Origin: Trichothermofontia sichuanensis B231
Lineage (GTDB): Bacteria > Cyanobacteriota > Cyanobacteriia > B231
Direction: 5' to 3'
DNA: 64,000 nt
Assembly (NCBI RefSeq): GCF_026240635.1
Contig: NZ_CP110848.1
Location: 374,501 to 438,500 of the forward strand
In this document: positions 1 to 64,000 of the stretch, one piece after another
How positions within the stretch are numbered: position 1 is the stretch's first letter
Layout: the number at the start of each line of letters is the position of its first letter
Translations under genes and position numbers: made by a program
Notes under the pieces: generated by a model
The model's database searches: none
What the model was told of the DNA's origin: nothing
The model's input: only the letters and a program-made list of their open reading frames with translations

Positions 1-63
1 TATTTTTACGATGGTGGCGATCGTACAATCACGATTTCTCAGGGCGCTTATCTTGGCACTTAG
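1..63 (+). CDS. Possible C-terminal end of a gene entering from the left edge
   Basis: Frame 1 is open from the first base to a TAG at 61-63 and encodes 20 residues ending in SQGAYLGT. The stretch is too short to identify. The open frame could be the tail of a gene whose body lies outside the window, or chance. I cannot assign a family. Confidence 0.25.
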   Translation, partial: YFYDGGDRTITISQGAYLGT

Positions 64-647
64 CTTGAATGGACATTGAATAGACAAATCTGCTAATGCT
101 TATCGGCATGGCTATACCCGAATGCAGTCCACTCAAGGACTAGGGCCTTCCCTTACAGGGGTAGAACCCCCTTTTACAGGAGAAGGTGGACTCTCTATCT
201 TAAAAATATCAACATAGTTAGACAGGAATTTGTCGCCTTGGTGACTCAGAAAATTTACGGCAGCTAGACGAATCGCTGGATGTTTTTGTCCTTTAGCTGT
301 GATCTGAATTACTTTCAGAAAACCTTAATTGACGATGCATTGAGTGAGAAGGGAATGTCTTAAAGCGGGTACTGCATTGGGTCATAAACTGACCCCGTTA
401 TCTCTGGCTGAAGTGTTGGCATCAGCTAGGGGGCCGGTATGGGTCATGCTTGGCTTGGGTTATGCCGCCGGGGGCGATGCCTCCCGGCAGGTACGGGTGC
501 AAACGTCCCAAGCGGTACAAGCAGTTAGCCTCATGGCCTGATTCTGCTTTAAGGAGTGATTTGTTTTCGCAAGGCAAAGGTTTTCAGAAGGCAAAGGCTG
601 GCGATGGGCGATTCGTATCGCACGCTGCCATATCGGGAGAGTATCTT
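64..647. other. Upstream non-coding region of the caspase gene
   Basis: No convincing gene is seen. An imperfect stem is present: AGTCCAC at 126-132 pairs with GTGGACT at 186-192 and encloses a smaller G-run/C-run hairpin near 157-175, which resembles a decayed dispersed repeat. Reading frames extend the caspase ORF upstream to 450, but that extension lacks family similarity, so I treat it as leader DNA. Confidence 0.4.
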
Positions 648-3600
648 ATGTCGCGGGATGCTGTTGTTGTTGGGATTAACCGTTATCAGTACTTATCAAA
701 TTTACAGGCTCCGGCTCAGGATGCCGAGGCGATTGCCCATTGTTTACACACCTATGGCGACTTTCGTGTCAACCGTTTGCCGGAAGTCATTGACCAACAG
801 CGACCTAAGGTGGGCGTGAACACGCCAGTAACCCGTCAGGAACTCGAAACTGCGCTGGTTCAACTATTTAAACCTAAGGGAAAATATATCCCCAACACGG
901 CACTGTTTTATTATTCCGGGCATGGGTTGCAAAAGGATACGGGTATCCAAGAGGGGTACTTGGCTACTAGCGATGCCAACCCTAGCCAAGGGATGTATGG
1001 GCTATCCCTATTCTGGTTGCGTCGTCTCTTGCAAGAAAGTCCCGTTCGGCAACGGATTATTCTGCTGGATTGTTGCCATAGTGGTGAACTGCTGAATTTT
1101 CTTGAAGCCGATCCGGGTGCAACTCCCGGTACCGATCGCCTGTTCATGGCGGCCTCACGGGAGTATGAAGCGGCCTACGAATCCTTAGAAGGGACTTATA
1201 GTGTCTTCACCCAGGCATTGCTGAGGGGATTGGATCCCGAAGCACACGGAACCGTTACTAACTATGCCCTGACCAGTTGGGTGAGCCATGCCCTCAAGGG
1301 GGAATTGCAACAGCCCCTCTTTGAATGCTCGGGCCGGGAAATCGTCTTGACCAGTTGCCGGCTCGCGAGTGAGGGGGCGGCGGCAACCGCGGCTGGCGGT
1401 GCGGAACCCGTCGCTGTGGTTGATCCCTCTAGCCAACGGTGCCCTTTCCCGGGTTTGCGCCCCCTGACCAGGGATGATCCGTCGCTGTTGCCGAGTCGGG
1501 CTGAGATCATCGCAAGGCTCTATGAGCGCCTGCGGGAGTATACCCAGGTTACCCTGACGGGGGTGAGCGGCAGTGGTAAAACCTCACTGCTGCAACAGGA
1601 ACTGCTGGCCCACTCCCAAACCCAGTCTTGGCAATTGCGTTATGTTACCCCTGGGCCTGATCCGCTGCAAAGTCTGGCTCTGACCTTTGTGACGAACACA
1701 GCAATAGGCATTGATCGTGCCAGTCAGTTACACCAGGCGATCGCCCTACTGGAGCAGGGGGGCACTGGCTTGGTCTGCCTGTGTGACGCTAGCTTGGGCA
1801 CCGCTGAAGGCACGCTCTTAGTGATTGATCATCTAGAAAGCCTGTTACAGCCGTCGTTAGATAGCCACAATGGCTCCGATGTGAACCAGATGGCAACGCC
1901 AACGGCGGGTCGCTTCCTAACGACGTTGGTTGAAGCGGCCCGCCAGCAACCAGAGCGGGTGCGAATTCTCTGGTGTGTGCGCCAGGATTATTTGGCCGAG
2001 TGGACTCATTTCACCCAGACCCTGATGCCTGACACGCCAATGGATGTGGTTACCCTCACCCCACCCACCCCTGCCCAGATTCACTATGGCCTCACTGAGG
2101 GCTTGGGCCAAGTGGGCTACCGATTGGAACCCCACCTCCTCTACACCCTGAGCCTGGAACTGGGTATTCGCAACGCTGAACCGCAAGAAAATCGGGCTGT
2201 GGCCCTGCCGTTGCTCCAACTGCTACTGCATGAGTTGTGGCAACGATCGCCAGCGCTACGATCGCCAGGGCAGATGAGTGCCCCACGGGTCGTGTCTGCC
2301 GGTACCTACGCCCATGTTGATGGGATTCGGGGGGTCATCCATCGTCATGCGGATGCAGTCTTGGCCCGCCTCTCACCGGCTGAACGGGCGATCGCGCGAC
2401 GTCTCTTCTTGGCCCTAGTCCATCTCCAAACCGGTCAGGCAATGGTGCCCCGCCGTGTCCGCAAGGATGATCTATTGGCACGGGTCCAGGCTATGCCAGG
2501 GGCAAGGTCGGTCTTTGAAACCCTAGTCGCAACCCGTCTGTTGGTCCTTGACCGCCAAAACGTTGAGGTTAGCCATCCGGAACTAGTCCGTTCCTGGCCT
2601 CCCTTGCAGGCTTGGGTTGCGGAACAGCAGGACAGCCTCTATCTACAACAACAGGTTGAACAGGCCGCCCACGAATGGCAGCAAACGGCCACGGCCCTGG
2701 GGCATCCGGTTCGTGTCCCCGCGCCACTGGCAAAGGACAGGCCGTGGACAACGCCCGTTGCCCCTAGCCTGTGGGTTGCTTCTCCCCAGGGCCAATGGCT
2801 TCAGGGAGACCTGCTGGCGGCGGCGGTGCGTCACTATGAGCAATGTCCCTATGATTTCTCGCCCCTAGCCCAGCGCTATATTGCCTTGAGTCATCGCGAG
2901 CAGCAGCGTCTGCGGCAGCAAACCCAACGATTACGGGCGATCGTGCCACTGGTTCTCCTGTTGGGGTTGGGAGCGGGCATTTGGCAATACTGCGCCCAGG
3001 TGCGTCAGGAATACCAGTTGCGCGTGGCGCGATCGCGGGAACGGGCCGCGATCGCCCAGACTATCCTGCAAGATCCGCAACGGGACCCAACCGCAGCGCT
3101 CTTAATCAGCCGAGTCGCTGTCGAGCAGGACTGGCGAACACCAGAAGCGCAAGCCAGTTTGCGTACTGCGTTACAACGCCTACAGCCATTGGTAGCCCAC
3201 CAAGGTGAGTTACCCCCTTTACAAGGCGCAGGCCAACCTACCATCGGCATAGCATTTATTCAGCCGGATACGGATTTCTGGCAAACGACCATCCTGGGTA
3301 AAGCCCCCACAACCACTGCTCAACCTCAAGTTTTGGTCACCCTCACGGATAGGGGCCAAATCCAGTATTGGCAGCTTGAGACGGGAACCGCTCTAAAACA
3401 GCCCTTCTGGTTACCGATATCCTCGCCAGCAGTAGGGGTCGCTCCGTCCCAGAGACAACCATCGCCAAGGGGGTTGGTACGGTCTAGCGCCCCCCCCTTG
3501 CCTACAGCGGCGGTTCCTCCCGATCCCCTAACAGGGTTTGCTATCAGTCCAGAGGGACGTTGGTTGGCCACGACGCAGGTGAGCGGCCTGCTCACGATTT

Positions 3601-4526
3601 ACCGGTTGCAGCCAGATCAGACCTTTGAACGGCTGTACACGTTACCGCAGACAGGTCTTGTCCAGCAGTTGGCCTTCAGTCCCCTCAGCAACCGTCTTTT
3701 AGGCATTGATCACGATCGTGTACTCATCTGGGATTTAAAGACTGGGGAACTAGTCCAGGTTCTTCAGGGGCATCAGGCGGCGATCACGCAGGCTCGCTTT
3801 AGCCATGATGGCTGGCGAGTGGTGACCAGTAGTTGGGATCAAACAGTGGCGTTGTGGGAGGTGAAGACGGGTAAGCGGATCCAGCAGTGGTCCCATCCTG
3901 ACGGGGTGATGACCGTTGGGTTTAGGCCGGATGATTGGGCACTGGCGTGGGCGGGGCAAGATGGCACTCTGGTCACAACTGCACTCACCCATTCCCATCT
4001 TCCTCAGGTGGTGCAGGCGCTAGGAACCCCGATCGTCGATGTTCAATATGATGCAACTGGTCGATCGCTCATTACCACCCAAGCCAGTGGGCTGGTCCAG
4101 TTCTGGGATGTGGAGACTGGGGCGGAGCAGGGTCAACTTCCTCCCTTAAGTACCCAGAGGGCCGAGTCAGGGGTCGTGGCCCCTTTGCCTATACAGCAGG
4201 TGCTCCTAAGTCCGGATGGGCGGTACTTGACCACTTTGCAAGGGGATGGTCGCGTCACCGCTTGGACGGCTAGTTGGGAAAGTTTGCTGGCCCTCGCCCG
4301 CGATCGCTCCCTGCGGCAATTAACGCCCGATGAATGCTGGCAATATCTCAGACTGTCAGCAACGGCTTGCCCAGTCCTGAGTTTGGGGGATGCTATGCAA
4401 GTGGCTAACCCTCGCCTCCTGCTGAAGGCAAGGGCGGATCTGGCCACATCTGACCCAGCCCGATTGCCGCACATGCAATCAGCTTCCCAACTGATCAGTC
4501 TGCTCGGTGGTTTAACTCGCCCCTAG
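648..4526 (+). CDS. Metacaspase-nSTAND1-WD40 repeat protein
   Basis: Large multidomain protein of about 1292 aa. Residues 1-240 form a C14 caspase (metacaspase) domain with both catalytic residues: His92 in YYSGHG and Cys143 in LLDCCHSG. A motif resembling the nSTAND1 entry (CPFPGLRPL, about 265-273) is followed by a Walker A loop (GVSGSGKT, about 305-312) and a Walker B-like strand (TLLVIDHLESLL, about 389-400). A hydrophobic segment near 763-782 is a likely membrane anchor. The C-terminal half has WD40 blades (VLIWDLKTG, VALWEVKTG, VQFWDVETG). ATG 648 is chosen because a GGGAGA ribosome-binding site lies just upstream and the caspase fold begins there; the frame is open back to 450. Family knowledge: such proteins are abundant in filamentous cyanobacteria and are thought to sense a signal through the repeats and activate proteolysis, in regulated cell death or phage defence. 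The trigger and substrate cannot be told from sequence. Confidence 0.9.
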   Translation: MSRDAVVVGINRYQYLSNLQAPAQDAEAIAHCLHTYGDFRVNRLPEVIDQQRPKVGVNTPVTRQELETALVQLFKPKGKYIPNTALFYYSGHGLQKDTGIQEGYLATSDANPSQGMYGLSLFWLRRLLQESPVRQRIILLDCCHSGELLNFLEADPGATPGTDRLFMAASREYEAAYESLEGTYSVFTQALLRGLDPEAHGTVTNYALTSWVSHALKGELQQPLFECSGREIVLTSCRLASEGAAATAAGGAEPVAVVDPSSQRCPFPGLRPLTRDDPSLLPSRAEIIARLYERLREYTQVTLTGVSGSGKTSLLQQELLAHSQTQSWQLRYVTPGPDPLQSLALTFVTNTAIGIDRASQLHQAIALLEQGGTGLVCLCDASLGTAEGTLLVIDHLESLLQPSLDSHNGSDVNQMATPTAGRFLTTLVEAARQQPERVRILWCVRQDYLAEWTHFTQTLMPDTPMDVVTLTPPTPAQIHYGLTEGLGQVGYRLEPHLLYTLSLELGIRNAEPQENRAVALPLLQLLLHELWQRSPALRSPGQMSAPRVVSAGTYAHVDGIRGVIHRHADAVLARLSPAERAIARRLFLALVHLQTGQAMVPRRVRKDDLLARVQAMPGARSVFETLVATRLLVLDRQNVEVSHPELVRSWPPLQAWVAEQQDSLYLQQQVEQAAHEWQQTATALGHPVRVPAPLAKDRPWTTPVAPSLWVASPQGQWLQGDLLAAAVRHYEQCPYDFSPLAQRYIALSHREQQRLRQQTQRLRAIVPLVLLLGLGAGIWQYCAQVRQEYQLRVARSRERAAIAQTILQDPQRDPTAALLISRVAVEQDWRTPEAQASLRTALQRLQPLVAHQGELPPLQGAGQPTIGIAFIQPDTDFWQTTILGKAPTTTAQPQVLVTLTDRGQIQYWQLETGTALKQPFWLPISSPAVGVAPSQRQPSPRGLVRSSAPPLPTAAVPPDPLTGFAISPEGRWLATTQVSGLLTIYRLQPDQTFERLYTLPQTGLVQQLAFSPLSNRLLGIDHDRVLIWDLKTGELVQVLQGHQAAITQARFSHDGWRVVTSSWDQTVALWEVKTGKRIQQWSHPDGVMTVGFRPDDWALAWAGQDGTLVTTALTHSHLPQVVQALGTPIVDVQYDATGRSLITTQASGLVQFWDVETGAEQGQLPPLSTQRAESGVVAPLPIQQVLLSPDGRYLTTLQGDGRVTAWTASWESLLALARDRSLRQLTPDECWQYLRLSATACPVLSLGDAMQVANPRLLLKARADLATSDPARLPHMQSASQLISLLGGLTRP

Positions 4527-4571
4527 CACAGGGGGCTTCGTGGGGATAGTGGGAGTCGCCTTCTGCCCTGC

Positions 4572-5462
4572 CTAGGTGCGATCGCGGCGCCGGAATTCAA
4601 CAACTCGCTCTTTAATTGTAATGTCGTAGCCATCGTAAAAATCATGCCCCAACAGACCAATGGGCATAGAGGGGGGCGCGATCGCGACGACCATATTCCG
4701 CTTAATACGACCATCGAGTTCGATCGACTTCACCGGGGCGATCGGTAAGCCGACGATCGAGCCATCAGCAATCGCCACTGGCTTGGTCGCTACCGGTTGC
4801 AGATTTAACATGCGTGCATCCTGGTAGGGGATCAGGGTACCGGAGGCACCGGTATCAACGGCCATCTCGATCGTGCGTTTACCATCAAACCGGACATCGA
4901 TAATGGGAATGCCCCCGGCCTTCCACTTGATCGGTGCGGCGAAGAAGGGGGGAGTTGCATCTCCAGCCGCCGGTGGTGGCGGGGGTGGTGTACCGCGCAA
5001 TTTAGCATCAGCTAATAATTGCTGATATTGGGGAATCTTGTGTTGGGCAACGGCATACTGAGGGTGATCTTTGGGAACCGTTTGCAAAAGCTGAATGGCC
5101 CGCTCCCAACGGCTAGCTGCTAATCGCCAATCCTCTCGTCCCACAGCGGTTTGGCTAATGTTGACAGCCCCTGTCGCTGCCCCGATCGCCTCCTGGTAGG
5201 GGTCAGTTTTAAGCGCCGGTGAGGGAACTGGGGCAGGGCTAGTAGTCACCCTAGGCGCAGGGCTGGCACTTGGCGAGGCCGGCGCAGTGGGCGTTGGAGC
5301 AGTTGCTGGAGATAGGACGGCCAGCGGAGCAGTACACGCTGCACTAATACTCGCAATCCCTATCCAAAGGGAGCATGGCAGCAGCGCGTGGCCTATCCCC
5401 CGATCACAGCCCTGCCGATCCCTGGAACAAGGGCGTTGGGCCTGCGGCAAGAACGTCCACAT
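4572..5462 (-). CDS. Retropepsin-like aspartic protease, predicted lipoprotein
   Basis: Protein of 296 aa. The N-terminus has a hydrophobic stretch ending in a lipobox (SISAAC, Cys43), so it is probably an envelope lipoprotein. A Pro/Ala/Ser-rich linker (about 50-85) and a helical segment (about 90-155) precede the protease domain. That domain begins with IDVRFDGKRTIEMAVDTGAS, where DTGASG (203-208) is the single catalytic Asp motif of the clan AA gag-asp family. The C-terminus GLLGHDFYDGYDITIK is typical of the family. Such proteins act as dimers because each chain supplies one DTG. The gene runs convergently with the caspase gene, 45 bp away. The substrate is unknown. An array of three 19-bp repeats begins 10 bp upstream of the start codon. 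Confidence 0.85.
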   Translation of the reverse strand: MWTFLPQAQRPCSRDRQGCDRGIGHALLPCSLWIGIASISAACTAPLAVLSPATAPTPTAPASPSASPAPRVTTSPAPVPSPALKTDPYQEAIGAATGAVNISQTAVGREDWRLAASRWERAIQLLQTVPKDHPQYAVAQHKIPQYQQLLADAKLRGTPPPPPPAAGDATPPFFAAPIKWKAGGIPIIDVRFDGKRTIEMAVDTGASGTLIPYQDARMLNLQPVATKPVAIADGSIVGLPIAPVKSIELDGRIKRNMVVAIAPPSMPIGLLGHDFYDGYDITIKERVVEFRRRDRT

Positions 5463-5471
5463 GACATGTTT

Positions 5472-5528
5472 CCTGAGAACTAGACTATTTGCTGGGACCT
5501 AGGCTATTTCCTGAGACCTAGACGATAG
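5472..5528. repeat. Three tandem copies of a 19-bp repeat
   Basis: Units at 5472-5490, 5491-5509 and 5510-5528 match a consensus close to CCTGAGACCTAGACTATTT, with 1-5 differences each. The array lies directly upstream of the aspartic-protease start codon (5462, minus strand), where its promoter or leader should be. Confidence 0.75.
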
Positions 5529-5836
5529 GACTGTAATCCTACTCCCCTGCTCCCTGCTTGGAAGAAAGAGCTAGGGGATCAGAGTAGTTGAGGGCGCAAG
5601 TGCCTGGACGATCGCTGGCGGATTGATAGTCGGCCAAGGGGTTTGAGGCTGGCAGGCGACGGGGAAAGCGTCTACAGCGGGATAACCCGCCAACCGGCAC
5701 TCGCCTGTTAGGCAGGGTTGTATTCGTCAGCTCCGTGATGCGCAGATGCGCTAAGTCATTAGGATGCTGGATTAACTGGATTAATAGGATGCTGCATTAA
5801 TTATGACTTACGATGACTGATGAATGCGGGGATGGC
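5529..5836. other. Intergenic region with no recognised gene
   Basis: No gene is supported. Near 5760-5800 there is a degenerate repeat of the words AGGATGCTG and GGATTAA. The sequence separates the DUF3082 gene from the aspartic-protease leader, both on the minus strand. Confidence 0.4.
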
Positions 5837-6187
5837 TCAGGATTTTGGGGCAGAGTTTGAGGCTTTTCGCCTGGTCAAGGCCAGTTGTACGGCTAGAGCC
5901 AATAAGCCCAAGGCCGTGATGCCAAAGACACCCATACCCAGGGCCACAATCCCAACTACGAGGGTGCGGACGGCCACGCTGATATTAAGGGCGATCGTAT
6001 TGGTGGTCGTAATCGGCTTATTGGCAAAGGTTTGGGCGATCGCGTAGGTGAGTCCATACAACCCCAACGCCAAGCCCGCCGACAGCCCTGATCCCATTAG
6101 GCAGCGCAGGATCGTCGGTTGAAATTGACTGGCAGGCTGGGAGGGAGCAGCCGTGGGTTTAGGGGTGGGTGCAGTCATCGTTAGCAA
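5837..6187 (-). CDS. DUF3082 family small membrane protein
   Basis: Protein of 116 aa with a Pro/Ala/Thr-rich N-terminus and two hydrophobic segments, about residues 31-52 and 70-105. The core LGLYGLTYAIAQTFANKPI and the AVRTLVVGIVALGMGVFG segment match my memory of DUF3082, a family found in cyanobacteria and plastid-bearing eukaryotes. Function is unknown; it is probably a thylakoid or plasma membrane protein. It lies 75 bp downstream of ispE on the same strand and may be co-transcribed with it. A second Met at residue 4 is an alternative start. Confidence 0.8.
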   Translation of the reverse strand: MLTMTAPTPKPTAAPSQPASQFQPTILRCLMGSGLSAGLALGLYGLTYAIAQTFANKPITTTNTIALNISVAVRTLVVGIVALGMGVFGITALGLLALAVQLALTRRKASNSAPKS

Positions 6188-6262
6188 TCAAGGCTCCGTG
6201 CAGGTATTGACGAAGGAAAGTCAGTGATGAGAGGGCTGTGGTTCTTGGGTAGGGGTGAGGGA

Positions 6263-7210
6263 TCAGCCATCGGTAATGATTTGAATCCCTGTCGGGATGA
6301 CTTGGGTAACCCAGAGATCTAGATCAGGATCAGCGAGTTGCTCACGAACCTGGGTTTGGACGGCTATCGCTTCGGCTTGGGATTCCACTAAGGCAAAAAC
6401 GCTGGGTCCTGAACCCGACATCATCGCCCCCAAGACCCCCGGTTGAACTTGCAACACCTCCCGCAACTGCTGCACCTGGGGATGGGCTGGGAAAATCACT
6501 CGCTCAAAGTCATTACTCAAGTTTAAACCGAGTTGCCGATGATCCCGATGGGCGATCGCACTCACCAAAGCCCCCGATCGCACCCGTTCCCCGGCGGGCC
6601 GCGCCGGCTGCGGGACATAGGGCTGGCCAAACTGCTGCCGATAGGTTCTGTAGGCCCAACCCGTATCAATATGCAGCGATCGATACTTAGCAAGCACAAT
6701 CCACAGATCCGCGAGATCCGTCAGGGGGGATAGCACTTCTCCGCGCCCCGTCGCCAGGGAAGTGCCCCCAGCAATGCAGAATGGGACATCCGAACCCAGC
6801 CGTGCGCCCAGGTGTTGCAATTCCTCCCGCGTTAACCCCAGCCGCCACAGCAGATCAATCCCCACCAGCACGGCGGCGGCATCGGTTGAACCCCCAGCTA
6901 GCCCGGCTCCGATCGGAATTCGTTTATCCAGCGTGATTTCAACTCCACCATACTTGGAAAACATATCCTGGAATTCCGTCGCCATCAATTGCGCTGCCCG
7001 ATAGGCCAGATTATTAGCAGTATCGGTCAGTTCGGGATGGTGGCACAGCAGGCGAATCGTTTGCGTTGGTAGGGGCCGCAGGGTCAGGCGATCGGCAAGA
7101 CCAATACTCTGCATCACCATCGCTAACTCATGATAACCATCCTCCCGATAGCCCAGAATTTCTAAATACAGGTTGATTTTGGCCGGGGCAAGGAGCGAGT
7201 AGGTGTGCAT
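6263..7210 (-). CDS. ispE: 4-diphosphocytidyl-2-C-methyl-D-erythritol kinase
   Basis: GHMP-family kinase of 315 aa, the usual IspE length. It phosphorylates CDP-methylerythritol with ATP in the MEP isoprenoid pathway that supplies carotenoids, the chlorophyll phytyl chain and quinones. The N-terminus has the substrate-binding block APAKINLYLEILGYREDGYH. The ATP-binding glycine loop PIGAGLAGGSTDAAA is at about 99-113, and the C-terminal GHMP motif GAMMSGSGPSVFAL is present. It is probably expressed with the downstream DUF3082 gene. Confidence 0.95.
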   Translation of the reverse strand: MHTYSLLAPAKINLYLEILGYREDGYHELAMVMQSIGLADRLTLRPLPTQTIRLLCHHPELTDTANNLAYRAAQLMATEFQDMFSKYGGVEITLDKRIPIGAGLAGGSTDAAAVLVGIDLLWRLGLTREELQHLGARLGSDVPFCIAGGTSLATGRGEVLSPLTDLADLWIVLAKYRSLHIDTGWAYRTYRQQFGQPYVPQPARPAGERVRSGALVSAIAHRDHRQLGLNLSNDFERVIFPAHPQVQQLREVLQVQPGVLGAMMSGSGPSVFALVESQAEAIAVQTQVREQLADPDLDLWVTQVIPTGIQIITDG

Positions 7211-7361
7211 AGGAGGGCATCGGCAAAGGCAACAGGCAAGTCAATCTCGCTTTGTGGGTGTGGGTATCACACTGCCTGGGTGTCCCACCCTGACAGGGTA
7301 ACCTTTTCTGTCCCATTGTCCACCTTATCTGACACTACACCCATACCAGCAGGTGACTTCA

Positions 7362-7425
7362 ATGGCCCTCACCCCAACCCCTCTTCCCTAGGGAGAGGGG
7401 CTTTAAGTCGCCGGTTTTGCCGTTA
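7362..7425. repeat. Dispersed CCCTCACCCC-type hairpin repeat
   Basis: A short GC-rich element (CCCTCACCCCAACCCCTCTTCC followed by its approximate complement GGGAGAGGGG). It resembles pieces of other repeats in this window and directly abuts a 107-bp element, so the two were probably inserted side by side. Confidence 0.5.
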
Positions 7426-7530
7426 TATGGTCAATCTAAATAAGAACGATATAGTTTTTGACTCCCCTCTCCCGCTCTGGGAGAGGGGCTGGTGGTGAGG
7501 GGCTGTCTCAGCCTAAATTGCAATGGCTAT
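7426..7530 (-). repeat. 107-bp dispersed element, copy 1 (inverted)
   Basis: Copy of the TATAGTCA-ended family, here 105 bp, reading TATGGTCAATC at the left end and GCAATGGCTAT at the right end. It has the internal CCCCTCTCCC/GGGAGAGGGG hairpin and the conserved word AATAAGAACGATA. The right end overlaps the alr stop codon (7527-7529), so the element supplies the TAG. Confidence 0.85.
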
Positions 7531-8816
7531 CGGATGCGGTCACCGGGAATGGCAACTCTGGGTAGTCGATGTTTGAAACCACACAGGATTTCCCAGGAAA
7601 TGGTGCCCAACAGGGTTGCCCAATCGTCGGCAGTGATGGCCTCTGTGCCATCGTGGCCTAGCAGGGTGACCACTTCCCCTACCTGAACATCTGGGAGGCT
7701 CGACACATCGAGCATGAGTTGATCCATCGTGATCGCCCCAATCTGCGGGACTCGCTGCCCACGAATCAAGACTTGCATCCGGTTTGACAAATTACGCGGA
7801 ACCCCATCGGCATACCCAATCCCGACGACCGCGATCGGTAAATCCCGATCGGCCACAAATTGATAGCCATAGCTAACCCCCGTCCCCGCCGCGATCGTCT
7901 TGACCTGGGTAATGCGGGCCTTGACCTGTAACACGGGTTTCAAACTCACAGCGGGCAGGGTGTGGGGACCTGTTGCCCCCGGTTGGAAGTGGGGAGCCGG
8001 ATAGAGGCCATAGAGAGCCAAACCCGTCCGCACCATATCGTAATGGAGGCGGCGATCGCTCAAGGTTGCAGCCGAGTTGGCCAGGTGTAGCATCGGGGGG
8101 ATAAAGCCATTGGCCTGGAGCGTCGCGATCGCCTGTTCAAACCGATGGTGCTGTAACCGCAGGATCGTTGGGTCCGGGTCATCGGCAGTGGCTAAGTGGG
8201 AATACACCGCCACCAGGCGCAGGTTAGGTAGACGGCGCACCAATTCCACAAAAGTTGCTGCTTCCGGCCAGGGGGCACCCTGGCGAGACATCCCTGTATC
8301 GAGCATCAGGTGGACCGGCAGGGGATCGGGTTGGGCCAGGGTCGACAGAGTTTCCGCACAGATCAAGGCTTGCTTGGGCGTACTCAGGGTCGGCTGCAAA
8401 TGCCAGTAGGCGATCGCCTGCACCTGTTCAGCCGTATTGGGCGCACCTAGAACCAGAATCGGAGCCGTAATCCCGGCTTCCCGTAACTCAATCCCCTCCG
8501 GCACCGTGGCCACCCCTAACCAAGTCGCACCTGCCTGCAAAACAGTCTTGGCCACCAGCACCGCTCCGTGGCCGTAAGCATCCGCTTTGACAATTGCCAT
8601 CAACTGAGTTTTGGGTGCCAGCAGCGATCGTACCTGCCGTACATTGTGGCGCAGGGCTGTCAGATCAATCTCTACCCACGCCCGATGACACTGGGGCAAA
8701 ACGACGGGTACGCTAGGGACCACGTGGGAGTAGGATGGCAACCGGCCCCTACCTGACAATCCCGGTTGCCATCCTGACGAGAGGTTTCCTTCCTGCAACA
8801 TTCGACTTCCCTCCAC
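7527..8816 (-). CDS. alr: Alanine racemase
   Basis: PLP-dependent racemase that makes D-alanine for peptidoglycan. The PLP lysine sits in VKADAYGHG (Lys77 in this reading). The C-terminal domain has the catalytic-Tyr region GTGVSYGYQFVADRDLPIAV, then GIGYADGVPR and GAITMDQLMLDV. The 429-aa reading is about 45 residues longer than usual at the N-terminus. No internal Met lies between residue 6 and the catalytic domain, so the start is either one of the two Mets at 8816 or 8801, or a GTG near residue 32. The last codons (GDRIR-stop) run into a dispersed 107-bp element that provides the stop codon. Confidence 0.93.
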   Translation of the reverse strand: MEGSRMLQEGNLSSGWQPGLSGRGRLPSYSHVVPSVPVVLPQCHRAWVEIDLTALRHNVRQVRSLLAPKTQLMAIVKADAYGHGAVLVAKTVLQAGATWLGVATVPEGIELREAGITAPILVLGAPNTAEQVQAIAYWHLQPTLSTPKQALICAETLSTLAQPDPLPVHLMLDTGMSRQGAPWPEAATFVELVRRLPNLRLVAVYSHLATADDPDPTILRLQHHRFEQAIATLQANGFIPPMLHLANSAATLSDRRLHYDMVRTGLALYGLYPAPHFQPGATGPHTLPAVSLKPVLQVKARITQVKTIAAGTGVSYGYQFVADRDLPIAVVGIGYADGVPRNLSNRMQVLIRGQRVPQIGAITMDQLMLDVSSLPDVQVGEVVTLLGHDGTEAITADDWATLLGTISWEILCGFKHRLPRVAIPGDRIR

Positions 8817-9001
8817 AACACCACATGAGCGCCTTAAGCGCCGGTCTCGACCGGAGTATCGTTCCCTAAACTGGCAACTTCCGGGTCCGGTAGCAACCAG
8901 ATTCGAGGTCGCAGCCAGAGATTCGGTAAAATTTGCCAGCAGTTTAGCAAACTCAACCCGTACTTTGGCATTTCTGGTACAAGTTTCCTGGGCTAGGGCC
9001 G

Positions 9002-10249
9002 TTAGGTATTGAAGACGATCGCCGGGTCAATGCGGGTTACCTTCTGGATGGCAAAAAAGGCGGAACCAGTACACATGCCAACGGTGAGCACCAATACGCC
9101 CACGAGGGTGCCTGGACTCATGAGGATTAAAATGCCCTGGGTAGCCAAGGCCCAAGTTTTTACCCCCCAGCAAATTGCAACCCCGGGTAGGTAGCCCAGT
9201 AGGGCCATCCAGATGGCTTGTTCCAGAACGATACGATAGAGAGTCCAATTGGAAGCCCCCATTGCCTTAAGGGTGCCAAATTCCTTCAGGTGGTCGGTGA
9301 CGGAGGCATAGAGGATTTGCCCTACAATCACCGTGCCGACAATAATGCCCACGGCTGCGCCTAACCCCAGTACGAAACCCACCCCGGTTCGGTGCTGCCA
9401 GTAGCGGCGGGTCCGCTCCGCCATCGCTGCACGGGTATACACGTGGGTTCCGGGTAGAGCTGCCTCCAAACGTCGACTGAGAGTCGCTAAATCCTGACCA
9501 GGAGCAGCCTGCACCAGAATGTAGGAGATGGGATCGGCGGCGGATAGGGGGGGCAGGGGTTGGGAAGGATCAACGCTGGGGGCGGCTGCGGATGGTTGAT
9601 AGGCGTTGGTACATTGCAGGTTGCCATCCCGGATCTGACAGTTGAGTTGCGACGTTAAACCAGCGGTTGAGTAGGCTTTGGCCGTGGGTAAGGAGGCAAA
9701 GACAAAGGCACTGGCAGCGATCGATTGGGTTCCCTGGGTAATTCCCACGACTTTAACGGGTAGGGAGCGAATCCGTGCCGTGGTCCCAACACCGCTAATG
9801 TTGAGCGATCGCAGATTGCTGCGATCGACCAAGACGGTATAGGGGGCCATCAACGCCTCCACGCTGCCCGCAATCACCGTACCCGGTACAAATAATTTCC
9901 CCTGGGGATCAAAGCCGAAAATGCGCACAGTATCGGGGGAGCCTTGACCGCTGTACCAACGTCCCGACCCGATCAACAGGGCCTCCGCCCGCTGCACGCC
10001 GCTCACCGCTGCCGCCTGCTCCACCATAGAGAGGGGGAGGGGTTCCGTCAGTTCCAGGTGTTCCATCTGGTCTGAGGCCACCCAGAGATCGGCTGGGGAC
10101 TGGTCAATAATGAGGGCTGTAGAGCGAGTAAACCCTTGCAGAATCCCGGCCTGAATAGTAATCAGGCTAACCGCAAAGGTAATCCCGGCCTGGGCAATCA
10201 GGAAGCGGGGGAGATCTTCAAACAGGTTGCGGCGAGCGATGGAGGCCAT
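9002..10249 (-). CDS. DevC/MacB-type ABC transporter permease
   Basis: Protein of 415 aa. An N-terminal membrane segment (about 15-38) is followed by a periplasmic MacB-like domain (about 45-285) and three C-terminal membrane segments forming the FtsX domain, which includes FGTLKAMGASNWTLYRIVLEQA. The segment LIIDQSPADLWVASDQMEHL is characteristic of the DevC branch. DevC works with DevB (adaptor) and DevA (ATPase) to export glycolipids or other substrates through TolC. No devA or devB gene is adjacent, so the partners are elsewhere and the substrate is unknown. Presence of a DevC homologue does not by itself indicate heterocysts. Confidence 0.85.
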   Translation of the reverse strand: MASIARRNLFEDLPRFLIAQAGITFAVSLITIQAGILQGFTRSTALIIDQSPADLWVASDQMEHLELTEPLPLSMVEQAAAVSGVQRAEALLIGSGRWYSGQGSPDTVRIFGFDPQGKLFVPGTVIAGSVEALMAPYTVLVDRSNLRSLNISGVGTTARIRSLPVKVVGITQGTQSIAASAFVFASLPTAKAYSTAGLTSQLNCQIRDGNLQCTNAYQPSAAAPSVDPSQPLPPLSAADPISYILVQAAPGQDLATLSRRLEAALPGTHVYTRAAMAERTRRYWQHRTGVGFVLGLGAAVGIIVGTVIVGQILYASVTDHLKEFGTLKAMGASNWTLYRIVLEQAIWMALLGYLPGVAICWGVKTWALATQGILILMSPGTLVGVLVLTVGMCTGSAFFAIQKVTRIDPAIVFNT

Positions 10250-10435
10250 GGGAGCAGTGGGGTAGGGAAAATTACTTTAAAATTAAGCGTAGGCATGGGG
10301 AATAGGAATTGGACAAGGGCGTCGGCACCAAGCACCGAGGGCGAATGAATACGGGGGTTTGTGCCGCAGGGGGCGTCGGGTTTAGCCCAATTCGAGTAAG
10401 ATAAGGGACTTCCAGAGAGTGGTTAGGACTGGGTA

Positions 10436-11623
10436 ATGAAGGTTCTGGTTCTTAGTTGGGAATTTCCGCCCCGGCTGGTAGGAGGAATTGCCAGACATGT
10501 CTCAGAACTGTACCCAGAGTTGGTACGTTTGGGGCATGATATCCATTTAATCACAGTTGAATTTGGTGAAGCGCCCCTCTATGAGGAGGTGGAGGGCATT
10601 GCTGTCCATCGGGTGCGGGTGCGACCCAGTGAAAATTTTTTGCAGTGGGTGACCAATATGAACCTGAGTATGGGGGATTATGCGGGCAACCTGCTGCGAT
10701 CGCAGCCGAACTTTGATCTCATCCATGCCCACGACTGGTTGGTGGGGGACGCGGCGATCGCCCTCAAGCATTTGTTCCGAATTCCGATGATTGCAACCAT
10801 CCATGCCACCGAAGCAGGCCGCCACCGAGGTCTGTACACCGATGTTCACCACTATATTTCCAACAAGGAACGACTACTGGCCCATGATGCCTGGCGGGTG
10901 ATTGTGTGTTCCAACTATATGCGCCAGGAGGTGATGGGGGTATTGGGGTGTCCCTACGATAAGGTGGATGTGATTTATAACGGCATTCGTCCCGAGAAAA
11001 AACAAAAACCTCAGGAATTTGATGCGATCGAATTTCGATCGCGCTTTGCGACGCCAGCGGAAAAGGTGGTTTATTATGTGGGGCGCATGACCCATGAGAA
11101 GGGGGTATCTGTCCTACTAGATGCAGTACCCAAGGTATTAGCAGGCCTTGATGGGCAAGGCAAATTTGTCATTATTGGCGGGGGGAACGCTGATCCCCTC
11201 AAACACCAGGCATGGCAACTCGGCATTTGGGATCGGTGTTACTTTGTCGGGTTTATGTCCGATCGCGATTTGGATCGGTTCCAAACGATCGCAGATTGTG
11301 CGGTTTTCCCCAGTCTGTATGAGCCGTTCGGGATTGTGGCGTTGGAAAGTTTTGCCGCGCGGGTGCCGGTTGTGGTCTCCAATGCGGGGGGATTACCGGA
11401 GGTGGTTCAACATGGCAAAACGGGGATTGTTACCTGGGCCAATAGTCCGGATTCGCTGGCCTGGGGCATCCTGGAGATTTTGAAGAATCCAGACTATGCC
11501 GCTCAATTGGTGGAAAATGCCTATCAAGATCTCGAACGCCGGTTTTCCTGGCCCAAGTTGGCACAGCAAACAGAAGCCGTCTACCGACATGTACTGGCGG
11601 AGCGAGCGCAGATTATCTGGTAA
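10436..11623 (+). CDS. GT4-family glycosyltransferase
   Basis: Protein of 395 aa with a GT-B fold. The N-terminal Rossmann domain starts MKVLVLSWEFPPRLVGGIAR, a glycogen-synthase-like motif with the Gly-Gly donor loop. The C-terminal domain has VVYYVGRMTHEKGVSVLLDA and the E-x7-E signature YEPFGIVALESFAARVPV. GT4 retaining enzymes transfer sugar from a nucleotide donor to polysaccharide, lipid or protein acceptors. The sequence resembles cyanobacterial proteins annotated as glycogen-synthase-like, but the acceptor cannot be deduced. It stands alone, with opposite-strand neighbours on both sides. Confidence 0.88.
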   Translation: MKVLVLSWEFPPRLVGGIARHVSELYPELVRLGHDIHLITVEFGEAPLYEEVEGIAVHRVRVRPSENFLQWVTNMNLSMGDYAGNLLRSQPNFDLIHAHDWLVGDAAIALKHLFRIPMIATIHATEAGRHRGLYTDVHHYISNKERLLAHDAWRVIVCSNYMRQEVMGVLGCPYDKVDVIYNGIRPEKKQKPQEFDAIEFRSRFATPAEKVVYYVGRMTHEKGVSVLLDAVPKVLAGLDGQGKFVIIGGGNADPLKHQAWQLGIWDRCYFVGFMSDRDLDRFQTIADCAVFPSLYEPFGIVALESFAARVPVVVSNAGGLPEVVQHGKTGIVTWANSPDSLAWGILEILKNPDYAAQLVENAYQDLERRFSWPKLAQQTEAVYRHVLAERAQIIW

Positions 11624-11704
11624 CGAATGAGTAAGCAAACTGTGCTCGTTAAACTGAACTATCGCTGATCTCGCCGCATCTCCATAGGAGAATCGCGCTT
11701 ATCT

Positions 11705-11830
11705 TATAGTCATTGCCATTTAGGCTGAAACAACACCCTCACCCCCAGCCCCTCTCCCAGCGCGGGAGAGGGGAGCGAAAGACTACATCGTTCTTATTTG
11801 GATCGACCATACTTATTTAGATTGACCATA
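11705..11830 (+). repeat. 107-bp dispersed element, copy 2, with duplicated tail
   Basis: Starts TATAGTCATTGCCATTTAGG and ends GATTGACCATA. The last 19 bp (CTTATTTGGATCGACCATA, 11793-11811) are repeated with two changes at 11812-11830, making this copy 126 bp. It ends exactly one base before the cheB stop codon (11831-11833, minus strand), so it forms the immediate 3' flank of cheB and may act as a transcription terminator. Confidence 0.85.
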
Positions 11831-12970
11831 TTACCTGATCGGAGCAAACTGCTTCAGAAGATAAAGTGCGATTTCCGGGGGGGTTAAAACCTGCTGCACA
11901 GCCCCTAGCGCGATCGCCTCCTTTGGCATCCCAAACACCACACAACTAGCCTCATCCTGAGCAATCGTCAAGCCTCCGGCTTGGGCTACCGCCTGCATTC
12001 CCGTTGCCCCATCGCGTCCCATCCCAGTTAATAATACTGCGATCGCAGCCCGTCGATAGTAGGCCGCGATCGACTGAAATAATACCGTGACAGAGGGACA
12101 ATGACCATCTACCAGTTGGGAGGAGCCAAATTGTAAATAGCCCCGACAGCTGACCTGGAGGTGATGGCGTTCCGGCGCAAAGTAAACCACTCCCGCTTTG
12201 GGTAAAACCCCCTCTTGGGCAATTTGAATCGAGAGGGCACAACTCGTTTGTAACCAGCTTACTAATCCTTGCAAAAACCCCTGGCTAATGTGTTGTACAC
12301 ACACGATCGGTACCGGAAAGCTGGCGGGTAAGGCTTGCAGAATCTCTTGGAATGTTTGTGGTCCACCGGTCGAGGCCCCGATCGCCACAATGCGGGGCGC
12401 ACGAATATCTAAAATTGGCGTTGACCGCACTGGCGGACGGGGTGCGGGGGCTGATCCGGTTGCTAAAGTTGAAGCGGGGGCAGCCGACGGGAACGATGCG
12501 CCTGTCGAGACACTGCCCGAACGCTGGGCAGGACTTGAAGCGGCGCGGCGGGTGAATACTTTCACCCCTGCCAAAACTTTAATGCGGTTAATTAACTCTT
12601 GACCCAGTTGTTCATACTCACTTGCCAACCCTGTAGTAGGCTTCGGAAATACATCCAATGCCCCCGCTTCTAACAGAGCAAATACATTATGGGTATCTTC
12701 CGCCTTAACGGAGGTGCTAATCACCAGAATCGGACAGGGGGTCTCCTCCATGATGCGACGGGTCAACTCTAGACCATTCATCTTGGGCATGTGAAAGTCG
12801 GTACAGATCACCTGGGGATTCACCTTGGGGATCAGTTCCATCGCCTCCACGCCATTACGGGCAACCCCCACTACTGCCAAATCGGGTGAGGCGTTGAGAA
12901 TTCGCTTGAGAATTGTCAGCGCCACCGGGGAATCTTCAACTAGCAAAACCCGAATGGGCAAAGCATCCAT
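11831..12970 (-). CDS. cheB: CheB-type protein-glutamate methylesterase
   Basis: Protein of 379 aa. A receiver domain (about 1-130) with the phosphoacceptor Asp58 (TDFHMPKMNG) is joined by an Ala/Ser/Pro-rich linker to the methylesterase domain (about 190-379). The catalytic triad is visible: Ser200 in IGASTGGP, His227 in VQHIS and Asp320 in LTGMGRDGATGM. CheB demethylates and deamidates chemoreceptors and balances CheR. No cheR, cheA or receptor gene is in the window, so its partners lie elsewhere. The 3' end abuts a dispersed repeat. Confidence 0.92.
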   Translation of the reverse strand: MDALPIRVLLVEDSPVALTILKRILNASPDLAVVGVARNGVEAMELIPKVNPQVICTDFHMPKMNGLELTRRIMEETPCPILVISTSVKAEDTHNVFALLEAGALDVFPKPTTGLASEYEQLGQELINRIKVLAGVKVFTRRAASSPAQRSGSVSTGASFPSAAPASTLATGSAPAPRPPVRSTPILDIRAPRIVAIGASTGGPQTFQEILQALPASFPVPIVCVQHISQGFLQGLVSWLQTSCALSIQIAQEGVLPKAGVVYFAPERHHLQVSCRGYLQFGSSQLVDGHCPSVTVLFQSIAAYYRRAAIAVLLTGMGRDGATGMQAVAQAGGLTIAQDEASCVVFGMPKEAIALGAVQQVLTPPEIALYLLKQFAPIR

Positions 12971-13015
12971 AAACAGCGTCCATAAACAGCGATGACCTCG
13001 ATAACTAGGGAGCAG

Positions 13016-14041
13016 TTAAGCATAAACTAGACAAGCCTCTGTATAGGGGGAACTCACCTCCACCCCAGAGGGAAAGCGAGTGTCGCGATCGTACAGTGCT
13101 GCTTTTAGATTGGTCTCCACAACACTGGCCCCTTGCAGCTTAGCGCCTTCCAGGTTCGTCCCCTGGCAGTTAGCGCGATCCAGCTTGGCTGCCCACAAAT
13201 AGGCATTTTGGAGATTGGCATTCGTTAAATTCGCCTCGTATAACTTCGCCCCATTCAGGTTAGCACTGCGGAGATCGGCATCACTGAGGTTTGCCGCTAT
13301 CAAGTCACTCTTGCTGAGGTTAGCCTCATGCAAATCAGCCTTCAGAAGCGAGGCATAGCTCAGATTGGCCGCCCGCAGGTTGGCATGACTTAAGGTGCCC
13401 ACCCGCAGGTAGGTATGACTCAAGTTGGCGACCGCGAGGTTAGCCCGTTTGAAATTAGCTCCACTCAGCTTCGCACCACTGAAGTTCACCCCTTCTAAGT
13501 CCGCATCACTAAGGTCAACACCATTCATATAGGCATGACACAGGGTAATACTATTTAAGCTGGTCCCCGACAGATCCGCCCCACTCAAGCGGGCACCCTC
13601 CAAATTCGCCCAATTCAGGTTGGCCTCGGCCAAGTTAGCTCCTCGTAGGTTAATCCCGCTCAGGTTGGCTCCGCACAGATTGACGTGGCTGAGATCCGCC
13701 TGTCGCAAATTCACCCCCTTGAGGATGGCACCGCTGAGCCGTGCTCCCCGCAACGTTGCCCGTACCAGCTGCGCACCGACTAGCCTCGCCTTGGTCAGAT
13801 CCGCACTGACCAGATTGGCCTTTTCCAATTTGGCATAGGTGAGATCAGCGCTGTACAAGCAAGCTCCATAGAGATTCGCACCATTCAGGACCGTGCGGCT
13901 GAGGTTTACAGACGCCAGGAAGGCTTCGGCAAAATTCGCCCCACTGAGGTTAAGGTTGCTCAGATCGGCCCCGGCGAGGTTTACTCCGGTAAAGTCTCGC
14001 TCCCCGCAGGCATAACGTTGAGTTAATTCGGTGATATCCAT
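13016..14041 (-). CDS. Pentapeptide-repeat protein
   Basis: Protein of 341 aa built almost entirely of A(D/N)LXX pentapeptides, which fold as a right-handed square beta-helix. The start is set at the ATG at 14041 (MDITELTQRYACGERDFTGV). The same opening, MDVEELRRRYQAGYTNFKGI, begins the paralog at 31222, and the frame upstream of 14041 has no similarity. No signal peptide or catalytic domain is seen. Function is unknown; cyanobacteria carry many such proteins. It lies 45 bp upstream of cheB on the same strand and could be co-transcribed with it. Confidence 0.9.
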   Translation of the reverse strand: MDITELTQRYACGERDFTGVNLAGADLSNLNLSGANFAEAFLASVNLSRTVLNGANLYGACLYSADLTYAKLEKANLVSADLTKARLVGAQLVRATLRGARLSGAILKGVNLRQADLSHVNLCGANLSGINLRGANLAEANLNWANLEGARLSGADLSGTSLNSITLCHAYMNGVDLSDADLEGVNFSGAKLSGANFKRANLAVANLSHTYLRVGTLSHANLRAANLSYASLLKADLHEANLSKSDLIAANLSDADLRSANLNGAKLYEANLTNANLQNAYLWAAKLDRANCQGTNLEGAKLQGASVVETNLKAALYDRDTRFPSGVEVSSPYTEACLVYA

Positions 14042-14296
14042 AGACTTTAACCTCGCAATCAGGAATGGGGTGAGGGTAATGATGGCTTGGGCAACAGTGA
14101 TTGCCTTAAAATAAAGCCCCTCAACAATTGTCGTATCAATTGTTGTATCACTCCTAGTAATCCCGGAAATGGCGCCAGCAGTCTCGCTCTGCACGAAAAC
14201 TATACAATTCGTGTATACAAATCTAAAGGACACCTCAAATACACCGGCAAGCTTGCTGCGCGGTCATTATGGTTATTTCAGATGAGACAGAGATGT
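14042..14296. other. Intergenic region, no gene seen
   Basis: The minus-strand frame of the pentapeptide gene continues here, but the translation has no repeats and looks non-coding. No RNA gene or clear promoter was identified. Confidence 0.4.
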
Positions 14297-14345
14297 CTAA
14301 GTCCCTCTCCCAGAGTGGGAGAGGGACTTAGGGTGAGGGGCGCAC
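14297..14345. repeat. Hairpin repeat (15-bp perfect stem)
   Basis: CTAAGTCCCTCTCCC (14297-14311) and its exact complement (14317-14331) form a 15-bp stem around a 5-nt loop AGAGT, followed by GGTGAGGGGCGCACC. A related copy is at 35059-35113. It has the stem of an intrinsic terminator but no T-run. Confidence 0.7.
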
Positions 14346-14621
14346 CCGTGGGCTACCCCCAACCTACCCAGACAAAGCTGTACTTTATGATTGAGGTAAA
14401 GGCTGTATCTTAGGCTAGTCCCCTGGCTTACCCAAAGCAGGGGGGACAGCTATAGGGAGGCGGACATCCCCTTAGCACGGCTATGAGTCTGTCAAACTTT
14501 GCGAACACCCTCTAAGATAAGTTAAAGGTTACCACCTCGCTCAGCTTGTGCACGCCTGCCAAAGCGGGGACAACAACCGACTGCATTGATACTTCCCTGG
14601 ACAATAAGGAGACTAAAATCT

Positions 14622-15317
14622 ATGCCGCAGCTTGAGGCAAGTGTTGACATCGACTTTCAAAGTGATGTTTATAAACAGGCGTATAGTCGAATCAACGCGA
14701 TCGTCATTGAGGGTGAAGAGCAAGCCTACGAAAACTACCTGCAATTGACGGCAATGCTGCCTGACCATGAAGAAACTCTGACGAAACTGGCGAAAATGGA
14801 AAACCGCCATAAAAAGGGGTTTGAAGCCTGTGGCCGCAACCTCAATGTGACGCCTGACCTAGAATTTGCCCGTCAGTTTTTTGCCCAACTGCACCACAAT
14901 TTCCAAAACGCTGCTGCCCAAGGCAAGCTGGTGACCTGTCTCCTGATCCAAGCCCTGATTATCGAGTGTTTCGCGATCGCTGCCTACAACATTTATATTC
15001 CTGTGGCCGATCCCTTTGCTCGTAAGATCACAGAGGGTGTGGTCAAGGATGAGTACCTGCACCTCAACTTTGGTGAAGAGTGGCTCAAGGCTAATTTTGA
15101 GGCATCCCGCGAGGAGTTGGAGGAGGCCAATCGTCAAAATCTGCCCCTTGTCTGGCAAATGTTGAATCAGGTCGAAGCAGATGCCAGGGTCTTGGGGATG
15201 GAAAAAGAGGCTTTGGTGGAAGACTTTATGATTGCCTACGGGGAAGCCTTGAGCAACATTGGCTTTTCCACCCGCGACATTATGCGTATGTCGGCCTATG
15301 GTCTCCGTGCTGCCTAG
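14622..15317 (+). CDS. ado: Aldehyde deformylating oxygenase (alkane synthase)
   Basis: Ferritin-like di-iron enzyme of 231 aa, exactly the family length. It converts fatty aldehydes to alkanes plus formate, the second step of cyanobacterial hydrocarbon synthesis. Metal ligands lie in [40 protein letters not shown] and [19 protein letters not shown] 14622 is chosen for its AAGGAG site (14606-14611) and for [12 protein letters not shown], the usual N-terminus; an upstream in-frame extension to 14586 is rejected. The partner acyl-ACP reductase gene (aar), commonly adjacent, is not here: the next gene is mscL, past a terminator. Confidence 0.96.
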
Positions 15318-15381
15318 GCTCAGTGCCATCTAGCCTTCTCAATTCGCAAGCTTCTCAATTCGCAATTCATTCATACTCAAT

Positions 15382-15411
15382 GAGGTAGGCGTCTCGCCTG
15401 CCTATTTTTTT
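15382..15411 (+). terminator. Rho-independent terminator after ado
   Basis: Stem GGTAGGCG (15384-15391), loop TCT and CGCCTGCC (15395-15402, one G-U pair), followed by TA and a seven-T run. It lies about 65 bp beyond the ado stop codon, so ado is a single-gene transcript on its 3' side. Confidence 0.85.
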
Positions 15412-15489
15412 GGGGCATGTGCCCATTACGGCTTGTACCTACTTCACTCAGTACGCAGTTAAGGTTGGGATCTTGATCCGACTGGTAGC

Positions 15490-15540
15490 CCTCATCCCCA
15501 CAACCCCTTTTCTCCCCCAAAGGGATGAGGGGGAGCCGGA
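15490..15540. repeat. CCCTCATCC/GGATGAGGG repeat
   Basis: A GC-rich inverted element: CCCTCATCCCC, CAACCCCTTTT and the complement AAAGGGATGAGGGG. Similar pieces occur at 36506-36560 and 37535-37585. It has no coding content. Confidence 0.5.
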
Positions 15541-15607
15541 TTTGCCAGTCCCTGGTACCTATGTCAACATACGCTGAACACAGCTCACTAGGAGATCAAT
15601 GCCCAAC

Positions 15608-15714
15608 TATAGTCATTGCAATTTAGGCTGAGACAGTTCCCTCACCCCCCAGCCCCTATCACAGAGCGGGAGAGGGGAATGAAAACTGTATCGTTCTTAT
15701 TTGAGTTGCCCATA
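15608..15714 (+). repeat. 107-bp dispersed element, copy 3
   Basis: Exactly 107 bp, starting TATAGTCATTGCAATTTAGG and ending GAGTTGCCCATA. It sits 30 bp upstream of the mscL start codon, in the leader or promoter region of that gene. Confidence 0.88.
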
Positions 15715-15744
15715 AAAGATCAGTGGGCAAAAGGAGTCTGCAAT

Positions 15745-16176
15745 ATGGCAAGACGGGTCCGGAGCGCAGCCAGGGGGTTTCTGCGGGATTTTCAGGCGTT
15801 TGCCCTCAAGGGAAATGTGATTGACTTGGCCGTGGCTGTGATTGTGGGTGGAGCCTTTAGTAAGATTGTTAGCTCTCTGGTTGAGGATTTAGTCATGCCC
15901 GGCATTATCAATCCTCTCTTGGCCCAGACTGGGACAGGTTGGCGGGAACTGACGATTGGCCCAGGTATCAAAATTGGCAGCTTCTTCGGCTCGGTGGTTG
16001 ATTTCCTGATTATTGCTCTAGCCCTTTTTCTGCTGATTCGCGGTTTGGAACGTTTTAAGCAGCGCGAAGCTGCCCAAGAGGCGGAACCGCCCGCCCCCGA
16101 TCCAGCAGTAGTTGTCCAGCAACGGCTTGCCGATACCCTCGATCGCCTAACTAATGTCCTTAACTCGCGGCCATGA
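15745..16176 (+). CDS. mscL: Large-conductance mechanosensitive channel MscL
   Basis: Protein of 143 aa. It is a pentameric stretch-activated channel that opens near lytic membrane tension during hypo-osmotic shock. TM1 is in FALKGNVIDLAVAVIVGGAF, the pore-lining signature, and TM2 in GSVVDFLIIALALFLLIRGL; a charged C-terminal helical bundle follows. The start is ATG 15745 with AAGGAG at 15731-15736. The open frame extends upstream into a 107-bp repeat, which is not part of the protein. The periplasmic loop contains TGTGWRELTIGPGIKIG. Confidence 0.95.
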   Translation: MARRVRSAARGFLRDFQAFALKGNVIDLAVAVIVGGAFSKIVSSLVEDLVMPGIINPLLAQTGTGWRELTIGPGIKIGSFFGSVVDFLIIALALFLLIRGLERFKQREAAQEAEPPAPDPAVVVQQRLADTLDRLTNVLNSRP

Positions 16177-16324
16177 TCCCCGTCAAAATTAGGTATATCC
16201 TGTAGTAGTAGCTGGGGCGGCTGGGCATCCTACCTGCGTGGGTGCTAACAAACCACTTGCGGAACAGACCGCTTGGCTAGCAGGCTAACCTGACAGACAG
16301 GGTGCCCCTCCCATAAGACCTGGC

Positions 16325-17044
16325 TTAACGAGCCTGGTAGATGTAGTAAGTCACCATTGGGATCACGGTCGCTGCCACCAGCAACCCAATCACCACGATC
16401 GCGGAACTCTGGGTATCGGTCTCCTCCGCCTTAGTAAATGTACTCTCCGCCTGCACCGTTTCTTGCTCGACGGGGGGGCCTGGGTCTGGTTTACCCGATA
16501 CCACCGCAACCAAGCGATCGGCGGCTTCCGTAAAAGCCCGATTGTACTGATTCCCCTCCCGCAAAGGAATCAGGATACTTTCATTGGCCACACTCGTGGC
16601 GATCGCATCAGGTAAGACCGCCTTCACCGCATCACCGGTGCGAATCGCTACATCGTTGGTGAGCGTATCCAACAGCAGTAACACCTGATGGCTTTGGGCC
16701 TCTGGGGTGGGGAACCAGGTCTTGAAGAGGGCATCGGTTAACGTTTCTGCTGTCTCGCCGTAGTCAAAGCGATAGATCGTCACAAAGTGGACCTGGACAC
16801 CTTGGGTGTCAGCCAGGGATTGAAAGACACTGTTTAACTTGTTTTCATTCGTACGGCTGATAATATCGGCCTGGTCAATGATCCAGGGTGTACCATCACT
16901 GGCAGGGCGGGGAATGTCATAAATACCGGTGGCCTGGGCTGGGGCGATCGCGCCTAGCTGACTGGCGACCACCAGACCAACCAATAGCCCAAGCCGGAGT
17001 ATATAACGCCGCCAGTGCTCAAAACAATTACGGATGGATTGCAT
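16325..17044 (-). CDS. psb32: TPM-domain protein, Psb32-like
   Basis: Protein of 239 aa. A signal peptide (about 15-38, ending PAQA) is followed by a TPM domain (about 45-185; GTPWIIDQADIISRTNENKL near its start) and a C-terminal membrane helix (about 213-235). This architecture matches cyanobacterial Psb32 and plant TLP18.3, lumenal thylakoid proteins linked to photosystem II repair and protection from photodamage. The segment between TPM domain and membrane helix is acidic and Glu/Thr-rich. The gene is divergent from the GspF-like gene with a 63-bp gap. Confidence 0.82.
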   Translation of the reverse strand: MQSIRNCFEHWRRYILRLGLLVGLVVASQLGAIAPAQATGIYDIPRPASDGTPWIIDQADIISRTNENKLNSVFQSLADTQGVQVHFVTIYRFDYGETAETLTDALFKTWFPTPEAQSHQVLLLLDTLTNDVAIRTGDAVKAVLPDAIATSVANESILIPLREGNQYNRAFTEAADRLVAVVSGKPDPGPPVEQETVQAESTFTKAEETDTQSSAIVVIGLLVAATVIPMVTYYIYQAR

Positions 17045-17107
17045 GGGGCTTATAGATTAATCAACATTGGTATTTCCACCATTTTGCCACCCTAGCGGCT
17101 ACTCGCC

Positions 17108-18094
17108 ATGCTACCCTGGCCCCGATCGTCCGATTTACTCCAGCACCGCGCCCAGGTTTTTGATCAACTGGCTACATTGTTAAATGCCGGGATTCCCCTG
17201 CAACGCAGCCTGGGGATGGTCAAGATTCCCAGCCAGGAGCAATGGGGCCACCTGCTCCAGCAAGCCAGCCGCCATATCGATGTCGGTGCAACGCTGACTG
17301 AGGCGATCGCGGCTAACCAACCCCAATCCTGGCTGTCGCCGCCCTATTTTGACGAGTGGACACTGGGAGTTTTGCGCCTCGCCGAAGCTAGTGGTGCCCT
17401 GGCCGAAGGCTGTCGGCAATTGGCGATCGCGGCACGGCAACAACAGCAGCGGCAACGCCTGGAAACGGCGATCGGGCGATCGCTCCTAGCCCTGGTTATC
17501 AGTGGCCTCACCCTAGCGATGGCCCTGCTCCAGTGGGGGACTGGCTTTATCCTTCAGCCCTGGTTTTCGGTCCTGGTGATCAGCCTGAGCTTGGGGTTCA
17601 GTTGGGGTTGGCAACAAGCCCAATCCGGCCCCCTGCGGGCGACGATCCAACCCTATCTACGGCAATGGCCGATCCTCAAGTCCCTGTGGGAAGCCCAAGT
17701 CTGCCTGTATCTCAGTGAGTTGGCAACGCCGTTACGGTGTGGCCTCCCTATCTTGACAGCGTTGGATTTGATGCGTCGCCAAGCGCCTGATCCGGAATTG
17801 GCAAAAACCCTAACACTCCTCATTCATGGGGTGCGATCGGGCCGTAGCTTGAGTCAGATTTTAACCGGACGGATCCCGGACTTGGCGTTGCAGCTGATTC
17901 GCACGGGGGAGGAGACGGGGGCGCTGGATGAAACCTTGGGCAGGTTAGGAGAATATGGTCAGGAAAGTTTGGCAATGACTTTGCAGCAGGTGCAAACGGT
18001 TTTGCGGCCTCTAGCAATTGTGGCGATCGGCGGGATGGTTGCAATTACTGCCATTCAACTGTTTTCTGGCCTGCTGCAACAACTGCCCGATTAA
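17108..18094 (+). CDS. Type II secretion F / PilC-like inner-membrane protein
   Basis: Protein of 328 aa with two T2SSF domains (about 14-135 and 200-318), each rich in the pattern LATLLNAGIPLQRSL / LATPLRCGLPILTALDL, and membrane segments near 125-175 and at the C-terminus. GspF/PilC proteins form the membrane platform for pilus or type II secretion assembly. No ATPase or pilin gene is adjacent, so it is an orphan here. It is shorter than the usual 400-aa PilC because the N-terminal tail is missing, which suggests a paralog rather than the main pilus platform. Confidence 0.82.
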   Translation: MLPWPRSSDLLQHRAQVFDQLATLLNAGIPLQRSLGMVKIPSQEQWGHLLQQASRHIDVGATLTEAIAANQPQSWLSPPYFDEWTLGVLRLAEASGALAEGCRQLAIAARQQQQRQRLETAIGRSLLALVISGLTLAMALLQWGTGFILQPWFSVLVISLSLGFSWGWQQAQSGPLRATIQPYLRQWPILKSLWEAQVCLYLSELATPLRCGLPILTALDLMRRQAPDPELAKTLTLLIHGVRSGRSLSQILTGRIPDLALQLIRTGEETGALDETLGRLGEYGQESLAMTLQQVQTVLRPLAIVAIGGMVAITAIQLFSGLLQQLPD

Positions 18095-18128
18095 TGCCCA
18101 CTTCCCCAGCCAACGCCGGGACCAATCC

Positions 18129-19475
18129 CTATTCATTCATATTGCGATAGGTTGCCACTGCGGACGGAGAGACTCGATTCAGGTACCGGAAAATCCAGTA
18201 CTTAAACACCGTATCCAGAATCACTGGAAAAGTAGCAATAAATAGGAAAATAAAGTCTCGACTCTCTGGCAAGCCAAAATGCCTCGCAATACTGGCTAAT
18301 ACCACCTCCCAGCCATGCGGAGAGTGGAAACCAACGAAAATATCAGTGAACAAGATAATAATAAATGCCTTAGCACTATCACTCAGACCATAGACGATAT
18401 CATCCATAAAGGATTTGAGAATCGTTACCTCACGCCGACTAAACACTAACACCATTGTGAAGGCAATTAGGGCAAGGAGATCGGAAAAAATATTCTTAAT
18501 CGCATTCGATCCGCGTTGACGATACTCCTCCTCAATTTCCCGTGCCTTGTCCTTGAGCAACGGGACCATCTCCTCCTCGGTTAACTTTTGTGATCCCGTC
18601 AGTAAGCTTCGGAACCGTAATTCCTCTTCAAATCGTTGAAGTTCTAATAGGGCTTCCTCTTCCATCTGTACATTTAAAAAGACCTCTTCCGATGGACGCC
18701 AGAGATGATCCACGATCGGCCCAACTAGAAATTTTTTAGACACCTGTTGTGTCAGCAGTGGAATCAAAATAATCAGCAGGATAAAGCGAAGTGAAACAAT
18801 TGTTTTACTCTTAGAACTGCGAAAACTCCGAATTAACTGCTCCTCTGCATTGGGATCCAGTTCCTTGCGCACCCGATCGATGGTGCCCAAAATTGATCGG
18901 GGTAGAAAACTAGTTTTATCCGCCATCGCCTCTGCGCTTTCCGCCAGTTCCAATTCCTGAGGATAGGCAGGACCAGCGGCTGAGTATGTCGCATTCCTCG
19001 CCGGATCAAACGCACTTGCTGGTTGTACGGGAACCAGGGATTGGGACTTGGCGGGGCGCTCGTACTTGAGGACAACGCTATCAATGAACTGTAACTTTTC
19101 TACGATTGCTGAGACGGCCTCATCGGCCTCAAAGCCCTCCACCCCATTCTGCCAGGATGCCGTTGCCCCATTCACGCCAATCAGCTTCTTATCAGAAAAA
19201 CTCAGGAACGATCGACTAGTCCTAAATTCCGCTAGACGCAATTTGACAATATTCAGATTGCGCTGCAACTCCGACTTGAAATAGGCATTGACCCGCTCAC
19301 TGCGCTCCGGTGAGGTATAGTCAATCTTGCCACCGCCAAAATGTCTTTCCTCCAGCGATCGAATCGCCAAGGCAGCGTCATACGCCTGCTCCAGCGATCG
19401 TTCGGGTGTTGCAAATAACCATTGATTTAACATTGACCAGGGGCGTCCTAGCAGCCCAGCGAGGGATTTCTTCAT
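18129..19475 (-). CDS. pxcA: Proton extrusion protein PxcA (CemA family)
   Basis: Protein of about 448 aa. The N-terminal soluble half contains SLEQAYDAALAIRSLEERHFGGGKI, and the C-terminal half has the four membrane segments of the CemA family (SLRFILLIILIPLLTQQV, LLALIAFTMVLVFSR, AFIIILFTDIFVGFHS and FIFLFIATFPVILDTVFKYW). PxcA is needed for light-induced Na-dependent proton extrusion and pH homeostasis in cyanobacteria; plastid CemA is its relative. The start is ATG 19475 (MKKSLAGLLG). The frame is open upstream to 19625, but that part lacks similarity. Confidence 0.93.
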   Translation of the reverse strand: MKKSLAGLLGRPWSMLNQWLFATPERSLEQAYDAALAIRSLEERHFGGGKIDYTSPERSERVNAYFKSELQRNLNIVKLRLAEFRTSRSFLSFSDKKLIGVNGATASWQNGVEGFEADEAVSAIVEKLQFIDSVVLKYERPAKSQSLVPVQPASAFDPARNATYSAAGPAYPQELELAESAEAMADKTSFLPRSILGTIDRVRKELDPNAEEQLIRSFRSSKSKTIVSLRFILLIILIPLLTQQVSKKFLVGPIVDHLWRPSEEVFLNVQMEEEALLELQRFEEELRFRSLLTGSQKLTEEEMVPLLKDKAREIEEEYRQRGSNAIKNIFSDLLALIAFTMVLVFSRREVTILKSFMDDIVYGLSDSAKAFIIILFTDIFVGFHSPHGWEVVLASIARHFGLPESRDFIFLFIATFPVILDTVFKYWIFRYLNRVSPSAVATYRNMNE

Positions 19476-19851
19476 CGTTTGTGAACCCACCAGCCATGAA
19501 TCTACAATAAAAAAATTTGCGGCGATCGCAACCTGAGCAGCGTGTATTTGTAGATTGTAGCGGTTTGGATTTAACGCGCGTGACCCCTTACGAGGCAGAA
19601 ATCCTGACGGTACGGCCCCGTCCAACCTTCGCGGTGAACGTGCTAGCAGGCAACCATTCGGTGTAGATGGTCGTCGGGATAGTGGACGAATGGCTGGCAG
19701 TATCGGTCTATCTAAGTATTCCTACCCTCAATGCCCTGACGCAGGCAGGAACCCCCATTAACTGGAACGGGGGCAATTCACCTGCCCCCAGGATTTTTGC
19801 GGTACCCTTCAGAGGGACTGAAGTATACCTACTCACTCAAGTATACTGAAA
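19476..19851. other. Intergenic region between pxcA and acsF
   Basis: No gene is supported. A hairpin (GGGGGCA at about 19770 with TGCCCCC at about 19784) and two copies of AAGTATAC (near 19823 and 19841) are present. A 60-codon plus-strand frame at 19667 has no ribosome-binding site and is not accepted. Confidence 0.4.
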
Positions 19852-20925
19852 CTAGCGGACAGTGCCTCGCAGGGCTTCGGCATAGATCGGTTTGATTAAG
19901 TACAGTTTGACCAGATCACCAAGGATACCCAGGATGAGGGGTAATTTTTGCAGGAATTTGATCGGAGCAGGTTTGTTGCTTGCTTCAATAGCCCGAATTT
20001 TCAGGTTCCGTTCAGCACACCGATGCATCCGAGGGAAAAATTCCGGATGATCGACATCAAGGATCGTGGGGAAGGCACGCGCGGAGGTGTTGTTGGTTTC
20101 GCGAATGACTTGCCGATCAAACTCGCTAGGATCGAGTCCTAAACTGCGATAAAAATCAGCTCGCTCATAAACAGTCAAACTGTGGGTGGCAAAGACAGAC
20201 AGCAGGAAGAAACGACTCCAAAGGCCTGACTGCCAGGTTTGCCAGAGTTCTGGCTGCGATCGCAACAATGCTTTGAAAATATCCCCATGACGGTTTTCAT
20301 CTTGGCACCAGCTTTCAAAATACTTGAACAGAGGATGGAACTGATTTTCAGGGTGCTTTTCCAGATGGCGATAAATAATGATATAGCGCCAATAGCCAAT
20401 TTTTTCTGATAGATAAACGGTGTACACCACCCAAGGAACGGGGAAAAAAGTATAGGTGCGATTCTTCGTCAGCTTGGCAAGATCTAGCGAGATATTAAAA
20501 TCTGCCATTGCCTTATTCAGAAACCCCGCATGACGGGCCTCGTCCCGCGCCATCAGGTGAAAAATCTCGGCCAGGAGTGGATTTCGAGTCTTAAGCCGAC
20601 GGGAGAGTTCCTTAAACAACAGAAAGCCGGAGAACTCGGACACACAGGAGCGTTCCAAATAATCAATAAAGGCACGACGATCGCGATCGCTCAGGTGATC
20701 CCAAGACTGCTGGAAGCTCTCATCCCGCACAAAATGGTGACGATTGTAATCGGCCCGCATCTCCGTTAGCATCGCCTGCAATTCCTTCTCCTGAGCCGAC
20801 AGATCCAGAGTTGCAGCAGCCTCAAAATCAGTGGTATAAAATCGGGGCGTTAACACCGTCTCCTGCATGGTGGCCTTTTTAATCGGTAAGGCTTCTGACT
20901 CTGGCGTGGACAAAACATTGACCAT
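19852..20925 (-). CDS. acsF: Mg-protoporphyrin IX monomethyl ester oxidative cyclase, aerobic
   Basis: Di-iron enzyme of 357 aa. It uses O2 to close the fifth ring of the chlorophyll precursor, making protochlorophyllide. The two metal-binding EXXH motifs are visible: EARH at 129-132 (FHLMARDEARHAGF) and ENRH at 210-213 (CQDENRHGDIF). The length matches the family. Cyanobacteria often have two cyclases, one induced at low oxygen and located beside heme oxygenase and hemN (the sll1874/ChlAII arrangement in Synechocystis). The context here points to that low-oxygen type, though sequence alone cannot prove it. The gene runs opposite to ho-hemN-bchE and is separated from them by a nuclease gene. 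Confidence 0.95.
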   Translation of the reverse strand: MVNVLSTPESEALPIKKATMQETVLTPRFYTTDFEAAATLDLSAQEKELQAMLTEMRADYNRHHFVRDESFQQSWDHLSDRDRRAFIDYLERSCVSEFSGFLLFKELSRRLKTRNPLLAEIFHLMARDEARHAGFLNKAMADFNISLDLAKLTKNRTYTFFPVPWVVYTVYLSEKIGYWRYIIIYRHLEKHPENQFHPLFKYFESWCQDENRHGDIFKALLRSQPELWQTWQSGLWSRFFLLSVFATHSLTVYERADFYRSLGLDPSEFDRQVIRETNNTSARAFPTILDVDHPEFFPRMHRCAERNLKIRAIEASNKPAPIKFLQKLPLILGILGDLVKLYLIKPIYAEALRGTVR

Positions 20926-21013
20926 AGGAACTCCGCTTCCCGTCTCAATAACTTAATAACTTTCTAGTTATAATAGATATCATCTTTGGGAGTCAGCGGG
21001 CAACTGTCAAGGG

Positions 21014-21055
21014 AGTATTAATACTTAATCACGCAATATCTAGAGAATAGATATT
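21014..21055. promoter_or_regulatory. Paired palindromes upstream of acsF
   Basis: A perfect 12-bp palindrome AGTATTAATACT (21014-21025) is followed by an interrupted inverted repeat AATATCTA-gagaa-TAGATATT (21035-21055, 8-bp arms). They lie 90-130 bp upstream of the acsF start, where operators for a dimeric regulator would sit. Synechocystis ChlR (MarR family) controls the equivalent low-oxygen genes; that these are sites for such a regulator is inference. Confidence 0.45.
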
Positions 21056-21097
21056 CGGATCGCGGTGATTGGGTGTTTGCCTTTGCAGGGGGTGGTA

Positions 21098-21979
21098 TCA
21101 GGTGGGCGGCTCGTTAGGGAGCACCAGGGCTGAGAGCGCGGGAGTGGTTAAAGCTGCGTCCACCAGGGCTTCCAATTGCTCCACTGTTAACTGCCGAACT
21201 CGTGTCTGTACGGTAGCAGGAACGTCGCCAAAGCGATGGGTCAATATCCGCAGAATTAAGGCCGCTGCCTCCTCTTGACGCCCTTCTTGACGCCCTTGTT
21301 GACGCCCTTTGAGTTCCCCTTCTTGACGCCCCTTGCGTTCCCCTTCCTGGAAAATCTCTTGATAGATAACGGATTCGCGCATAATCCCCTCCTGGAAAAC
21401 CTGACAAATTAACCCTGGCTTGAATTTCAAACCGGCCAATAATTGCACATAGGCACAAACCTGCTGCCGTTCTGGTTCTGATTCTAGCTGACGGACCCGC
21501 TGGGCAATCTCTGCCAACCACTGCTCTGGGTTGGGCCGATTTACCAAGACGGCGAAGGGCAAAAGGACCGGGTCAGCCAGCAACGGTTGCGGGTCCTGCT
21601 CCCACAGGCAAAGCACCTGGTAGGGATGGATGGTCCCCTCTAGGGCAAAGCAGGTTTCAATCACCGTGCCCGGAGCAGGTGGCAACAGTAGCACCACCAC
21701 CTGGGTAATTGGTACCCGATAACGACGGTATAGACGCACCCAATAGTCCAGCATTCGCAAGGGCAGGGGTGGGTCTGACTCCAGGCGGGTTTGGAACTCT
21801 AGGTGCAGAATGCGATTGTGGGTACGCAGAAACACGACGGAGTCTGCCCGTAGGGGTTCGATGCTGAGTTCGGTTTTGAGGAGGCTAACTGACTGGGGGG
21901 CTTCACCAAGAATCCAGGCAGCAATGCGGTCTGGGTGTTTTTCAGCGATGAGTTTGCAAAGGTTATCGAAGGACATCAA
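21098..21979 (-). CDS. Rpn-family PD-(D/E)XK nuclease, DUF4351 C-terminus (copy 1)
   Basis: Protein of 293 aa. The N-terminal nuclease-like core has RADSVVFLRTHNRILHLEFQT, the Rpn-type D...ExQ active-site pattern. A Gly/Arg/Gln/Glu-rich spacer of repeated GRQEG and GRQQG words (about 215-240) precedes a DUF4351-like C-terminus (ALILRILTHRFGDVPATVQT). Rpn proteins are DNA endonucleases or recombination-promoting factors. A close paralog is at 46967-47821. The gene sits between acsF and ho, breaking up the tetrapyrrole cluster. An alternative start is the second Met, three bases on. Confidence 0.85.
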   Translation of the reverse strand: MMSFDNLCKLIAEKHPDRIAAWILGEAPQSVSLLKTELSIEPLRADSVVFLRTHNRILHLEFQTRLESDPPLPLRMLDYWVRLYRRYRVPITQVVVLLLPPAPGTVIETCFALEGTIHPYQVLCLWEQDPQPLLADPVLLPFAVLVNRPNPEQWLAEIAQRVRQLESEPERQQVCAYVQLLAGLKFKPGLICQVFQEGIMRESVIYQEIFQEGERKGRQEGELKGRQQGRQEGRQEEAAALILRILTHRFGDVPATVQTRVRQLTVEQLEALVDAALTTPALSALVLPNEPPT

Positions 21980-22410
21980 TACATGAACAACTCAGGTGTG
22001 CCTCAGTTTAACCGCCCTGAGCGCTTCGGGACTAAACCAGGTATTGCCACTGATTGAGGGGATCTCAGTCATTAAGTTATATGAAGTCAAATTCACTTTG
22101 TTGCTTCATCGCTATACAGTTATTAAGTGTTGTCTGGTGTTGTACCTCAGCTCAGTTGCGCATTCTCCAACCCTACCGTTTGCTGAGTTTTGGGGTTATG
22201 CACCAGCAACAGTTGGGACTGGCTCTGGCTAGGTCAGTTAGAGTCCTGTCCCTGATGCCGATCGGGGTGGCTGATCGGTTGGGGTGGCTGGCGACACGCT
22301 GATCACAAGGGTGCGATCGTGGACCGGAAGGCCGCAGTCCTCCCCTTAGCTTGAGTTTTTCCGAAGGTTTTGGAATTTCTAGCCCTACTATTTGGATACA
22401 GGTTTTCAAT
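21980..22410. other. Leader region upstream of ho
   Basis: No gene is supported; plus-strand frames at 21996 and 22054 lack ribosome-binding sites and family features. The promoter for the ho-hemN-bchE unit should lie here, but no clear -10/-35 pair stands out. Confidence 0.4.
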
Positions 22411-23163
22411 ATGAGTATTGACTTAGCGACCCGGCTACGGGAAGGCACCAAGCACTCGCATACGGCTGCGGAAAATACGGCCTTTATGAAGTGTTTCCTC
22501 AAGGGGATTGTTGAGTGGGAACCCTTCCGCAAGTTAATTGCCGACTTGTATTTTGTCTATCGCGCATTGGAAGCGGAAATGCGACGGCATCAGAATCATC
22601 CCGTTGTGGGGCCGATGTATTTCCCTGAGTTGGAGCGGGAAGCCAACCTCGCGAAGGATTTGGCGTTTTACTATGGTGACAACTGGCAAAATGAGATTGA
22701 AGCGTCGCCGGAAGGGATCAAGTACGTCAATCGCATTCAGGAAGTTGCCAATACGGAGCCAGCGTTGTTAGTTGCCCATGCCTATGTGCGCTATATGGGT
22801 GATTTATCCGGTGGCCAAAGCTTGAAAAACATTGCGCGATCGGCCTTAAATTTACCGGCGGATAAAGGAACCGGTCTGCATGAGTTTGATCAAATTCCGA
22901 CGGTGGAGGCGCGTCGTGCCTTTAAGGCCAAGTATCGAGATGCTTTGAACAGTTTGCCGGTGGACGAAGCCTTGGCCCAAAAGATTGTGGATGAGGCTAA
23001 TCTTGCCTTCCAAATGAACCGGAATGTGGTTCATGAACTAGAGCCAGCCGTGCGAGCTGCCGTAGGTGAACATGTGTTTGACCTGATTACCCGCCAGGAT
23101 AAACCGGGTAGTACCGAACGGGCACCGGGCAGCACCTCAGTTGAACTGGTCGCCGCTGAGTAA
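22411..23163 (+). CDS. ho: Heme oxygenase (biliverdin-producing)
   Basis: Protein of 250 aa. It cleaves heme with O2 and reduced ferredoxin to biliverdin IX-alpha, CO and iron, supplying bilins for phycobilisomes and phytochromes. The proximal heme ligand is His17 in REGTKHSHTAAEN. The distal helix has YVRYMGDLSGGQSLKNIARSAL with the characteristic GDLSGGQ. The start is ATG 22411 (MSIDLATRLREG), the family N-terminus; the in-frame extension to 22351 is rejected. Position before hemN matches ho2 of the low-oxygen operon of Synechocystis, so it may be the ho2 isoform. Confidence 0.94.
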   Translation: MSIDLATRLREGTKHSHTAAENTAFMKCFLKGIVEWEPFRKLIADLYFVYRALEAEMRRHQNHPVVGPMYFPELEREANLAKDLAFYYGDNWQNEIEASPEGIKYVNRIQEVANTEPALLVAHAYVRYMGDLSGGQSLKNIARSALNLPADKGTGLHEFDQIPTVEARRAFKAKYRDALNSLPVDEALAQKIVDEANLAFQMNRNVVHELEPAVRAAVGEHVFDLITRQDKPGSTERAPGSTSVELVAAE

Positions 23164-23202
23164 GTTGGCTGTACCCTCGGTCTTCAGCCAGAGACCATAA
23201 CT

Positions 23203-23299
23203 AACCACCAAGGTACCAGGACACAAACACAGTTCAACACCACGTGCCTCTTCGTGTCCCTCTTCGTGTCCCTTTTCGCGTCTTAGTGTCTTGGTGGTT
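23203..23299. repeat. 97-bp inverted-repeat element between ho and hemN
   Basis: AACCACCAAG (23203-23212) and its exact complement CTTGGTGGTT (23290-23299) bracket a sequence containing GGACACAAACAC and repeated CTTCGTGTCCCT words (23250-23285). I recall similar AACCACCAAGG...CTTCGTG...CTTGGTGGTT elements as dispersed repeats in cyanobacterial genomes. It lies inside the presumed ho-hemN transcript and could form a stem there. Confidence 0.6.
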
Positions 23300-23331
23300 C
23301 ACAGTACCTTCCATTCAGATTTTGCAAACCT

Positions 23332-24729
23332 ATGAAACTGCTATCCCACACCGTTGAATTTGATGCTGGCCTCCTGCGAAAATACGATCGCCCTCTCCCT
23401 CGCTACACCAGTTATCCCCCTGCCACTGAGTTAACCGAGTCTTTCCAGGAACGGGACTTCCGAGGCGCGATCGCGGTTGGGAATTACAAGCAAACACCCC
23501 TATCTCTATACTGCCATATTCCCTTTTGTGAAACCGTGTGTTACTTCTGTGGTTGCAACACGGTGATCACTCAACGTAAAGAAGTGGCTGTCCCCTATCT
23601 AAACTATCTTCAACGTAATATCGAGCAAATCGCTGAATTGGTCGATCGCGATCGCAAGGTACATCAACTTCACTGGGGCGGCGGTACTCCGAACTATTTG
23701 TCACTGGAGCAGGTGGAAACCCTGTGGAATACCCTGCATCAGCATTTTAAGTTCGACGATCGGGCTGAGATTTCGATTGAAGTCAATCCCCGCTACCTCA
23801 CAAAGGAATACGTTTATTTCCTCAAGGATCTAGGTTTCAATCGGATTAGTTTTGGTATCCAGGATTTTGATCCGAGGGTGCAGGAGGCGGTCAATCGTAT
23901 CCAACCGGAAGCACTTCTCTTTGAGGTAATGGGCTGGATTAAGGATGCTGGGTTTGAAAGCATTAATGTGGATTTGATCTATGGCTTGCCCTATCAAACC
24001 CTGGCAACCTTCCAAAATACGATCGCCAAAACGATCCAACTTGATCCCGATCGCATTGCCGTGTTCAACTTCGCCTATGTGCCCTGGATGAAGCCCGTTC
24101 AGAAGCGCTTACCGGAACAGGCCCTTCCGCCCGCTGCGGAAAAGCTGGAAATCCTGAAGATGACGATCGCTGAACTCACGTCGCATGGCTATGTTTTCAT
24201 CGGCATGGACCACTTTGCCAAACCGAATGACGAACTGGCGATCGCCCAACGTCAGGGACAACTGCACCGCAACTTCCAGGGCTATACCACCCAGCCAGAA
24301 TCGGATCTACTGGCCTTTGGCATGACCGCCATCAGTATGTTGCAGGATGTCTATGTCCAAAATCACAAACGCATCCAGGACTACTACCGGGCGATCGATA
24401 ATAATGAACTCCCGATTGAACGAGGAGTTACGCTTGATCGCGAAGATATTGTGCGGCGCACGATTATCATGGAACTTATGTGCCAGTTTCATCTTTCTAA
24501 GGATGATCTGGAGGAGAAATATCATCTCAGTTTTGATCATGACTTTGATGAGTATTTTGCCAATGAGAAATTTGATCTACGTCTCTTGGAGGCCGATGGT
24601 TTAGTTGAACTCTCTCCCAACGATATTCAGGTAACACCTGCCGGTCGTTTGCTGATTCGTAACATTGCTTCAGTCTTTGACACTTATCTGAAACAACGGC
24701 AAATTGAACGGTTCTCTAAGGCTGTTTAA
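23332..24729 (+). CDS. hemN: Oxygen-independent coproporphyrinogen III dehydrogenase
   Basis: Radical-SAM enzyme of 465 aa. It decarboxylates coproporphyrinogen III to protoporphyrinogen IX without oxygen, replacing HemF. The cluster motif CX3CX2C is Cys66, Cys70 and Cys73 in CHIPFCETVCYFCGCN, with the following Cys75 typical of true HemN. Further hallmarks are QLHWGGGTPNYLS, EVNPRYLT and NVDLIYGLPYQT. It is on the same strand as ho (168 bp upstream) and bchE (110 bp downstream), consistent with one low-oxygen transcription unit. Confidence 0.95.
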   Translation: MKLLSHTVEFDAGLLRKYDRPLPRYTSYPPATELTESFQERDFRGAIAVGNYKQTPLSLYCHIPFCETVCYFCGCNTVITQRKEVAVPYLNYLQRNIEQIAELVDRDRKVHQLHWGGGTPNYLSLEQVETLWNTLHQHFKFDDRAEISIEVNPRYLTKEYVYFLKDLGFNRISFGIQDFDPRVQEAVNRIQPEALLFEVMGWIKDAGFESINVDLIYGLPYQTLATFQNTIAKTIQLDPDRIAVFNFAYVPWMKPVQKRLPEQALPPAAEKLEILKMTIAELTSHGYVFIGMDHFAKPNDELAIAQRQGQLHRNFQGYTTQPESDLLAFGMTAISMLQDVYVQNHKRIQDYYRAIDNNELPIERGVTLDREDIVRRTIIMELMCQFHLSKDDLEEKYHLSFDHDFDEYFANEKFDLRLLEADGLVELSPNDIQVTPAGRLLIRNIASVFDTYLKQRQIERFSKAV

Positions 24730-24839
24730 GAGCAATGCTCAAAACTGGTTTTTATTGACGGCTGAGATCGTCACTATGAACTTTAAGTTACAGTTTCGTG
24801 CTGTTGAATGCTAAGGGGCAATTTAAGCGGAGGCTTTGC

Positions 24840-26456
24840 ATGCGTATTTTAATGATCCAGCCTAACTACCATTCCGGTGGTGCCGAAATCGCTGGGAACT
24901 GGCCACCTAGTTGGGTGCCCTATGTTGGGGGTGCTCTCAAGGCCGCGGGCTTCGATCAGGTCCGATTTATTGATGCCATGAGCAATCACATTGAGGATGG
25001 AGAATTAGCCGAGAAAATTCGGGCCTATCAGCCGGATGTGGTGATGGCAACGGCAATTACGCCCATGATCTATCAATCACAAACGACTCTGGGGATCGCT
25101 AAACAAGTCTGCCCGGATGTCGTCACGATCATGGGGGGCATTCATCCCACCTATATGTACCAAGAAGTGCTGACGGAAGCCCCCTGGGTGGACTATATCA
25201 TTCGTGGCGAAGGTGAAGAGATTAGTGTTAATTTACTACGGGCCATTGAACAAGGTACTGATCGCCAACAGCGTCATGAAATCCTTGGCATTGCCTTCCT
25301 GGAAAATGGCGAAATTGTTGCGACACCGGCCCATCCCCCGATTAAGAACCTGGATACCCTCTCTCCAGATTGGAGCCTCCTGGAGTGGGATAAATATATC
25401 TACACGCCCCTGAACGTTCGGGTGGCGGTGCCTAACTATTCCCGTGGGTGTCCCTTCCGGTGTCGCTTCTGTTCGCAGTGGAAATTCTGGCGCAAATACC
25501 GTGCCCGATCGCCCAAACACTTTGTCGATGAAATCGAGACACTGGTCAAGGAATACAAGGTTGGCTTTTTCATCTTGGCTGATGAGGAACCAACAATTAA
25601 TAAATCCCGCTTTATGGCCTTATGTCAGGAACTGATCGATCGCAACTTGGGTGTCCATTGGGGTATTAACACCCGCGTGACGGATATTCTGCGCGACGAG
25701 AAAGAACTCCCGTTCTATCGCAAAGCCGGTTTAGTCCATGTCTCCCTCGGTACCGAGGCCGCTGCCCAGTTGAATTTGAATCTTTTCCGCAAGGAAACGA
25801 CGATCGCGGACAACAAACGGGCCGTCCAACTTTTGCGAGATAATGGCATCCTGGCGGAAGTGCAGTTCATCATGGGGTTGCCGAATGAAACCCCAGAAAC
25901 GATCGCTGAAACCTATCGCATGGCCCGCGATTGGCAGGCTGACATGACCAACTGGAACATGTATACGCCGTGGCCCTTTGCGGAACTGTTCAAGGACTTG
26001 GAGGATCGCGTCGAAATTCGCGACTATTCCCACTACAACTTTGTAACTCCCATCATTAAACCCGATAATATGACGCGGGAAGAGGTGTTGCGAGGTGTTT
26101 TGGGTAACTATGCTAAGTTCTATATGCACAAAACGATCGAGTATTGGTTTGAGAAAGATCCCTTCAAGCGACGCTATCTCCTTGGTTGTCTGTGGGCCTT
26201 TGCTAAAACAACCTGGGACAAGCGGTTCTATAACCTCAAGCGAGTGAAGCGCAAGGGCTTACATACGGAAATCGAGTTTGGTTTTGACCCAAGCAAGATC
26301 CTCTCTCCCGAAGAAATTGCCCAACGCCAGCAAAAGCAAACCGCTGATGTAGACTTTTTGGGTACAATTTCAGCCTGTGGTGCGCCCAATGATCTGGTTG
26401 CAGATGAGCAAACACTTAAAGTAGGGGAAGCCCCTATTCCGATGATGAAAATTTAA
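24840..26456 (+). CDS. bchE: BchE-like anaerobic Mg-protoporphyrin IX monomethyl ester cyclase
   Basis: Protein of 538 aa. An N-terminal B12-binding-type Rossmann domain (about 1-150) is followed by a radical-SAM domain with Cys204, Cys208 and Cys211 (SRGCPFRCRFCSQWKFW). In purple bacteria BchE makes the chlorophyll isocyclic ring with water-derived oxygen, the oxygen-independent counterpart of AcsF. Cyanobacterial homologues are known, but their role is less settled. The start is ATG 24840, with GGAGG about 7 bp upstream; an upstream start at 24798 is less likely. Sharing a locus with acsF, ho and hemN supports a cyclase role at low oxygen. Confidence 0.88.
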   Translation: MRILMIQPNYHSGGAEIAGNWPPSWVPYVGGALKAAGFDQVRFIDAMSNHIEDGELAEKIRAYQPDVVMATAITPMIYQSQTTLGIAKQVCPDVVTIMGGIHPTYMYQEVLTEAPWVDYIIRGEGEEISVNLLRAIEQGTDRQQRHEILGIAFLENGEIVATPAHPPIKNLDTLSPDWSLLEWDKYIYTPLNVRVAVPNYSRGCPFRCRFCSQWKFWRKYRARSPKHFVDEIETLVKEYKVGFFILADEEPTINKSRFMALCQELIDRNLGVHWGINTRVTDILRDEKELPFYRKAGLVHVSLGTEAAAQLNLNLFRKETTIADNKRAVQLLRDNGILAEVQFIMGLPNETPETIAETYRMARDWQADMTNWNMYTPWPFAELFKDLEDRVEIRDYSHYNFVTPIIKPDNMTREEVLRGVLGNYAKFYMHKTIEYWFEKDPFKRRYLLGCLWAFAKTTWDKRFYNLKRVKRKGLHTEIEFGFDPSKILSPEEIAQRQQKQTADVDFLGTISACGAPNDLVADEQTLKVGEAPIPMMKI

Positions 26457-26579
26457 GCCAGATAAGCCAGAGGTCTTAATTATCTTTGCACCAGAAAATT
26501 TCAATAGCCTCTGATCTCTAGAAGTTTTCTAGTGCTGCCTCTGGTTTGGTACGAATTTTAGCCGGCTAGGATTTCCTGC

Positions 26580-26615
26580 GTTAATGGTGAGGTTGTCAGT
26601 GACCTCACCATTAAC
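26580..26615 (+). terminator. Strong hairpin after bchE
   Basis: A perfect 14-bp stem, GTTAATGGTGAGGT (26580-26593) and ACCTCACCATTAAC (26602-26615), with an 8-nt loop, begins 124 bp past the bchE stop. The T-tract after it is weak (TTTGCATTTCG), so termination is likely but not certain. Confidence 0.65.
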
Positions 26616-26674
26616 TTTGCATTTCGACGTTTTGATTTTTAGTGATGGATAGGGTTTACACCTAGTTAACCGAC

Positions 26675-26812
26675 AAAACTCGCAGCACCCTCACCCCAAC
26701 CCCTCTCCCAGAGCGGGCGAGGTGCTCATCGAGTTAGGTTTTGTGCTTCAAGTCCCTTTGCGCCTAGTGGGAGAAGGGATTTAGGGATGAGGGGAAAAGA
26801 TGGGTCAGGTAA
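26675..26812 (+). repeat. Family-B dispersed repeat, copy 1
   Basis: About 135 bp containing GAGCGGGCGAGGTGCTCATC, AGGTTTTG, TTCAAGTCCCTTTGCGCC and GGATTTAGGGATGAGGGG, and ending GGGTCAGGTAA. Copies with the same order of words are at 35288-35399 and, split by another repeat, at 41445-41665. Confidence 0.75.
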
Positions 26813-26953
26813 CCAGGGTCTACACCCTAAACTCAGGGGATCTGCCAACTATTGGGTATGGCTAGGTTTGGTATAATCAGGAGCTAGTATCTATGATCGC
26901 TGAATGACGACTGATCGCCGCAATCACCTGGAACGCTCCCTAGATTAGATGAT

Positions 26954-27493
26954 GTGCGCATCATCCAGACGGAAACGGCGGCGCTGCTTCAGTCTGTCAG
27001 CCAGCAGCAGGCCCAGACCGCGGCTGAGTTAGCCCAACTAGCGGAGCAACAGTCCCAATCGACTGCCCGCCTGGATGCGGCGTTAGTGCAGTTAGTGCAA
27101 CAGGTGGAACAACAGGTGCAACTATCGGCTCAATTAGCCCAGCAAACCCAGCAGCAAGCCCAAACGGCGGCACGATTGGATGAATTTATTTTTCAAGCCC
27201 AGCGACTGCCGGGGAACAACGCTGAACGATCGACCCAGAATAGCGGACGGCTTGATCGCCTGGAGGGCGTTACAGCCATGCTCGTCCGCCTGCAAGCTCG
27301 ACAGCAAGCCCAACTGGAGCGTCAGCAAGCCCAACTGGAGCATCAGCAGGCCCAACCGGAGCGTATGGATCGTGAGTATGTCGAATATCAGCGCACAACG
27401 AATGCCGCCCTAGAACGCATCGAGCGCCTGCTTGATTACCTGATCAACCGCGACGCGACCAACCCTCCTAAAGGCCTTAACTTAGTCGGTTAG
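26954..27493 (+). CDS. Gln-rich coiled-coil protein of unknown function
   Basis: Protein of about 179 aa from a GTG start. Residues 5-80 and 105-170 are heptad-like and rich in Gln, Ala and Leu, with QQQAQTAA/QAQLERQQ words that are nearly repeated, and the C-terminus is ALERIERLLDYLINRD. No membrane segment or enzyme motif is seen. The start is doubtful: an ATG at 26904 opens MTTDRRNHLERSLD and stops at 26946-26948, and a one-base shift there would join it to this frame. The original gene may therefore begin at 26904 and be frameshifted. Function is unknown. Confidence 0.65.
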   Translation: MRIIQTETAALLQSVSQQQAQTAAELAQLAEQQSQSTARLDAALVQLVQQVEQQVQLSAQLAQQTQQQAQTAARLDEFIFQAQRLPGNNAERSTQNSGRLDRLEGVTAMLVRLQARQQAQLERQQAQLEHQQAQPERMDREYVEYQRTTNAALERIERLLDYLINRDATNPPKGLNLVG

Positions 27494-27515
27494 GCTTCGC
27501 CGATACCAATTGCAC

Positions 27516-28448
27516 TTAACGGGGCACGTGCTGCCAAGCGAGCTTAGCCGCTCCGACGATGCCGGCCTGATTACCCAACTTAGCTGGTAGCAACTGCAAG
27601 CCTTCACGCGAACTGGGGAGGACCCGCCGTTCAATTTCTGCCCAGGCGGCAGGAAAGAAAAAGGGTGCACTGGCACTAATCCCGCCCCCAATCACGATCG
27701 CCTCTGGTGTTAAAACATAAATTAAGCTACTCAGACCAATTCCCAGATCTCGCCCATAGTCTTGCCAGATTTGCAGTGCTGTTGGATCACCCGCCTGTGC
27801 CCGCTGTCCTAACTCCACAGGTTCACAACCTGCCCGTCGTTGCAGAGCCGCGATCGATAAATACTGCTCCAACGATCCCTGATTACCACTGTTACAAGCT
27901 GGGCCATCAGGATGCAGGGCGATCAATCCCAATTCCCCGGCTGCCCCACGCTGCCCCACAAAAAGCTGCCCATTGAGGATGATAGCGCCTCCTACTCCCG
28001 TACCCAAGGTTAACAGGAGGATATCTTGAAACCCCTGCCCCGCACCTAACCACGCTTCACCTAATCCCGCACAGTTAGCATCGTTGGCCAAGAGGGTCGG
28101 TAACCCCGTCTTGGCTTCCAGCCAATCAGCCAGCGGGACATCCTGCCAGCCGTGGAGATTAATCGCAACCCGTGCAATGCGGCCAGTCGCATCCACTGGC
28201 CCTGGTGTACCGACCCCGATCGCGTGGCTGGTGTGGTCTGGGTCAATCTGCGCGATCGCCGCCACCATTGCTGCCAATATAGCCTCTGGGGTTGCCGGTT
28301 GCGGCGTGGGCACCTGGTGCGTATGTAGGCACGTACCATCTGCCAGGAACCGTCCCAGCTTGATGGCGGAGCCACCGAGATCAATCCCAATCACTGTCCC
28401 ATTAGCGGATGAAGGCGATGATGGCAGGGGTGACAACGGCGATGACAT
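27516..28448 (-). CDS. ROK-family glucokinase
   Basis: Protein of about 310 aa. The N-terminal ATP-binding motif is VIGIDLGGSAIKLGRF; the catalytic region is LLANDANCAGLGEAWLGAG, then TLGTGVGGAII. It would phosphorylate glucose or a related sugar at C6. The usual ROK zinc motif CXCGXXGCXE reads CNSGNQGSLE here, so two of its three cysteines are missing. I recall this variant in other cyanobacterial ROK kinases. ATG 28448 is preferred over 28496 because the latter adds only a Ser/Pro-rich tail. It is convergent with the coiled-coil gene. Confidence 0.87.
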   Translation of the reverse strand: MSSPLSPLPSSPSSANGTVIGIDLGGSAIKLGRFLADGTCLHTHQVPTPQPATPEAILAAMVAAIAQIDPDHTSHAIGVGTPGPVDATGRIARVAINLHGWQDVPLADWLEAKTGLPTLLANDANCAGLGEAWLGAGQGFQDILLLTLGTGVGGAIILNGQLFVGQRGAAGELGLIALHPDGPACNSGNQGSLEQYLSIAALQRRAGCEPVELGQRAQAGDPTALQIWQDYGRDLGIGLSSLIYVLTPEAIVIGGGISASAPFFFPAAWAEIERRVLPSSREGLQLLPAKLGNQAGIVGAAKLAWQHVPR

Positions 28449-28656
28449 AGGCAACTCTGGAGATAGGGAAGGAAAGGCTAGGGGGGAGCGATCCAAAGGC
28501 CAAGGGGGAGCGACCCAAGGTTAGGCTGGAGATTAATCCGAAAATCAAGTTTTGTGACAAATTCGCCTTATTAGAAGGGACAGGCAATCGCTGAACCCAA
28601 CAGGTTTAGGAGATAGCCTCACCCAGCCAATCGGTCGTCATCTTAAGTCGTCATAT
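28449..28656. other. Region upstream of the glucokinase gene
   Basis: The minus-strand frame of the glucokinase gene runs into this stretch. It otherwise carries no identifiable gene or motif. Confidence 0.35.
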
Positions 28657-28688
28657 TAAAATGAGACACCTCAACCGAAGTGTCTCAT
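28657..28688 (-). terminator. Terminator downstream of psbY
   Basis: ATGAGACAC (28661-28669) and GTGTCTCAT (28680-28688) form a perfect 9-bp stem. On the minus strand the stem is followed by TTTAATATG, so it suits termination of the psbY transcript, which ends at 28786. Confidence 0.6.
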
Positions 28689-28785
28689 AGCAATATGCGA
28701 TCTCGTAATATCCTTGTCTGCGTTCAGAAAGCTAAGCGTCCCCACTTGCAAGTGGACGGGTCTGATCTTCAACGTTACAGCAAGC

Positions 28786-28905
28786 CTAGGCTGACTTGTT
28801 CAGGAATTCCTGGGCTTGAGCGATCGCCAGCTTACCAATGTTGTAGAAAGCCCAGCCGCCTGCCAGCAGCAGGGGTAACAGCACAATTAAGAGTCGCCAG
28901 TCCAT
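28786..28905 (-). CDS. psbY: Photosystem II protein Y
   Basis: Small gene encoding 39 aa: a single membrane helix starting MDWRLLIVLLPLLLAGGWAF, then YNIGKLAIAQAQEF. The MDWR opening, central helix and NIG motif match PsbY, a peripheral one-helix subunit of photosystem II near cytochrome b559. A strong AGGGAGAGA site lies 6-14 bp upstream of the ATG. The likely -10 box is TATGCTA near 28955 on the minus strand. A terminator follows, so it is a single-gene unit. Confidence 0.85.
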   Translation of the reverse strand: MDWRLLIVLLPLLLAGGWAFYNIGKLAIAQAQEFLNKSA

Positions 28906-28985
28906 AGTTTGTCTCTCCCTTTTTCCTAAGATTTATCAATAATTCTCATTTTTAGCATAACCTCGCTTGATTTTCCAGGTGTCGT

Positions 28986-29861
28986 ATGCGTGCCAAACTG
29001 ACCCCTTATCTGTTCCTACTACCTGCCCTGACCTTGCTGACGCTGACGGTCTTCTTGCCGGCCTTGCAGGCGTTCTACTTCAGTTTTACCCGCTATACCT
29101 ATGACCTCAACCAAGCCCCTGTGTGGGTAGGGTTGGCCAATTTTGAACGGCTCTGGCGCGATCCCGTCTTTTGGCAGGCCTTAGGCAATACCTTGCTGTA
29201 TCTGGTGTGTGTGGTGCCTTTGCTCGTTACCCTGCCCTTAGCGCTGGCGATCCTGGTCAACCAAAAGCTACGGGGCATACACTGGTTTCGCACTGCCTAC
29301 TATGTACCCGTGGTCATTTCAATGGTAGTGGCGGGGATTGCGTGGCAGTGGCTCTATGCGGAAAATGGCCTCCTGAACCAGTGGCTACGCTGGCTCCACT
29401 TGTCTGAGACAGGTATTCCCTGGTTGACCAGTCCCAAGCTCGCCCTCTTTAGTGTGATGGCAGTGACGGTCTGGAAGGGTTTAGGCTATTACATGGTTAT
29501 TTACCTAGCCGGATTGCAGACGATCCCAGCCGATTTGTATGAGGCGGCAGCGATCGATGGGTCGGCGGGAATATGCCAGCACTGGGATATTACTATTCCC
29601 CTGATGCGCCCCTACCTTTTTCTGGTGGCTGTGATCTCGGCTATTTCAGCAACAAAAGTGTTTGAAGAGATCTATGTAATGACCCAGGGGGGACCTCGCA
29701 ACAGCACAAAGACGATCGTCTACTATGTCTATGAACAGGCATTTCGCAATGCAGAACTGAGTTATGCTTGCACCATCGGCCTGGTTTTGTTTCTAATTAT
29801 CCTGTCCCTTTCCCTAGTGCGGCTAACTCTGGAGCGATCGCAGATCCAGCCCCTTGTGTAA
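28986..29861 (+). CDS. Sugar ABC transporter permease (MalF/UgpA type)
   Basis: Protein of 291 aa with six membrane segments. The cytoplasmic EAA loop, where the permease touches the ATPase, is seen in DLYEAAAIDGSAGICQHWDI followed by TIPLMRPY. MalF/UgpA/LacF-type permeases pair with a second permease, a periplasmic binding protein and an ATPase. None is adjacent, so this is an orphan whose partners lie elsewhere, and the sugar is unknown. Divergent from psbY, 80 bp away. Confidence 0.88.
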   Translation: MRAKLTPYLFLLPALTLLTLTVFLPALQAFYFSFTRYTYDLNQAPVWVGLANFERLWRDPVFWQALGNTLLYLVCVVPLLVTLPLALAILVNQKLRGIHWFRTAYYVPVVISMVVAGIAWQWLYAENGLLNQWLRWLHLSETGIPWLTSPKLALFSVMAVTVWKGLGYYMVIYLAGLQTIPADLYEAAAIDGSAGICQHWDITIPLMRPYLFLVAVISAISATKVFEEIYVMTQGGPRNSTKTIVYYVYEQAFRNAELSYACTIGLVLFLIILSLSLVRLTLERSQIQPLV

Positions 29862-29921
29862 GGCTCCGGACAGTGGTGCAGTTGTCATCGCTGACTTCCT
29901 TAAGCTACAAGTAGATAGAAC

Positions 29922-30033
29922 GGCTCTCCTGAGTTTATGGTGGGGGCGCGTAGCGCCCCCACCATAAACTCAACGTTTCCGATCGTTTATTTGTAGTTGC
30001 TGATACTGTTTACCCCAAAATCCCAGAAGAGCC
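29922..30033 (+). mobile_element. 112-bp MITE-like element, copy 1
   Basis: Exactly 112 bp. The ends are GGCTCTCCTG and CAGAAGAGCC (imperfect terminal inverted repeats). A 19-bp-arm palindrome around the centre GTA (GAGTTTATGGTGGGGGCGC and its complement) occupies the first third. It is flanked on both sides by the perfect 8-bp duplication GATAGAAC (29914-29921 and 30034-30041). It carries no coding capacity, so movement must rely on a transposase encoded elsewhere. Confidence 0.92.
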
Positions 30034-30059
30034 GATAGAACCTTATCCGGGAGGATAAT

Positions 30060-30224
30060 ATGAGCCTTCTGCGAGTAATTGCCGCCCTTTTGTTACCGCC
30101 CTTGGGGGTTTTCTTAACCGTAGGCATTGGTTGGCCGTTCTGGCTTAACATCTTGCTGACACTCCTGGGTTATCTGCCTGGGATTGTCCATGCCATCTGG
30201 ATCATTGCTAAGCACGATCGCTAA
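30060..30224 (+). CDS. Pmp3/YqaE family small membrane peptide
   Basis: Peptide of 54 aa with two hydrophobic helices: LLRVIAALLLPPLGVFLTVG and LNILLTLLGYLPGIVHAIWI. The LPP-GVF turn and the PG-VHA end are hallmarks of the Pmp3/YqaE (UPF0057) family, linked in yeast and plants to membrane potential and salt tolerance. A GGGAGGA site precedes the ATG. The start lies 27 bp after a 112-bp mobile element, which may have displaced or changed its promoter. Confidence 0.85.
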   Translation: MSLLRVIAALLLPPLGVFLTVGIGWPFWLNILLTLLGYLPGIVHAIWIIAKHDR

Positions 30225-30229
30225 TCACT

Positions 30230-31222
30230 TTAACTCCGAACCTTTCCGTCTGGCATGGTCATTCGGGTCATAATTGCTCCTAGCAAATTAGCGGTGCTCA
30301 TCTCCGCTTTCAAGAAATTGGCGTCCCGCAAATTGGCTCGACTAAGGTTAGTTTTGGCAAGATAAGCCTCAACCAAACTAGCCTCCTGGAGATTAGCTTC
30401 CTGCAAATTACTACGACTGAGATCAGCTTGATGTAAACGCGCCCGAAAGAGGTTGGCCTTCGTCAAATTAGCGTGTTCTAGCTTTGCTTCCGTCAGGGCA
30501 GCTCCGGTGAGGTTAGCTTCTGTCAAAACAGCTTCCGTAAGATCAGTGCGTTCTAGGCGAGCGTCTATTAAATTGGCACGATTAAAGTTGGTGTGCCAGA
30601 GGCGGGCTTCCGTCAGAATTGCTTTTTCCAGGATCGCCTCCGTGAAATTCGCTGCACTTAAATTCGCGCCTCGTAACACGCTATAGCGTAGATTTGCACC
30701 GGAGAAGTCAACCTGGACTAAATCAGCCCCACTCAAGTCAACCCCGGCTAAATTCGTATTGTGCAGCAGGGCACTGCGTAAATTGGCCACATAGCTACGC
30801 CGCTCAAAGCGCAAATTTGCCCCTTGCAAACTTGCTCCTGTTAGATTTGCCCCGCCCAAGTTGATGTTGCGCAAATCCGCCTCAATCAAGTTAGCGTCCA
30901 GTAAATTAGCCAGAGTCAGATCCGCACTGCGCAGATCGGCTTTTTGCAAGAGGGCACCGTGTAGATCCGCATCAGCAAGGGCTGCTTGGGCAAGAATCGC
31001 TTGGCTGAGATTTGTTCCCCGTAAATTTGCTCCGGTTAAATTTGCCCCAGTGAGGTTAGCACGGCTCAGGTACGCAAATGTTAAATTCGCCCCATGCAGA
31101 TCGGCCTGTTGCAGATTTGCCCCAATCAGATCAATGCCATGTAAATCTAAACCACTTAAGTTAATGCCTTTGAAGTTGGTATAACCTGCCTGGTAGCGCC
31201 TGCGTAGTTCCTCAACGTCCAT
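30230..31222 (-). CDS. Pentapeptide-repeat protein (second copy)
   Basis: Protein of 330 aa starting MDVEELRRRYQAGYTNFKGI, then A(D/N)LXX repeats over nearly the whole length. One interruption occurs near residue 140 (RFERRSYVAN). It is predicted to be cytosolic with no catalytic domain. Its opening is homologous to that of the protein at 13016-14041. It follows the nucleotide cyclase gene by 94 bp on the same strand, so the two may be co-transcribed. Function is unknown. Confidence 0.9.
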   Translation of the reverse strand: MDVEELRRRYQAGYTNFKGINLSGLDLHGIDLIGANLQQADLHGANLTFAYLSRANLTGANLTGANLRGTNLSQAILAQAALADADLHGALLQKADLRSADLTLANLLDANLIEADLRNINLGGANLTGASLQGANLRFERRSYVANLRSALLHNTNLAGVDLSGADLVQVDFSGANLRYSVLRGANLSAANFTEAILEKAILTEARLWHTNFNRANLIDARLERTDLTEAVLTEANLTGAALTEAKLEHANLTKANLFRARLHQADLSRSNLQEANLQEASLVEAYLAKTNLSRANLRDANFLKAEMSTANLLGAIMTRMTMPDGKVRS

Positions 31223-31316
31223 ACGGTAACCTAAATTGGGAGAATGAGGATAGGGAGACGGAAAAGAAGAAGGGAAAATAAGTAAAAAGTAGGGGGAGAG
31301 TCAGTTGACGAGGAGT

Positions 31317-33137
31317 TTAACTGGGTTTGCCTTGCAGAATAGCTTCAAAGGTATGGATCCGATCGGCATTAGGCTGGATATAGTCATAAAATGGTTTCAT
31401 CGCCGCGCAAATAGCTTCGGCAGTTTGTTCATTCAGATCGGGTTCGTCTAAAAAACGTGCGGAAATACACAGCCGATCGCACAATTCATCATAAGCTTCA
31501 CAATAACAAAACAGGTCATATAAAAGGGTATCCAGACTTTTTTCTTTTAACCATAACCAATCGTCGCTGCTACCAGTGAACTTTTGGTACAGCATTGAAG
31601 CAATCACAATTTTGGCCCGCAGGGGATTCGTGTTCCGTACCACCTCCTCCCGCAGCGCAAAGCGATCGTAGACAAGGGGAGATTTAGGAACGTTGGCAGT
31701 CTCTGTTGGCGCAGAGGCAGGAGCAACCGGTGGGGCTGCCAAGTCGGGGGGCGGAGTCGGTACAACCTCGGTGGCCTCATAGTGGCGGTGGGGTAGTTCA
31801 GGGGGAAGTTGAGATTGGGGATATAGGGAACTCAGGGCCGATAGGAGCGTTTCCGCCACCAGAACATACTCAGCTTGACGGTTAAGCGTTCTAACGATCC
31901 CGTAGAGGTTAAGGGCTAGGTGATCAAAGGTGGTATTTTGCTGCCGTAATTGCTGAATTAAATCCTGATAGGAGGCTGTGGCAAGAACGTGCAGATCATT
32001 TTCCCAATAACCCTGGCTAGTGGCAAAGATCAATTTCTTAATTCGGGTTGCCTGTTCGTGTTGTTCTAGGTGTTCAGCGATCGCATCATATACTTCCTGG
32101 GGAACAACCGCAGGGACGTTGGGAACTTCCGGCAGTTGTGCTGTGCGCTCATAATGCCGCTCACGTTCCTGTGGTACATCGATCGGCAAATTGGATAAAA
32201 TATCGATTTGGGGATTGGTCGCCTTCGCCAAAAATCCTTGTGTCGTTTCATTGTAATCGGGATAGCAAGGACTTAGTTGGCTAATAATTTTTTGAGCAAT
32301 CAGTGTATATTCGGTCTGTTTGTTAATGCTCCGCACTACTTTGCTCAGCAAAGCCTTAAGTCGCGCTAACGTTGAGGTTTTATCAATAACTCTTTGGACC
32401 AGATCTTGCCAGTTTGCCTGTTGCAGGATGTGTTCGCGTTTCTCCCACTTTTCTTCACAGAGCGTATACAGTAATTTTTTAATCCGTACGGCATCAGGAT
32501 CTTGGGCAAGACTGGCGATCGCCCTAGGCAGGGATCCACTGTCATCGGGCAGACCTCCAGATGGCACAGGTGCGCTCGCTAGTTTCTCTGCCTGGATGGG
32601 GGAAATCTCATAGATCGGAATGGCTTCTGGGATATTTTTTAAATGTCGAGGACCGAGATACTTCGCTTCCACAGGAATATCTCGGCGGACAACATCATAT
32701 ACAGTTTGAGAAATACAAATGCCCCAGGGTTTGGCCTCTGCCTGAAGTCGAGCCGCAATGTTAACCCCGTTACCCATCACATCTCCTTGGCTAATAAAAA
32801 CATCGCCAATATGGATGCCAATTCGATGGGCTAGGACCTGATCTGGGGGTAAAGTAACTGCATTATCGGATAATAATTTCTGGATTTCGATCGCGCATTC
32901 AATTGCCTTCAAAGCACTATTGAAACTCATCAAGAGGCCATCGCCGGTGGACTTAAGCACCTGGCCTTCAAAGGAATCACAGACCTTACGCATGAGTGCT
33001 AAATCACGCCGAATGAGTCGCAGGGTCTTTTCTTCATCCTCAGCCATCCGGGCACTGAAGGCGACACCGTCAGTAAACACGATGGCAGAGAGAATCCGCT
33101 GTTCAGATACGTCTAAGTCAGTTGCTTTGCTGTGCAT
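31317..33137 (-). CDS. Class III adenylate/guanylate cyclase with C-terminal repeats
   Basis: Protein of 606 aa from ATG 33137. The catalytic domain (about 12-190) has metal-binding Asp23 (IVFTDGVAFS) and Asp66 (LKSTGDGLLMSF), with Lys62 in the usual purine-contact position; the later motif NGVNIAARLQAEAKPWGICI is also typical. The C-terminal part has three related helical modules (about 230-310, 360-440 and 520-600), beginning RIKKLLYTLCEEKWEK, RIKKLIFATSQGYWEN and LRAKIVIASMLYQKFT. These modules look like effector-associated domains, joined by Pro-rich linkers. It would make cAMP or cGMP; the signal sensed is unknown. Confidence 0.87.
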   Translation of the reverse strand: MHSKATDLDVSEQRILSAIVFTDGVAFSARMAEDEEKTLRLIRRDLALMRKVCDSFEGQVLKSTGDGLLMSFNSALKAIECAIEIQKLLSDNAVTLPPDQVLAHRIGIHIGDVFISQGDVMGNGVNIAARLQAEAKPWGICISQTVYDVVRRDIPVEAKYLGPRHLKNIPEAIPIYEISPIQAEKLASAPVPSGGLPDDSGSLPRAIASLAQDPDAVRIKKLLYTLCEEKWEKREHILQQANWQDLVQRVIDKTSTLARLKALLSKVVRSINKQTEYTLIAQKIISQLSPCYPDYNETTQGFLAKATNPQIDILSNLPIDVPQERERHYERTAQLPEVPNVPAVVPQEVYDAIAEHLEQHEQATRIKKLIFATSQGYWENDLHVLATASYQDLIQQLRQQNTTFDHLALNLYGIVRTLNRQAEYVLVAETLLSALSSLYPQSQLPPELPHRHYEATEVVPTPPPDLAAPPVAPASAPTETANVPKSPLVYDRFALREEVVRNTNPLRAKIVIASMLYQKFTGSSDDWLWLKEKSLDTLLYDLFCYCEAYDELCDRLCISARFLDEPDLNEQTAEAICAAMKPFYDYIQPNADRIHTFEAILQGKPS

Positions 33138-33653
33138 GGGGATATCCCAACGTGATACGGTCAATGACCAACTGCGTCGTAAACCCACTTTCTTAATAGG
33201 GACAGTATTAATAAACTACTGTGTGACCTATCCACCTCATTGCTAGGGTCTGACCGAAAATGCACCTTATGCCTGCTGTTAACCTGCTTGGCGTTATCCG
33301 TTATCCCAAATTGGGAGACCAGCCCGAGCTTCTTCCTGATTTTAACCAAGGGATTGGTGAAAATCACCGCTCCTTGCCATCGATTCCCCCGGTTGAGTCA
33401 GGTGACGATCGCTCGTCTACCTTCGATACTCGCGTACCCGCAGCTCGCAAGGCAGTCAGTAGGGTAGCATCTGGCCTAGGTCTGAGACAGCCGAGACCAC
33501 TATCCGACGCTTAGATGAGTGATCGACTCAGTCTGGCAATCCCTGGCAGTTAAGGGATAGCTCCACTGTTAATATATCCTGCGATTCTTGGGGTGACGCT
33601 ATTTAACATACTTCACCCGCCGTCACCCGATCCTGGCCACTAGACACCGCCGC
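33138..33653. other. Intergenic region between the cyclase and pyrC
   Basis: No gene is supported with confidence. A plus-strand frame at 33260-33514 begins MHLMPAVNLLGVIRYPKLGD and could be a small protein, but it matches no family I know and lacks a ribosome-binding site. The cyclase promoter should be at the left end of this stretch. Confidence 0.4.
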
Positions 33654-34979
33654 CTACGGGGTTTGCACGAAGCTAAGGGGTTTGCCCCGCACGTCAAGAT
33701 TAAGCTGTCCCCGCTCGTAAACTACCTGTCCACCGACGATCGTCACCACAGGCCAACCCGTCAACTGCCAACCTTCAAACGGACTCCAGCCACATTTAGT
33801 CAGCAACTGCGATCGCAACACGGGCCGTTTTGTTACCAAATCCACCAGCACCAGATCAGCATCATAACCCGGTGTAATCAGCCCCTTGTTCGGAATCCCA
33901 TAGGCCCGTGCGACTGCCGTAGACATCCAGTTCGCCACTTGGGCCACGGTGCAGCGCCCCTGCTTCGCCTGGGTCAACAGCAAAGGCAATGAGGTTTCTA
34001 CCCCCGGCATCCCCGATGGGCTGTTGGGATAGGGTTGGGCTTTTTCTTCCAGGGTATGGGGGGCATGGTCCGTGGCAATAAAATCAATCACACCGTCCAA
34101 CAGCGCCTGCCAAAGAACCTCGTTATCGTGGGGCGATCGCAGGGGCGGGTTCATCTGCGCTAGGGTTCCGATCGTGGCATAGGCGCTGGTGTTGAGCAAC
34201 AAGTGCTGAGGGGTGACCTCCGCCGTGACCCAGGTGGGTTTCTCCTGTCGTAACAGGTCTGCCTCCTCGGCTGTAGATAGGTGCAGAATATGCAAGCGTC
34301 GTCGATATTTGCGAGAGAGCTTGAGGGCCAGTTGGGTCGCCTCCAGGGCAGCTTGATTATCTTGAATCTGGGAATGGATGGCCGGATCGGTAATCCCAGC
34401 AAACTGCTGGCGGCGTTGCTCAATCCGGCCCTGGTTTTCCGCATGGACTGCAATTAAGCGATCGCCCGTTGCAAAAATGGGAGCTAGATCCGCTTCCTGG
34501 TCGATGAGTAGGGGACCGTGCATCGAACCCATAAAAATCTTGATACCCGGTGTGGGTTGCGCCGTGCGCAGATCGGGCAAGTTCTCACGGGTCGCACCGA
34601 TAAAGAAGCCATAGTTAACCAAACACTTCTGGGATGCTCGGTGTAGCTTATCATCCAGAGCCGCCTGGGTCGTCGTCAGGGGACGGGTATTGGGCATCTC
34701 CAGGAACGAGGTAACGCCGCCCTTGGCACAGGCACAACTGGCGGTAAAGAGATCTTCCTTATGTTCCAATCCCGGTTCGCGGAAATGCACCTGGGGATCA
34801 ATTACACCGGGTAGAAGGGTGAGTCCCTCGGCATCGATCACGCGTTCGCCCTCGGCTGGCGCGATCGTAGCCGCTACCTGAGCAATGCGGCCCTCCTGGA
34901 GCTGCACGTCTCCCTGGAGGAATTCACCATTGGGAAGCAAGATCTGGGCCTGACGGATGAGAAGGTTAGTTGGGGACAT
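33654..34979 (-). CDS. pyrC: Dihydroorotase (amidohydrolase family)
   Basis: Protein of 441 aa, type I dihydroorotase length; it would cyclise carbamoyl-aspartate to dihydroorotate in pyrimidine synthesis. Motifs seen are DPQVHFREPG near residue 60, PNTRPLTT, the lysine region GIKIFMGSMHG and the catalytic Asp in FIATDHAPHTLEEK. The first metal motif, normally HXH, reads QVH, so one zinc ligand is replaced. I recall DPQVHFREPG in other annotated dihydroorotases, so the enzyme may still be active, but this is worth noting. It is a single gene, flanked by a repeat-rich region upstream. Confidence 0.88.
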   Translation of the reverse strand: MSPTNLLIRQAQILLPNGEFLQGDVQLQEGRIAQVAATIAPAEGERVIDAEGLTLLPGVIDPQVHFREPGLEHKEDLFTASCACAKGGVTSFLEMPNTRPLTTTQAALDDKLHRASQKCLVNYGFFIGATRENLPDLRTAQPTPGIKIFMGSMHGPLLIDQEADLAPIFATGDRLIAVHAENQGRIEQRRQQFAGITDPAIHSQIQDNQAALEATQLALKLSRKYRRRLHILHLSTAEEADLLRQEKPTWVTAEVTPQHLLLNTSAYATIGTLAQMNPPLRSPHDNEVLWQALLDGVIDFIATDHAPHTLEEKAQPYPNSPSGMPGVETSLPLLLTQAKQGRCTVAQVANWMSTAVARAYGIPNKGLITPGYDADLVLVDLVTKRPVLRSQLLTKCGWSPFEGWQLTGWPVVTIVGGQVVYERGQLNLDVRGKPLSFVQTP

Positions 34980-35058
34980 GGCAGATGGAGAAAAATGAAT
35001 GACGGCGCCTAAAGGGCAGCCGTTATGAGTTTAGGTAGAGAAACGCAGCCAGATCTTC

Positions 35059-35113
35059 AAGTCCCTCTCCCATTCTGGGAGAAGGATTGGGGGTGAGGGT
35101 CGCAAGCGTGAGA
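35059..35113. repeat. Hairpin repeat, upstream of pyrC
   Basis: AAGTCCCTCTCCCATTCTGGGAGAAGGATTGGGGGTGAGGGTCG-type element, related to the 14297-14345 hairpin but with a degraded stem. Confidence 0.55.
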
Positions 35114-35287
35114 TGCCCCCGCCCCGATCGCCTAGAATCGAATTGTTCTTGGTACAGGCTACCCAGCTTAACCCGGATCTGCCCAGCGTCCAGTCGATAC
35201 CCCATTTCCGGCGCGATCGCCAGCACATACAGAAATAGTCTAATGCCGGATTGTGCTGTCCCAGAACAGAATAAGATAATGCGGTCC

Positions 35288-35399
35288 CATTCCTCCCACA
35301 GCGGGCGAGGTGCTCATCGAGCCAGGTTTTGCGGTTCAAGTTCCTTCGCCCCTTGTGGGGCAGGGATTGAGGGATGAGGGGAAAAGACTTGTCAGGTAA
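35288..35399 (+). repeat. Family-B dispersed repeat, copy 2
   Basis: Contains CAGCGGGCGAGGTGCTCATC, AGGTTTTG, GTTCAAGTTCCTTCGCCCC and GGGATGAGGGGAAAAGA, ending TTGTCAGGTAA, in the same order as the copy at 26675-26812. Confidence 0.75.
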
Positions 35400-35412
35400 T
35401 TGTAATTAGAGG

Positions 35413-35715
35413 TTAGGCCCTAGCTATTCTCCGATCAGGCAACAAGAAGATGCTCTGGTCAGAGGCAGGAGAGGAATCAACCGGCTGAATACTGCCAATC
35501 TGTCGCCAGAGGGTCAGTAAATTGCCGTCTTCGACTAACAGGCAAAATTCACCGCGATCGCGGTTTTCTCGACACACCTTGAGAGCAACCTGACGTGCCC
35601 TATGGGAAAAACGCTGCCCCTTGGTTAAAATTTTGTTATGAAAAAGCCACTGGACAGCAGATTTATTGTAAGAAATACCGAGTTCGGCTAACTCACGGGC
35701 AGTTGTTATTAACAT
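35413..35715 (-). CDS. Conserved hypothetical protein, 100 aa
   Basis: Small soluble basic protein of 100 aa with no membrane segment. The N-terminus TARELAELGISYNKSAVQWL looks like a helical segment; the middle is FSHRARQVALKVCRENRDRG and EFCLLVEDGNLLTLWRQ. I recall similar hypothetical proteins in other cyanobacteria, but no function is known. The open frame and composition are protein-like. It lies between repeats in a gene-poor stretch. Confidence 0.65.
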   Translation of the reverse strand: MLITTARELAELGISYNKSAVQWLFHNKILTKGQRFSHRARQVALKVCRENRDRGEFCLLVEDGNLLTLWRQIGSIQPVDSSPASDQSIFLLPDRRIARA

Positions 35716-35850
35716 GGAAAAATATTAAGGTAGGGTTAAAGTAAGGTTATCCTCAATGCTCTAGTTATCTTGAACATGCTTAACTCTAAAACTCTCTAAA
35801 ACTCTTAATTCTGAAACCAAGTTTAGACCCTCTTTACAAAATAAATAACT
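35716..35850. other. AT-rich intergenic DNA before a mobile element
   Basis: Non-coding and AT-rich. It probably holds the promoter of the 100-aa gene. Its last 8 bases, AAATAACT, are the target duplication of the adjoining 112-bp element. Confidence 0.4.
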
Positions 35851-35962
35851 GGCTCTCCTGGATTTATGGTGGGAGTGCTCCGCGCTCCCACCATAAACCT
35901 AACATTTGAAATCTTGTATTGGTAGTTGCTTATACGGTTTACACCCAAATATCGGAAGAGCT
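35851..35962 (+). mobile_element. 112-bp MITE-like element, copy 2
   Basis: Exactly 112 bp, starting GGCTCTCCTG and ending CGGAAGAGCT. The palindromic arm is ATTTATGGTGGGAG followed by its near-complement. It is flanked by the perfect 8-bp duplication AAATAACT (35843-35850 and 35963-35970). It is the most diverged of the three copies but in the same orientation as copy 1. Confidence 0.92.
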
Positions 35963-36357
35963 AAATAACTTTGCAAGATAAATAGAACAATAAAAAAGCA
36001 ATCCTGAGCTTAAATAAGTTGTTAATCCTAAGTAGGTTTAAAGGCTATGGGTGAGGGTCTATCAATAAATAGGCACATCGGGATAAAAAATAAAACTAGA
36101 ATTAAGTCCGCACCTCAACTGTAAAGTAGATTGGTTAAGTTTATCTTAATAGCTTGTATACCATCAATCCTATATTAACTCTTTTATGCCCCCAAAATAA
36201 TATATGCCCCCAAAATAATAGGTAACCAGTGCTGCTGTTGTTCTTTGGATACAAATTGGATACAAAGAGTACCAAACCCCCCATCGCAAATTCTTTGTGA
36301 ATGACTCTCAGTCGGTGGATACTGTAATGCAGCCTTTACCTCAATCATGTACAGTTT
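35963..36357. other. Gene-free DNA between two MITE-like copies
   Basis: AT-rich, no gene found. It contains a local duplication of CCCCCAAAATAATA (about 36188-36220). Confidence 0.45.
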
Positions 36358-36469
36358 GGTTCTTCTGGGATTTTGGGGTAAGCAGTATCAGCAGCTACAA
36401 ATAAACGATCGCAAATGCTGAGTTTATGGTGGGGGCGCGTAGCGCCCCCACCATAAACTCAGAAGAGCC
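36358..36469 (-). mobile_element. 112-bp MITE-like element, copy 3 (inverted)
   Basis: Exactly 112 bp in opposite orientation: it starts GGTTCTTCTGGGATTTTGGG and ends CTCAGAAGAGCC. The palindrome (19-bp arms, centre GTA when read in either direction allowing for complement) is identical to that of copy 1. It is flanked by the perfect 8-bp duplication TACAGTTT (36350-36357 and 36470-36477). Confidence 0.92.
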
Positions 36470-36505
36470 TACAGTTTTACCTAGGTAGGATGGGTGTATC
36501 CCCTT

Positions 36506-36560
36506 GGTGAGGGTTTCCTTCTCCCCAAAAGGGCAAAGGGGTTCAGGGATGAGGGCTGCC
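36506..36560. repeat. CCCTCATCC/GGATGAGGG repeat
   Basis: GTGAGGGTTTCCTTCTCCCC followed by AAAAGGGCAAAGGGGTTCAGGGATGAGGG; related to 15490-15540 and 37535-37585. Confidence 0.5.
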
Positions 36561-36807
36561 GGTCGGAATAAGTAAGATGAAATTATCTAAAATGGTAAGT
36601 TCGCGGCGGGAGCACCCATTATCCTCACCATAAACCTAGGAGCACTAACTGCGCCTTAAATTTGGCCTCAACTTAAATTTGGCCTCAAATAAGGCAACCT
36701 GAGGGAAGGTTTGCTTATGAGAGTCAGTCTCCCGTGTTTATTTTCTAATAACCAGCAATCGCTGATGCAACTAATCTTTCGTGAAATTTAAGCTAAATTT
36801 AAGGAGC
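36561..36807. other. Gene-free DNA
   Basis: No gene found. It contains a local duplication of AAATTTGGCCTCAA (about 36658-36687) and a fragment ACCATAAACCTAGGAGC resembling the arm of the 112-bp element. Confidence 0.4.
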
Positions 36808-37059
36808 TTAAGCAACTCGTAGTAAACCTTTACGCAGTCCCTCGTATACCCGATTAATCAACGCTTGATCCTGATCATTGACGGCATCCGCCTCTAGCAA
36901 TTGCATCATCAGTTGCTGATGATCGCGAGTAATCCGGCGAGCTTGGAAAATTTGCTCGACCACAAGCGCTAGGGAAGCCGTAGGCATGGCTGACGCTGAC
37001 TGAGGCGAATGCATCGTCGGTAACAATTTAGAGGATGAAATGTTCATGGCACTGATCAT
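36808..37059 (-). CDS. Small conserved cyanobacterial protein, 83 aa
   Basis: Protein of 83 aa (78 if starting at the second Met). A Ser-rich N-terminus is followed by a helical core: LVVEQIFQARRITRDHQQLM, then QLLEADAVNDQDQALINRVYEGLRKGLLRV. I recall short cyanobacterial proteins with this RITRxDQ...LINRVFxxLxxGxxRV pattern, but none has a firm function. It is predicted to be cytosolic and all-helical. It stands alone in a repeat-rich stretch. Confidence 0.7.
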   Translation of the reverse strand: MISAMNISSSKLLPTMHSPQSASAMPTASLALVVEQIFQARRITRDHQQLMMQLLEADAVNDQDQALINRVYEGLRKGLLRVA

Positions 37060-37139
37060 GCAATAAGCGATAGGAGATTAATACTAGAACAGGCGATTCA
37101 ATAGGTTACGACTGAGCCTGAGAAGTCCGGTTGAAGCAC

Positions 37140-37185
37140 ACCCGATCTAACACCCGATCTAACACCCGATCTAACACCCGATCTA
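37140..37185. repeat. 12-bp tandem repeat, nearly four copies
   Basis: The unit ACCCGATCTAAC is repeated exactly three times plus ten bases. It lies 80 bp upstream of the 83-aa gene (minus strand), within its probable promoter region. Confidence 0.9.
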
Positions 37186-37382
37186 GAAGAATCTACGGTA
37201 AGACCTTACAACATACTTAATAAAGTCGGAGTTGATTTCCGTAGTAATACTGTCCCATCTTTACAGGAAATGGACTGTGACTTTATCGCTGACCAATCGT
37301 GATTTCAGTCTATCTGCTCTGTGATCTGTCCTGACTAGGAGCGTGATTAATTAGAGGATCTAAAGTGATGTGGATCACGATT
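37186..37382. other. Gene-free DNA
   Basis: No gene or motif was identified in this stretch. Confidence 0.4.
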
Positions 37383-37489
37383 TATAGCCATTGCAATTTA
37401 GACTGAAACAACCCCCTCACCCCCAGCCCCTCTCCCACAGCGAGAGAGGGGAGTGAAAGATTGTATCGTTCTTATTTGGATTGACCATA
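37383..37489 (+). repeat. 107-bp dispersed element, copy 4
   Basis: Exactly 107 bp, TATAGCCATTGCAATTTAGA to GGATTGACCATA, with the CCCCTCTCCC hairpin and ATCGTTCTTATTTGGATTGA. It sits in non-coding DNA and does not abut a gene. Confidence 0.88.
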
Positions 37490-37534
37490 GTCACCAGATT
37501 GTGGCGATCCGATAGGGCCTGCTTTGCGGGTTAT

Positions 37535-37585
37535 TTGTGCGACCCTCACCCTTTTGGGCAGCAGGGGTTGGGGGATGAGGGTGGC
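37535..37585. repeat. CCCTCACCC/GGATGAGGG repeat
   Basis: ACCCTCACCCTTTTGGGCAG followed by AGGGGTTGGGGGATGAGGGT; a third member of the group at 15490 and 36506. Confidence 0.5.
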
Positions 37586-37637
37586 ATATTGCCCAACTGA
37601 GATGCTCCCCTGCTTTACCGGTTGCAGCCTGTTGCCA

Positions 37638-38252
37638 TTAATGTTGGGAATGCAGTCGGCGGGTTGAGTGGAGATGACAGTTGCCGATCTTGGCGACTGC
37701 TAACTGGGTATCGGTGACAATCGCATCCCGGACATCGGCCTCGGCCAAGTTTGCCCGATCGAGACAGGCTCCGGTTAGATCCGCATAGCGCAGGTTTGCC
37801 CAACGCAGATCTGCACCTTCGAGGTTAGTACTCTGTAAATCGGCTTTGAATAAATAGGCCCCTTGCAAATCCGCTTGCTGCAAACAGGCGGCTCCCAAGT
37901 TGGCATTAAAGAGATCAGCCTCTCTGAGGCTAGCGCCCGTTAAGACGGCATTCTGAAGGTTACTGCTTCTCAAGTCTGCTCCATCCAGATGGGCATGTTG
38001 AAGATTGGCATTGCTTAAATCCGCCCCCATCAAGTTGGCCCTTCTCAGATTGGCATGGCTTAGATCTATTCCTCGGAGATTGGCTCCCATCAGGTCAGCA
38101 TGGCTGAAGTCGGCACCAGCACTATGCAGATTTTTAAGGCATATATACAGCAATGGATGGCCCTCACCCCGGTTGCGAGGTCCCCAAGCCGCTGTTGGGT
38201 GCAAAGGGTAGAGCGCTTGGGTCGCTTTGCTGTCCATGATATCCCGCCTCAT
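37638..38252 (-). CDS. Short pentapeptide-repeat protein (third copy)
   Basis: Protein of 204 aa. The first 45 residues are not repetitive, and A(D/N)LXX repeats run from about 45 to 190 (FSHADLMGANLRGIDLSHAN). The C-terminus DAIVTDTQLAVAKIGNC leaves the pattern. A second ATG at 38237 is possible. Shorter than the other two family members in the window and without their MDxxEL opening. Function is unknown. Confidence 0.85.
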   Translation of the reverse strand: MRRDIMDSKATQALYPLHPTAAWGPRNRGEGHPLLYICLKNLHSAGADFSHADLMGANLRGIDLSHANLRRANLMGADLSNANLQHAHLDGADLRSSNLQNAVLTGASLREADLFNANLGAACLQQADLQGAYLFKADLQSTNLEGADLRWANLRYADLTGACLDRANLAEADVRDAIVTDTQLAVAKIGNCHLHSTRRLHSQH

Positions 38253-38570
38253 AACAAACGGCCTTACGGTTACTGTGCCGTTTGCTTGTCAGGATTGGCG
38301 TCCTGCTGTAGCGTCCTCCGATCGGGTGAACAGCGATCAATGTCAACAATAGACAAACAACAGACAAAATAGAAGCCCTGCTGTTGCGCAAACGCGAGCC
38401 AGGGCTAAAAGACGCAGTTAGGAGGTATCTCGCCCTCTACGGTAACGGCAGAATCGGGAAAAGCGACGTGACTTAACAAGTTTTTAACCTGATCCCAGTT
38501 TTTTAGCCGGAGCGATCGTGGCGATCAAGGCTGGGACAAACCCTGTAAAGTAGAAAGGTATAGCAAAGAG

Positions 38571-38678
38571 TGGCGATGGAGCTGGCCAGAACCGCCTCCG
38601 GCCATGCTTGAAGGTGAACGCAACTCATCGTTTTCTTAACCCAGCGGTCATCCTACTGTTGAGGCTGATGGCTCCTAC
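38571..38678 (+). ncRNA. Fluoride riboswitch (crcB motif)
   Basis: All conserved parts of the fluoride aptamer are present. Stem TGGC (38571-38574) pairs with GCCA (38585-38588) around GATGGAGC. GAACCGCC follows (38589-38596). A second stem pairs GCCTC (38594-38598) with GAGGC (38661-38665). The 3' strand is GGCTGATGGCTCCTAC (38663-38678), whose GCTCC can form the pseudoknot with GGAGC (38578-38582). ACCGC, GCUGAUG and CCUAC are the invariant words of the family. The loop closed by the second stem is 62 nt, longer than the short loop I remember from characterised examples. It controls the downstream antiporter and crcB genes, turning expression on with fluoride. Confidence 0.92.
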
Positions 38679-38684
38679 TATTCC

Positions 38685-38741
38685 GACTTGTGGCGGAAAG
38701 GTAGGGGTCTGGTTATCTAGATCGCTTTTCCGTAACAAGTC
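38685..38741 (+). promoter_or_regulatory. Possible expression-platform hairpin of the riboswitch
   Basis: GACTTGT (38685-38691) pairs with ACAAGTC (38735-38741), and CGGAAA (38694-38699) pairs with TTTCCG (38727-38732) inside it. It follows the aptamer by 6 nt and precedes the ATG by 40 nt. It could be a terminator or translation switch; the T-run after it is weak. Confidence 0.5.
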
Positions 38742-38781
38742 ACGTTGTTTAATCGATGCAATCTATGGTCAACGTGGCGTG

Positions 38782-40422
38782 ATGTTAGCGAGTTTAATCT
38801 GGATCTTGTTGATGGGATTTTTTGTCGGGCAGATTGCCCGTCGGCTTAAAATTCCGGCTTTGGTCGGCATGGTGCTGGTGGGCATTCTCCTCGGTCCCCA
38901 GGGGGGCCATGTGCTTAGCCCGGAGATCCTAGACGCAGCAGATTCCTTGCGCACGATTGCGGTAATGGTGATTTTGATGAAGGCAGGGCTGGGGCTAGAT
39001 CGGGAAAAACTGGCCCAACAGGGAAGCGTTGCCCTACGGTTAGGCTTTCTACCGGCCAGCGGTGAGGCGATCGCCGTGGCGCTGGCGGCCATGTGGCTTT
39101 TGCAGTTTGACTGGGCGACAGGGTTACTCCTAGGCTGCATCCTGGGAGCCGAGTCACCCGCTGTGATTGTACCGGGGATGCTGCGGCTGAAACGGTTGGG
39201 GTGGGGGGTAAAAAAGGGCATTCCCGATGCGATTCTGACAGGTAGTGCCCTCTCGGATGTCCTGCTGTTGCTAGTGTTCAGCCTCTTGCTAGCGTTTCTC
39301 TCCCAGGGGACGACGGGCATCACCTTGCCGGGGGGGATGCACCTGAGTGCATGGCAGTTGCTCCCTTTGCAAATCCTGTTGCAAGTAACCTTGGGGGTAC
39401 TCTTGGGCTGGTTGCTGGCCCAGCTATTGGTGTCCCTCCTGGCTCAGCAAAACTGGACCCAAACGGCGGTGCAAGATGGTATGGTGGCGGCGGCTTTTGC
39501 CCTGTTGTTAGTGATTCTGGCTGAGGCAGTGCCGATTTTCTCCGGTTATCTGGCGGTGATGGCAACGGGATTTTTCCTGATTGAATTGGATGCCCCCTTA
39601 GCGCGTCGTCTGCGCGGGGGATTTGACAGCCTGTGGACAATCGCGGAGATTTTTCTCTTTGTCCTGCTGGGGGCTAGTATTCAACTCCAAGTGCTGGGGA
39701 ATACGCTGGGCGTGGGGTTGCTAATCCTGGCGATCGGGACGCTGATCGGACGATCGCTGGGGTGGTATCTATCCACGCTGGGCAGTAATTGGACCCGGCA
39801 AGAGCGGTTATTTTTGCTGCCAGGCAATTCAGCCAAGGCGACGGTGCAGGCTGCGATCGGAGCGGTACCCTTGGCCCACGGCATGGCAGGGGGGGAAGCG
39901 ATCCTGGCGATCGCGGCGCTGTCAATCCTGGTAACGGCTCCTTTGGGAGCCTGGGCGATTCCGACCTTTGCCCCGAAGTTACTAGAACGGGGTGAAGTTG
40001 ACCCGACCAAGGTAGCCATTCCCCGTCGCATCGTTCTGCTGGCGGCGGTGGATACCTCACCGCTGGCCACCCAGGTGTTGCGGAAGGCGGCAGAACTCGC
40101 CCGTCGCAGTGATGCGGAGGTAATTGTGCTGCATGTGGTGCGGGTGGATGATCCCGTGGGTGTGGCAAAGTTGCGCGATCGGGCACGCCAGCTTCTGGCG
40201 GATATCCGTTACCAATTTGTGACCGTGGATGAACCTGTCCCGGAGGGGATTCTACACGCGGCCCAAACCTATGGCGCTGCGGAAATCATTATCGGGAAGC
40301 GGGGCCATCGCCCGTTAGAAGATGTATTAGTGGGTCTCCCAGGCGGTCCTGGAAATCAGTCCGTTACCCGTCCTGCTGGTGGAAGGGGACGATGTGTTGG
40401 CCCGGATGGCTTAGCTAAGTGA
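38782..40422 (+). CDS. Cation/proton antiporter fused to a UspA domain, 3' frameshift
   Basis: Protein of 546 aa as read. Residues 1-400 are a CPA-type Na+(K+)/H+ antiporter with about 12 membrane segments (IWILLMGFFVGQIARRLKIP, GILLGPQGGHVLSP, GAESPAVIVPGML). Residues 415-530 are a universal stress protein domain (RRIVLLAAVDTSPLATQVLR, IIIGKRGHRPLEDVLVG). After VLVG the reading becomes unlike any UspA. A change of frame near 40340 restores the normal end QAVLEISPLPVLLVEGDDVL and a TAG at 40412-40414, so about five bases appear to have been lost. The start is ATG 38782; the longer frame from 38608 would begin inside the riboswitch. It is probably a fluoride-responsive transporter. Confidence 0.85.
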   Translation: MLASLIWILLMGFFVGQIARRLKIPALVGMVLVGILLGPQGGHVLSPEILDAADSLRTIAVMVILMKAGLGLDREKLAQQGSVALRLGFLPASGEAIAVALAAMWLLQFDWATGLLLGCILGAESPAVIVPGMLRLKRLGWGVKKGIPDAILTGSALSDVLLLLVFSLLLAFLSQGTTGITLPGGMHLSAWQLLPLQILLQVTLGVLLGWLLAQLLVSLLAQQNWTQTAVQDGMVAAAFALLLVILAEAVPIFSGYLAVMATGFFLIELDAPLARRLRGGFDSLWTIAEIFLFVLLGASIQLQVLGNTLGVGLLILAIGTLIGRSLGWYLSTLGSNWTRQERLFLLPGNSAKATVQAAIGAVPLAHGMAGGEAILAIAALSILVTAPLGAWAIPTFAPKLLERGEVDPTKVAIPRRIVLLAAVDTSPLATQVLRKAAELARRSDAEVIVLHVVRVDDPVGVAKLRDRARQLLADIRYQFVTVDEPVPEGILHAAQTYGAAEIIIGKRGHRPLEDVLVGLPGGPGNQSVTRPAGGRGRCVGPDGLAK

Positions 40423-40439
40423 GCAATACAGAGAGGAAA

Positions 40440-40913
40440 ATGCCGATGATGCGTCCAGTGATGGCGATCGCCCTAGGAGCAGTGGCCGGCGCCTTAAGTC
40501 GATATTATGTGGGGCTAACTCTCACACCTATGACGACGACGAGCATTCCCTATGGGACCCTGCTTGCGAATGTGACGGGTTGCCTTCTGATGGGCTTTTT
40601 AGTCACCCTTTCGCTGGGGAAGATGGTTAACCTACATCCTGACTTGCGATTACTATTACTGACGGGTTTTTTAGGGTCTTATACGACCTTCTCCAGTTAT
40701 GAGCTAGAACTGGCCAAACTATTAATCAAGCGGCAAATTACGGCTGATCTACTCTACTGGGGTGGCAGTACCTTTTTTGGCTTTCTCAGCTTGCAAATGG
40801 GTAGCCAACTCGCTGAAAGGTTATTGAGTCATTGGGAAGCTTCTCTAGAACCCGATCCCCCCTCTTTGTCATCGGAGACATCCCCCCAGCCCATAAACAC
40901 TCGCGATCGATAA
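40440..40913 (+). CDS. crcB: CrcB/Fluc fluoride channel, first copy
   Basis: Protein of 158 aa with four membrane segments. Hallmarks are IALGAVAGALSRYYVG, the pore glycine-asparagine region YGTLLANVTGCLLMGFL and GFLGSYTTFSSYELE, where the Phe and Ser/Thr residues form the fluoride path. Fluc channels are dual-topology dimers that release cytoplasmic fluoride. ATG 40440 with AGAGAGG just upstream is preferred over the GTG at 40419. It carries a longer C-terminal tail than the second copy. The paired genes may form a heterodimer. Confidence 0.94.
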   Translation: MPMMRPVMAIALGAVAGALSRYYVGLTLTPMTTTSIPYGTLLANVTGCLLMGFLVTLSLGKMVNLHPDLRLLLLTGFLGSYTTFSSYELELAKLLIKRQITADLLYWGGSTFFGFLSLQMGSQLAERLLSHWEASLEPDPPSLSSETSPQPINTRDR

Positions 40914-40935
40914 AGACAGATAACTGAAGATTACT

Positions 40936-41319
40936 ATGGATACAGGCCTTTGGATACCCCTAGCGATCGCGATCGGTGCCATTCCTGGTGCCCTCAGTCG
41001 CTACTATCTCACCTTGTTTTTTACCCAACTGTTGGGCAGTAGTTTTCCCTACGGGACATTAATTATTAACCTATCTGGTTCATTATTGATGGGATTTTTT
41101 GCTGTCTGGTTATCTCACCTCGGTGAGCCAGCTCACCTAGATTATTTGATTCTGGTCGGATTCTTAGGGTCCTATACCACATTTTCTACCTATCAGTTAG
41201 ATACGGCCAATCTCTTCAAAACGGGTAATTACCGCAAAGCCCTGATTTACTGGTTAGGGAGTCCCCTGTTAGGGCTGGTTTGTGTTGAAATTGGAATTGT
41301 CTTAGCTTTGCAATTGTAA
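40936..41319 (+). CDS. crcB: CrcB/Fluc fluoride channel, second copy
   Basis: Protein of 127 aa, the usual Fluc length, with four membrane segments. It has IGAIPGALSRYYLTLFF, YGTLIINLSGSLLMGFF and GFLGSYTTFSTYQLD. It starts 22 bp after the first crcB gene and is read from the same riboswitch-controlled transcript. Tandem crcB pairs are known to make obligate heterodimers with opposite topology; whether these do is inference from the layout. Confidence 0.95.
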   Translation: MDTGLWIPLAIAIGAIPGALSRYYLTLFFTQLLGSSFPYGTLIINLSGSLLMGFFAVWLSHLGEPAHLDYLILVGFLGSYTTFSTYQLDTANLFKTGNYRKALIYWLGSPLLGLVCVEIGIVLALQL

Positions 41320-41334
41320 GCGTGGGTAAACAAG

Positions 41335-41364
41335 TGTTAGGGAAGAATCTGTTAGGGAAGAATC
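41335..41364. repeat. 15-bp perfect tandem duplication
   Basis: TGTTAGGGAAGAATC occurs twice in a row (41335-41349 and 41350-41364), between the second crcB gene and the DUF190 remnant. Confidence 0.9.
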
Positions 41365-41365
41365 A

Positions 41366-41476
41366 ATGAATATACCCAACGCGGTAGAAACCGCAGAGCA
41401 ACTGACGATCTATGTGGCCGAAGGGGAGCAGATCAAAGGCCAGCGCCCCTCATCCCTAAATCCCTTCTCCTACTAG
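41366..41476 (+). pseudogene. 5' remnant of a DUF190 gene, cut by repeats
   Basis: A 36-codon frame starts MNIPNAVETAEQLTIYVAEG and continues EQIKGQRP before running into repeat DNA at about 41445. The words EQLTIYVxEGxxxxG are the opening of DUF190, a family of about 100 residues frequently found beside or fused to crcB. The rest of the domain is missing; no continuation is visible beyond the repeats. The stop codon comes from the repeat. Confidence 0.65.
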
Positions 41477-41665
41477 GGGCGAAGGGACTTTATGGTCAAT
41501 CCAAATAAGAACGATACAGTTTTTCACTCCCCTCTCCCGTTTTGGGAGAGAGGCTGGGGGTGAGGGTGCTGTTTCAGCCTAAATGGCAATCACTTTAAGC
41601 CCCAAAACTGGTTCGATGAGCACCTTGCCCGCTCTGGAAGGCAGGGTGGGGTGAGGGTGTTGCGA
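41445..41665 (-). repeat. Family-B repeat, copy 3, interrupted by a 107-bp element
   Basis: Reverse-oriented family-B sequence: the left part (41445-41490, CCCCTCATCCCTAAATCCC to GAAGGGACTT) and right part (41598-about 41665, AAAACTGGTTCGATGAGCAC and CTTGCCCGCTCTGG) are the two halves of the repeat at 26675 and 35288. They are separated by a complete 107-bp element. Confidence 0.75.
41491..41597 (-). repeat. 107-bp dispersed element, copy 5 (inverted, nested)
   Basis: TATGGTCAATCCAAATAAGA to GGCAATCACTTTA, exactly 107 bp, inserted within a family-B repeat. Confidence 0.88.
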
Positions 41666-41687
41666 GGTTTGTTGGTCAATCAGCCAC

Positions 41688-42791
41688 TCAGCCAGAGCGA
41701 TCGTTGTGGGGGGGTAAATACCCTTCGATCAAGATATCGGGTCCGATCGAGCGCACCTGAATATCCTGTAAGGCGAGGGCTTGGGTCATCTGCGTGTACC
41801 CTAATTCACCGATTGGAGTTGGAGCGGTCCCCCCTCCTATGAACTTGGGGGCAACGAAAGCATAGACCTTTTGGATGACTCCCTGGGCGATCGCCTGGGC
41901 TGCGAGTTGCCCCCCACATTCCCACAACACCGACAGGCACCCGCGATCGTAAAGATCCGCCATCACTGCATCCGGTGTGACGGGATCCAGGAGGATAACC
42001 TCAACCCCCTGCGATCGTAAGGTGGCTTGGCGCTCGGCTGGAGCCGTGGGTTGGGTATAGACCAGGGTGGGGGCGATGTCCGTTTGCCAGAGATGGGCTG
42101 TGGTAGGTAGGTCCAGGTTTCGACTCAAGACCACTCGTCTAGGGGTATGGGAACTGTGGCCGTGGGGGGTCAGGTGAGGATTGTCCCGACGGACCGTATT
42201 GCCGCCGACAATGATGGCATCGCAGCGCGATCGCAGCTGATAGACCCAAGCTCGCGCATCCGGACCCGTTACCCACTGGCTATGGCCATTACTCGCTGCT
42301 ATCTTGCCATCCAGGGTCATCGCATACTTAAAAATCCCAAATGGCCGCTGGTAACGTATCCGATGCACAAAGGCTTCATTCAACCGCAGACAGGCTGCCG
42401 TCTCCACGCCCACGATCACGGTTAACCCTGCGGCCCGCAATTTGGCAATTCCCCTGCCAGCGACCAGTGGATTGGGATCTACCATCCCAATAACCACCCG
42501 TTGAATCCCCGCGGCAATCACCGCATCCGCACAGGGGGGAGTGCGTCCATAGTGACTACAGGGTTCGAGGTTCACGTAGAGCGTCGCCCCCTGGGCGTGA
42601 TTACCCGCCGCCCGAAGGGCAAAGACTTCCGCATGGGGTTGCCCCGCAGCGGGGTGAAACCCCTCTCCCACGATCTGCCCCGCCTGGACCACAACCGCGC
42701 CGACCATCGGATTGGGGGCTGTCTGACCGGCAGCCTGTTGGGCCAGTTGTAGGCAACGGTGCATCAGGGCAGTATCAAAGGGGGTGATCAT
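41688..42791 (-). CDS. ribD: Bifunctional riboflavin biosynthesis deaminase/reductase
   Basis: Protein of 367 aa. The N-terminal deaminase domain (about 1-145) has the zinc motifs HAEVFAL and EPCSHYGRTPPC; the C-terminal reductase domain (about 150-360) has FKYAMTLDGKIAASNGHSQW. RibD performs the second and third steps of riboflavin synthesis from the GTP-derived pyrimidine. It is the last gene of an apparent aroK-acetyltransferase-ribD unit (23-bp gap to the gene before it). No FMN riboswitch was seen near it. Confidence 0.95.
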   Translation of the reverse strand: MITPFDTALMHRCLQLAQQAAGQTAPNPMVGAVVVQAGQIVGEGFHPAAGQPHAEVFALRAAGNHAQGATLYVNLEPCSHYGRTPPCADAVIAAGIQRVVIGMVDPNPLVAGRGIAKLRAAGLTVIVGVETAACLRLNEAFVHRIRYQRPFGIFKYAMTLDGKIAASNGHSQWVTGPDARAWVYQLRSRCDAIIVGGNTVRRDNPHLTPHGHSSHTPRRVVLSRNLDLPTTAHLWQTDIAPTLVYTQPTAPAERQATLRSQGVEVILLDPVTPDAVMADLYDRGCLSVLWECGGQLAAQAIAQGVIQKVYAFVAPKFIGGGTAPTPIGELGYTQMTQALALQDIQVRSIGPDILIEGYLPPHNDRSG

Positions 42792-42814
42792 GCTTTTCCC
42801 CTACCAGCTTGCGG

Positions 42815-43315
42815 TCAGTCATTGGCCCCGAACCCTTCATGGAAGGTTACAATTCCCTTGGGCACGGCTTCGGTAAATGGCAACGCCAGGAACACGGACG
42901 CTGGGACATCTTCATGAACTAGGTCTGGATAATTTTGAAACCCAAATCGGGTGTAGTAATTCGGATCACCGACTAGACAACACCCCTGGGCGCTCAACTG
43001 TTTTAACTCCGCTAGTCTCGTCTGAATTAAGGCTTTCCCAATGCCTTGTTTTTGATAATCTGGCAACACGGAAATTGGGCCAAGACCATACCAGTGCTGG
43101 GAGCCGTCCGCAATCGTTACGGGTGAAAAGGCCACATGACCCACAACCTGTTCGTGCATTTCCGCAACCAGCGAGAGGGTGAGTGCGCCCGCCCGACGCA
43201 GGGCATTGATAATAAATTGCTCGGTGTGTTGACTGATCGCCAGGGTCCGGAAGGCTGCGATCGTTACTGCCGCGATCGTGTCAATGTCTGAAGGCGTTTC
43301 CCGTCGGATCAGCAT
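42815..43315 (-). CDS. GNAT-family N-acetyltransferase
   Basis: Protein of 166 aa. The acetyl-CoA loop QKQGIGKALI (motif A, QxxGxG/A) follows LGPISVLPDY, and the C-terminal part has GDPNYYTRFGFQNYPDL. This resembles YhbS-type acetyltransferases; the substrate is unknown. It lies between aroK (35 bp upstream) and ribD (23 bp downstream), all on the minus strand. Confidence 0.9.
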   Translation of the reverse strand: MLIRRETPSDIDTIAAVTIAAFRTLAISQHTEQFIINALRRAGALTLSLVAEMHEQVVGHVAFSPVTIADGSQHWYGLGPISVLPDYQKQGIGKALIQTRLAELKQLSAQGCCLVGDPNYYTRFGFQNYPDLVHEDVPASVFLALPFTEAVPKGIVTFHEGFGAND

Positions 43316-43350
43316 TTAATCTCACCGTTTATGGTTATTACCGTTGACAA

Positions 43351-43938
43351 TCACTCTTCCAGCGCAGGACTACGCTTGCTAGCACTAGCTGGTTTCAAGA
43401 CACGGGGAATATCGGCCAAAAGTTGGGCCACGATCGCGTCCGGAGTCGCAGCGGGGGCGACGGCAACGCGGAGATCGGCTTGGGCGTAGAGGTGCGATCG
43501 TTGCTCCAACAGGGTTCGCAACCGGGCAATTGGGTCAGTACCATTGGCCAGTAGGGGGCGGGTTGTATCCGCTTGCAAGCGTTGGGCCAACTCCGACACA
43601 GGCACATCCAGCCAGATCACCACTCCCTGTTGCAGATAGCTCCAGTTGTGCCGAGCCAGGACAATGCCGCCCCCCGTCGCAATCACCGATCGCGTGTAGA
43701 CGCTTAACTCAGCCAGTACCTGCGTCTCTAGCGCCCGGAAACTAGCCTCCCCTTCTTGCTGGAAAATTTCCGTGATCGGTTGTTGTTTGACCCGCTCGAT
43801 CAAAATATCCGTGTCAAAGAAACGATATTGCAAACGCTGAGCCAAGAGGTGACCAACTGTACTTTTCCCGGCTCCCATCATCCCAATCAAGTATAAATTA
43901 ATGCCCTTGAGGCGTTGTTCGAGTTCAGCGTCCGTCAC
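43351..43938 (-). CDS. aroK: Shikimate kinase
   Basis: Protein of 195 aa. Walker A is GMMGAGKSTVGHLLAQRL; shikimate-binding motifs FFDTD and the VIATGGGIVL loop are present, as is LARRxxxDxTRPLL-like sequence (LQADTTRPLLANG). It phosphorylates shikimate in aromatic amino acid synthesis. First gene of the aroK-GNAT-ribD unit. Confidence 0.95.
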   Translation of the reverse strand: MTDAELEQRLKGINLYLIGMMGAGKSTVGHLLAQRLQYRFFDTDILIERVKQQPITEIFQQEGEASFRALETQVLAELSVYTRSVIATGGGIVLARHNWSYLQQGVVIWLDVPVSELAQRLQADTTRPLLANGTDPIARLRTLLEQRSHLYAQADLRVAVAPAATPDAIVAQLLADIPRVLKPASASKRSPALEE

Positions 43939-44070
43939 TGGTTTACTATCCGTCGAAGTCTCTCATCACCATAGCAAAGGAAAAAGGAGAAAGGAAAACG
44001 GAAACAAGGGGGAGTTAGAAAAATGTTTACCCTTTGCCTATTTACCTTTGCCTTGGCCCCGATTGTCTAG

Positions 44071-44094
44071 TCCATTGTCCAGTCCATTGTCCAG
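44071..44094. repeat. 12-bp perfect tandem duplication
   Basis: TCCATTGTCCAG twice (44071-44082, 44083-44094), between aroK and the amidohydrolase gene. Confidence 0.85.
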
Positions 44095-44190
44095 TTGCGA
44101 TCTACGCGAAACAATGAAGAAGATAGGAATCAGGGAAGACACGAGGGTGGGCACGAGGTAGGACCCGTGCCAAGGCCATCCATCAATCAA

Positions 44191-44214
44191 ACGCGACCAC
44201 ACACGCGACCACAC
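44191..44214. repeat. 12-bp perfect tandem duplication before a start codon
   Basis: ACGCGACCACAC twice (44191-44202, 44203-44214), ending four bases before the ATG at 44219. It occupies the place where a ribosome-binding site would be; none is evident. Confidence 0.85.
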
Positions 44215-44218
44215 AATT

Positions 44219-45466
44219 ATGCTTTTATCTGCTACACCGATTCCCGTGGAGAGCGCCACGCGCATTGCGCCCAAGGTGGCGGCTCAAATCCGACCTGAAA
44301 TCCAGGCCTTGCACCCGCAACTGGTCACTTGGCGTCGGCAACTGCACCAAAATCCAGAGCTGGGGTTTCGGGAAGAACAAACTGCGGCATTGATTACCCA
44401 CTGCCTGGAATCCTGGGGGATTGACTACCAGACGGGCATTGCCAAAACTGGGATTGTTGCGACGATCGCGAGTACTCGACCCGGGCCGGTCCTGGCCATT
44501 CGGGCCGATATGGACGGTCTGCCGATCCAGGAACTGAATGAGGTTCCCTATCGCTCCCAACGGGCAGGGGTGATGCACGCCTGTGGCCATGATGGTCATG
44601 TGGCAATCGCTCTGGGAACCGTTTATTACCTGTCACAGCATCGGGATGATTTCGTCGGCACCGTTAAGATCCTGTTCCAACCCGCCGAGGAGGGGCCGGG
44701 TGGTGCCAAGCCGATGATTGAAGCTGGCGTCCTGGAAAATCCCAGGGTGAACAATATCATTGGGCTACATCTGTGGAATAATCTGCCCCTGGGAACCGTG
44801 GGGGTACGCGCTGGTGCCCAAATGGCCGGGGTTGAAACCTTCCACTGCACCCTGAAGGGCAAGGGGGGACATGGGGCCATTCCCCACCAGACGATCGATG
44901 CGATCGTCGTCGGTGCTCAGATCATCAACGCCCTGCAAACGATCGTGGCTCGCAATGTCAACCCACTGGAGTCTGCCGTAGTGACCATCGGCGAATTTCA
45001 TGCCGGGAGTGCCCACAACGTGATTGCCGATTCAGCCTACCTCAGCGGCACCATTCGGTACTTTAACCCCGCCTTTAAGGGGTTTTTCTATCAACGGATC
45101 GACAGCATTATTAAGGGGGTCTGTCAATGTCACGGGGCCAGCTATGACCTGAATTACTGGGAGCAGTATCCGCCGCTGGTTAATAATGCGCAAATGGTGG
45201 ATCTGGTGCGATCGGTGGCTGAACAGGTAGTGGAAACCCCCGCTGGGGTGGTACCGGAGTGTCAAACCATGGCGGCGGAGGATATGGCCTTTTTCCTGCA
45301 AGCCGTCCCCGGTTGCTACTTTTTCTTGGGATCAGCCAATTTGGAGCAGGGGTCGGCCTATCCTCACCATCATCCCCGTTTTGACTTTGATGAAAGTGTG
45401 TTGAGCATGGGTGTGGAGATGTTTGTTCGCTGTGTGGAAGTCTACGGTCATCGGTTTAGCCCCTAG
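44219..45466 (+). CDS. M20-family amidohydrolase
   Basis: Protein of 415 aa of the M20D group (hippurate/IAA-amino-acid hydrolase type). Metal-binding motifs are MHACGHDGHVAIAL, QPAEEGPGGAKPMIEAG and the C-terminal HHPRFDFDE. The dimerisation (lid) domain begins VRAGAQMAGVETFHCTLKGK. It would hydrolyse N-acyl amino acids or similar amides; the natural substrate is not known. Its last four bases overlap the end of lpxB, which runs the other way. Confidence 0.9.
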   Translation: MLLSATPIPVESATRIAPKVAAQIRPEIQALHPQLVTWRRQLHQNPELGFREEQTAALITHCLESWGIDYQTGIAKTGIVATIASTRPGPVLAIRADMDGLPIQELNEVPYRSQRAGVMHACGHDGHVAIALGTVYYLSQHRDDFVGTVKILFQPAEEGPGGAKPMIEAGVLENPRVNNIIGLHLWNNLPLGTVGVRAGAQMAGVETFHCTLKGKGGHGAIPHQTIDAIVVGAQIINALQTIVARNVNPLESAVVTIGEFHAGSAHNVIADSAYLSGTIRYFNPAFKGFFYQRIDSIIKGVCQCHGASYDLNYWEQYPPLVNNAQMVDLVRSVAEQVVETPAGVVPECQTMAAEDMAFFLQAVPGCYFFLGSANLEQGSAYPHHHPRFDFDESVLSMGVEMFVRCVEVYGHRFSP

Positions 45467-46722
45467 CTTGACAACGTCTTGGGTGCATCTCGACCGGTCG
45501 TGGCTAATGCCCAAATTGCCTGAGCTGCCCGATCGCATACCCCCACTTCCCCCAGGGCTGCTCGCATTCGTCGATAGTCGGCCTGCATCCGTTGCCGCCG
45601 TTCCGGGTTTAGCAGTAAATCTAAGCTCACCTGGGCGATCGCGTCGGGGGTGGCCTGATCCTGGAGTAGTTCCGGCACGATCGGTTTCATCTCGACCAGA
45701 TTCGGTGGTGACATAAAGGGAATCGAAAAGCGTAACAAATGACGGGCCACCCACGCTGTCACAGGGCTGACTCGATACAACACGACCTGGGGCACCCCCA
45801 GCAGAGCTAATTCCAGGTTTACGGTTCCCGATTTGGTAATGGCTAGGTCAGCCGCCGCCAGAATTGCTTCCGTTTGGCCCGATCGCACGGTGGCCCGCAG
45901 ACCATACTGGGTGATTGCGGCTTCAATGGCGGGACGGTAGCGTTCTAGGGAAAGGGGAATCCAGAATTGGGGGAAATCGGGCGGGCAGGAGGCCGAAGCA
46001 GGCCCTTGCCGCTGTGCTAGGGCTGCTTGCACCTGTTGGGCAGCGGCAAACATAACGGGTAATAGGTAACGCACTTCCTGGGGGCGGGAGGCGGGCAGGA
46101 GTGCGATCAGCGGCTGATCGTCGGGAACCCCCAGTTCAGCCCGGGCGGCGGCACGGCTAGGAAAACTGGACAGGCGATCGAGGAGGGGATGCCCCACCCA
46201 AGTGACGTTAGCGCCCTTGCGTGCGTAGTAGCGGGCCTCTTCGGGAAAGACGGCCAGGAGGCGATCGGTGAACTTGACGATCGCGTTGGTGTTGCTCTCC
46301 CCCAGGGACCAGACCCACTCCTGGGGAGCAATGTAGTAGACGATGGGTACGTCCGGAAAGCGTTGCCGGATCGCCCGCCCCATCCCCAAATTCGGCCCCA
46401 GGTAGTCAATCAAGACCACCACATCGGGAGGGCATTCCTTGAGCGCTGCCAGAACCCGCCGTTGAACGCGAATCGTGGGTAGGACAAAGGGCAAGGATTC
46501 CAAAATTCCAACGGACCCGATCGCGCTGGTATCGGCCAACAGCGTTGCCCCTGCCTGCGCCATCCGTTCCCCTCCCATCGCCTGGATCGCGATCGCCTGT
46601 CCTTGGGCCGTCGCCTGACGTTGAAGCGCGGCCACCAACAGGGCACCCTGGAGGTCACCCGACACCTCCCCCGTACTGATGAAAACGCGTAAGGGGGAGG
46701 CTAGGTTAGCAGAACCGGGCAT
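45463..46722 (-). CDS. lpxB: Lipid-A-disaccharide synthase
   Basis: Protein of 419 aa, GT19 family. It opens RVFISTGEVSGDLQGALLVA, the LpxB nucleotide-sugar signature, and also has IDYLGPNLGMGRAIRQRFPD, YYIAPQEWVWSLGE and ADLAITKSGTVNLELALLGV. It joins UDP-diacylglucosamine and lipid X in lipid A assembly for the outer membrane. The usual neighbours lpxA, lpxC and fabZ are absent here. It overlaps the amidohydrolase gene tail to tail by four bases. Confidence 0.94.
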   Translation of the reverse strand: MPGSANLASPLRVFISTGEVSGDLQGALLVAALQRQATAQGQAIAIQAMGGERMAQAGATLLADTSAIGSVGILESLPFVLPTIRVQRRVLAALKECPPDVVVLIDYLGPNLGMGRAIRQRFPDVPIVYYIAPQEWVWSLGESNTNAIVKFTDRLLAVFPEEARYYARKGANVTWVGHPLLDRLSSFPSRAAARAELGVPDDQPLIALLPASRPQEVRYLLPVMFAAAQQVQAALAQRQGPASASCPPDFPQFWIPLSLERYRPAIEAAITQYGLRATVRSGQTEAILAAADLAITKSGTVNLELALLGVPQVVLYRVSPVTAWVARHLLRFSIPFMSPPNLVEMKPIVPELLQDQATPDAIAQVSLDLLLNPERRQRMQADYRRMRAALGEVGVCDRAAQAIWALATTGRDAPKTLSS

Positions 46723-46911
46723 AGGTAAAGGGGGGAGGCAACGGTGGCTAAGCGGGAGAATCAGGGAAAAGCCAGGAATAGGCTAGGGCGAATGCCAATG
46801 TCCTGGAATGATGAGTTGCAAACTGATCGGTAAACTCATTATAGGTTTCGATATGGGTTTCGATCGGCGCTGCACCCGGCGTAGGCCCCCCGTGTAAATC
46901 CCGTGTCAATA

Positions 46912-46936
46912 CAGTTGGACTAGCCAGTTGGACTAG
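46912..46936. repeat. 12-bp duplicated sequence
   Basis: CAGTTGGACTAG occurs at 46912-46923 and 46925-46936, separated by one C; 30 bp upstream of the Rpn-family gene. Confidence 0.8.
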
Positions 46937-46966
46937 ACTAGGGCACATCCTGTCGCCCGTCTTAGC

Positions 46967-47821
46967 ATGTCCTTTGACAACCTCTGCAAACTCCTCGCGG
47001 AAAAATATCCCGATCGCATCGCGGCGTGGATTCTCGGCGAGGCCCCCCAACCCGTAAGCATCCTCAAAACCGAACTCAGTACTGAACCCCTCCGGGCTGA
47101 CGCCGTGGTGTTCCTCCGCACCCGAAACCGGATTTTGCACCTAGAGTTCCAAACCCTGCTTAAGTCTGACCCACCCCTGCCCCTGCGGATGCTGGACTAT
47201 TGGGTGCGCCTGTACCGCCGCTATCGGCTGCCCGTCACCCAGGTGGTGGTTTTGCTGTTGCCCCCGCCAGAAGATACGGTGATCGAAACTCGCTTTGCTT
47301 TTGAGGGAACCGTCCATCCCTATCGGGTGCTCTGTCTTTGGGAGCAAGACCCTCGCCCTCTACTGGCCGATCCGGCCCTATTACCGTTTGCGGTTCTGGT
47401 AAACCGCCCTGATCCAGAGCAGTGGCTAACCCAAATTGCCCAACGGGTGCATCAGCTAGAATCAGAGCCAGAACGGCAACAAGTCTCCGCTTACGTCCAG
47501 TTGTTAGCTGGCTTAAAATTCGACAAGAGGTTAATCCGTCAGATTTTCCGGGAGGGGATTATGCGAGAGTCTGTTATCTATCAGGAGATTTTCCAGGAGG
47601 GGGAACTCAGGGGTCGTCAGGAAGGTCGTCAGGAAGGTCGTCAGGAAGAGGCAGTGGCGTTGATTCTGCGGATATTGATCCACCGCTTCGGGGAAGTTCC
47701 GGCCTCGGTGCAAGCCTGGGTTCGACAGTTAACGGTCGAGCAATTGGAGGCGCTGGTCGATCGCGCTTTAACGGTTCCTACGCTCGTGGATCTAGTCGAT
47801 TCCAGTTGTCAGCATTCTTAG
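46967..47821 (+). CDS. Rpn-family PD-(D/E)XK nuclease, DUF4351 C-terminus (copy 2)
   Basis: Protein of 284 aa, very similar to the protein at 21098-21979 over its whole length (for example MSFDNLCKLLAEKYPDRIAA versus MSFDNLCKLIAEKHPDRIAA). The active-site strand is RILHLEFQTLLKSD. The spacer has three exact GRQE units encoded by a 12-bp DNA repeat (47611-47646), fewer words than the other copy. The C-terminal DUF4351-like region is ALILRILIHRFGEVPASVQ. Members of this family form large paralog sets in cyanobacteria; the role is unproven. Confidence 0.86.
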   Translation: MSFDNLCKLLAEKYPDRIAAWILGEAPQPVSILKTELSTEPLRADAVVFLRTRNRILHLEFQTLLKSDPPLPLRMLDYWVRLYRRYRLPVTQVVVLLLPPPEDTVIETRFAFEGTVHPYRVLCLWEQDPRPLLADPALLPFAVLVNRPDPEQWLTQIAQRVHQLESEPERQQVSAYVQLLAGLKFDKRLIRQIFREGIMRESVIYQEIFQEGELRGRQEGRQEGRQEEAVALILRILIHRFGEVPASVQAWVRQLTVEQLEALVDRALTVPTLVDLVDSSCQHS

Positions 47822-48002
47822 AAAACTTGACGCCTGAGAATGCCTGACGATAGAGGGCGCAACCGAGCGGGCAACGCCAATGTTTGCGAGGTTGAGGACT
47901 ACTTGCCGCCAACACACTGGCAGCAGCCATCGGCCCTTGGGGCACCCCCCCAGCCAGGAGGGCACGCTATGATAGGATGCGTGTTGATTTTTGTTAAGCA
48001 AG

Positions 48003-49469
48003 CCTGTGCTTCTTTTACCTGCAACATCGCAGCAATGGCGAGATAGCCGTAATCATCTGGTGAAACGGCTGTTATTGGGCAACCAGCCCAGCCTGGAACT
48101 GATGGCAATCCTAGTGGTCTACTTCGTCGAGGGGATTTTGGGTCTGGCCCGTCTGGCTGTGAGTTTTTTCCTCAAGGATGATTTGGGCCTGGGACCGGCC
48201 CACGTATCGGCCCTGATGGGGGTAGCGGCCTTGCCCTGGATGGTCAAACCATTCCTGGGGTTTGTGTCGGATGGCTTACCCCTGTTCGGCTATCGTCGCC
48301 GATCGTACCTGCTGCTCTCCGGGATCTTGGGTGCCCTGGCCTGGGTGGCAATGGCCACGATCGTGCAGACAGCGACCACGGCCATGCTGGCGATCGCCCT
48401 GGCTTCATTATCGATCGCAATCAGTGATGTGATTGCCGATTCACTGGTGGTTGAACGGGCACGCCGGGAGGCGCTTGCCCAGGTGGGATCGCTGCAATCC
48501 CTCTGCTGGGGCACAACAGCGTTGGGTGGACTGACCACCGCCTACCTCAGTGGTTGGCTGCTGGAGCACCTGACGACGCAAACAGTCTTCCTGATTACTG
48601 CCTCATTTCCCCTGCTGGTGTCCTTAATTGCGGGGTTGATCCAGGAGGCACCCACCCTGGAAACGGCTAGCTTCAGTCGCATTCGTCAGCAGGTGAGCCA
48701 GCTTCGGGAAGCTGTGACCCAACCGAGCATCTGGCTGCCCACAGCGTTTCTCTTTATCTGGCAGGCGACACCCACCGCTGATGCAGCCTTTTTCTTCTTC
48801 AGTACCAATGCTCTGGGATTTGAGCCAGAGTTTCTGGGTCGGGTCCGCTTGGTCACCAGCATTGCGGCCCTGATTGGGGTCTGGATCTTCCAGCGGTTCC
48901 TGAAAACCGTCCCCTTTCGGGTGATTTTTGGGTGGTCTACGGTGTTATCAGCGGTGTTGGGGATGACGATGTTGATCCTGGTAACCCACACCAATCGGGT
49001 GCTGGGGATCGACGATCGCTGGTTCAGTCTTGGCGACAGCCTGGTGCTAACGGTGATGGGCCAGATCGCCTATATGCCGGTCCTCGTCCTGGCGGCCCGG
49101 TTATGTCCCCCAGGGATCGAAGCCACCCTCTTTGCCCTGCTGATGTCGGTAACGAACCTAGCCTCGGTTCTCTCCTATGAAACGGGAGCGCTGTTGATGC
49201 AGGGGTTGGGGATTTCGGAGCATAATTTCGATCGCCTCTGGCTTTTGGTGGTCATTGCCAACCTCAGTACCCTCCTGCCCCTGCCGTTTTTGCGCTGGTT
49301 ACCCGCTGCTAATGCCCAAATCCATACTGCCCCGGCTTCACCCCCTACGTCGGCGATCGGGGAGGCATCATCGACCACCGCCCTGAGTGAAGGTAGCTCA
49401 TCGCCACTGGATCGCCCCAGCGCGTCTCCCGCTGCTTCCCCAACTGCGGAACTGATGATGACGGACTGA
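48003..49469 (+). CDS. BT1/folate-biopterin transporter family MFS protein
   Basis: About 488 aa with 12 predicted membrane segments. The signature block VVYFVEGILGLARLAVSFFL, then LKDDLGLGPAHVSALMGVAA and PFLGFVSDGLPLFGYRRRSY, matches the BT1 family; the Synechocystis member slr0642 transports folate. The Ser/Ala/Pro-rich C-terminal tail (about 440-488) is poorly conserved. The start is uncertain: GTG 48003, TTG 47991 and an internal ATG 48102 are all in frame, and the ATG would lose conserved residues before the first helix. Confidence 0.88.
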   Translation, partial: PVLLLPATSQQWRDSRNHLVKRLLLGNQPSLELMAILVVYFVEGILGLARLAVSFFLKDDLGLGPAHVSALMGVAALPWMVKPFLGFVSDGLPLFGYRRRSYLLLSGILGALAWVAMATIVQTATTAMLAIALASLSIAISDVIADSLVVERARREALAQVGSLQSLCWGTTALGGLTTAYLSGWLLEHLTTQTVFLITASFPLLVSLIAGLIQEAPTLETASFSRIRQQVSQLREAVTQPSIWLPTAFLFIWQATPTADAAFFFFSTNALGFEPEFLGRVRLVTSIAALIGVWIFQRFLKTVPFRVIFGWSTVLSAVLGMTMLILVTHTNRVLGIDDRWFSLGDSLVLTVMGQIAYMPVLVLAARLCPPGIEATLFALLMSVTNLASVLSYETGALLMQGLGISEHNFDRLWLLVVIANLSTLLPLPFLRWLPAANAQIHTAPASPPTSAIGEASSTTALSEGSSSPLDRPSASPAASPTAELMMTD

Positions 49470-49512
49470 GGGCGGACTGATTCAAAATTCAAAAATTAAA
49501 TTAACCATTGGT

Positions 49513-51000
49513 ATGACCCAGACTGCGATTCCCCATCTGACGAACCCATCCTATCGCCACGAAGACTGGCTCCGGGGCTACGAATCTCAACCCCAGGAGT
49601 TTGACTATTGGATTGAGGAGATTGAAGGAGAACTGCCCCCCGATCTGCATGGCACTTTTTTCCGCAATGGTCCCGGTCTGCTGGCAGTGAACGGTCAACC
49701 GTTGCACCATCCCTTTGATGGCGATGGCATGATTTCGGCGATTAGTTTTACTGGGGAAGGGGTTCACTACCGTAATCGCTATGTGCGCACGGCTGGGTTT
49801 TGCCAGGAGCAAGCCGCTGGGAAAATTCTCTACCGGGGGGTTTTTGGGACTCGTAAACCGGGGGGGTGGTTGGCCAATGCTTTTGACCTGCGGTTTAAAA
49901 ATATTGCCAATACCCATGTGATCTATTGGGGGGGTAAATTGCTGGCCCTGTGGGAAGGGGGGGAACCCCACCGGCTCGATCCGGCTACCCTAGAAACCCT
50001 GGGCGTAGAAACCTTTGACGGGCAACTGACGCCACCTGTCTTCGCTGCCCATCCCCACCTTGATCCGGCTTCCCCCGCAGATGGCGGTCAGCCCTGTCTG
50101 GTGAATTTTGCCGTAGCCAGCGGGTTATCGACGACGTTGAAGCTCTATGAGTTAGATCAGTCGGCGCGGATTGTGCGGCAGACAACCTACCCCATTTCCG
50201 GCTTTGCGTTCATGCATGACTTTGCGATTACGCCTAGCTACGGGATCTTTTTCCAAACGCCAACGACGATGCAAGGGTTGCCCTATGTGTTGGGACTACG
50301 ATCGCCCGCCGAATGTATTCGCTTTCAACCCGATCGCCCGACGCGGGTAATCCTCCTACCCCGGCCTGGGGCGATGCCCGCCGATGCCCAGCCGCTCGTC
50401 CTGGAAGCTGACCCTTGCTTTGTTTTCCACCATGCCAATGCGTTTGAGCAGGGGGATGACCTTTGGGTGGATTCCATTTGCTATGCCACATTCCCGTCGT
50501 TGCCACCGGGGACGGATTTCCGTCAGGTGGACTTTAGTGCCCTGCCACCGGGCCAACTCTGGCGTTTCCACATCAATCTGAAAACCCAAAAAGTTACCCA
50601 TGAGGTGTTGCTGGAGCGCTGCTGTGAGTTTCCCAGTCTGCATCCGGCCCAGGTGGGGCGTCCCTATCGCTATCTCTATCTAGGGGCCACCCATGCTCCC
50701 ACCGGAAATGCACCGTTGCAAGCGTTCCTGAAGTTAGATCTGCAAACGGGTGAGCAGCAGGTGTGGAGTGCGGCTCCTAGGGGTTTCGCGGGTGAACCCC
50801 TATTTGTGCCCCGACCAGGGGGAACGGCGGTAGATGATGGGTGGGTGTTGGCGATCGCCTATGACAGTAGCCATCACCGTTCCGATGTGCTGATCTTCGC
50901 GGCACAGGATTTAAGTCAGGGGCCGATCGCCCGTCTCCATTTACGCCACCATATTCCCTTTGGTCTACACGGTAGCTTTACGCCAGAGGTATTTGTCTAA
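49513..51000 (+). CDS. Carotenoid cleavage oxygenase (RPE65 family)
   Basis: Protein of 495 aa. The seven-bladed propeller enzyme binds one iron with four histidines, located in AFMHDFAITPSY, FVFHHANAFEQ, an earlier AAHPHLDP region and the terminal PFGLHGSFTPEVF. The entry motif LPPDLHGTFFRNGPGLLAVN is typical. Cyanobacterial relatives include apocarotenoid 15,15'-oxygenase, which makes retinal; the substrate here is not certain. The start is ATG 49513. It ends two bases before the convergent SAM-hydroxide gene. Confidence 0.92.
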   Translation: MTQTAIPHLTNPSYRHEDWLRGYESQPQEFDYWIEEIEGELPPDLHGTFFRNGPGLLAVNGQPLHHPFDGDGMISAISFTGEGVHYRNRYVRTAGFCQEQAAGKILYRGVFGTRKPGGWLANAFDLRFKNIANTHVIYWGGKLLALWEGGEPHRLDPATLETLGVETFDGQLTPPVFAAHPHLDPASPADGGQPCLVNFAVASGLSTTLKLYELDQSARIVRQTTYPISGFAFMHDFAITPSYGIFFQTPTTMQGLPYVLGLRSPAECIRFQPDRPTRVILLPRPGAMPADAQPLVLEADPCFVFHHANAFEQGDDLWVDSICYATFPSLPPGTDFRQVDFSALPPGQLWRFHINLKTQKVTHEVLLERCCEFPSLHPAQVGRPYRYLYLGATHAPTGNAPLQAFLKLDLQTGEQQVWSAAPRGFAGEPLFVPRPGGTAVDDGWVLAIAYDSSHHRSDVLIFAAQDLSQGPIARLHLRHHIPFGLHGSFTPEVFV

Positions 51001-51002
51001 CG

Positions 51003-51803
51003 CTAGCCAGAGGTCTGCCAAGTAACCGTGATCGTATCGCCCCAAACGGCCTTTAACTGCTGTGCGGCATTCCCCCGATGACAGGCGATCTCCAGCCAGC
51101 CGTGGCTCCCAATTAAGGCCACCAAGCAGCCAGGGGGCACGTCGCTGTAGGTCGTAGCCCTGGGGATAATCTGATCGCGCCAGAGCACTTGCCAGGATTG
51201 CCCCTGAAGAGCGATCGCGGGAATGTTGGTAATGAGATTGCCAAACTGATCGATCGCCTGCACAACTCCCATCACTCCCGTGGAGGTGGCTTGCCAGCCA
51301 GGTAGATCGAGATCGATCAGGCGTTGGGCCGCGATCGGTTCCCCCAACGCCGATAACGGTACCCCGCTGGCTACATGGGCGGCCACGGGGGCAAAGATAT
51401 CTCGCCCGTGGAAGGTCGCACTTGGCTCGGCAACCCGCCAATAGGCTGGATTCGTGAGCGTCACGACTGCTTTAACGGGATACTGCTGAATCACCCCACC
51501 AAAAACCCCGTTATCAGGCCCTACCAACACACTGCCCTCGACCAGTTCGACGGCGATCGCCCGCCGTTGGCTGCCTACCCCCGGATCAACCACCCCAACG
51601 TGCACCGTCCCAGGGGGAAAGTAGGGAAAAGCCGTGAGGAGATGAAAGCGGGCCAGGGCGATCGCCTGAGGGGGAATCTGATGCGTTAGATCAATCACTG
51701 GGATTTGGGGATTAATCCCCGCTATCACCCCTTTCATCACCGCAACGTAACTATCCTGAAGACCAAAGTCCGTCAACAGGGTAATGAGTCGGCAGGGAGA
51801 CAT
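51003..51803 (-). CDS. SAM hydroxide adenosyltransferase (DUF62 family)
   Basis: Protein of 266 aa. The N-terminal domain opens LITLLTDFGLQDSYVAVMKG, with DLTHQIPPQ and VVDPGVGSQRRAIAVE, and the smaller C-terminal barrel has DQFGNLITNIP. The family splits S-adenosylmethionine with water-derived hydroxide to adenosine and methionine and is related to fluorinases. The fluorinase-specific loop was not examined in detail. It is 30 bp downstream of the secreted protein gene on the same strand. Confidence 0.9.
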   Translation of the reverse strand: MSPCRLITLLTDFGLQDSYVAVMKGVIAGINPQIPVIDLTHQIPPQAIALARFHLLTAFPYFPPGTVHVGVVDPGVGSQRRAIAVELVEGSVLVGPDNGVFGGVIQQYPVKAVVTLTNPAYWRVAEPSATFHGRDIFAPVAAHVASGVPLSALGEPIAAQRLIDLDLPGWQATSTGVMGVVQAIDQFGNLITNIPAIALQGQSWQVLWRDQIIPRATTYSDVPPGCLVALIGSHGWLEIACHRGNAAQQLKAVWGDTITVTWQTSG

Positions 51804-51833
51804 GGATACGCTTGACGGTAAAGTAAGGCAGCA

Positions 51834-52667
51834 TCAGGGAGTTGACCGCTCTACCACCCGCAGCCGTTGAGTGACAAACGTCATGCCTTCTGGGCGGATC
51901 AGGGTGACGGTAATCCAGCGGTTATCGGGCAGAATCGGTGCTCGCCCCAGCTTAAAAATTCCCCCGGCGGATAGCAACTCCAGATTCGTCGGCACGGGTT
52001 CAAAAAAGTCGCTGGACCGCACGGGTTTTTCCTGAACTGCCCCCAAGAGCAAACTATCCCCTAGCGGTTCCTCCACAATGGCATCAAAGCTAAAGGTCTG
52101 GCCCACTTTGACACTTTCTGGCAACTTGATCGTGACGGTGGGCGGAGCTGCGCCCGTGGTGAGTTGGCTGTGCTCAGCGAGAATCTCCTGCCGCACAATT
52201 TTGCCCGCGTCGATCGCTTGGCGCGATCGTACCTGGGCTGCCAATTTCACCTCCCGGTTAGAGAGGGTTTGGGTGCCTGTAATGGTGGTCAGGGTTTCTG
52301 CCGTCAGCGTATCACCCGCCTGCTCCCAGGACAACAGTTCGGTGTGGTAGCTGAGTTTAGGATACTGTTGCCAAAGTTTTTTCAAATCCGTTTCCAGGGT
52401 GGTATAGACGACTCCATCGGAGTTGGCAAATTCCGGGCTGTAGTGCTGCATAACGGCCTGGAGATCCTGGCGGTTGGCGGCGGCATCAATTTCCGTCAAC
52501 AGCCCCTTGAGCAATTCAGGAGCGGTGTTTGGGGTTTCTGCCTGTACAGGGGTAGCAACCCCGGCCCATAGTGCCGTTAGGCCCAGGGTCATGCAAAGGA
52601 GCCGTCGGCGCAGGGAAGCTAGCGCTACGGGCGGGCAGGCAGCCGCAGGGGGAGTAAAAAGACGCAT
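51834..52667 (-). CDS. Secreted protein with an NTF2-like domain
   Basis: About 277 aa from ATG 52667; the longer frame begins with TTG. A signal peptide follows (LGLTALWAGVATPVQAET, cleavage after QAE or QA). Residues about 50-150 (AVMQHYSPEFANSDGVVYTT) look like an NTF2/DUF4440-type fold, and the C-terminal part (VTIKLPESVKVGQTFSFDAI) is beta-rich. It is predicted to be periplasmic or lumenal. Function is unknown. Probably co-transcribed with the downstream SAM-hydroxide adenosyltransferase gene. Confidence 0.75.
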   Translation of the reverse strand: MRLFTPPAAACPPVALASLRRRLLCMTLGLTALWAGVATPVQAETPNTAPELLKGLLTEIDAAANRQDLQAVMQHYSPEFANSDGVVYTTLETDLKKLWQQYPKLSYHTELLSWEQAGDTLTAETLTTITGTQTLSNREVKLAAQVRSRQAIDAGKIVRQEILAEHSQLTTGAAPPTVTIKLPESVKVGQTFSFDAIVEEPLGDSLLLGAVQEKPVRSSDFFEPVPTNLELLSAGGIFKLGRAPILPDNRWITVTLIRPEGMTFVTQRLRVVERSTP

Positions 52668-52813
52668 GGGCAATCCCGGACTATCCAATGAAAGTGAATG
52701 TGAAAAAATTAATAAAGTGAGATTATATTTGATCGTAACGGGAGTGCGTAGCGATGGCTAGGGGGCGTCTCTACGTTACAATTTTTATCTACCCTGATCT
52801 GCCCTGCAACCCT

Positions 52814-52847
52814 TAGAAGAAAGCGAAGAATAGAAGAAAGCGAAGAA
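52814..52847. repeat. 17-bp perfect tandem duplication
   Basis: TAGAAGAAAGCGAAGAA twice (52814-52830, 52831-52847), about 75 bp upstream of the DUF2555 gene. Confidence 0.88.
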
Positions 52848-52921
52848 TCTTGGATCAGCCCCGGTCATTATTCCATTACTGACCTAAGCTTAGGGAGAGA
52901 TGCCCTTGGGAGATGTGCCCT

Positions 52922-53182
52922 ATGCAAACCCACAGCGCCGAAACTGCCACCCACCCAGCAACAACTCACCATTCCGAAAAATACCCCGAAAAATATAATG
53001 TAGCAGCTCTCACGGCCGCCGATGTGGCTGCATTAGCCAGCCGCCTAGAGCAAGACGAATATACCAATGCCTTTGCGGGGTTGGAGGATTGGCATTTGCT
53101 CCGCAGCATTGCCTTTCAGCGGCCTGAGTTGGTGGAGCCATATATCTACCTGCTTGATATGGAAGCCTATGACGAAGCCTAG
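52922..53182 (+). CDS. DUF2555 family protein
   Basis: Protein of 86 aa. After a Thr/His-rich start comes the conserved core NVAALTAADVAALASRLEQD, FAGLEDWHLLRSIAFQRPEL and VEPYIYLLDMEAYDEA, which matches my memory of DUF2555, a family restricted to cyanobacteria and some plastid lineages. Function is unknown. A GGGAG site precedes ATG 52922. The next gene, coaBC, starts 44 bp downstream on the same strand, so the two probably share a transcript. Confidence 0.85.
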   Translation: MQTHSAETATHPATTHHSEKYPEKYNVAALTAADVAALASRLEQDEYTNAFAGLEDWHLLRSIAFQRPELVEPYIYLLDMEAYDEA

Positions 53183-53226
53183 GGGGACAACTTGGGGACA
53201 CAGGGTAGCCCCATTCATGACCGACG

Positions 53227-54477
53227 ATGCTAACTAATCGTCGCATTTTGCTAGGCATCGGCGGGGGGATTGCAGCCTACAAAGTGTGTACGGTGGCCTC
53301 TACCCTGGCACAGGCGGGGGCAGAAGTCCGTGCGATTTTAACTGAAAAGGCCCAAGCCTTTGTCACCCCCCTCACCTTTGCCACGCTCTGTCGCCACCGG
53401 GCCTATACGGATGCGGACTTTTGGCACGCAATCCCCGATCGGTCGGAGGCGTCGCTAAGGTATCGTCCCCTGCATATTGAATTGGGGGAATGGGCTGAAG
53501 TCCTGTTGTTGGCTCCCCTTACGGCTAATACCCTGGCTAAACTCACCTACGGGCTGGCGGATAATTTGCTCATGAATACTGTTCTGGCGTCACGCTGCCC
53601 TATCCTCCTAGCCCCGGCGATGAATACGGATATGTGGGAGCAGGCGATCGTGCAACAAAACTGGCAACACCTGACCGCCGACCCTCGCTACCACTGGGCT
53701 GAGCCAGGCTCAGGTCGCCTCGCTTGCGATCGCGTAGGGGCAGGCCGCATGGCTGAACCGGCAACCCTAGTGGTTCATCTACAATCCCTTCTCTACACCC
53801 AGGGGCAACGCGATCTTCAGGGGAAACAGGTGCTGATCAATGCGGGGGGAACTCAGGAATATCTCGATCCAGTGCGCTATCTGGGAAACCCGTCCACAGG
53901 CAAAATGGGCGTGGCCCTAGCCCAAGCGGCTCAACACCGGGGTGCCCAAGTTACCCTTGTGCATGGTCCCCTGCTAGGCATCGATCCAGCCATGCTGGTG
54001 GGGATGAAAACCGTCGCTACCACCACGGCTGAGGAGATGCAACAGGCCATGCTTAGCAATTTCCCTAGGGCAGATTTCATCTTCCTGGCAGCCGCCGTGG
54101 CCGATTGCAAACCCGCCACCTACCACCCCCAGAAACTGGCCAAGCAGGACCTCCCAAACCCCCTGCCCCTGACACCAGTCCCAGACATCGCAGCAACCCT
54201 CGGTCAGCAGAAACGCCCCCATCAATATCTGGTGGGCTTTGCTGCCCAGACCGGGGATGTCGTGGCCCCCGCCTTGGGCAAGTTAAGGCAAAAAAAACTT
54301 GATGCGATCGCCGCTAACCCGATCGATCAGCCAGGGACAGGCTTTGGCAGCGATACTAACCAGGCCGTGTTGCTCGATCGCCACGGTCGGCAACAGATTA
54401 TTGAACCCTGTAGCAAGCTAGAGTTTGCCCATCGGCTGCTCGACTTTGTGCAGCAACATCCGCCGGACAGCCATTAG
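53227..54477 (+). CDS. coaBC: Phosphopantothenoylcysteine decarboxylase/synthetase
   Basis: Protein of 416 aa. The N-terminal CoaC flavoprotein domain opens [20 protein letters not shown] and contains the catalytic-site sequence [10 protein letters not shown]. The C-terminal CoaB domain (from about 200) has [26 protein letters not shown] and the KLKK-like region [14 protein letters not shown]. Together they make 4'-phosphopantetheine from phosphopantothenate and cysteine for CoA. Confidence 0.94.
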
Positions 54478-54488
54478 TCGGGATAGCC

Positions 54489-54662
54489 ATGACAGACAGC
54501 AAGGGTAACGACACCACCAACTGCAACCAGCAACCCCGATTGTGCCGTAACGACAGCAACAGCCCTAACCCTTATGACGAAGCCCCTCGCAACCTTCCGA
54601 ACACAAGGCCACCCCCCGTGATCACCCAATCTCAAGGCAACGATCGCAGTGTCAGGGGGTAG
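54489..54662 (+). CDS. Possible small polar peptide after coaBC
   Basis: A 57-codon frame starts MTDSKGNDTTNCNQQPRLCR 12 bp after the coaBC stop. It is Asn/Pro/Ser-rich with no family match, and codon use does not settle the question. It might be a translated small ORF or chance. Confidence 0.22.
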   Translation: MTDSKGNDTTNCNQQPRLCRNDSNSPNPYDEAPRNLPNTRPPPVITQSQGNDRSVRG

Positions 54663-54685
54663 CCGGGGGTTAGGAGAACGGTACC

Positions 54686-54829
54686 TTAGAGGTCGCCGCC
54701 CCGCGCCGCTAGGAGGAAAATCACCGCTGGGCCTGCCAGCATAATCAGGGCAACAAAGGTCAGTTGCAGAATCGGCTCGATGTTGAAACCGAAAACGTTA
54801 ATTGCTGCAAGCTGAGACACAATTTCCAT
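54686..54829 (-). CDS. psb30: Photosystem II reaction centre protein Psb30 (Ycf12)
   Basis: Small gene encoding 47 aa: one membrane helix in [20 protein letters not shown], ending AARGGDL. The QLT...AGP...FLL...RxGDL pattern matches Psb30/Ycf12, a single-helix photosystem II subunit near cytochrome b559 that stabilises the complex. An AGGAGG site is 4-9 bp upstream of the ATG. It stands alone, opposite to coaBC and to the cysteine-cluster gene. Confidence 0.88.
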
Positions 54830-54956
54830 GCTTCCTCCTGAATGAATTGAGCCGGGATGAGGGCAAATTGATTCGCATTCAATCTTATCGATTTGTTTGA
54901 TCTCTCCTTTAAGGAAGTTTACAAAAGTATAAATTTTGCCTAGGGGGACAGGTGGG

Positions 54957-55334
54957 ATGGCAACTTGGCGATGTATTGAGCAGTGTGGGGCCTGTTGTCA
55001 TTTGGACCCAGCAGCGCGTCCGGGGTTAAAGTCTTATTTGACCCCGGCGGAGTTAGCCCAGTACTTGGCGTTAGTGGGGAAAGATGGCTGGTGTATTCAC
55101 TTTAACGCCGATACGCGACAATGCCGTATCTATGCTGATCGGCCTCGTTTTTGCCGCGTTGAGGCTACCACCTTCCAGGCAATGTATGGAATTCGGCCTG
55201 AGGCATTGGCTGACTTTGCGATCGTGTGCTGTCGGCAACAAATTGCTGGCGTGTATGGTCGCCGCAGTGAGGTGATGCGCCGCTTTAACGATGCCGTGCG
55301 GCGATCGGACGCGGATTATAGTCAATCCCAATAA
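54957..55334 (+). CDS. YkgJ-family cysteine-cluster protein
   Basis: Protein of 125 aa from ATG 54957; a TTG at 54936 is less likely. Cysteines are arranged [37 protein letters not shown] and IVCCRQ, the pattern of the UPF0153/YkgJ zinc or iron-sulfur cluster family. Function is unknown. The last residues (YSQSQ) and the stop codon are encoded by the first bases of a 107-bp dispersed element, so the natural C-terminus may have been replaced. Confidence 0.85.
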
Positions 55335-55423
55335 GAACGATACAGCTTTTCACTCCCCTCTCCCGCTCTGGGAGAGGGGCTGGGGGTGAGGGGGCTGTTT
55401 CAGGCTAAATGGCAATGACTATA
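55317..55423 (-). repeat. 107-bp dispersed element, copy 6 (best-preserved ends)
   Basis: TATAGTCAATCCC at the left and GGCAATGACTATA at the right form an inverted terminal repeat TATAGTCA(A/T)T. Internal hairpin CCCCTCTCCCgctctGGGAGAGGGG. It overlaps the 3' end of the cysteine-cluster gene. Confidence 0.9.
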
Positions 55424-55527
55424 AACCGCAATCAGGAACGCTTGCCTGTAAACCGGTGCCGGTGTTGGTGTATGCGCCAAGCGGCGATTCCCTCCATCCT
55501 TTCAGGAAAATTACGATCGGCTGCACG

Positions 55528-57288
55528 TTAACATTCCAGATGGTGGCCAATTGAGGTGAAAACCTGGCGATGCTCAAATAGCTGTAGCAGATCCAGGTTT
55601 ATTTTCTGTTTGGCTGCTTCCTGGTGCAAAATCTCCAGGGCTGCGGCTACGGAAAGGCGACGTTTGTAGGGCCGATCGGCAGCGGTGAGTGCATCGTAAA
55701 TATCCGCGATCGTCAGCATTTGAGTTTGAATCGGAATCTCTGGCAGGACCAGATCACAAGGATAGCCGCTCCCATCCAACTTTTTGTGGTGCCCCCGCGC
55801 AATATCTGGGACTTGGCTCAGGTGCTTAGTCCAGGGGATCTGGATCAGAAAGTTATAGGTATGTTCCGCATGTTTTTCGATCGCCAGCCGTTCCTGCATA
55901 GTTAGATTGCCACGCGGTACGAGCAATTGTTCCAACTCGGCGGGGGTGAGTAGGGGTTTGAAGGTACCATCCACATCCTGATAGGTGTAGCGAGCCAGTT
56001 CCGAGAGTTCAGCGAGGGCTTCTTCCGTCAGCATTTGGAACCCGCAACTTTCCAAGATCTGCGGTTCATTGATTTCCTGGACCCGCTGCCAGTAGTGCTC
56101 AAGCTTATTGAGGGCCACGTTGAGCTGACGATCGAACTCGGCATGGGCCTGACAGTGGTCGCACGGGAGGGCTTCACCGTCATGCTCGGCGTGGGGGCGT
56201 TCGAGCAAATAGCGCAATTTGTTCTGGGCACACTCCAACTCTAGGGCGCGGCGGGCAAGGGCAAAGCGATGTCGCACGACTTCAAATTGGTCGGGATAAA
56301 GCTTCTTGGCCTTGACGAGGATCGCCTCCGGCACCCCAACCTTGCCAAAGTCGTGCAGCAGGGCCGCATACCGAATTTCCTGAATTTGGCGATCGTTAAA
56401 GGTTATGCCCCGTAAGGGACCACTGGTGATCGCGTGGGTTTCCTCCGCCAGCCGCACCGTCAGCGCTGCCACCCGTTCCGAATGCCCAGAAGTGGTCGGA
56501 TCACGGGCTTCAATCACCCGTACTGACGCAGTGACAAACCCCTCAAACAACTGTTCAATACTGTCCTGTAACTGACTACGTTCGATCGACACCGCCGCCT
56601 GACAGGCCAAAATCCGAATGACCTTTTCTTCCCACTTGGAGTAGGGAATCGTCACTTGGTGGACGTTATCGGTGTCAATAATGAGATCTCGACTGAGCTT
56701 GCGGTTGATCAACTGGAGGACCCCAATGATCTCCTTCTCCTGGTTTTGCATCGGTAGCACCAGGACCGATCGCGTTTTGTAGGGGATGGCCTGGTCAAAT
56801 TGGGGGTTGAGTTTATACGGAACCCCCGGGGGCAGGCGATAGGCATCCGGTAGATTGAGGCTTTCCCCCGTGAGGGCCACATAGCCCGCTAGACTATTAT
56901 GGGTAATGGGGACGGTAAATTCTTTCCAGGAAACATCGGGGCGGGAGGTATTCTGGGCCACCTTAAAGATCAAGGTTGGCTCTGGGCCACTGCGATCGAT
57001 GAGGTATACACTGCCTGCATCGCTGCACGTAATCTCACAACTGGTCCGCAGAATCAACTGCAAAATCTCTTCGAGGTTATGGCTACTGGACAGAGCAATG
57101 CCAATTTCTAGCAACTGGGTGACCAGTTCACTGGGTTCGGCATCGTTCGGCATGGGGAGGCTAGAATGCTCAGCAGCCAAAGCAGTCAACCGCGATTCTT
57201 GGGCGAGGAGCGATGCTCCCGCTAGCGATGCCTGAGTTGGTAAGTTGGCAGTAGCGGTCTCCTGCCGACGAAAGTCTGGAAACTTCAT
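55528..57288 (-). CDS. GAF and HD-GYP domain phosphodiesterase-like protein
   Basis: Protein of about 586 aa from ATG 57288. Residues about 60-240 are a GAF domain (EILQLILRTSCEITCSDAGS). The HD-GYP domain begins SGHSERVAALTVRLAEE, with LLHDFGKVGVPEAILVKAKK, and resumes after an insertion of about 130 residues with HHKKLDGSGYPCDL and IADIYDALTAADRPYKRRLS. The insertion contains CDHCQAH. The HHxxxDGxGYP motif is intact, so cyclic-di-GMP hydrolysis is plausible. What the GAF domain senses is unknown. Confidence 0.88.
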   Translation of the reverse strand: MKFPDFRRQETATANLPTQASLAGASLLAQESRLTALAAEHSSLPMPNDAEPSELVTQLLEIGIALSSSHNLEEILQLILRTSCEITCSDAGSVYLIDRSGPEPTLIFKVAQNTSRPDVSWKEFTVPITHNSLAGYVALTGESLNLPDAYRLPPGVPYKLNPQFDQAIPYKTRSVLVLPMQNQEKEIIGVLQLINRKLSRDLIIDTDNVHQVTIPYSKWEEKVIRILACQAAVSIERSQLQDSIEQLFEGFVTASVRVIEARDPTTSGHSERVAALTVRLAEETHAITSGPLRGITFNDRQIQEIRYAALLHDFGKVGVPEAILVKAKKLYPDQFEVVRHRFALARRALELECAQNKLRYLLERPHAEHDGEALPCDHCQAHAEFDRQLNVALNKLEHYWQRVQEINEPQILESCGFQMLTEEALAELSELARYTYQDVDGTFKPLLTPAELEQLLVPRGNLTMQERLAIEKHAEHTYNFLIQIPWTKHLSQVPDIARGHHKKLDGSGYPCDLVLPEIPIQTQMLTIADIYDALTAADRPYKRRLSVAAALEILHQEAAKQKINLDLLQLFEHRQVFTSIGHHLEC

Positions 57289-57341
57289 GAATGCCAATTG
57301 TGTGATCCTCTTCGGCAACTACAATAAGCAGTGATCTGTGC

Positions 57342-57365
57342 AGTGTGCCCGCTAGTGTGCCCGCT
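57342..57365. repeat. 12-bp perfect tandem duplication
   Basis: AGTGTGCCCGCT twice (57342-57353, 57354-57365), in the divergent promoter region between the HD-GYP gene and purU. Confidence 0.85.
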
Positions 57366-57528
57366 GTTCCCGTTTAGACCATTGCCTGCGGAAACAGTAA
57401 ACGGTATGATGCGTCCCTGCGCCTGCGTCTAACTACATCAGTGCCGATCGCAAATCCGCTGAGTCACCATCATGCCTTCGTCGTCATCAGCGGTCTCGGT
57501 TGAATGCACCCACCTCCTTCGTTGTAAC

Positions 57529-58383
57529 ATGTCCAGTCCTACTGCTACTCTCCTTGTTTCGTGCCCAGACCAGCGGGGTCTCGTGGCTAAGATCGCGAAC
57601 TTCATCTATGCCAACGGGGGAAATATTATCCACGCGGATCATCACACAGACTTTACGTCTCAGACTTTTTTAACCCGAATTGAGTGGCAGCTCGACGACT
57701 TTAACCTCCCTCGCGATCTGATTGGACCCGCTTTTCAGGCGATCGCCCAACCCCTGGGAGCCACTTGGCAGTTACACTTCTCTGACACTATCCCGCGGAT
57801 TGCGGTTTGGGTCAGTCGCCAAGATCACTGCTTGCTAGACCTCCTCTGGCGACAACAGGCAAAGGAGCTAGCCGCAGAGATTCCCCTGATTATCAGTAAT
57901 CATCCTACTTTGCAACGAATTGCAGAACAGTTTGGTATCGATTATCACTACCTTCCGGTGACTAAAGAGACAAAACGGGAACAGGAAGCAAAACAACTGG
58001 AACTGCTGCAACGCTACCAGATCGATCTAGTGGTGCTGGCGAAATATATGCAAATCCTGTCACCGGAGTTTGTCGCCCAGTTTCCCAACATGATCAATAT
58101 TCACCATTCTTTCCTGCCGGCCTTTGCGGGGGCGAATCCCTACCAACGGGCCTACGATCGTGGGGTGAAAATTATTGGGGCCACGGCCCACTATGTGACA
58201 AGTGATCTGGATGAAGGCCCCATCATTGAGCAGGATGTGGTGCGGGTGAGCCACCGGGATGATACAAGTGACTTGATTCGTAAGGGGAAAGATTTAGAGC
58301 GGATTGTCCTCGCGCGGGCGGTTCGTCTCCACCTACAAAATCGGGTCCTGGTCTATGGCAATCGCACGGTAGTGTTTGCTTAA
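57529..58383 (+). CDS. purU: Formyltetrahydrofolate deformylase
   Basis: Protein of 284 aa. An N-terminal ACT domain (VSCPDQRGLVAKIANFIYAN) is followed by a formyltransferase-type catalytic domain with INIHHSFLPAFAGANPYQRA, GATAHYVTSDLDEGPIIEQD. It hydrolyses 10-formyl-THF to THF and formate, which can feed PurT. The start is ATG 57529 (MSSPTATLLVSC); the frame is open upstream to 57472 but lacks homology. Confidence 0.95.
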   Translation: MSSPTATLLVSCPDQRGLVAKIANFIYANGGNIIHADHHTDFTSQTFLTRIEWQLDDFNLPRDLIGPAFQAIAQPLGATWQLHFSDTIPRIAVWVSRQDHCLLDLLWRQQAKELAAEIPLIISNHPTLQRIAEQFGIDYHYLPVTKETKREQEAKQLELLQRYQIDLVVLAKYMQILSPEFVAQFPNMINIHHSFLPAFAGANPYQRAYDRGVKIIGATAHYVTSDLDEGPIIEQDVVRVSHRDDTSDLIRKGKDLERIVLARAVRLHLQNRVLVYGNRTVVFA

Positions 58384-58417
58384 AAAGAACTGGCCCACTT
58401 CCCAGGGAGGGAAGGCC

Positions 58418-59479
58418 TCATTTTTGTTCCGGATGACGGGCTTCCGGATAGGCGGCCCCCATCTGGTTCAACCGCAGAATCAATTGATGCAACCGACCCA
58501 AATCCTGCTGGTTAAAGTAAAGACTAATCCGGGGTAAACCCGCTGTTTCATCCCCCGCTTCCTCCGGCAATGTGGGGCATTTTTCGATTTGACCCTTGAC
58601 CAGAATATCGCTGAAATCCCGATTCAACTGCGCCACATCCGTATCCAGCAACTCGTGTTTAAGCCGTATCACCAGCAAATCGCCCACATAGCGGCAGGAA
58701 TGATACATTCGGTAAAAATCGGCGATCGTTTGACAGGCCACATCCAGACGATCGGTAATCGTATACACACTGGGGTCCGCCGGACTGATCAGCCCTGACT
58801 TCAACAAATGCTCCTCAATATAGCGATTCCAGGCCTGCCAATAGTTACCGCCAGGGCGATCGATCAACACCATTGGCACCGGCCCAAACTTCCCCGTCTG
58901 GCTCAGCGTCAAACACTCAAACGCCTCATCCTGGGTCCCAAACCCCCCCGGAAACAAGGCCACCGCATCACTTTCCTTCAGCAAAAATAGCTTGCGCACA
59001 AAGAAATACTTAAACGTGACCAACTTAGGGTCCCCTTCAATATAGGGATTGGCCTTTTGCTCAAACGGCAAACGGATATTCAACCCAAACGAATTCTCTG
59101 GTCCTGCCCCCGCATTGCCTGCCTCCATAATGCCGCCCCCTGCACCAGTAATCACCATAAATCCCTGGCGGGTAATACACCGGGCAAAGTCCACCGCCTG
59201 CTGGTATTCTGGTGAATCCGCTTGCAGCCGCGCCGAACCAAAAATCGTAACCTTGCGCACATGGCGGTAGGCATAGAACGCCTGAGCTGCCCGCTCCATG
59301 TCTTGCAACGTGGAAGCGAGAATTTTCCAATCCAGGCGATCGATCTCACCCTCAGCCAACCGGACCAGGGTACTTAATGCCTGTCGAATCAACTGATTGT
59401 GCTTGAGGTTCGGTAACCGGGCGACCAAGTTAGCAAGCTCCGTTGCCAAGGCCGCATCGTCAGGGGGAAGGGAGGCCAT
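58418..59479 (-). CDS. LOG-family Rossmann-fold protein
   Basis: Protein of 353 aa. It has an FGSARLQ strand, GFMVITGAGGGIMEAGNAGA and the hallmark FPGGFGTQDEAFECLTLSQT (PGGxGTxxE). LOG proteins hydrolyse cytokinin riboside monophosphates or related nucleotides; bacterial members are often misnamed lysine decarboxylases. It is longer than standard LOGs (about 190-230 aa), with an N-terminal helical extension of about 85 residues and a C-terminal extension of about 90. The substrate is unknown. Confidence 0.88.
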   Translation of the reverse strand: MASLPPDDAALATELANLVARLPNLKHNQLIRQALSTLVRLAEGEIDRLDWKILASTLQDMERAAQAFYAYRHVRKVTIFGSARLQADSPEYQQAVDFARCITRQGFMVITGAGGGIMEAGNAGAGPENSFGLNIRLPFEQKANPYIEGDPKLVTFKYFFVRKLFLLKESDAVALFPGGFGTQDEAFECLTLSQTGKFGPVPMVLIDRPGGNYWQAWNRYIEEHLLKSGLISPADPSVYTITDRLDVACQTIADFYRMYHSCRYVGDLLVIRLKHELLDTDVAQLNRDFSDILVKGQIEKCPTLPEEAGDETAGLPRISLYFNQQDLGRLHQLILRLNQMGAAYPEARHPEQK

Positions 59480-59577
59480 ACTCTTTATGCCAAAACGGAC
59501 TTAAAAGCGCCCCAGACATCGTCCTCTAGAGCGCTCAAACTAAGACAAATTGTCCCCAGGAAGCAGTTTAAGAGATA

Positions 59578-59901
59578 TCAGAGGTACTTTTCCAGGGTGT
59601 TCGCCAGCGTCGTCTTGGGAACCGCCCCCACTACCATATCAACTCGCTGACCTTCCTTAAAGATCATCAGCGTCGGAATACTCCGGATACCATATTGACT
59701 GGCAATGCTGGGATTTTCGTCAGTGTTCACCTTCACCACCTTTACCTGCCCCTCATATTGCTCGGCAATCTCATCCACTACCGGGGCAACCATGCGGCAG
59801 GGACCGCACCAGGGTGCCCAAAAGTCGACTAAAACAGGAAGGTCGCTCTCCAGCACCTCTTGTTTGAATGTAGTATCCGTAACTGCTGCGGCTGCTGACA
59901 T
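59578..59901 (-). CDS. trxA: Thioredoxin
   Basis: Protein of 107 aa from ATG 59901 ([20 protein letters not shown]). The active site WCGPC is at 31-35, and the cis-Pro loop [10 protein letters not shown] is present. It reduces disulfides in targets, with electrons from thioredoxin reductase or ferredoxin. It is of the m-type/TrxA class by length and sequence. A longer in-frame start at 59934 is rejected. Confidence 0.95.
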
Positions 59902-60293
59902 TGGGAAATTCCTTAGCCTCTTGTTTTCTCTCAAACACTCAATATAACAAAATGGAACCTGTCCTCAACCAAACTGGTCCATACAGATACATTCAGTCAC
60001 AATCAGCAACGTTTGATGACACGTTGTCTCTGCTTCTGGACACTTTCACCTCTTTGCCCAGTATTAGGAACCGCCTAGGCACTGCCTAGGCGGAGTGTGG
60101 TGTGAGGAGTGAACGGAAACATGCGTCTCCGCTCCCTCTATTGTAAGCGACAGGCCCCGCTTTGCGAGTCATCTCCCCTCAGGGAGGTAAATTTCTTAAG
60201 ATTTTAACAACTTTTATTCCCCGCGCTTGCAGGCTACACCGCCGGCATAGAGATGCCTCCCAACGGTATCACCCGGTGATAGCCCTTAACCAA
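59902..60293. other. Intergenic region upstream of trxA
   Basis: No gene found. It includes a perfect hairpin, CCGCCTAGGC (60071-60080) and GCCTAGGCGG (60084-60093) with loop ACT; no T-run follows on either strand, so its role is unclear. A second, shorter hairpin CTCCCctcaGGGAG is near 60173-60186. Confidence 0.55.
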
Positions 60294-60434
60294 TCACCCA
60301 ATCACATAGGCAGAATGCAGGGACCACCAGATCAAAACCCCAATGCTGCCTAGAATCAAAACTGCGGATACCAGAATGGCAAGCAGGCTATCGGCTCCAT
60401 CGAATTTCATAATGCCGCGATTCAAGTCCGTCAT
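60294..60434 (-). CDS. Small single-helix membrane protein, 46 aa
   Basis: Peptide of 46 aa. The hydrophilic N-terminus MTDLNRGIMKFDGADS is followed by one membrane helix, LLAILVSAVLILGSIGVLIW, and the tail WSLHSAYVIG. It looks like a real thylakoid-type small protein (strong helix, GGTCAGTG-region leader with AAAGGTCAG just upstream) but I cannot name the family. It lies downstream of ndhD on the same strand, 190 bp away, and upstream of trxA. Confidence 0.65.
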   Translation of the reverse strand: MTDLNRGIMKFDGADSLLAILVSAVLILGSIGVLIWWSLHSAYVIG

Positions 60435-60623
60435 AGTTCACTGACCTTTCTTTCGTGCTAAGCCATGCTATTCCCAGCATATCCAGGTCAGGTTTGAGCG
60501 TCTAGAGTCGGCAAGCACCTTTAAGATTGGCTTTAAAAACCGTAAGGAAAAATCCGAGGGCATCCGGCAAGGGGGAGGAGCAACCAATGGGGTAGGACGA
60601 TCGTCCCACCCCAGCGAAACTGC

Positions 60624-62237
60624 CTAGTGTGTAATCCCCAGGAGTGCCTGTGGCTCAGGTGTCGGCAGTTTGGGCGCTGTGAAGGCACGGGCGTAGAGGG
60701 GTTGCCGCTGCTGTACCACCAGCGGTAGCACTTCCCGCACATTAGATGCCACTTGAACCGTGGTGACATCGTAGGTTTGGGTTACCAGTTTCGGGTAGAG
60801 ACCCATCCCAATCACAGGCAGGAGCAGGCAGGCAGCGACCAACACTTCACGGGGCTTGAGGTCACCCAGGTAGTCTTCGACTACAATGCCACTGTTGCTG
60901 TTCGCACCGTAAAAGACGCGGCGTAGCATCGAGAGCAGGTAAATCGGTGTCAGCACTAGGCCAACCGCCGCTAGGAAGATCACCACTGCCTTGAAGCTAG
61001 CGGTATACACATCACTGTTGGCAATCCCAAGGAACACCGTCAGTTCACCCACAAACCCACTCATGCCGGGCAGGGCCAGGGAGGCGAAGGCCCCCGCTGT
61101 GAACAGGGCAAAGGTCTTGGGCATGGCTTGAGCCAACCCACCGAGCTTGGGCATATCAAGGGTATGGGTGCGCTCGTAAGTAACGCCGGTCAGGAAGAAC
61201 AGCACCGCAGCAATCAACCCGTGGGAGAGCATTTGCAGCACTGCCCCGTTCAGGCCAATCTCGGTGAAGGACGCAATGCCCAGCACCACGAAGCCCATGT
61301 GGGAAATGGAGGAGCAGGCCAGCCGCCGCTTCAGGTGTTCCTGACCAAAGGCGGTTAATGCGCCATAGATAATGTTGACGATACCGAGAATAACCAGAAC
61401 GGGGGCAAAGTAAATGTGGGCACTGGGGAGCAGTTCTAAATTCAACCGAATCAGGGCATAGCCACCCATTTTGAGCAACACCCCAGCCAGAATCATTGAC
61501 ACTGGCGCGTTGGCTTCGCTATGGGCGTCGGGAAGCCAAGTATGCAGCGGGAAGAGGGGCAGTTTGACGCCAAAGGCAATCAGAAAGGCTGCGTAGGCCA
61601 GAATTTCTAGACCGATCGGGTAGTTCTTCAACCCCAACTCGGCAATATCAAAGGTAAAGTTATCGCCGTAGAAGGCAAGGGCCAGTCCCCCCACCAGGAT
61701 AAAGATCGAGGCCAGTGCTGTATAGAGAATGAACTTGGTGGCAGCGTACAAACGCTTGGGACCACCCCAAATGGAAATCAGCAGGTAAACCGGAATCAGT
61801 TCCAGTTCCCACATGCAGAAGAAGAGGATCAGATCCTGAGCTGCAAAGACCCCAATCTGGGCGCTGTAGAGCACCAGCATCAGGAAATAGAATAGACGCG
61901 GCTTAGTCTCCACCTTCCAGGCAGCGACGATTGCCAGGGTGTTAATCACGCCTGTCAGCAGGATCAGGGGCACGGAGACACCATCAACGGCCAGGGACCA
62001 GTGAATGCCCAATTGAGGAATCCAGGTCACCTGCTCAGCCATTTGTAACGCAGGATTACTGAAATCAAAGTTTTGTCCAAAACCAAGGAGCATCAGGGCA
62101 AAGTCGGCCAAACCGACGCCGAGGGCGTACCAACGGAGCGTTTTGCTGTGTTGGTCCGGGAGGAAGGGGATTAGTAGGGCCGCAATAAGAGGGAAGAGGA
62201 GTATCCCTGACAGCCAGGGGAATTCAGTACCAGACAT
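60624..62237 (-). CDS. ndhD: NAD(P)H-quinone oxidoreductase subunit 4 (NdhD1-type)
   Basis: Protein of 537 aa with about 14 membrane helices. It is a proton-pumping antiporter-like subunit of the NDH-1 complex. Hallmarks are [40 protein letters not shown] and [20 protein letters not shown]. The length and the sequence [17 protein letters not shown] fit the respiratory/cyclic NdhD1/D2 type rather than the CO2-uptake forms, an inference from memory. A good -10 box lies upstream. Confidence 0.95.
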
Positions 62238-62267
62238 GACACTAGTGGGGAGAAATACCTATCGCTC

Positions 62268-62297
62268 ATTATATGAACTAAGTTGAACTTTTGATAA
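62268..62297 (-). promoter_or_regulatory. Probable ndhD promoter
   Basis: On the minus strand a perfect TATAAT (62273-62268) is preceded at 18 bp by TTATCA (62297-62292), a weak -35. The predicted start of transcription is about 25 bp before the ATG. Confidence 0.5.
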
Positions 62298-62366
62298 GGG
62301 TTTTGTCAAAAACCTATTTGGTTAACTTCTGGGATGCTGAGGCAATCTCCCTGATATTAATTCGGC

Positions 62367-63641
62367 TCAAATCCCTGAAAATAAAAGAGTTTGAATGATA
62401 TCAGCCAGTTCCCTGGGGTCCCCATTCTCGTTGTTTAGCATCACAATCATCGTGAGTTGATAATTGCTTATATGTAACATAAGTGTTACAAATCCCCCAA
62501 AACGTCCGCCATGACCGATCGCCCGTCCCCAGGGGGTTTCCCAGGTTGTGACGCCTAACCCGTAGCCGATCGGGCGGCTGGTATGGTCGAGGGTCCTGGA
62601 TTGGGGTTGGGCCATCAGGGCTTGCAGGTTAGGGGAAAGGAGGCAGTTCTGGACCCAAAGGGCTTGGGCAAAGCGATCGAGATCGGCAGCCGTGCTCACC
62701 AGACCACTGTCGCCAAAGCCGTAGGCTTCATTAATATGGGAAAAGTTATCGAGGATGTTGTCGCCATCCCAGTTACCGTAGCCACTGACTAGGAGGTTGG
62801 GTTGGGGGGTCGTCTCTAGGGCGGTGTCTTCTAGGCCCAGGGGCGTGAACAGTCGCTCACGCAGGGCGATCGCTAAGGGTTGGCCTGTGCGCACCTCAAT
62901 CAGTTTTTGCAGCAATAAATAATTCGTGTTGGCATAGTGAAACTCGCCAGGGTGGGTTTGGGGGGGCTGGGCCACGGCATAGGCCAGCATTTCCCCTAGG
63001 GTCCAGATATGTTGAGGCTGGGCCTGAAGTTGGGCCTCAAAGGCGGGACTATCCCGCACATCGGCTAGGCCACTGGTGTGGCTTAGCAGTTGCCGCACAG
63101 TCAGGCGATCTCCCTGGGGCAGCGATTGGATCAGGTCAGCCGGGAGCCAGTGTTCAAGGCGATCGTCCAGACCCAAGTGTCCTTCCTGCACCAGTTGCAA
63201 AACCACTACGGCCACCCATAGTTTGGTGATACTGCCAATGCGGAAGCGATCGCTGGCCTGTAGGGGCTTCTGAGTCGTCAGATCTTGAACACCCGCAGTC
63301 CCAACCCAAACCGACCTAGGGGTTCTGATCCAGAGGAGGCCACCGGGGAGATTGTGCTCTATTAGGTAGCGATCGAGATGGGCCTGGAGTTGCTGTTGGC
63401 GCTGGGAGGTTAATTCCGGTGACACTGCCAGGGGAGGAGCTGCCGGACGACAGTCGTACTCGTACCGAATGACTGGGGGAGTGATAACGGGAGCACGTAT
63501 TTGGCAGCCCCCTAACCCGGACAAACTCACCCCCGCCAGCCAAGCCAACCCTAGTGCTCTGTCACGCTGAGTTTGAGTCGGTTGGGCCAAACGCCGGGCA
63601 ACCCAACCCAGTAGGCCTATTGGGGCGCGCCAGCTTGACAT
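62367..63641 (-). CDS. Serine hydrolase (beta-lactamase family), lipoprotein
   Basis: Protein of about 424 aa from ATG 63641. The signal peptide ends in a lipobox LGGC (LAGVSLSGLGGCQI), so it is predicted to be membrane-anchored on the outer side. The catalytic SXXK is in RIGSITKLWVAVVVLQ, the YXN motif in FHYANTNYLLLQ, and an HGG-type end in IGHGGRFGGFVTL. It belongs with D,D-peptidases and class C beta-lactamase relatives. The substrate is unknown. The frame is open upstream to a TTG at 63797; that extension lacks secretion features. Confidence 0.88.
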   Translation of the reverse strand: MSSWRAPIGLLGWVARRLAQPTQTQRDRALGLAWLAGVSLSGLGGCQIRAPVITPPVIRYEYDCRPAAPPLAVSPELTSQRQQQLQAHLDRYLIEHNLPGGLLWIRTPRSVWVGTAGVQDLTTQKPLQASDRFRIGSITKLWVAVVVLQLVQEGHLGLDDRLEHWLPADLIQSLPQGDRLTVRQLLSHTSGLADVRDSPAFEAQLQAQPQHIWTLGEMLAYAVAQPPQTHPGEFHYANTNYLLLQKLIEVRTGQPLAIALRERLFTPLGLEDTALETTPQPNLLVSGYGNWDGDNILDNFSHINEAYGFGDSGLVSTAADLDRFAQALWVQNCLLSPNLQALMAQPQSRTLDHTSRPIGYGLGVTTWETPWGRAIGHGGRFGGFVTLMLHISNYQLTMIVMLNNENGDPRELADIIQTLLFSGI

Positions 63642-63797
63642 CAACCGCCCCCGTGACAGAGACCTTCCCCGCAAGGGAGCGCCTTCGCCCCTAAGCAGGG
63701 GACAAAAGTCAGCTAAACCGTGGGGCATTCTGTCGAGCACATAGCCATGCGGACAATTATTAGGACAATGCAACGAAATGTTAAAGAGTATAGACAA

Positions 63798-64000
63798 GCT
63801 GCTCTATTTATGATCAACCCCGTTGCTGGACTAAACCCCTTGTCTAAAGGTCATTCACGTCATCAGCGGCCCCAGAAGTAGGCTAGAAGGCTGCGATCGC
63901 GGCCCTACTAGACTGCCACCAGCCGGCTATCTAGCTCTCCCCAAATGCCTGAAATTAGGGCCAACCCCCTCCCTCTTCTACCCCTTCCCTCCTACAGCTC
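63798..64000. other. Right-end intergenic region
   Basis: No gene is supported. A plus-strand frame from an ATG at 63944 stays open to the edge but is a low-complexity Pro/Leu run with no ribosome-binding site. Confidence 0.35.

What the first reader, a model, noticed from the sequence alone, without database searches (positions are those of the whole stretch)
38571..38678. Fluoride riboswitch with a 62-nt P2 loop upstream of an antiporter-USP gene
All invariant words (GATGG, ACCGC, GCTGATG, CTCCTAC) and the pseudoknot GGAGC/GCTCC are present. The second stem (GCCTC/GAGGC) closes 62 nt, whereas the examples I remember have short loops; the extension may fold separately. The switch explains the next genes: antiporter-USP, crcB, crcB.
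Basis: partly seen in the sequence, partly recalled or inferred. Interest (0 to 1): 0.75.

Follow-up and report, generated by a model that had tools for sequence, protein, structure and literature searches.

The report
Fluoride riboswitch with conserved cyanobacterial relay
A fluoride-sensing RNA sits in front of an ion-transporter operon in a cyanobacterium; its long side loop is ordinary, but behind it lies a chain of competing RNA hairpins, conserved across cyanobacteria, that probably passes the fluoride signal on to the gene's start codon.

Summary
The element is a real fluoride riboswitch (RF01734, 38563-38684 +, 36.5 bits, cut-off 34), the only one in this cyanobacterial genome. It precedes a Na+/H+-antiporter-USP gene and two crcB genes.

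The headline feature, a 62-nt loop on the second stem (P3 in the literature), is not special. The equivalent gap runs from 7 to 147 nt in relatives, and in one species the loop holds a repeat element present about 40 times in that genome. Here the insert folds no better than shuffled sequence.

Two things were missed. First, the last P1 pair is a G.G mismatch here (66 of 68 aptamers have all four pairs), so this copy may be weakened. Second, the 100 nt after the aptamer form an expression platform conserved across cyanobacteria: hairpin A re-pairs the pseudoknot strand, helix B competes with A, and hairpin C abuts the start codon and shares a strand with B. All three held in ten sequences not used to derive them. 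Most leaders lack a terminator U-tract. Computed start-site opening is easier in the fluoride state in 54 of 62 leaders, though only modestly here.

Best reading: a translational ON switch. Structure is well supported; function is inferred.

The parts
38559..38564 (+). Putative -10 box TATAGC, putting the transcript start at about the aptamer's 5' end
   Evidence: TATA[AGC] lies 6-32 nt upstream of the aptamer's GATGG in 31 of 68 leaders, against 4.7% of background windows; no sigma-70 site passed the consensus scan, so inferred
38563..38684 (+). Fluoride riboswitch aptamer (RF01734)
   Evidence: 36.5 bits, gathering score 34
38572..38587 (+). P1: GGC 38572-38574 / GCC 38585-38587; fourth pair is a G38575.G38584 mismatch
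38578..38582 (+). Pseudoknot 5' strand GGAGC, pairs with GCUCC 38671-38675
   Evidence: sequence, alignment to RF01734
38594..38665 (+). P3: arms 38594-38598 and 38661-38665 enclosing a 62-nt variable loop 38599-38660
   Evidence: loop folds like shuffled sequence
38672..38707 (+). Hairpin A (OFF): CUCCUAC 38672-38678 + UUCCG 38681-38685 with CGGAA 38694-38698 + GUAGGGG 38701-38707; takes the pseudoknot 3' strand
   Evidence: 12 of 12 pairs here; 89.4% of cells paired in 33 leaders, 41-61% when slid
38685..38741 (+). Helix B (ON): 38685-38695 (GACUUGUGGCG) with 38731-38741 (CGUAACAAGUC); excludes A
   Evidence: 91.7% paired, 32-47% when slid; covariation above all 500 shuffles; predicted unaided by RNAalifold
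38739..38778 (+). Hairpin C: 38739-38747 (GUCACGUUG) with 38770-38778 (CAACGUGGC), three bases before the start codon; shares GUC 38739-38741 with B
   Evidence: 85.8% paired, 24-56% when slid
38782..40422 (+). Na+/H+ exchanger (CPA) - universal stress protein fusion gene
   Evidence: PF00999 8.5e-31, PF00582 6e-12; last ~25 codons out of frame relative to relatives
40419..40913 (+). crcB (fluoride channel FluC), first copy, GTG start
   Evidence: TIGR00494 above cut-off
40936..41319 (+). crcB (fluoride channel FluC), second copy
   Evidence: TIGR00494 above cut-off

Best explanation
A fluoride riboswitch that turns translation ON through a strand-exchange relay. Without fluoride, CUCCUAC (38672-38678) leaves the pseudoknot and forms hairpin A, which hides the 5' strand of helix B. 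The freed B 3' strand (..AACAAGUC) then lets hairpin C grow to full length against the start codon (OFF). With fluoride the pseudoknot holds CUCC, A cannot form, helix B forms and takes GUC away from C, and the start site opens more easily (ON), giving the antiporter-USP protein and, from the following genes (presumed one operon), two FluC exporters. The P3 loop is a spacer that tolerates insertions. Shown: aptamer identity, genes, conservation and covariation of A, B and C, and the overlap of their strands. Inferred: fluoride response, translation as the controlled step, direction of control, co-transcription.
For: RF01734 match above cut-off. A, B and C pair in 89.4, 91.7 and 85.8% of cells in 33 leaders, far above slid versions; B's covariation exceeds 500 of 500 shuffles and RNAalifold picks B unaided. 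Ten held-out leaders keep A, B, C at 88.0, 91.8, 89.5%, slid 52, 39, 38%. The R-Y-R triple shared by B and C changes in concert. Start-site opening is cheaper with the pseudoknot strand withheld by a mean of 3.20 (n=33) and 4.35 (n=29) kcal/mol, shuffled controls 0.36 and 0.91; 54 of 62 leaders above +0.5, 3 below -0.5. Nostocales leaders pair an anti-SD with the SD in 93.3% of cells with compensatory changes. Only 11 of 63 leaders have a hairpin followed by a U-run.
Against: For this window the opening difference is only 1.4-1.5 kcal/mol over -12..+6 and not beyond its shuffles (p 0.22), 0.5-3.6 over other spans. Hairpin C persists in the predicted ON fold. B and C share only three bases, so exclusion is partial. 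No Shine-Dalgarno is visible in type-1 leaders. The energy model omits the pseudoknot itself; some of the 62 leaders are near-duplicates; relatedness inflates shuffle tests. The P1 mismatch may weaken this copy. No experiment.
Confidence: 0.66

Rival explanations
1. Transcription attenuation: hairpin A, or the small hairpin inside B's loop, ends transcription without fluoride, as in Bacillus cereus crcB; B is an antiterminator.
For: Same topology as the known terminator/pseudoknot competition (PMC13273304); 11 of 63 leaders do have a U-run after a hairpin; a weak terminator-like site lies at 38706-38723.
Against: Most leaders including this one lack a U-tract after A. The weak site has 3 G-C pairs and the shuffled expectation is 0.6. 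Hairpin C and the anti-SD/SD helix next to the start codon are conserved, which attenuation alone does not need.
Confidence: 0.2
2. This copy is decaying: the relay works in relatives, but here the P1 mismatch, an unfolded P3 insert that can pair with P1, and a frameshifted first gene mean little or no fluoride response.
For: P1 G.G mismatch, 66 of 68 others intact; insert does not fold and pairs with the P1 3' arm in the free fold; antiporter C-terminus out of frame; weak opening difference.
Against: All invariant aptamer words, the pseudoknot and the whole platform are intact: A 12/12, B 10/11, C 9/9 pairs; the score still passes the Rfam cut-off; both crcB genes are intact.
Confidence: 0.1
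3. The long P3 loop is a separate functional domain (second ligand, protein site or kissing loop).
For: P3 domains of relatives fold better than shuffles on average (mean z -1.80).
Against: Gap length 7-147 nt across relatives; a dispersed repeat occupies it in L084; this insert folds like shuffled sequence.
Confidence: 0.04

Closest known systems
Fluoride (crcB motif) riboswitch RF01734; Bacillus cereus crcB transcriptional switch (PMC11077080, PMC13273304)
   Same: Aptamer with P1, P3 and pseudoknot; in the ligand-free state the pseudoknot 3' strand pairs into a downstream hairpin (P4 = A here)
   Different: A has no U-tract here; two further helices (B, C) relay the change to the start codon
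Translational fluoride riboswitches of Pseudomonas syringae and Burkholderia pseudomallei (used as controls in PMC13273304)
   Same: Fluoride control without an intrinsic terminator
   Different: Their expression platforms were not compared here, so I cannot say whether they contain a B/C-like relay; unrelated phylum
Fluoride-induced crcB/uspA/eno/ppaC operon of Enterobacter cloacae FRM (PMC5533749)
   Same: A fluoride riboswitch controlling an exporter together with a universal stress protein
   Different: Here USP is a domain fused to a Na+/H+ antiporter, and no enolase or pyrophosphatase gene follows

Membership tests
Fluoride riboswitch (RF01734) | Covariance score above the curated gathering threshold | tested here: met
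   36.5 bits against 34
Fluoride riboswitch (RF01734) | P1, P3 and the P1-loop pseudoknot | tested here: met
   Pseudoknot 5 bp, P3 5 bp, but P1 only 3 of 4 pairs
Fluoride riboswitch (RF01734) | Located in the 5' leader of fluoride-resistance genes | tested here: met
   antiporter-USP then two crcB genes
Fluoride riboswitch (RF01734) | Binds fluoride | not testable with these tools
   needs in-line probing or ITC
Transcriptional fluoride riboswitch (intrinsic terminator) | Hairpin containing the pseudoknot 3' strand followed by a U-tract | tested here: not met
   Hairpin present but at most 4 T in the 8 nt after it
Translational ON riboswitch | Alternative helices that sequester the initiation region in the ligand-free state | tested here: met
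   Conserved A/B/C helices with overlapping strands
Translational ON riboswitch | Ligand state changes accessibility of the start site | tested here: inconclusive
   Computed effect in 54/62 leaders, small for this copy; no experiment

The most novel reading that the evidence does not exclude
Cyanobacteria share an ancient complete fluoride riboswitch in which one covarying strand (GYC, 38739-38741) is exchanged between an ON helix (B) and a start-codon hairpin (C). The relay controls initiation without a Shine-Dalgarno, and Nostocales built the same logic with anti-SD/SD pairing. After transfer to methanotrophs the OFF helix A is decaying while B is kept.
Probability: 0.4. Interest if true: 0.6.

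Novelty: new variant of a known kind. Interest (0 to 1): 0.42.

Why it matters
Rfam models only aptamers, and expression platforms are usually too variable for covariation analysis. Here the whole path from ligand pocket to start codon can be read from conservation and covariation across a phylum, which makes a translational fluoride switch directly testable. It also ties fluoride defence to an antiporter-USP protein whose role in fluoride resistance I found no test of, kept next to FluC or CLC-type exporters.

Tried and rejected
The P3 insert as a separate domain: folds like shuffled sequence and has no full second copy in the genome. An 11-codon ORF in the loop (ATG 38604) was seen but there is no evidence for it. 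Terminator reading of A: no U-tract. The equilibrium mean-unpaired measure was weak (mean +0.09, 36 up and 6 down), so opening energies with A forced were used with shuffled controls. An alternative register of C with the start codon inside the hairpin fits the L014-like subgroup and this window but not most others. In Nostocales, helix B has no covariation support and A hardly varies; only the anti-SD/SD helix shows compensatory change there. Paper searches for a long P3 loop or for cyanobacterial fluoride switches gave nothing specific; Baker et al. 2012 is not held, so the novelty claim is limited by the library.

Full report
Observation. Rfam's fluoride model matches 38563-38684 with 36.5 bits against a cut-off of 34, the only match in the 4.4-Mb genome. 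The genome is cyanobacterial: a Yfr1 RNA lies in the window, and the closest relatives of the antiporter are in Leptolyngbyaceae, 82-83% identical. Two weaknesses were overlooked: the fourth P1 pair is G.G, against 66 of 68 aptamers with four pairs, and in unconstrained folding the start of the insert pairs with the P1 3' arm and hides the pseudoknot strand.

The long loop. The gap between ACCGC and GCTGATG is 68 nt here. In 61 distinct aptamers it runs from 7 to 147 nt with a median of 31, and L138 has 70. In L084 (Shackletoniella antarctica) the loop holds a repeat found about 40 times in that genome, so the loop tolerates insertions. The insert here is not a repeat of its own genome. P3 domains of relatives fold better than shuffled sequence on average (mean z -1.80), but this one does not (z -0.15). 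The extension is variable and, in this copy, apparently unstructured.

Genes. The first gene encodes a Na+/H+ exchanger domain plus USP, followed by two crcB genes above the TIGR00494 cut-off. Most cyanobacterial aptamers found by the RNA search alone stand before this antiporter. In several genomes the partner is instead a CLC-type channel with a GNNLL motif (that this is the fluoride-type CLC is my reading from general knowledge, not tested). In L089 only a short antiporter remnant remains before crcB-crcB. Conversely, 16 of 17 antiporter loci without a pattern match also have no Rfam match above cut-off, so the switch is not universal.

The platform. From the pseudoknot strand to the ATG the leader is conserved. 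Hairpin A joins CUCCUAC+UUCCG to CGGAA+GUAGGGG. Helix B joins GACUUGUGGCG to CGUAACAAGUC. Hairpin C joins GUCACGUUG to CAACGUGGC, three bases before the ATG. A shares CUCC with the pseudoknot, B's 5' strand lies in A's loop and 3' arm, and B and C share GUC. In 33 leaders the three helices pair in 89.4, 91.7 and 85.8% of cells, against at most 61, 47 and 56% when slid. B's covariation exceeds all 500 shuffles and RNAalifold finds B without help. The R-Y-R triple at alignment columns 25, 92 and 134 changes in concert. A covariance model built on these leaders finds matches in 55 of 291 genomes of the class. Ten sequences not used to build it keep A, B and C at 88, 92 and 90%; they were, however, found with that model, so this is a check of pairing and not a fully independent sample. 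In two of them (L127, L140) the coding sequence begins differently (ATGAAA..), so the leader pairing does not follow from the antiporter's first codons.

How it probably works. Most leaders, this one included, have no U-tract after A, so termination is unlikely to be general. I compared the cost of opening the start site (-12..+6) with A forced and with CUCCUAC withheld as in the pseudoknot. The pseudoknot state is cheaper by 3.2 kcal/mol on average in type-1 leaders and 4.35 in the rest, against 0.36 and 0.91 when the connecting segment is shuffled. In Nostocales the competing strand is an anti-Shine-Dalgarno that pairs with the Shine-Dalgarno in 93% of cells, with compensatory changes. This is the classical logic of a translational ON switch. 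For the window itself the effect is only 1.4-1.5 kcal/mol over that span and not beyond shuffles, 0.5-3.6 over other spans, and C persists in the predicted ON fold. So the general mechanism is better supported than its strength in this copy, which may be weakened.

Novelty and limits. The aptamer, the exporters and the idea of a hairpin rebuilt from the pseudoknot strand are known; a 2026 study gives covariation for aptamer plus that hairpin and its text does not mention cyanobacteria. I found no description of the B/C relay, but many riboswitch papers are not in the library. No experiment was possible. The energy model omits the pseudoknot, and related sequences inflate shuffle tests.

Noticed in passing
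window 40320-40422: The last ~25 codons of the antiporter-USP gene are out of frame relative to relatives (..VLVGSVSQAVLE..), which continue in another frame here; real frameshift or sequencing error cannot be told apart.
   Followed up: partly
L084 178-366: The P3 loop of the Shackletoniella antarctica fluoride riboswitch contains a ~115-nt repeat present about 40 times in that genome, a natural insertion into an aptamer loop.
   Followed up: yes
L050, L053, L054, L055: Methanotroph genomes (Methylobacter, Methylotuvimicrobium and relatives) carry this antiporter gene 78% identical with a cyanobacterial-type leader, suggesting horizontal transfer (or, for the MAGs, mis-binning); helix A is decayed in L050, L053 and L055, B is kept, and L054 has lost the middle of the aptamer.
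   Followed up: partly
L007, L010, L016, L089: Antiporter gene degenerate or reduced to a short remnant between the riboswitch leader and the CLC-type or crcB exporter gene, in several lineages.
   Followed up: partly
L086 upstream of 4001: Leptolyngbya sp. PCC 6406 has no recognisable aptamer before the antiporter but keeps the C hairpin GTCACGTT..AACGTGAC next to the start codon.
   Followed up: no
window 60069-60132 (-): Yfr1 cyanobacterial small RNA, 52.3 bits, E 1.8e-7; ordinary.
   Followed up: no
window 38493-38537: Imperfect inverted repeat TCCCAG..CTGGGA with a T-run in its 5' part, just upstream of the putative promoter; role unknown.
   Followed up: no
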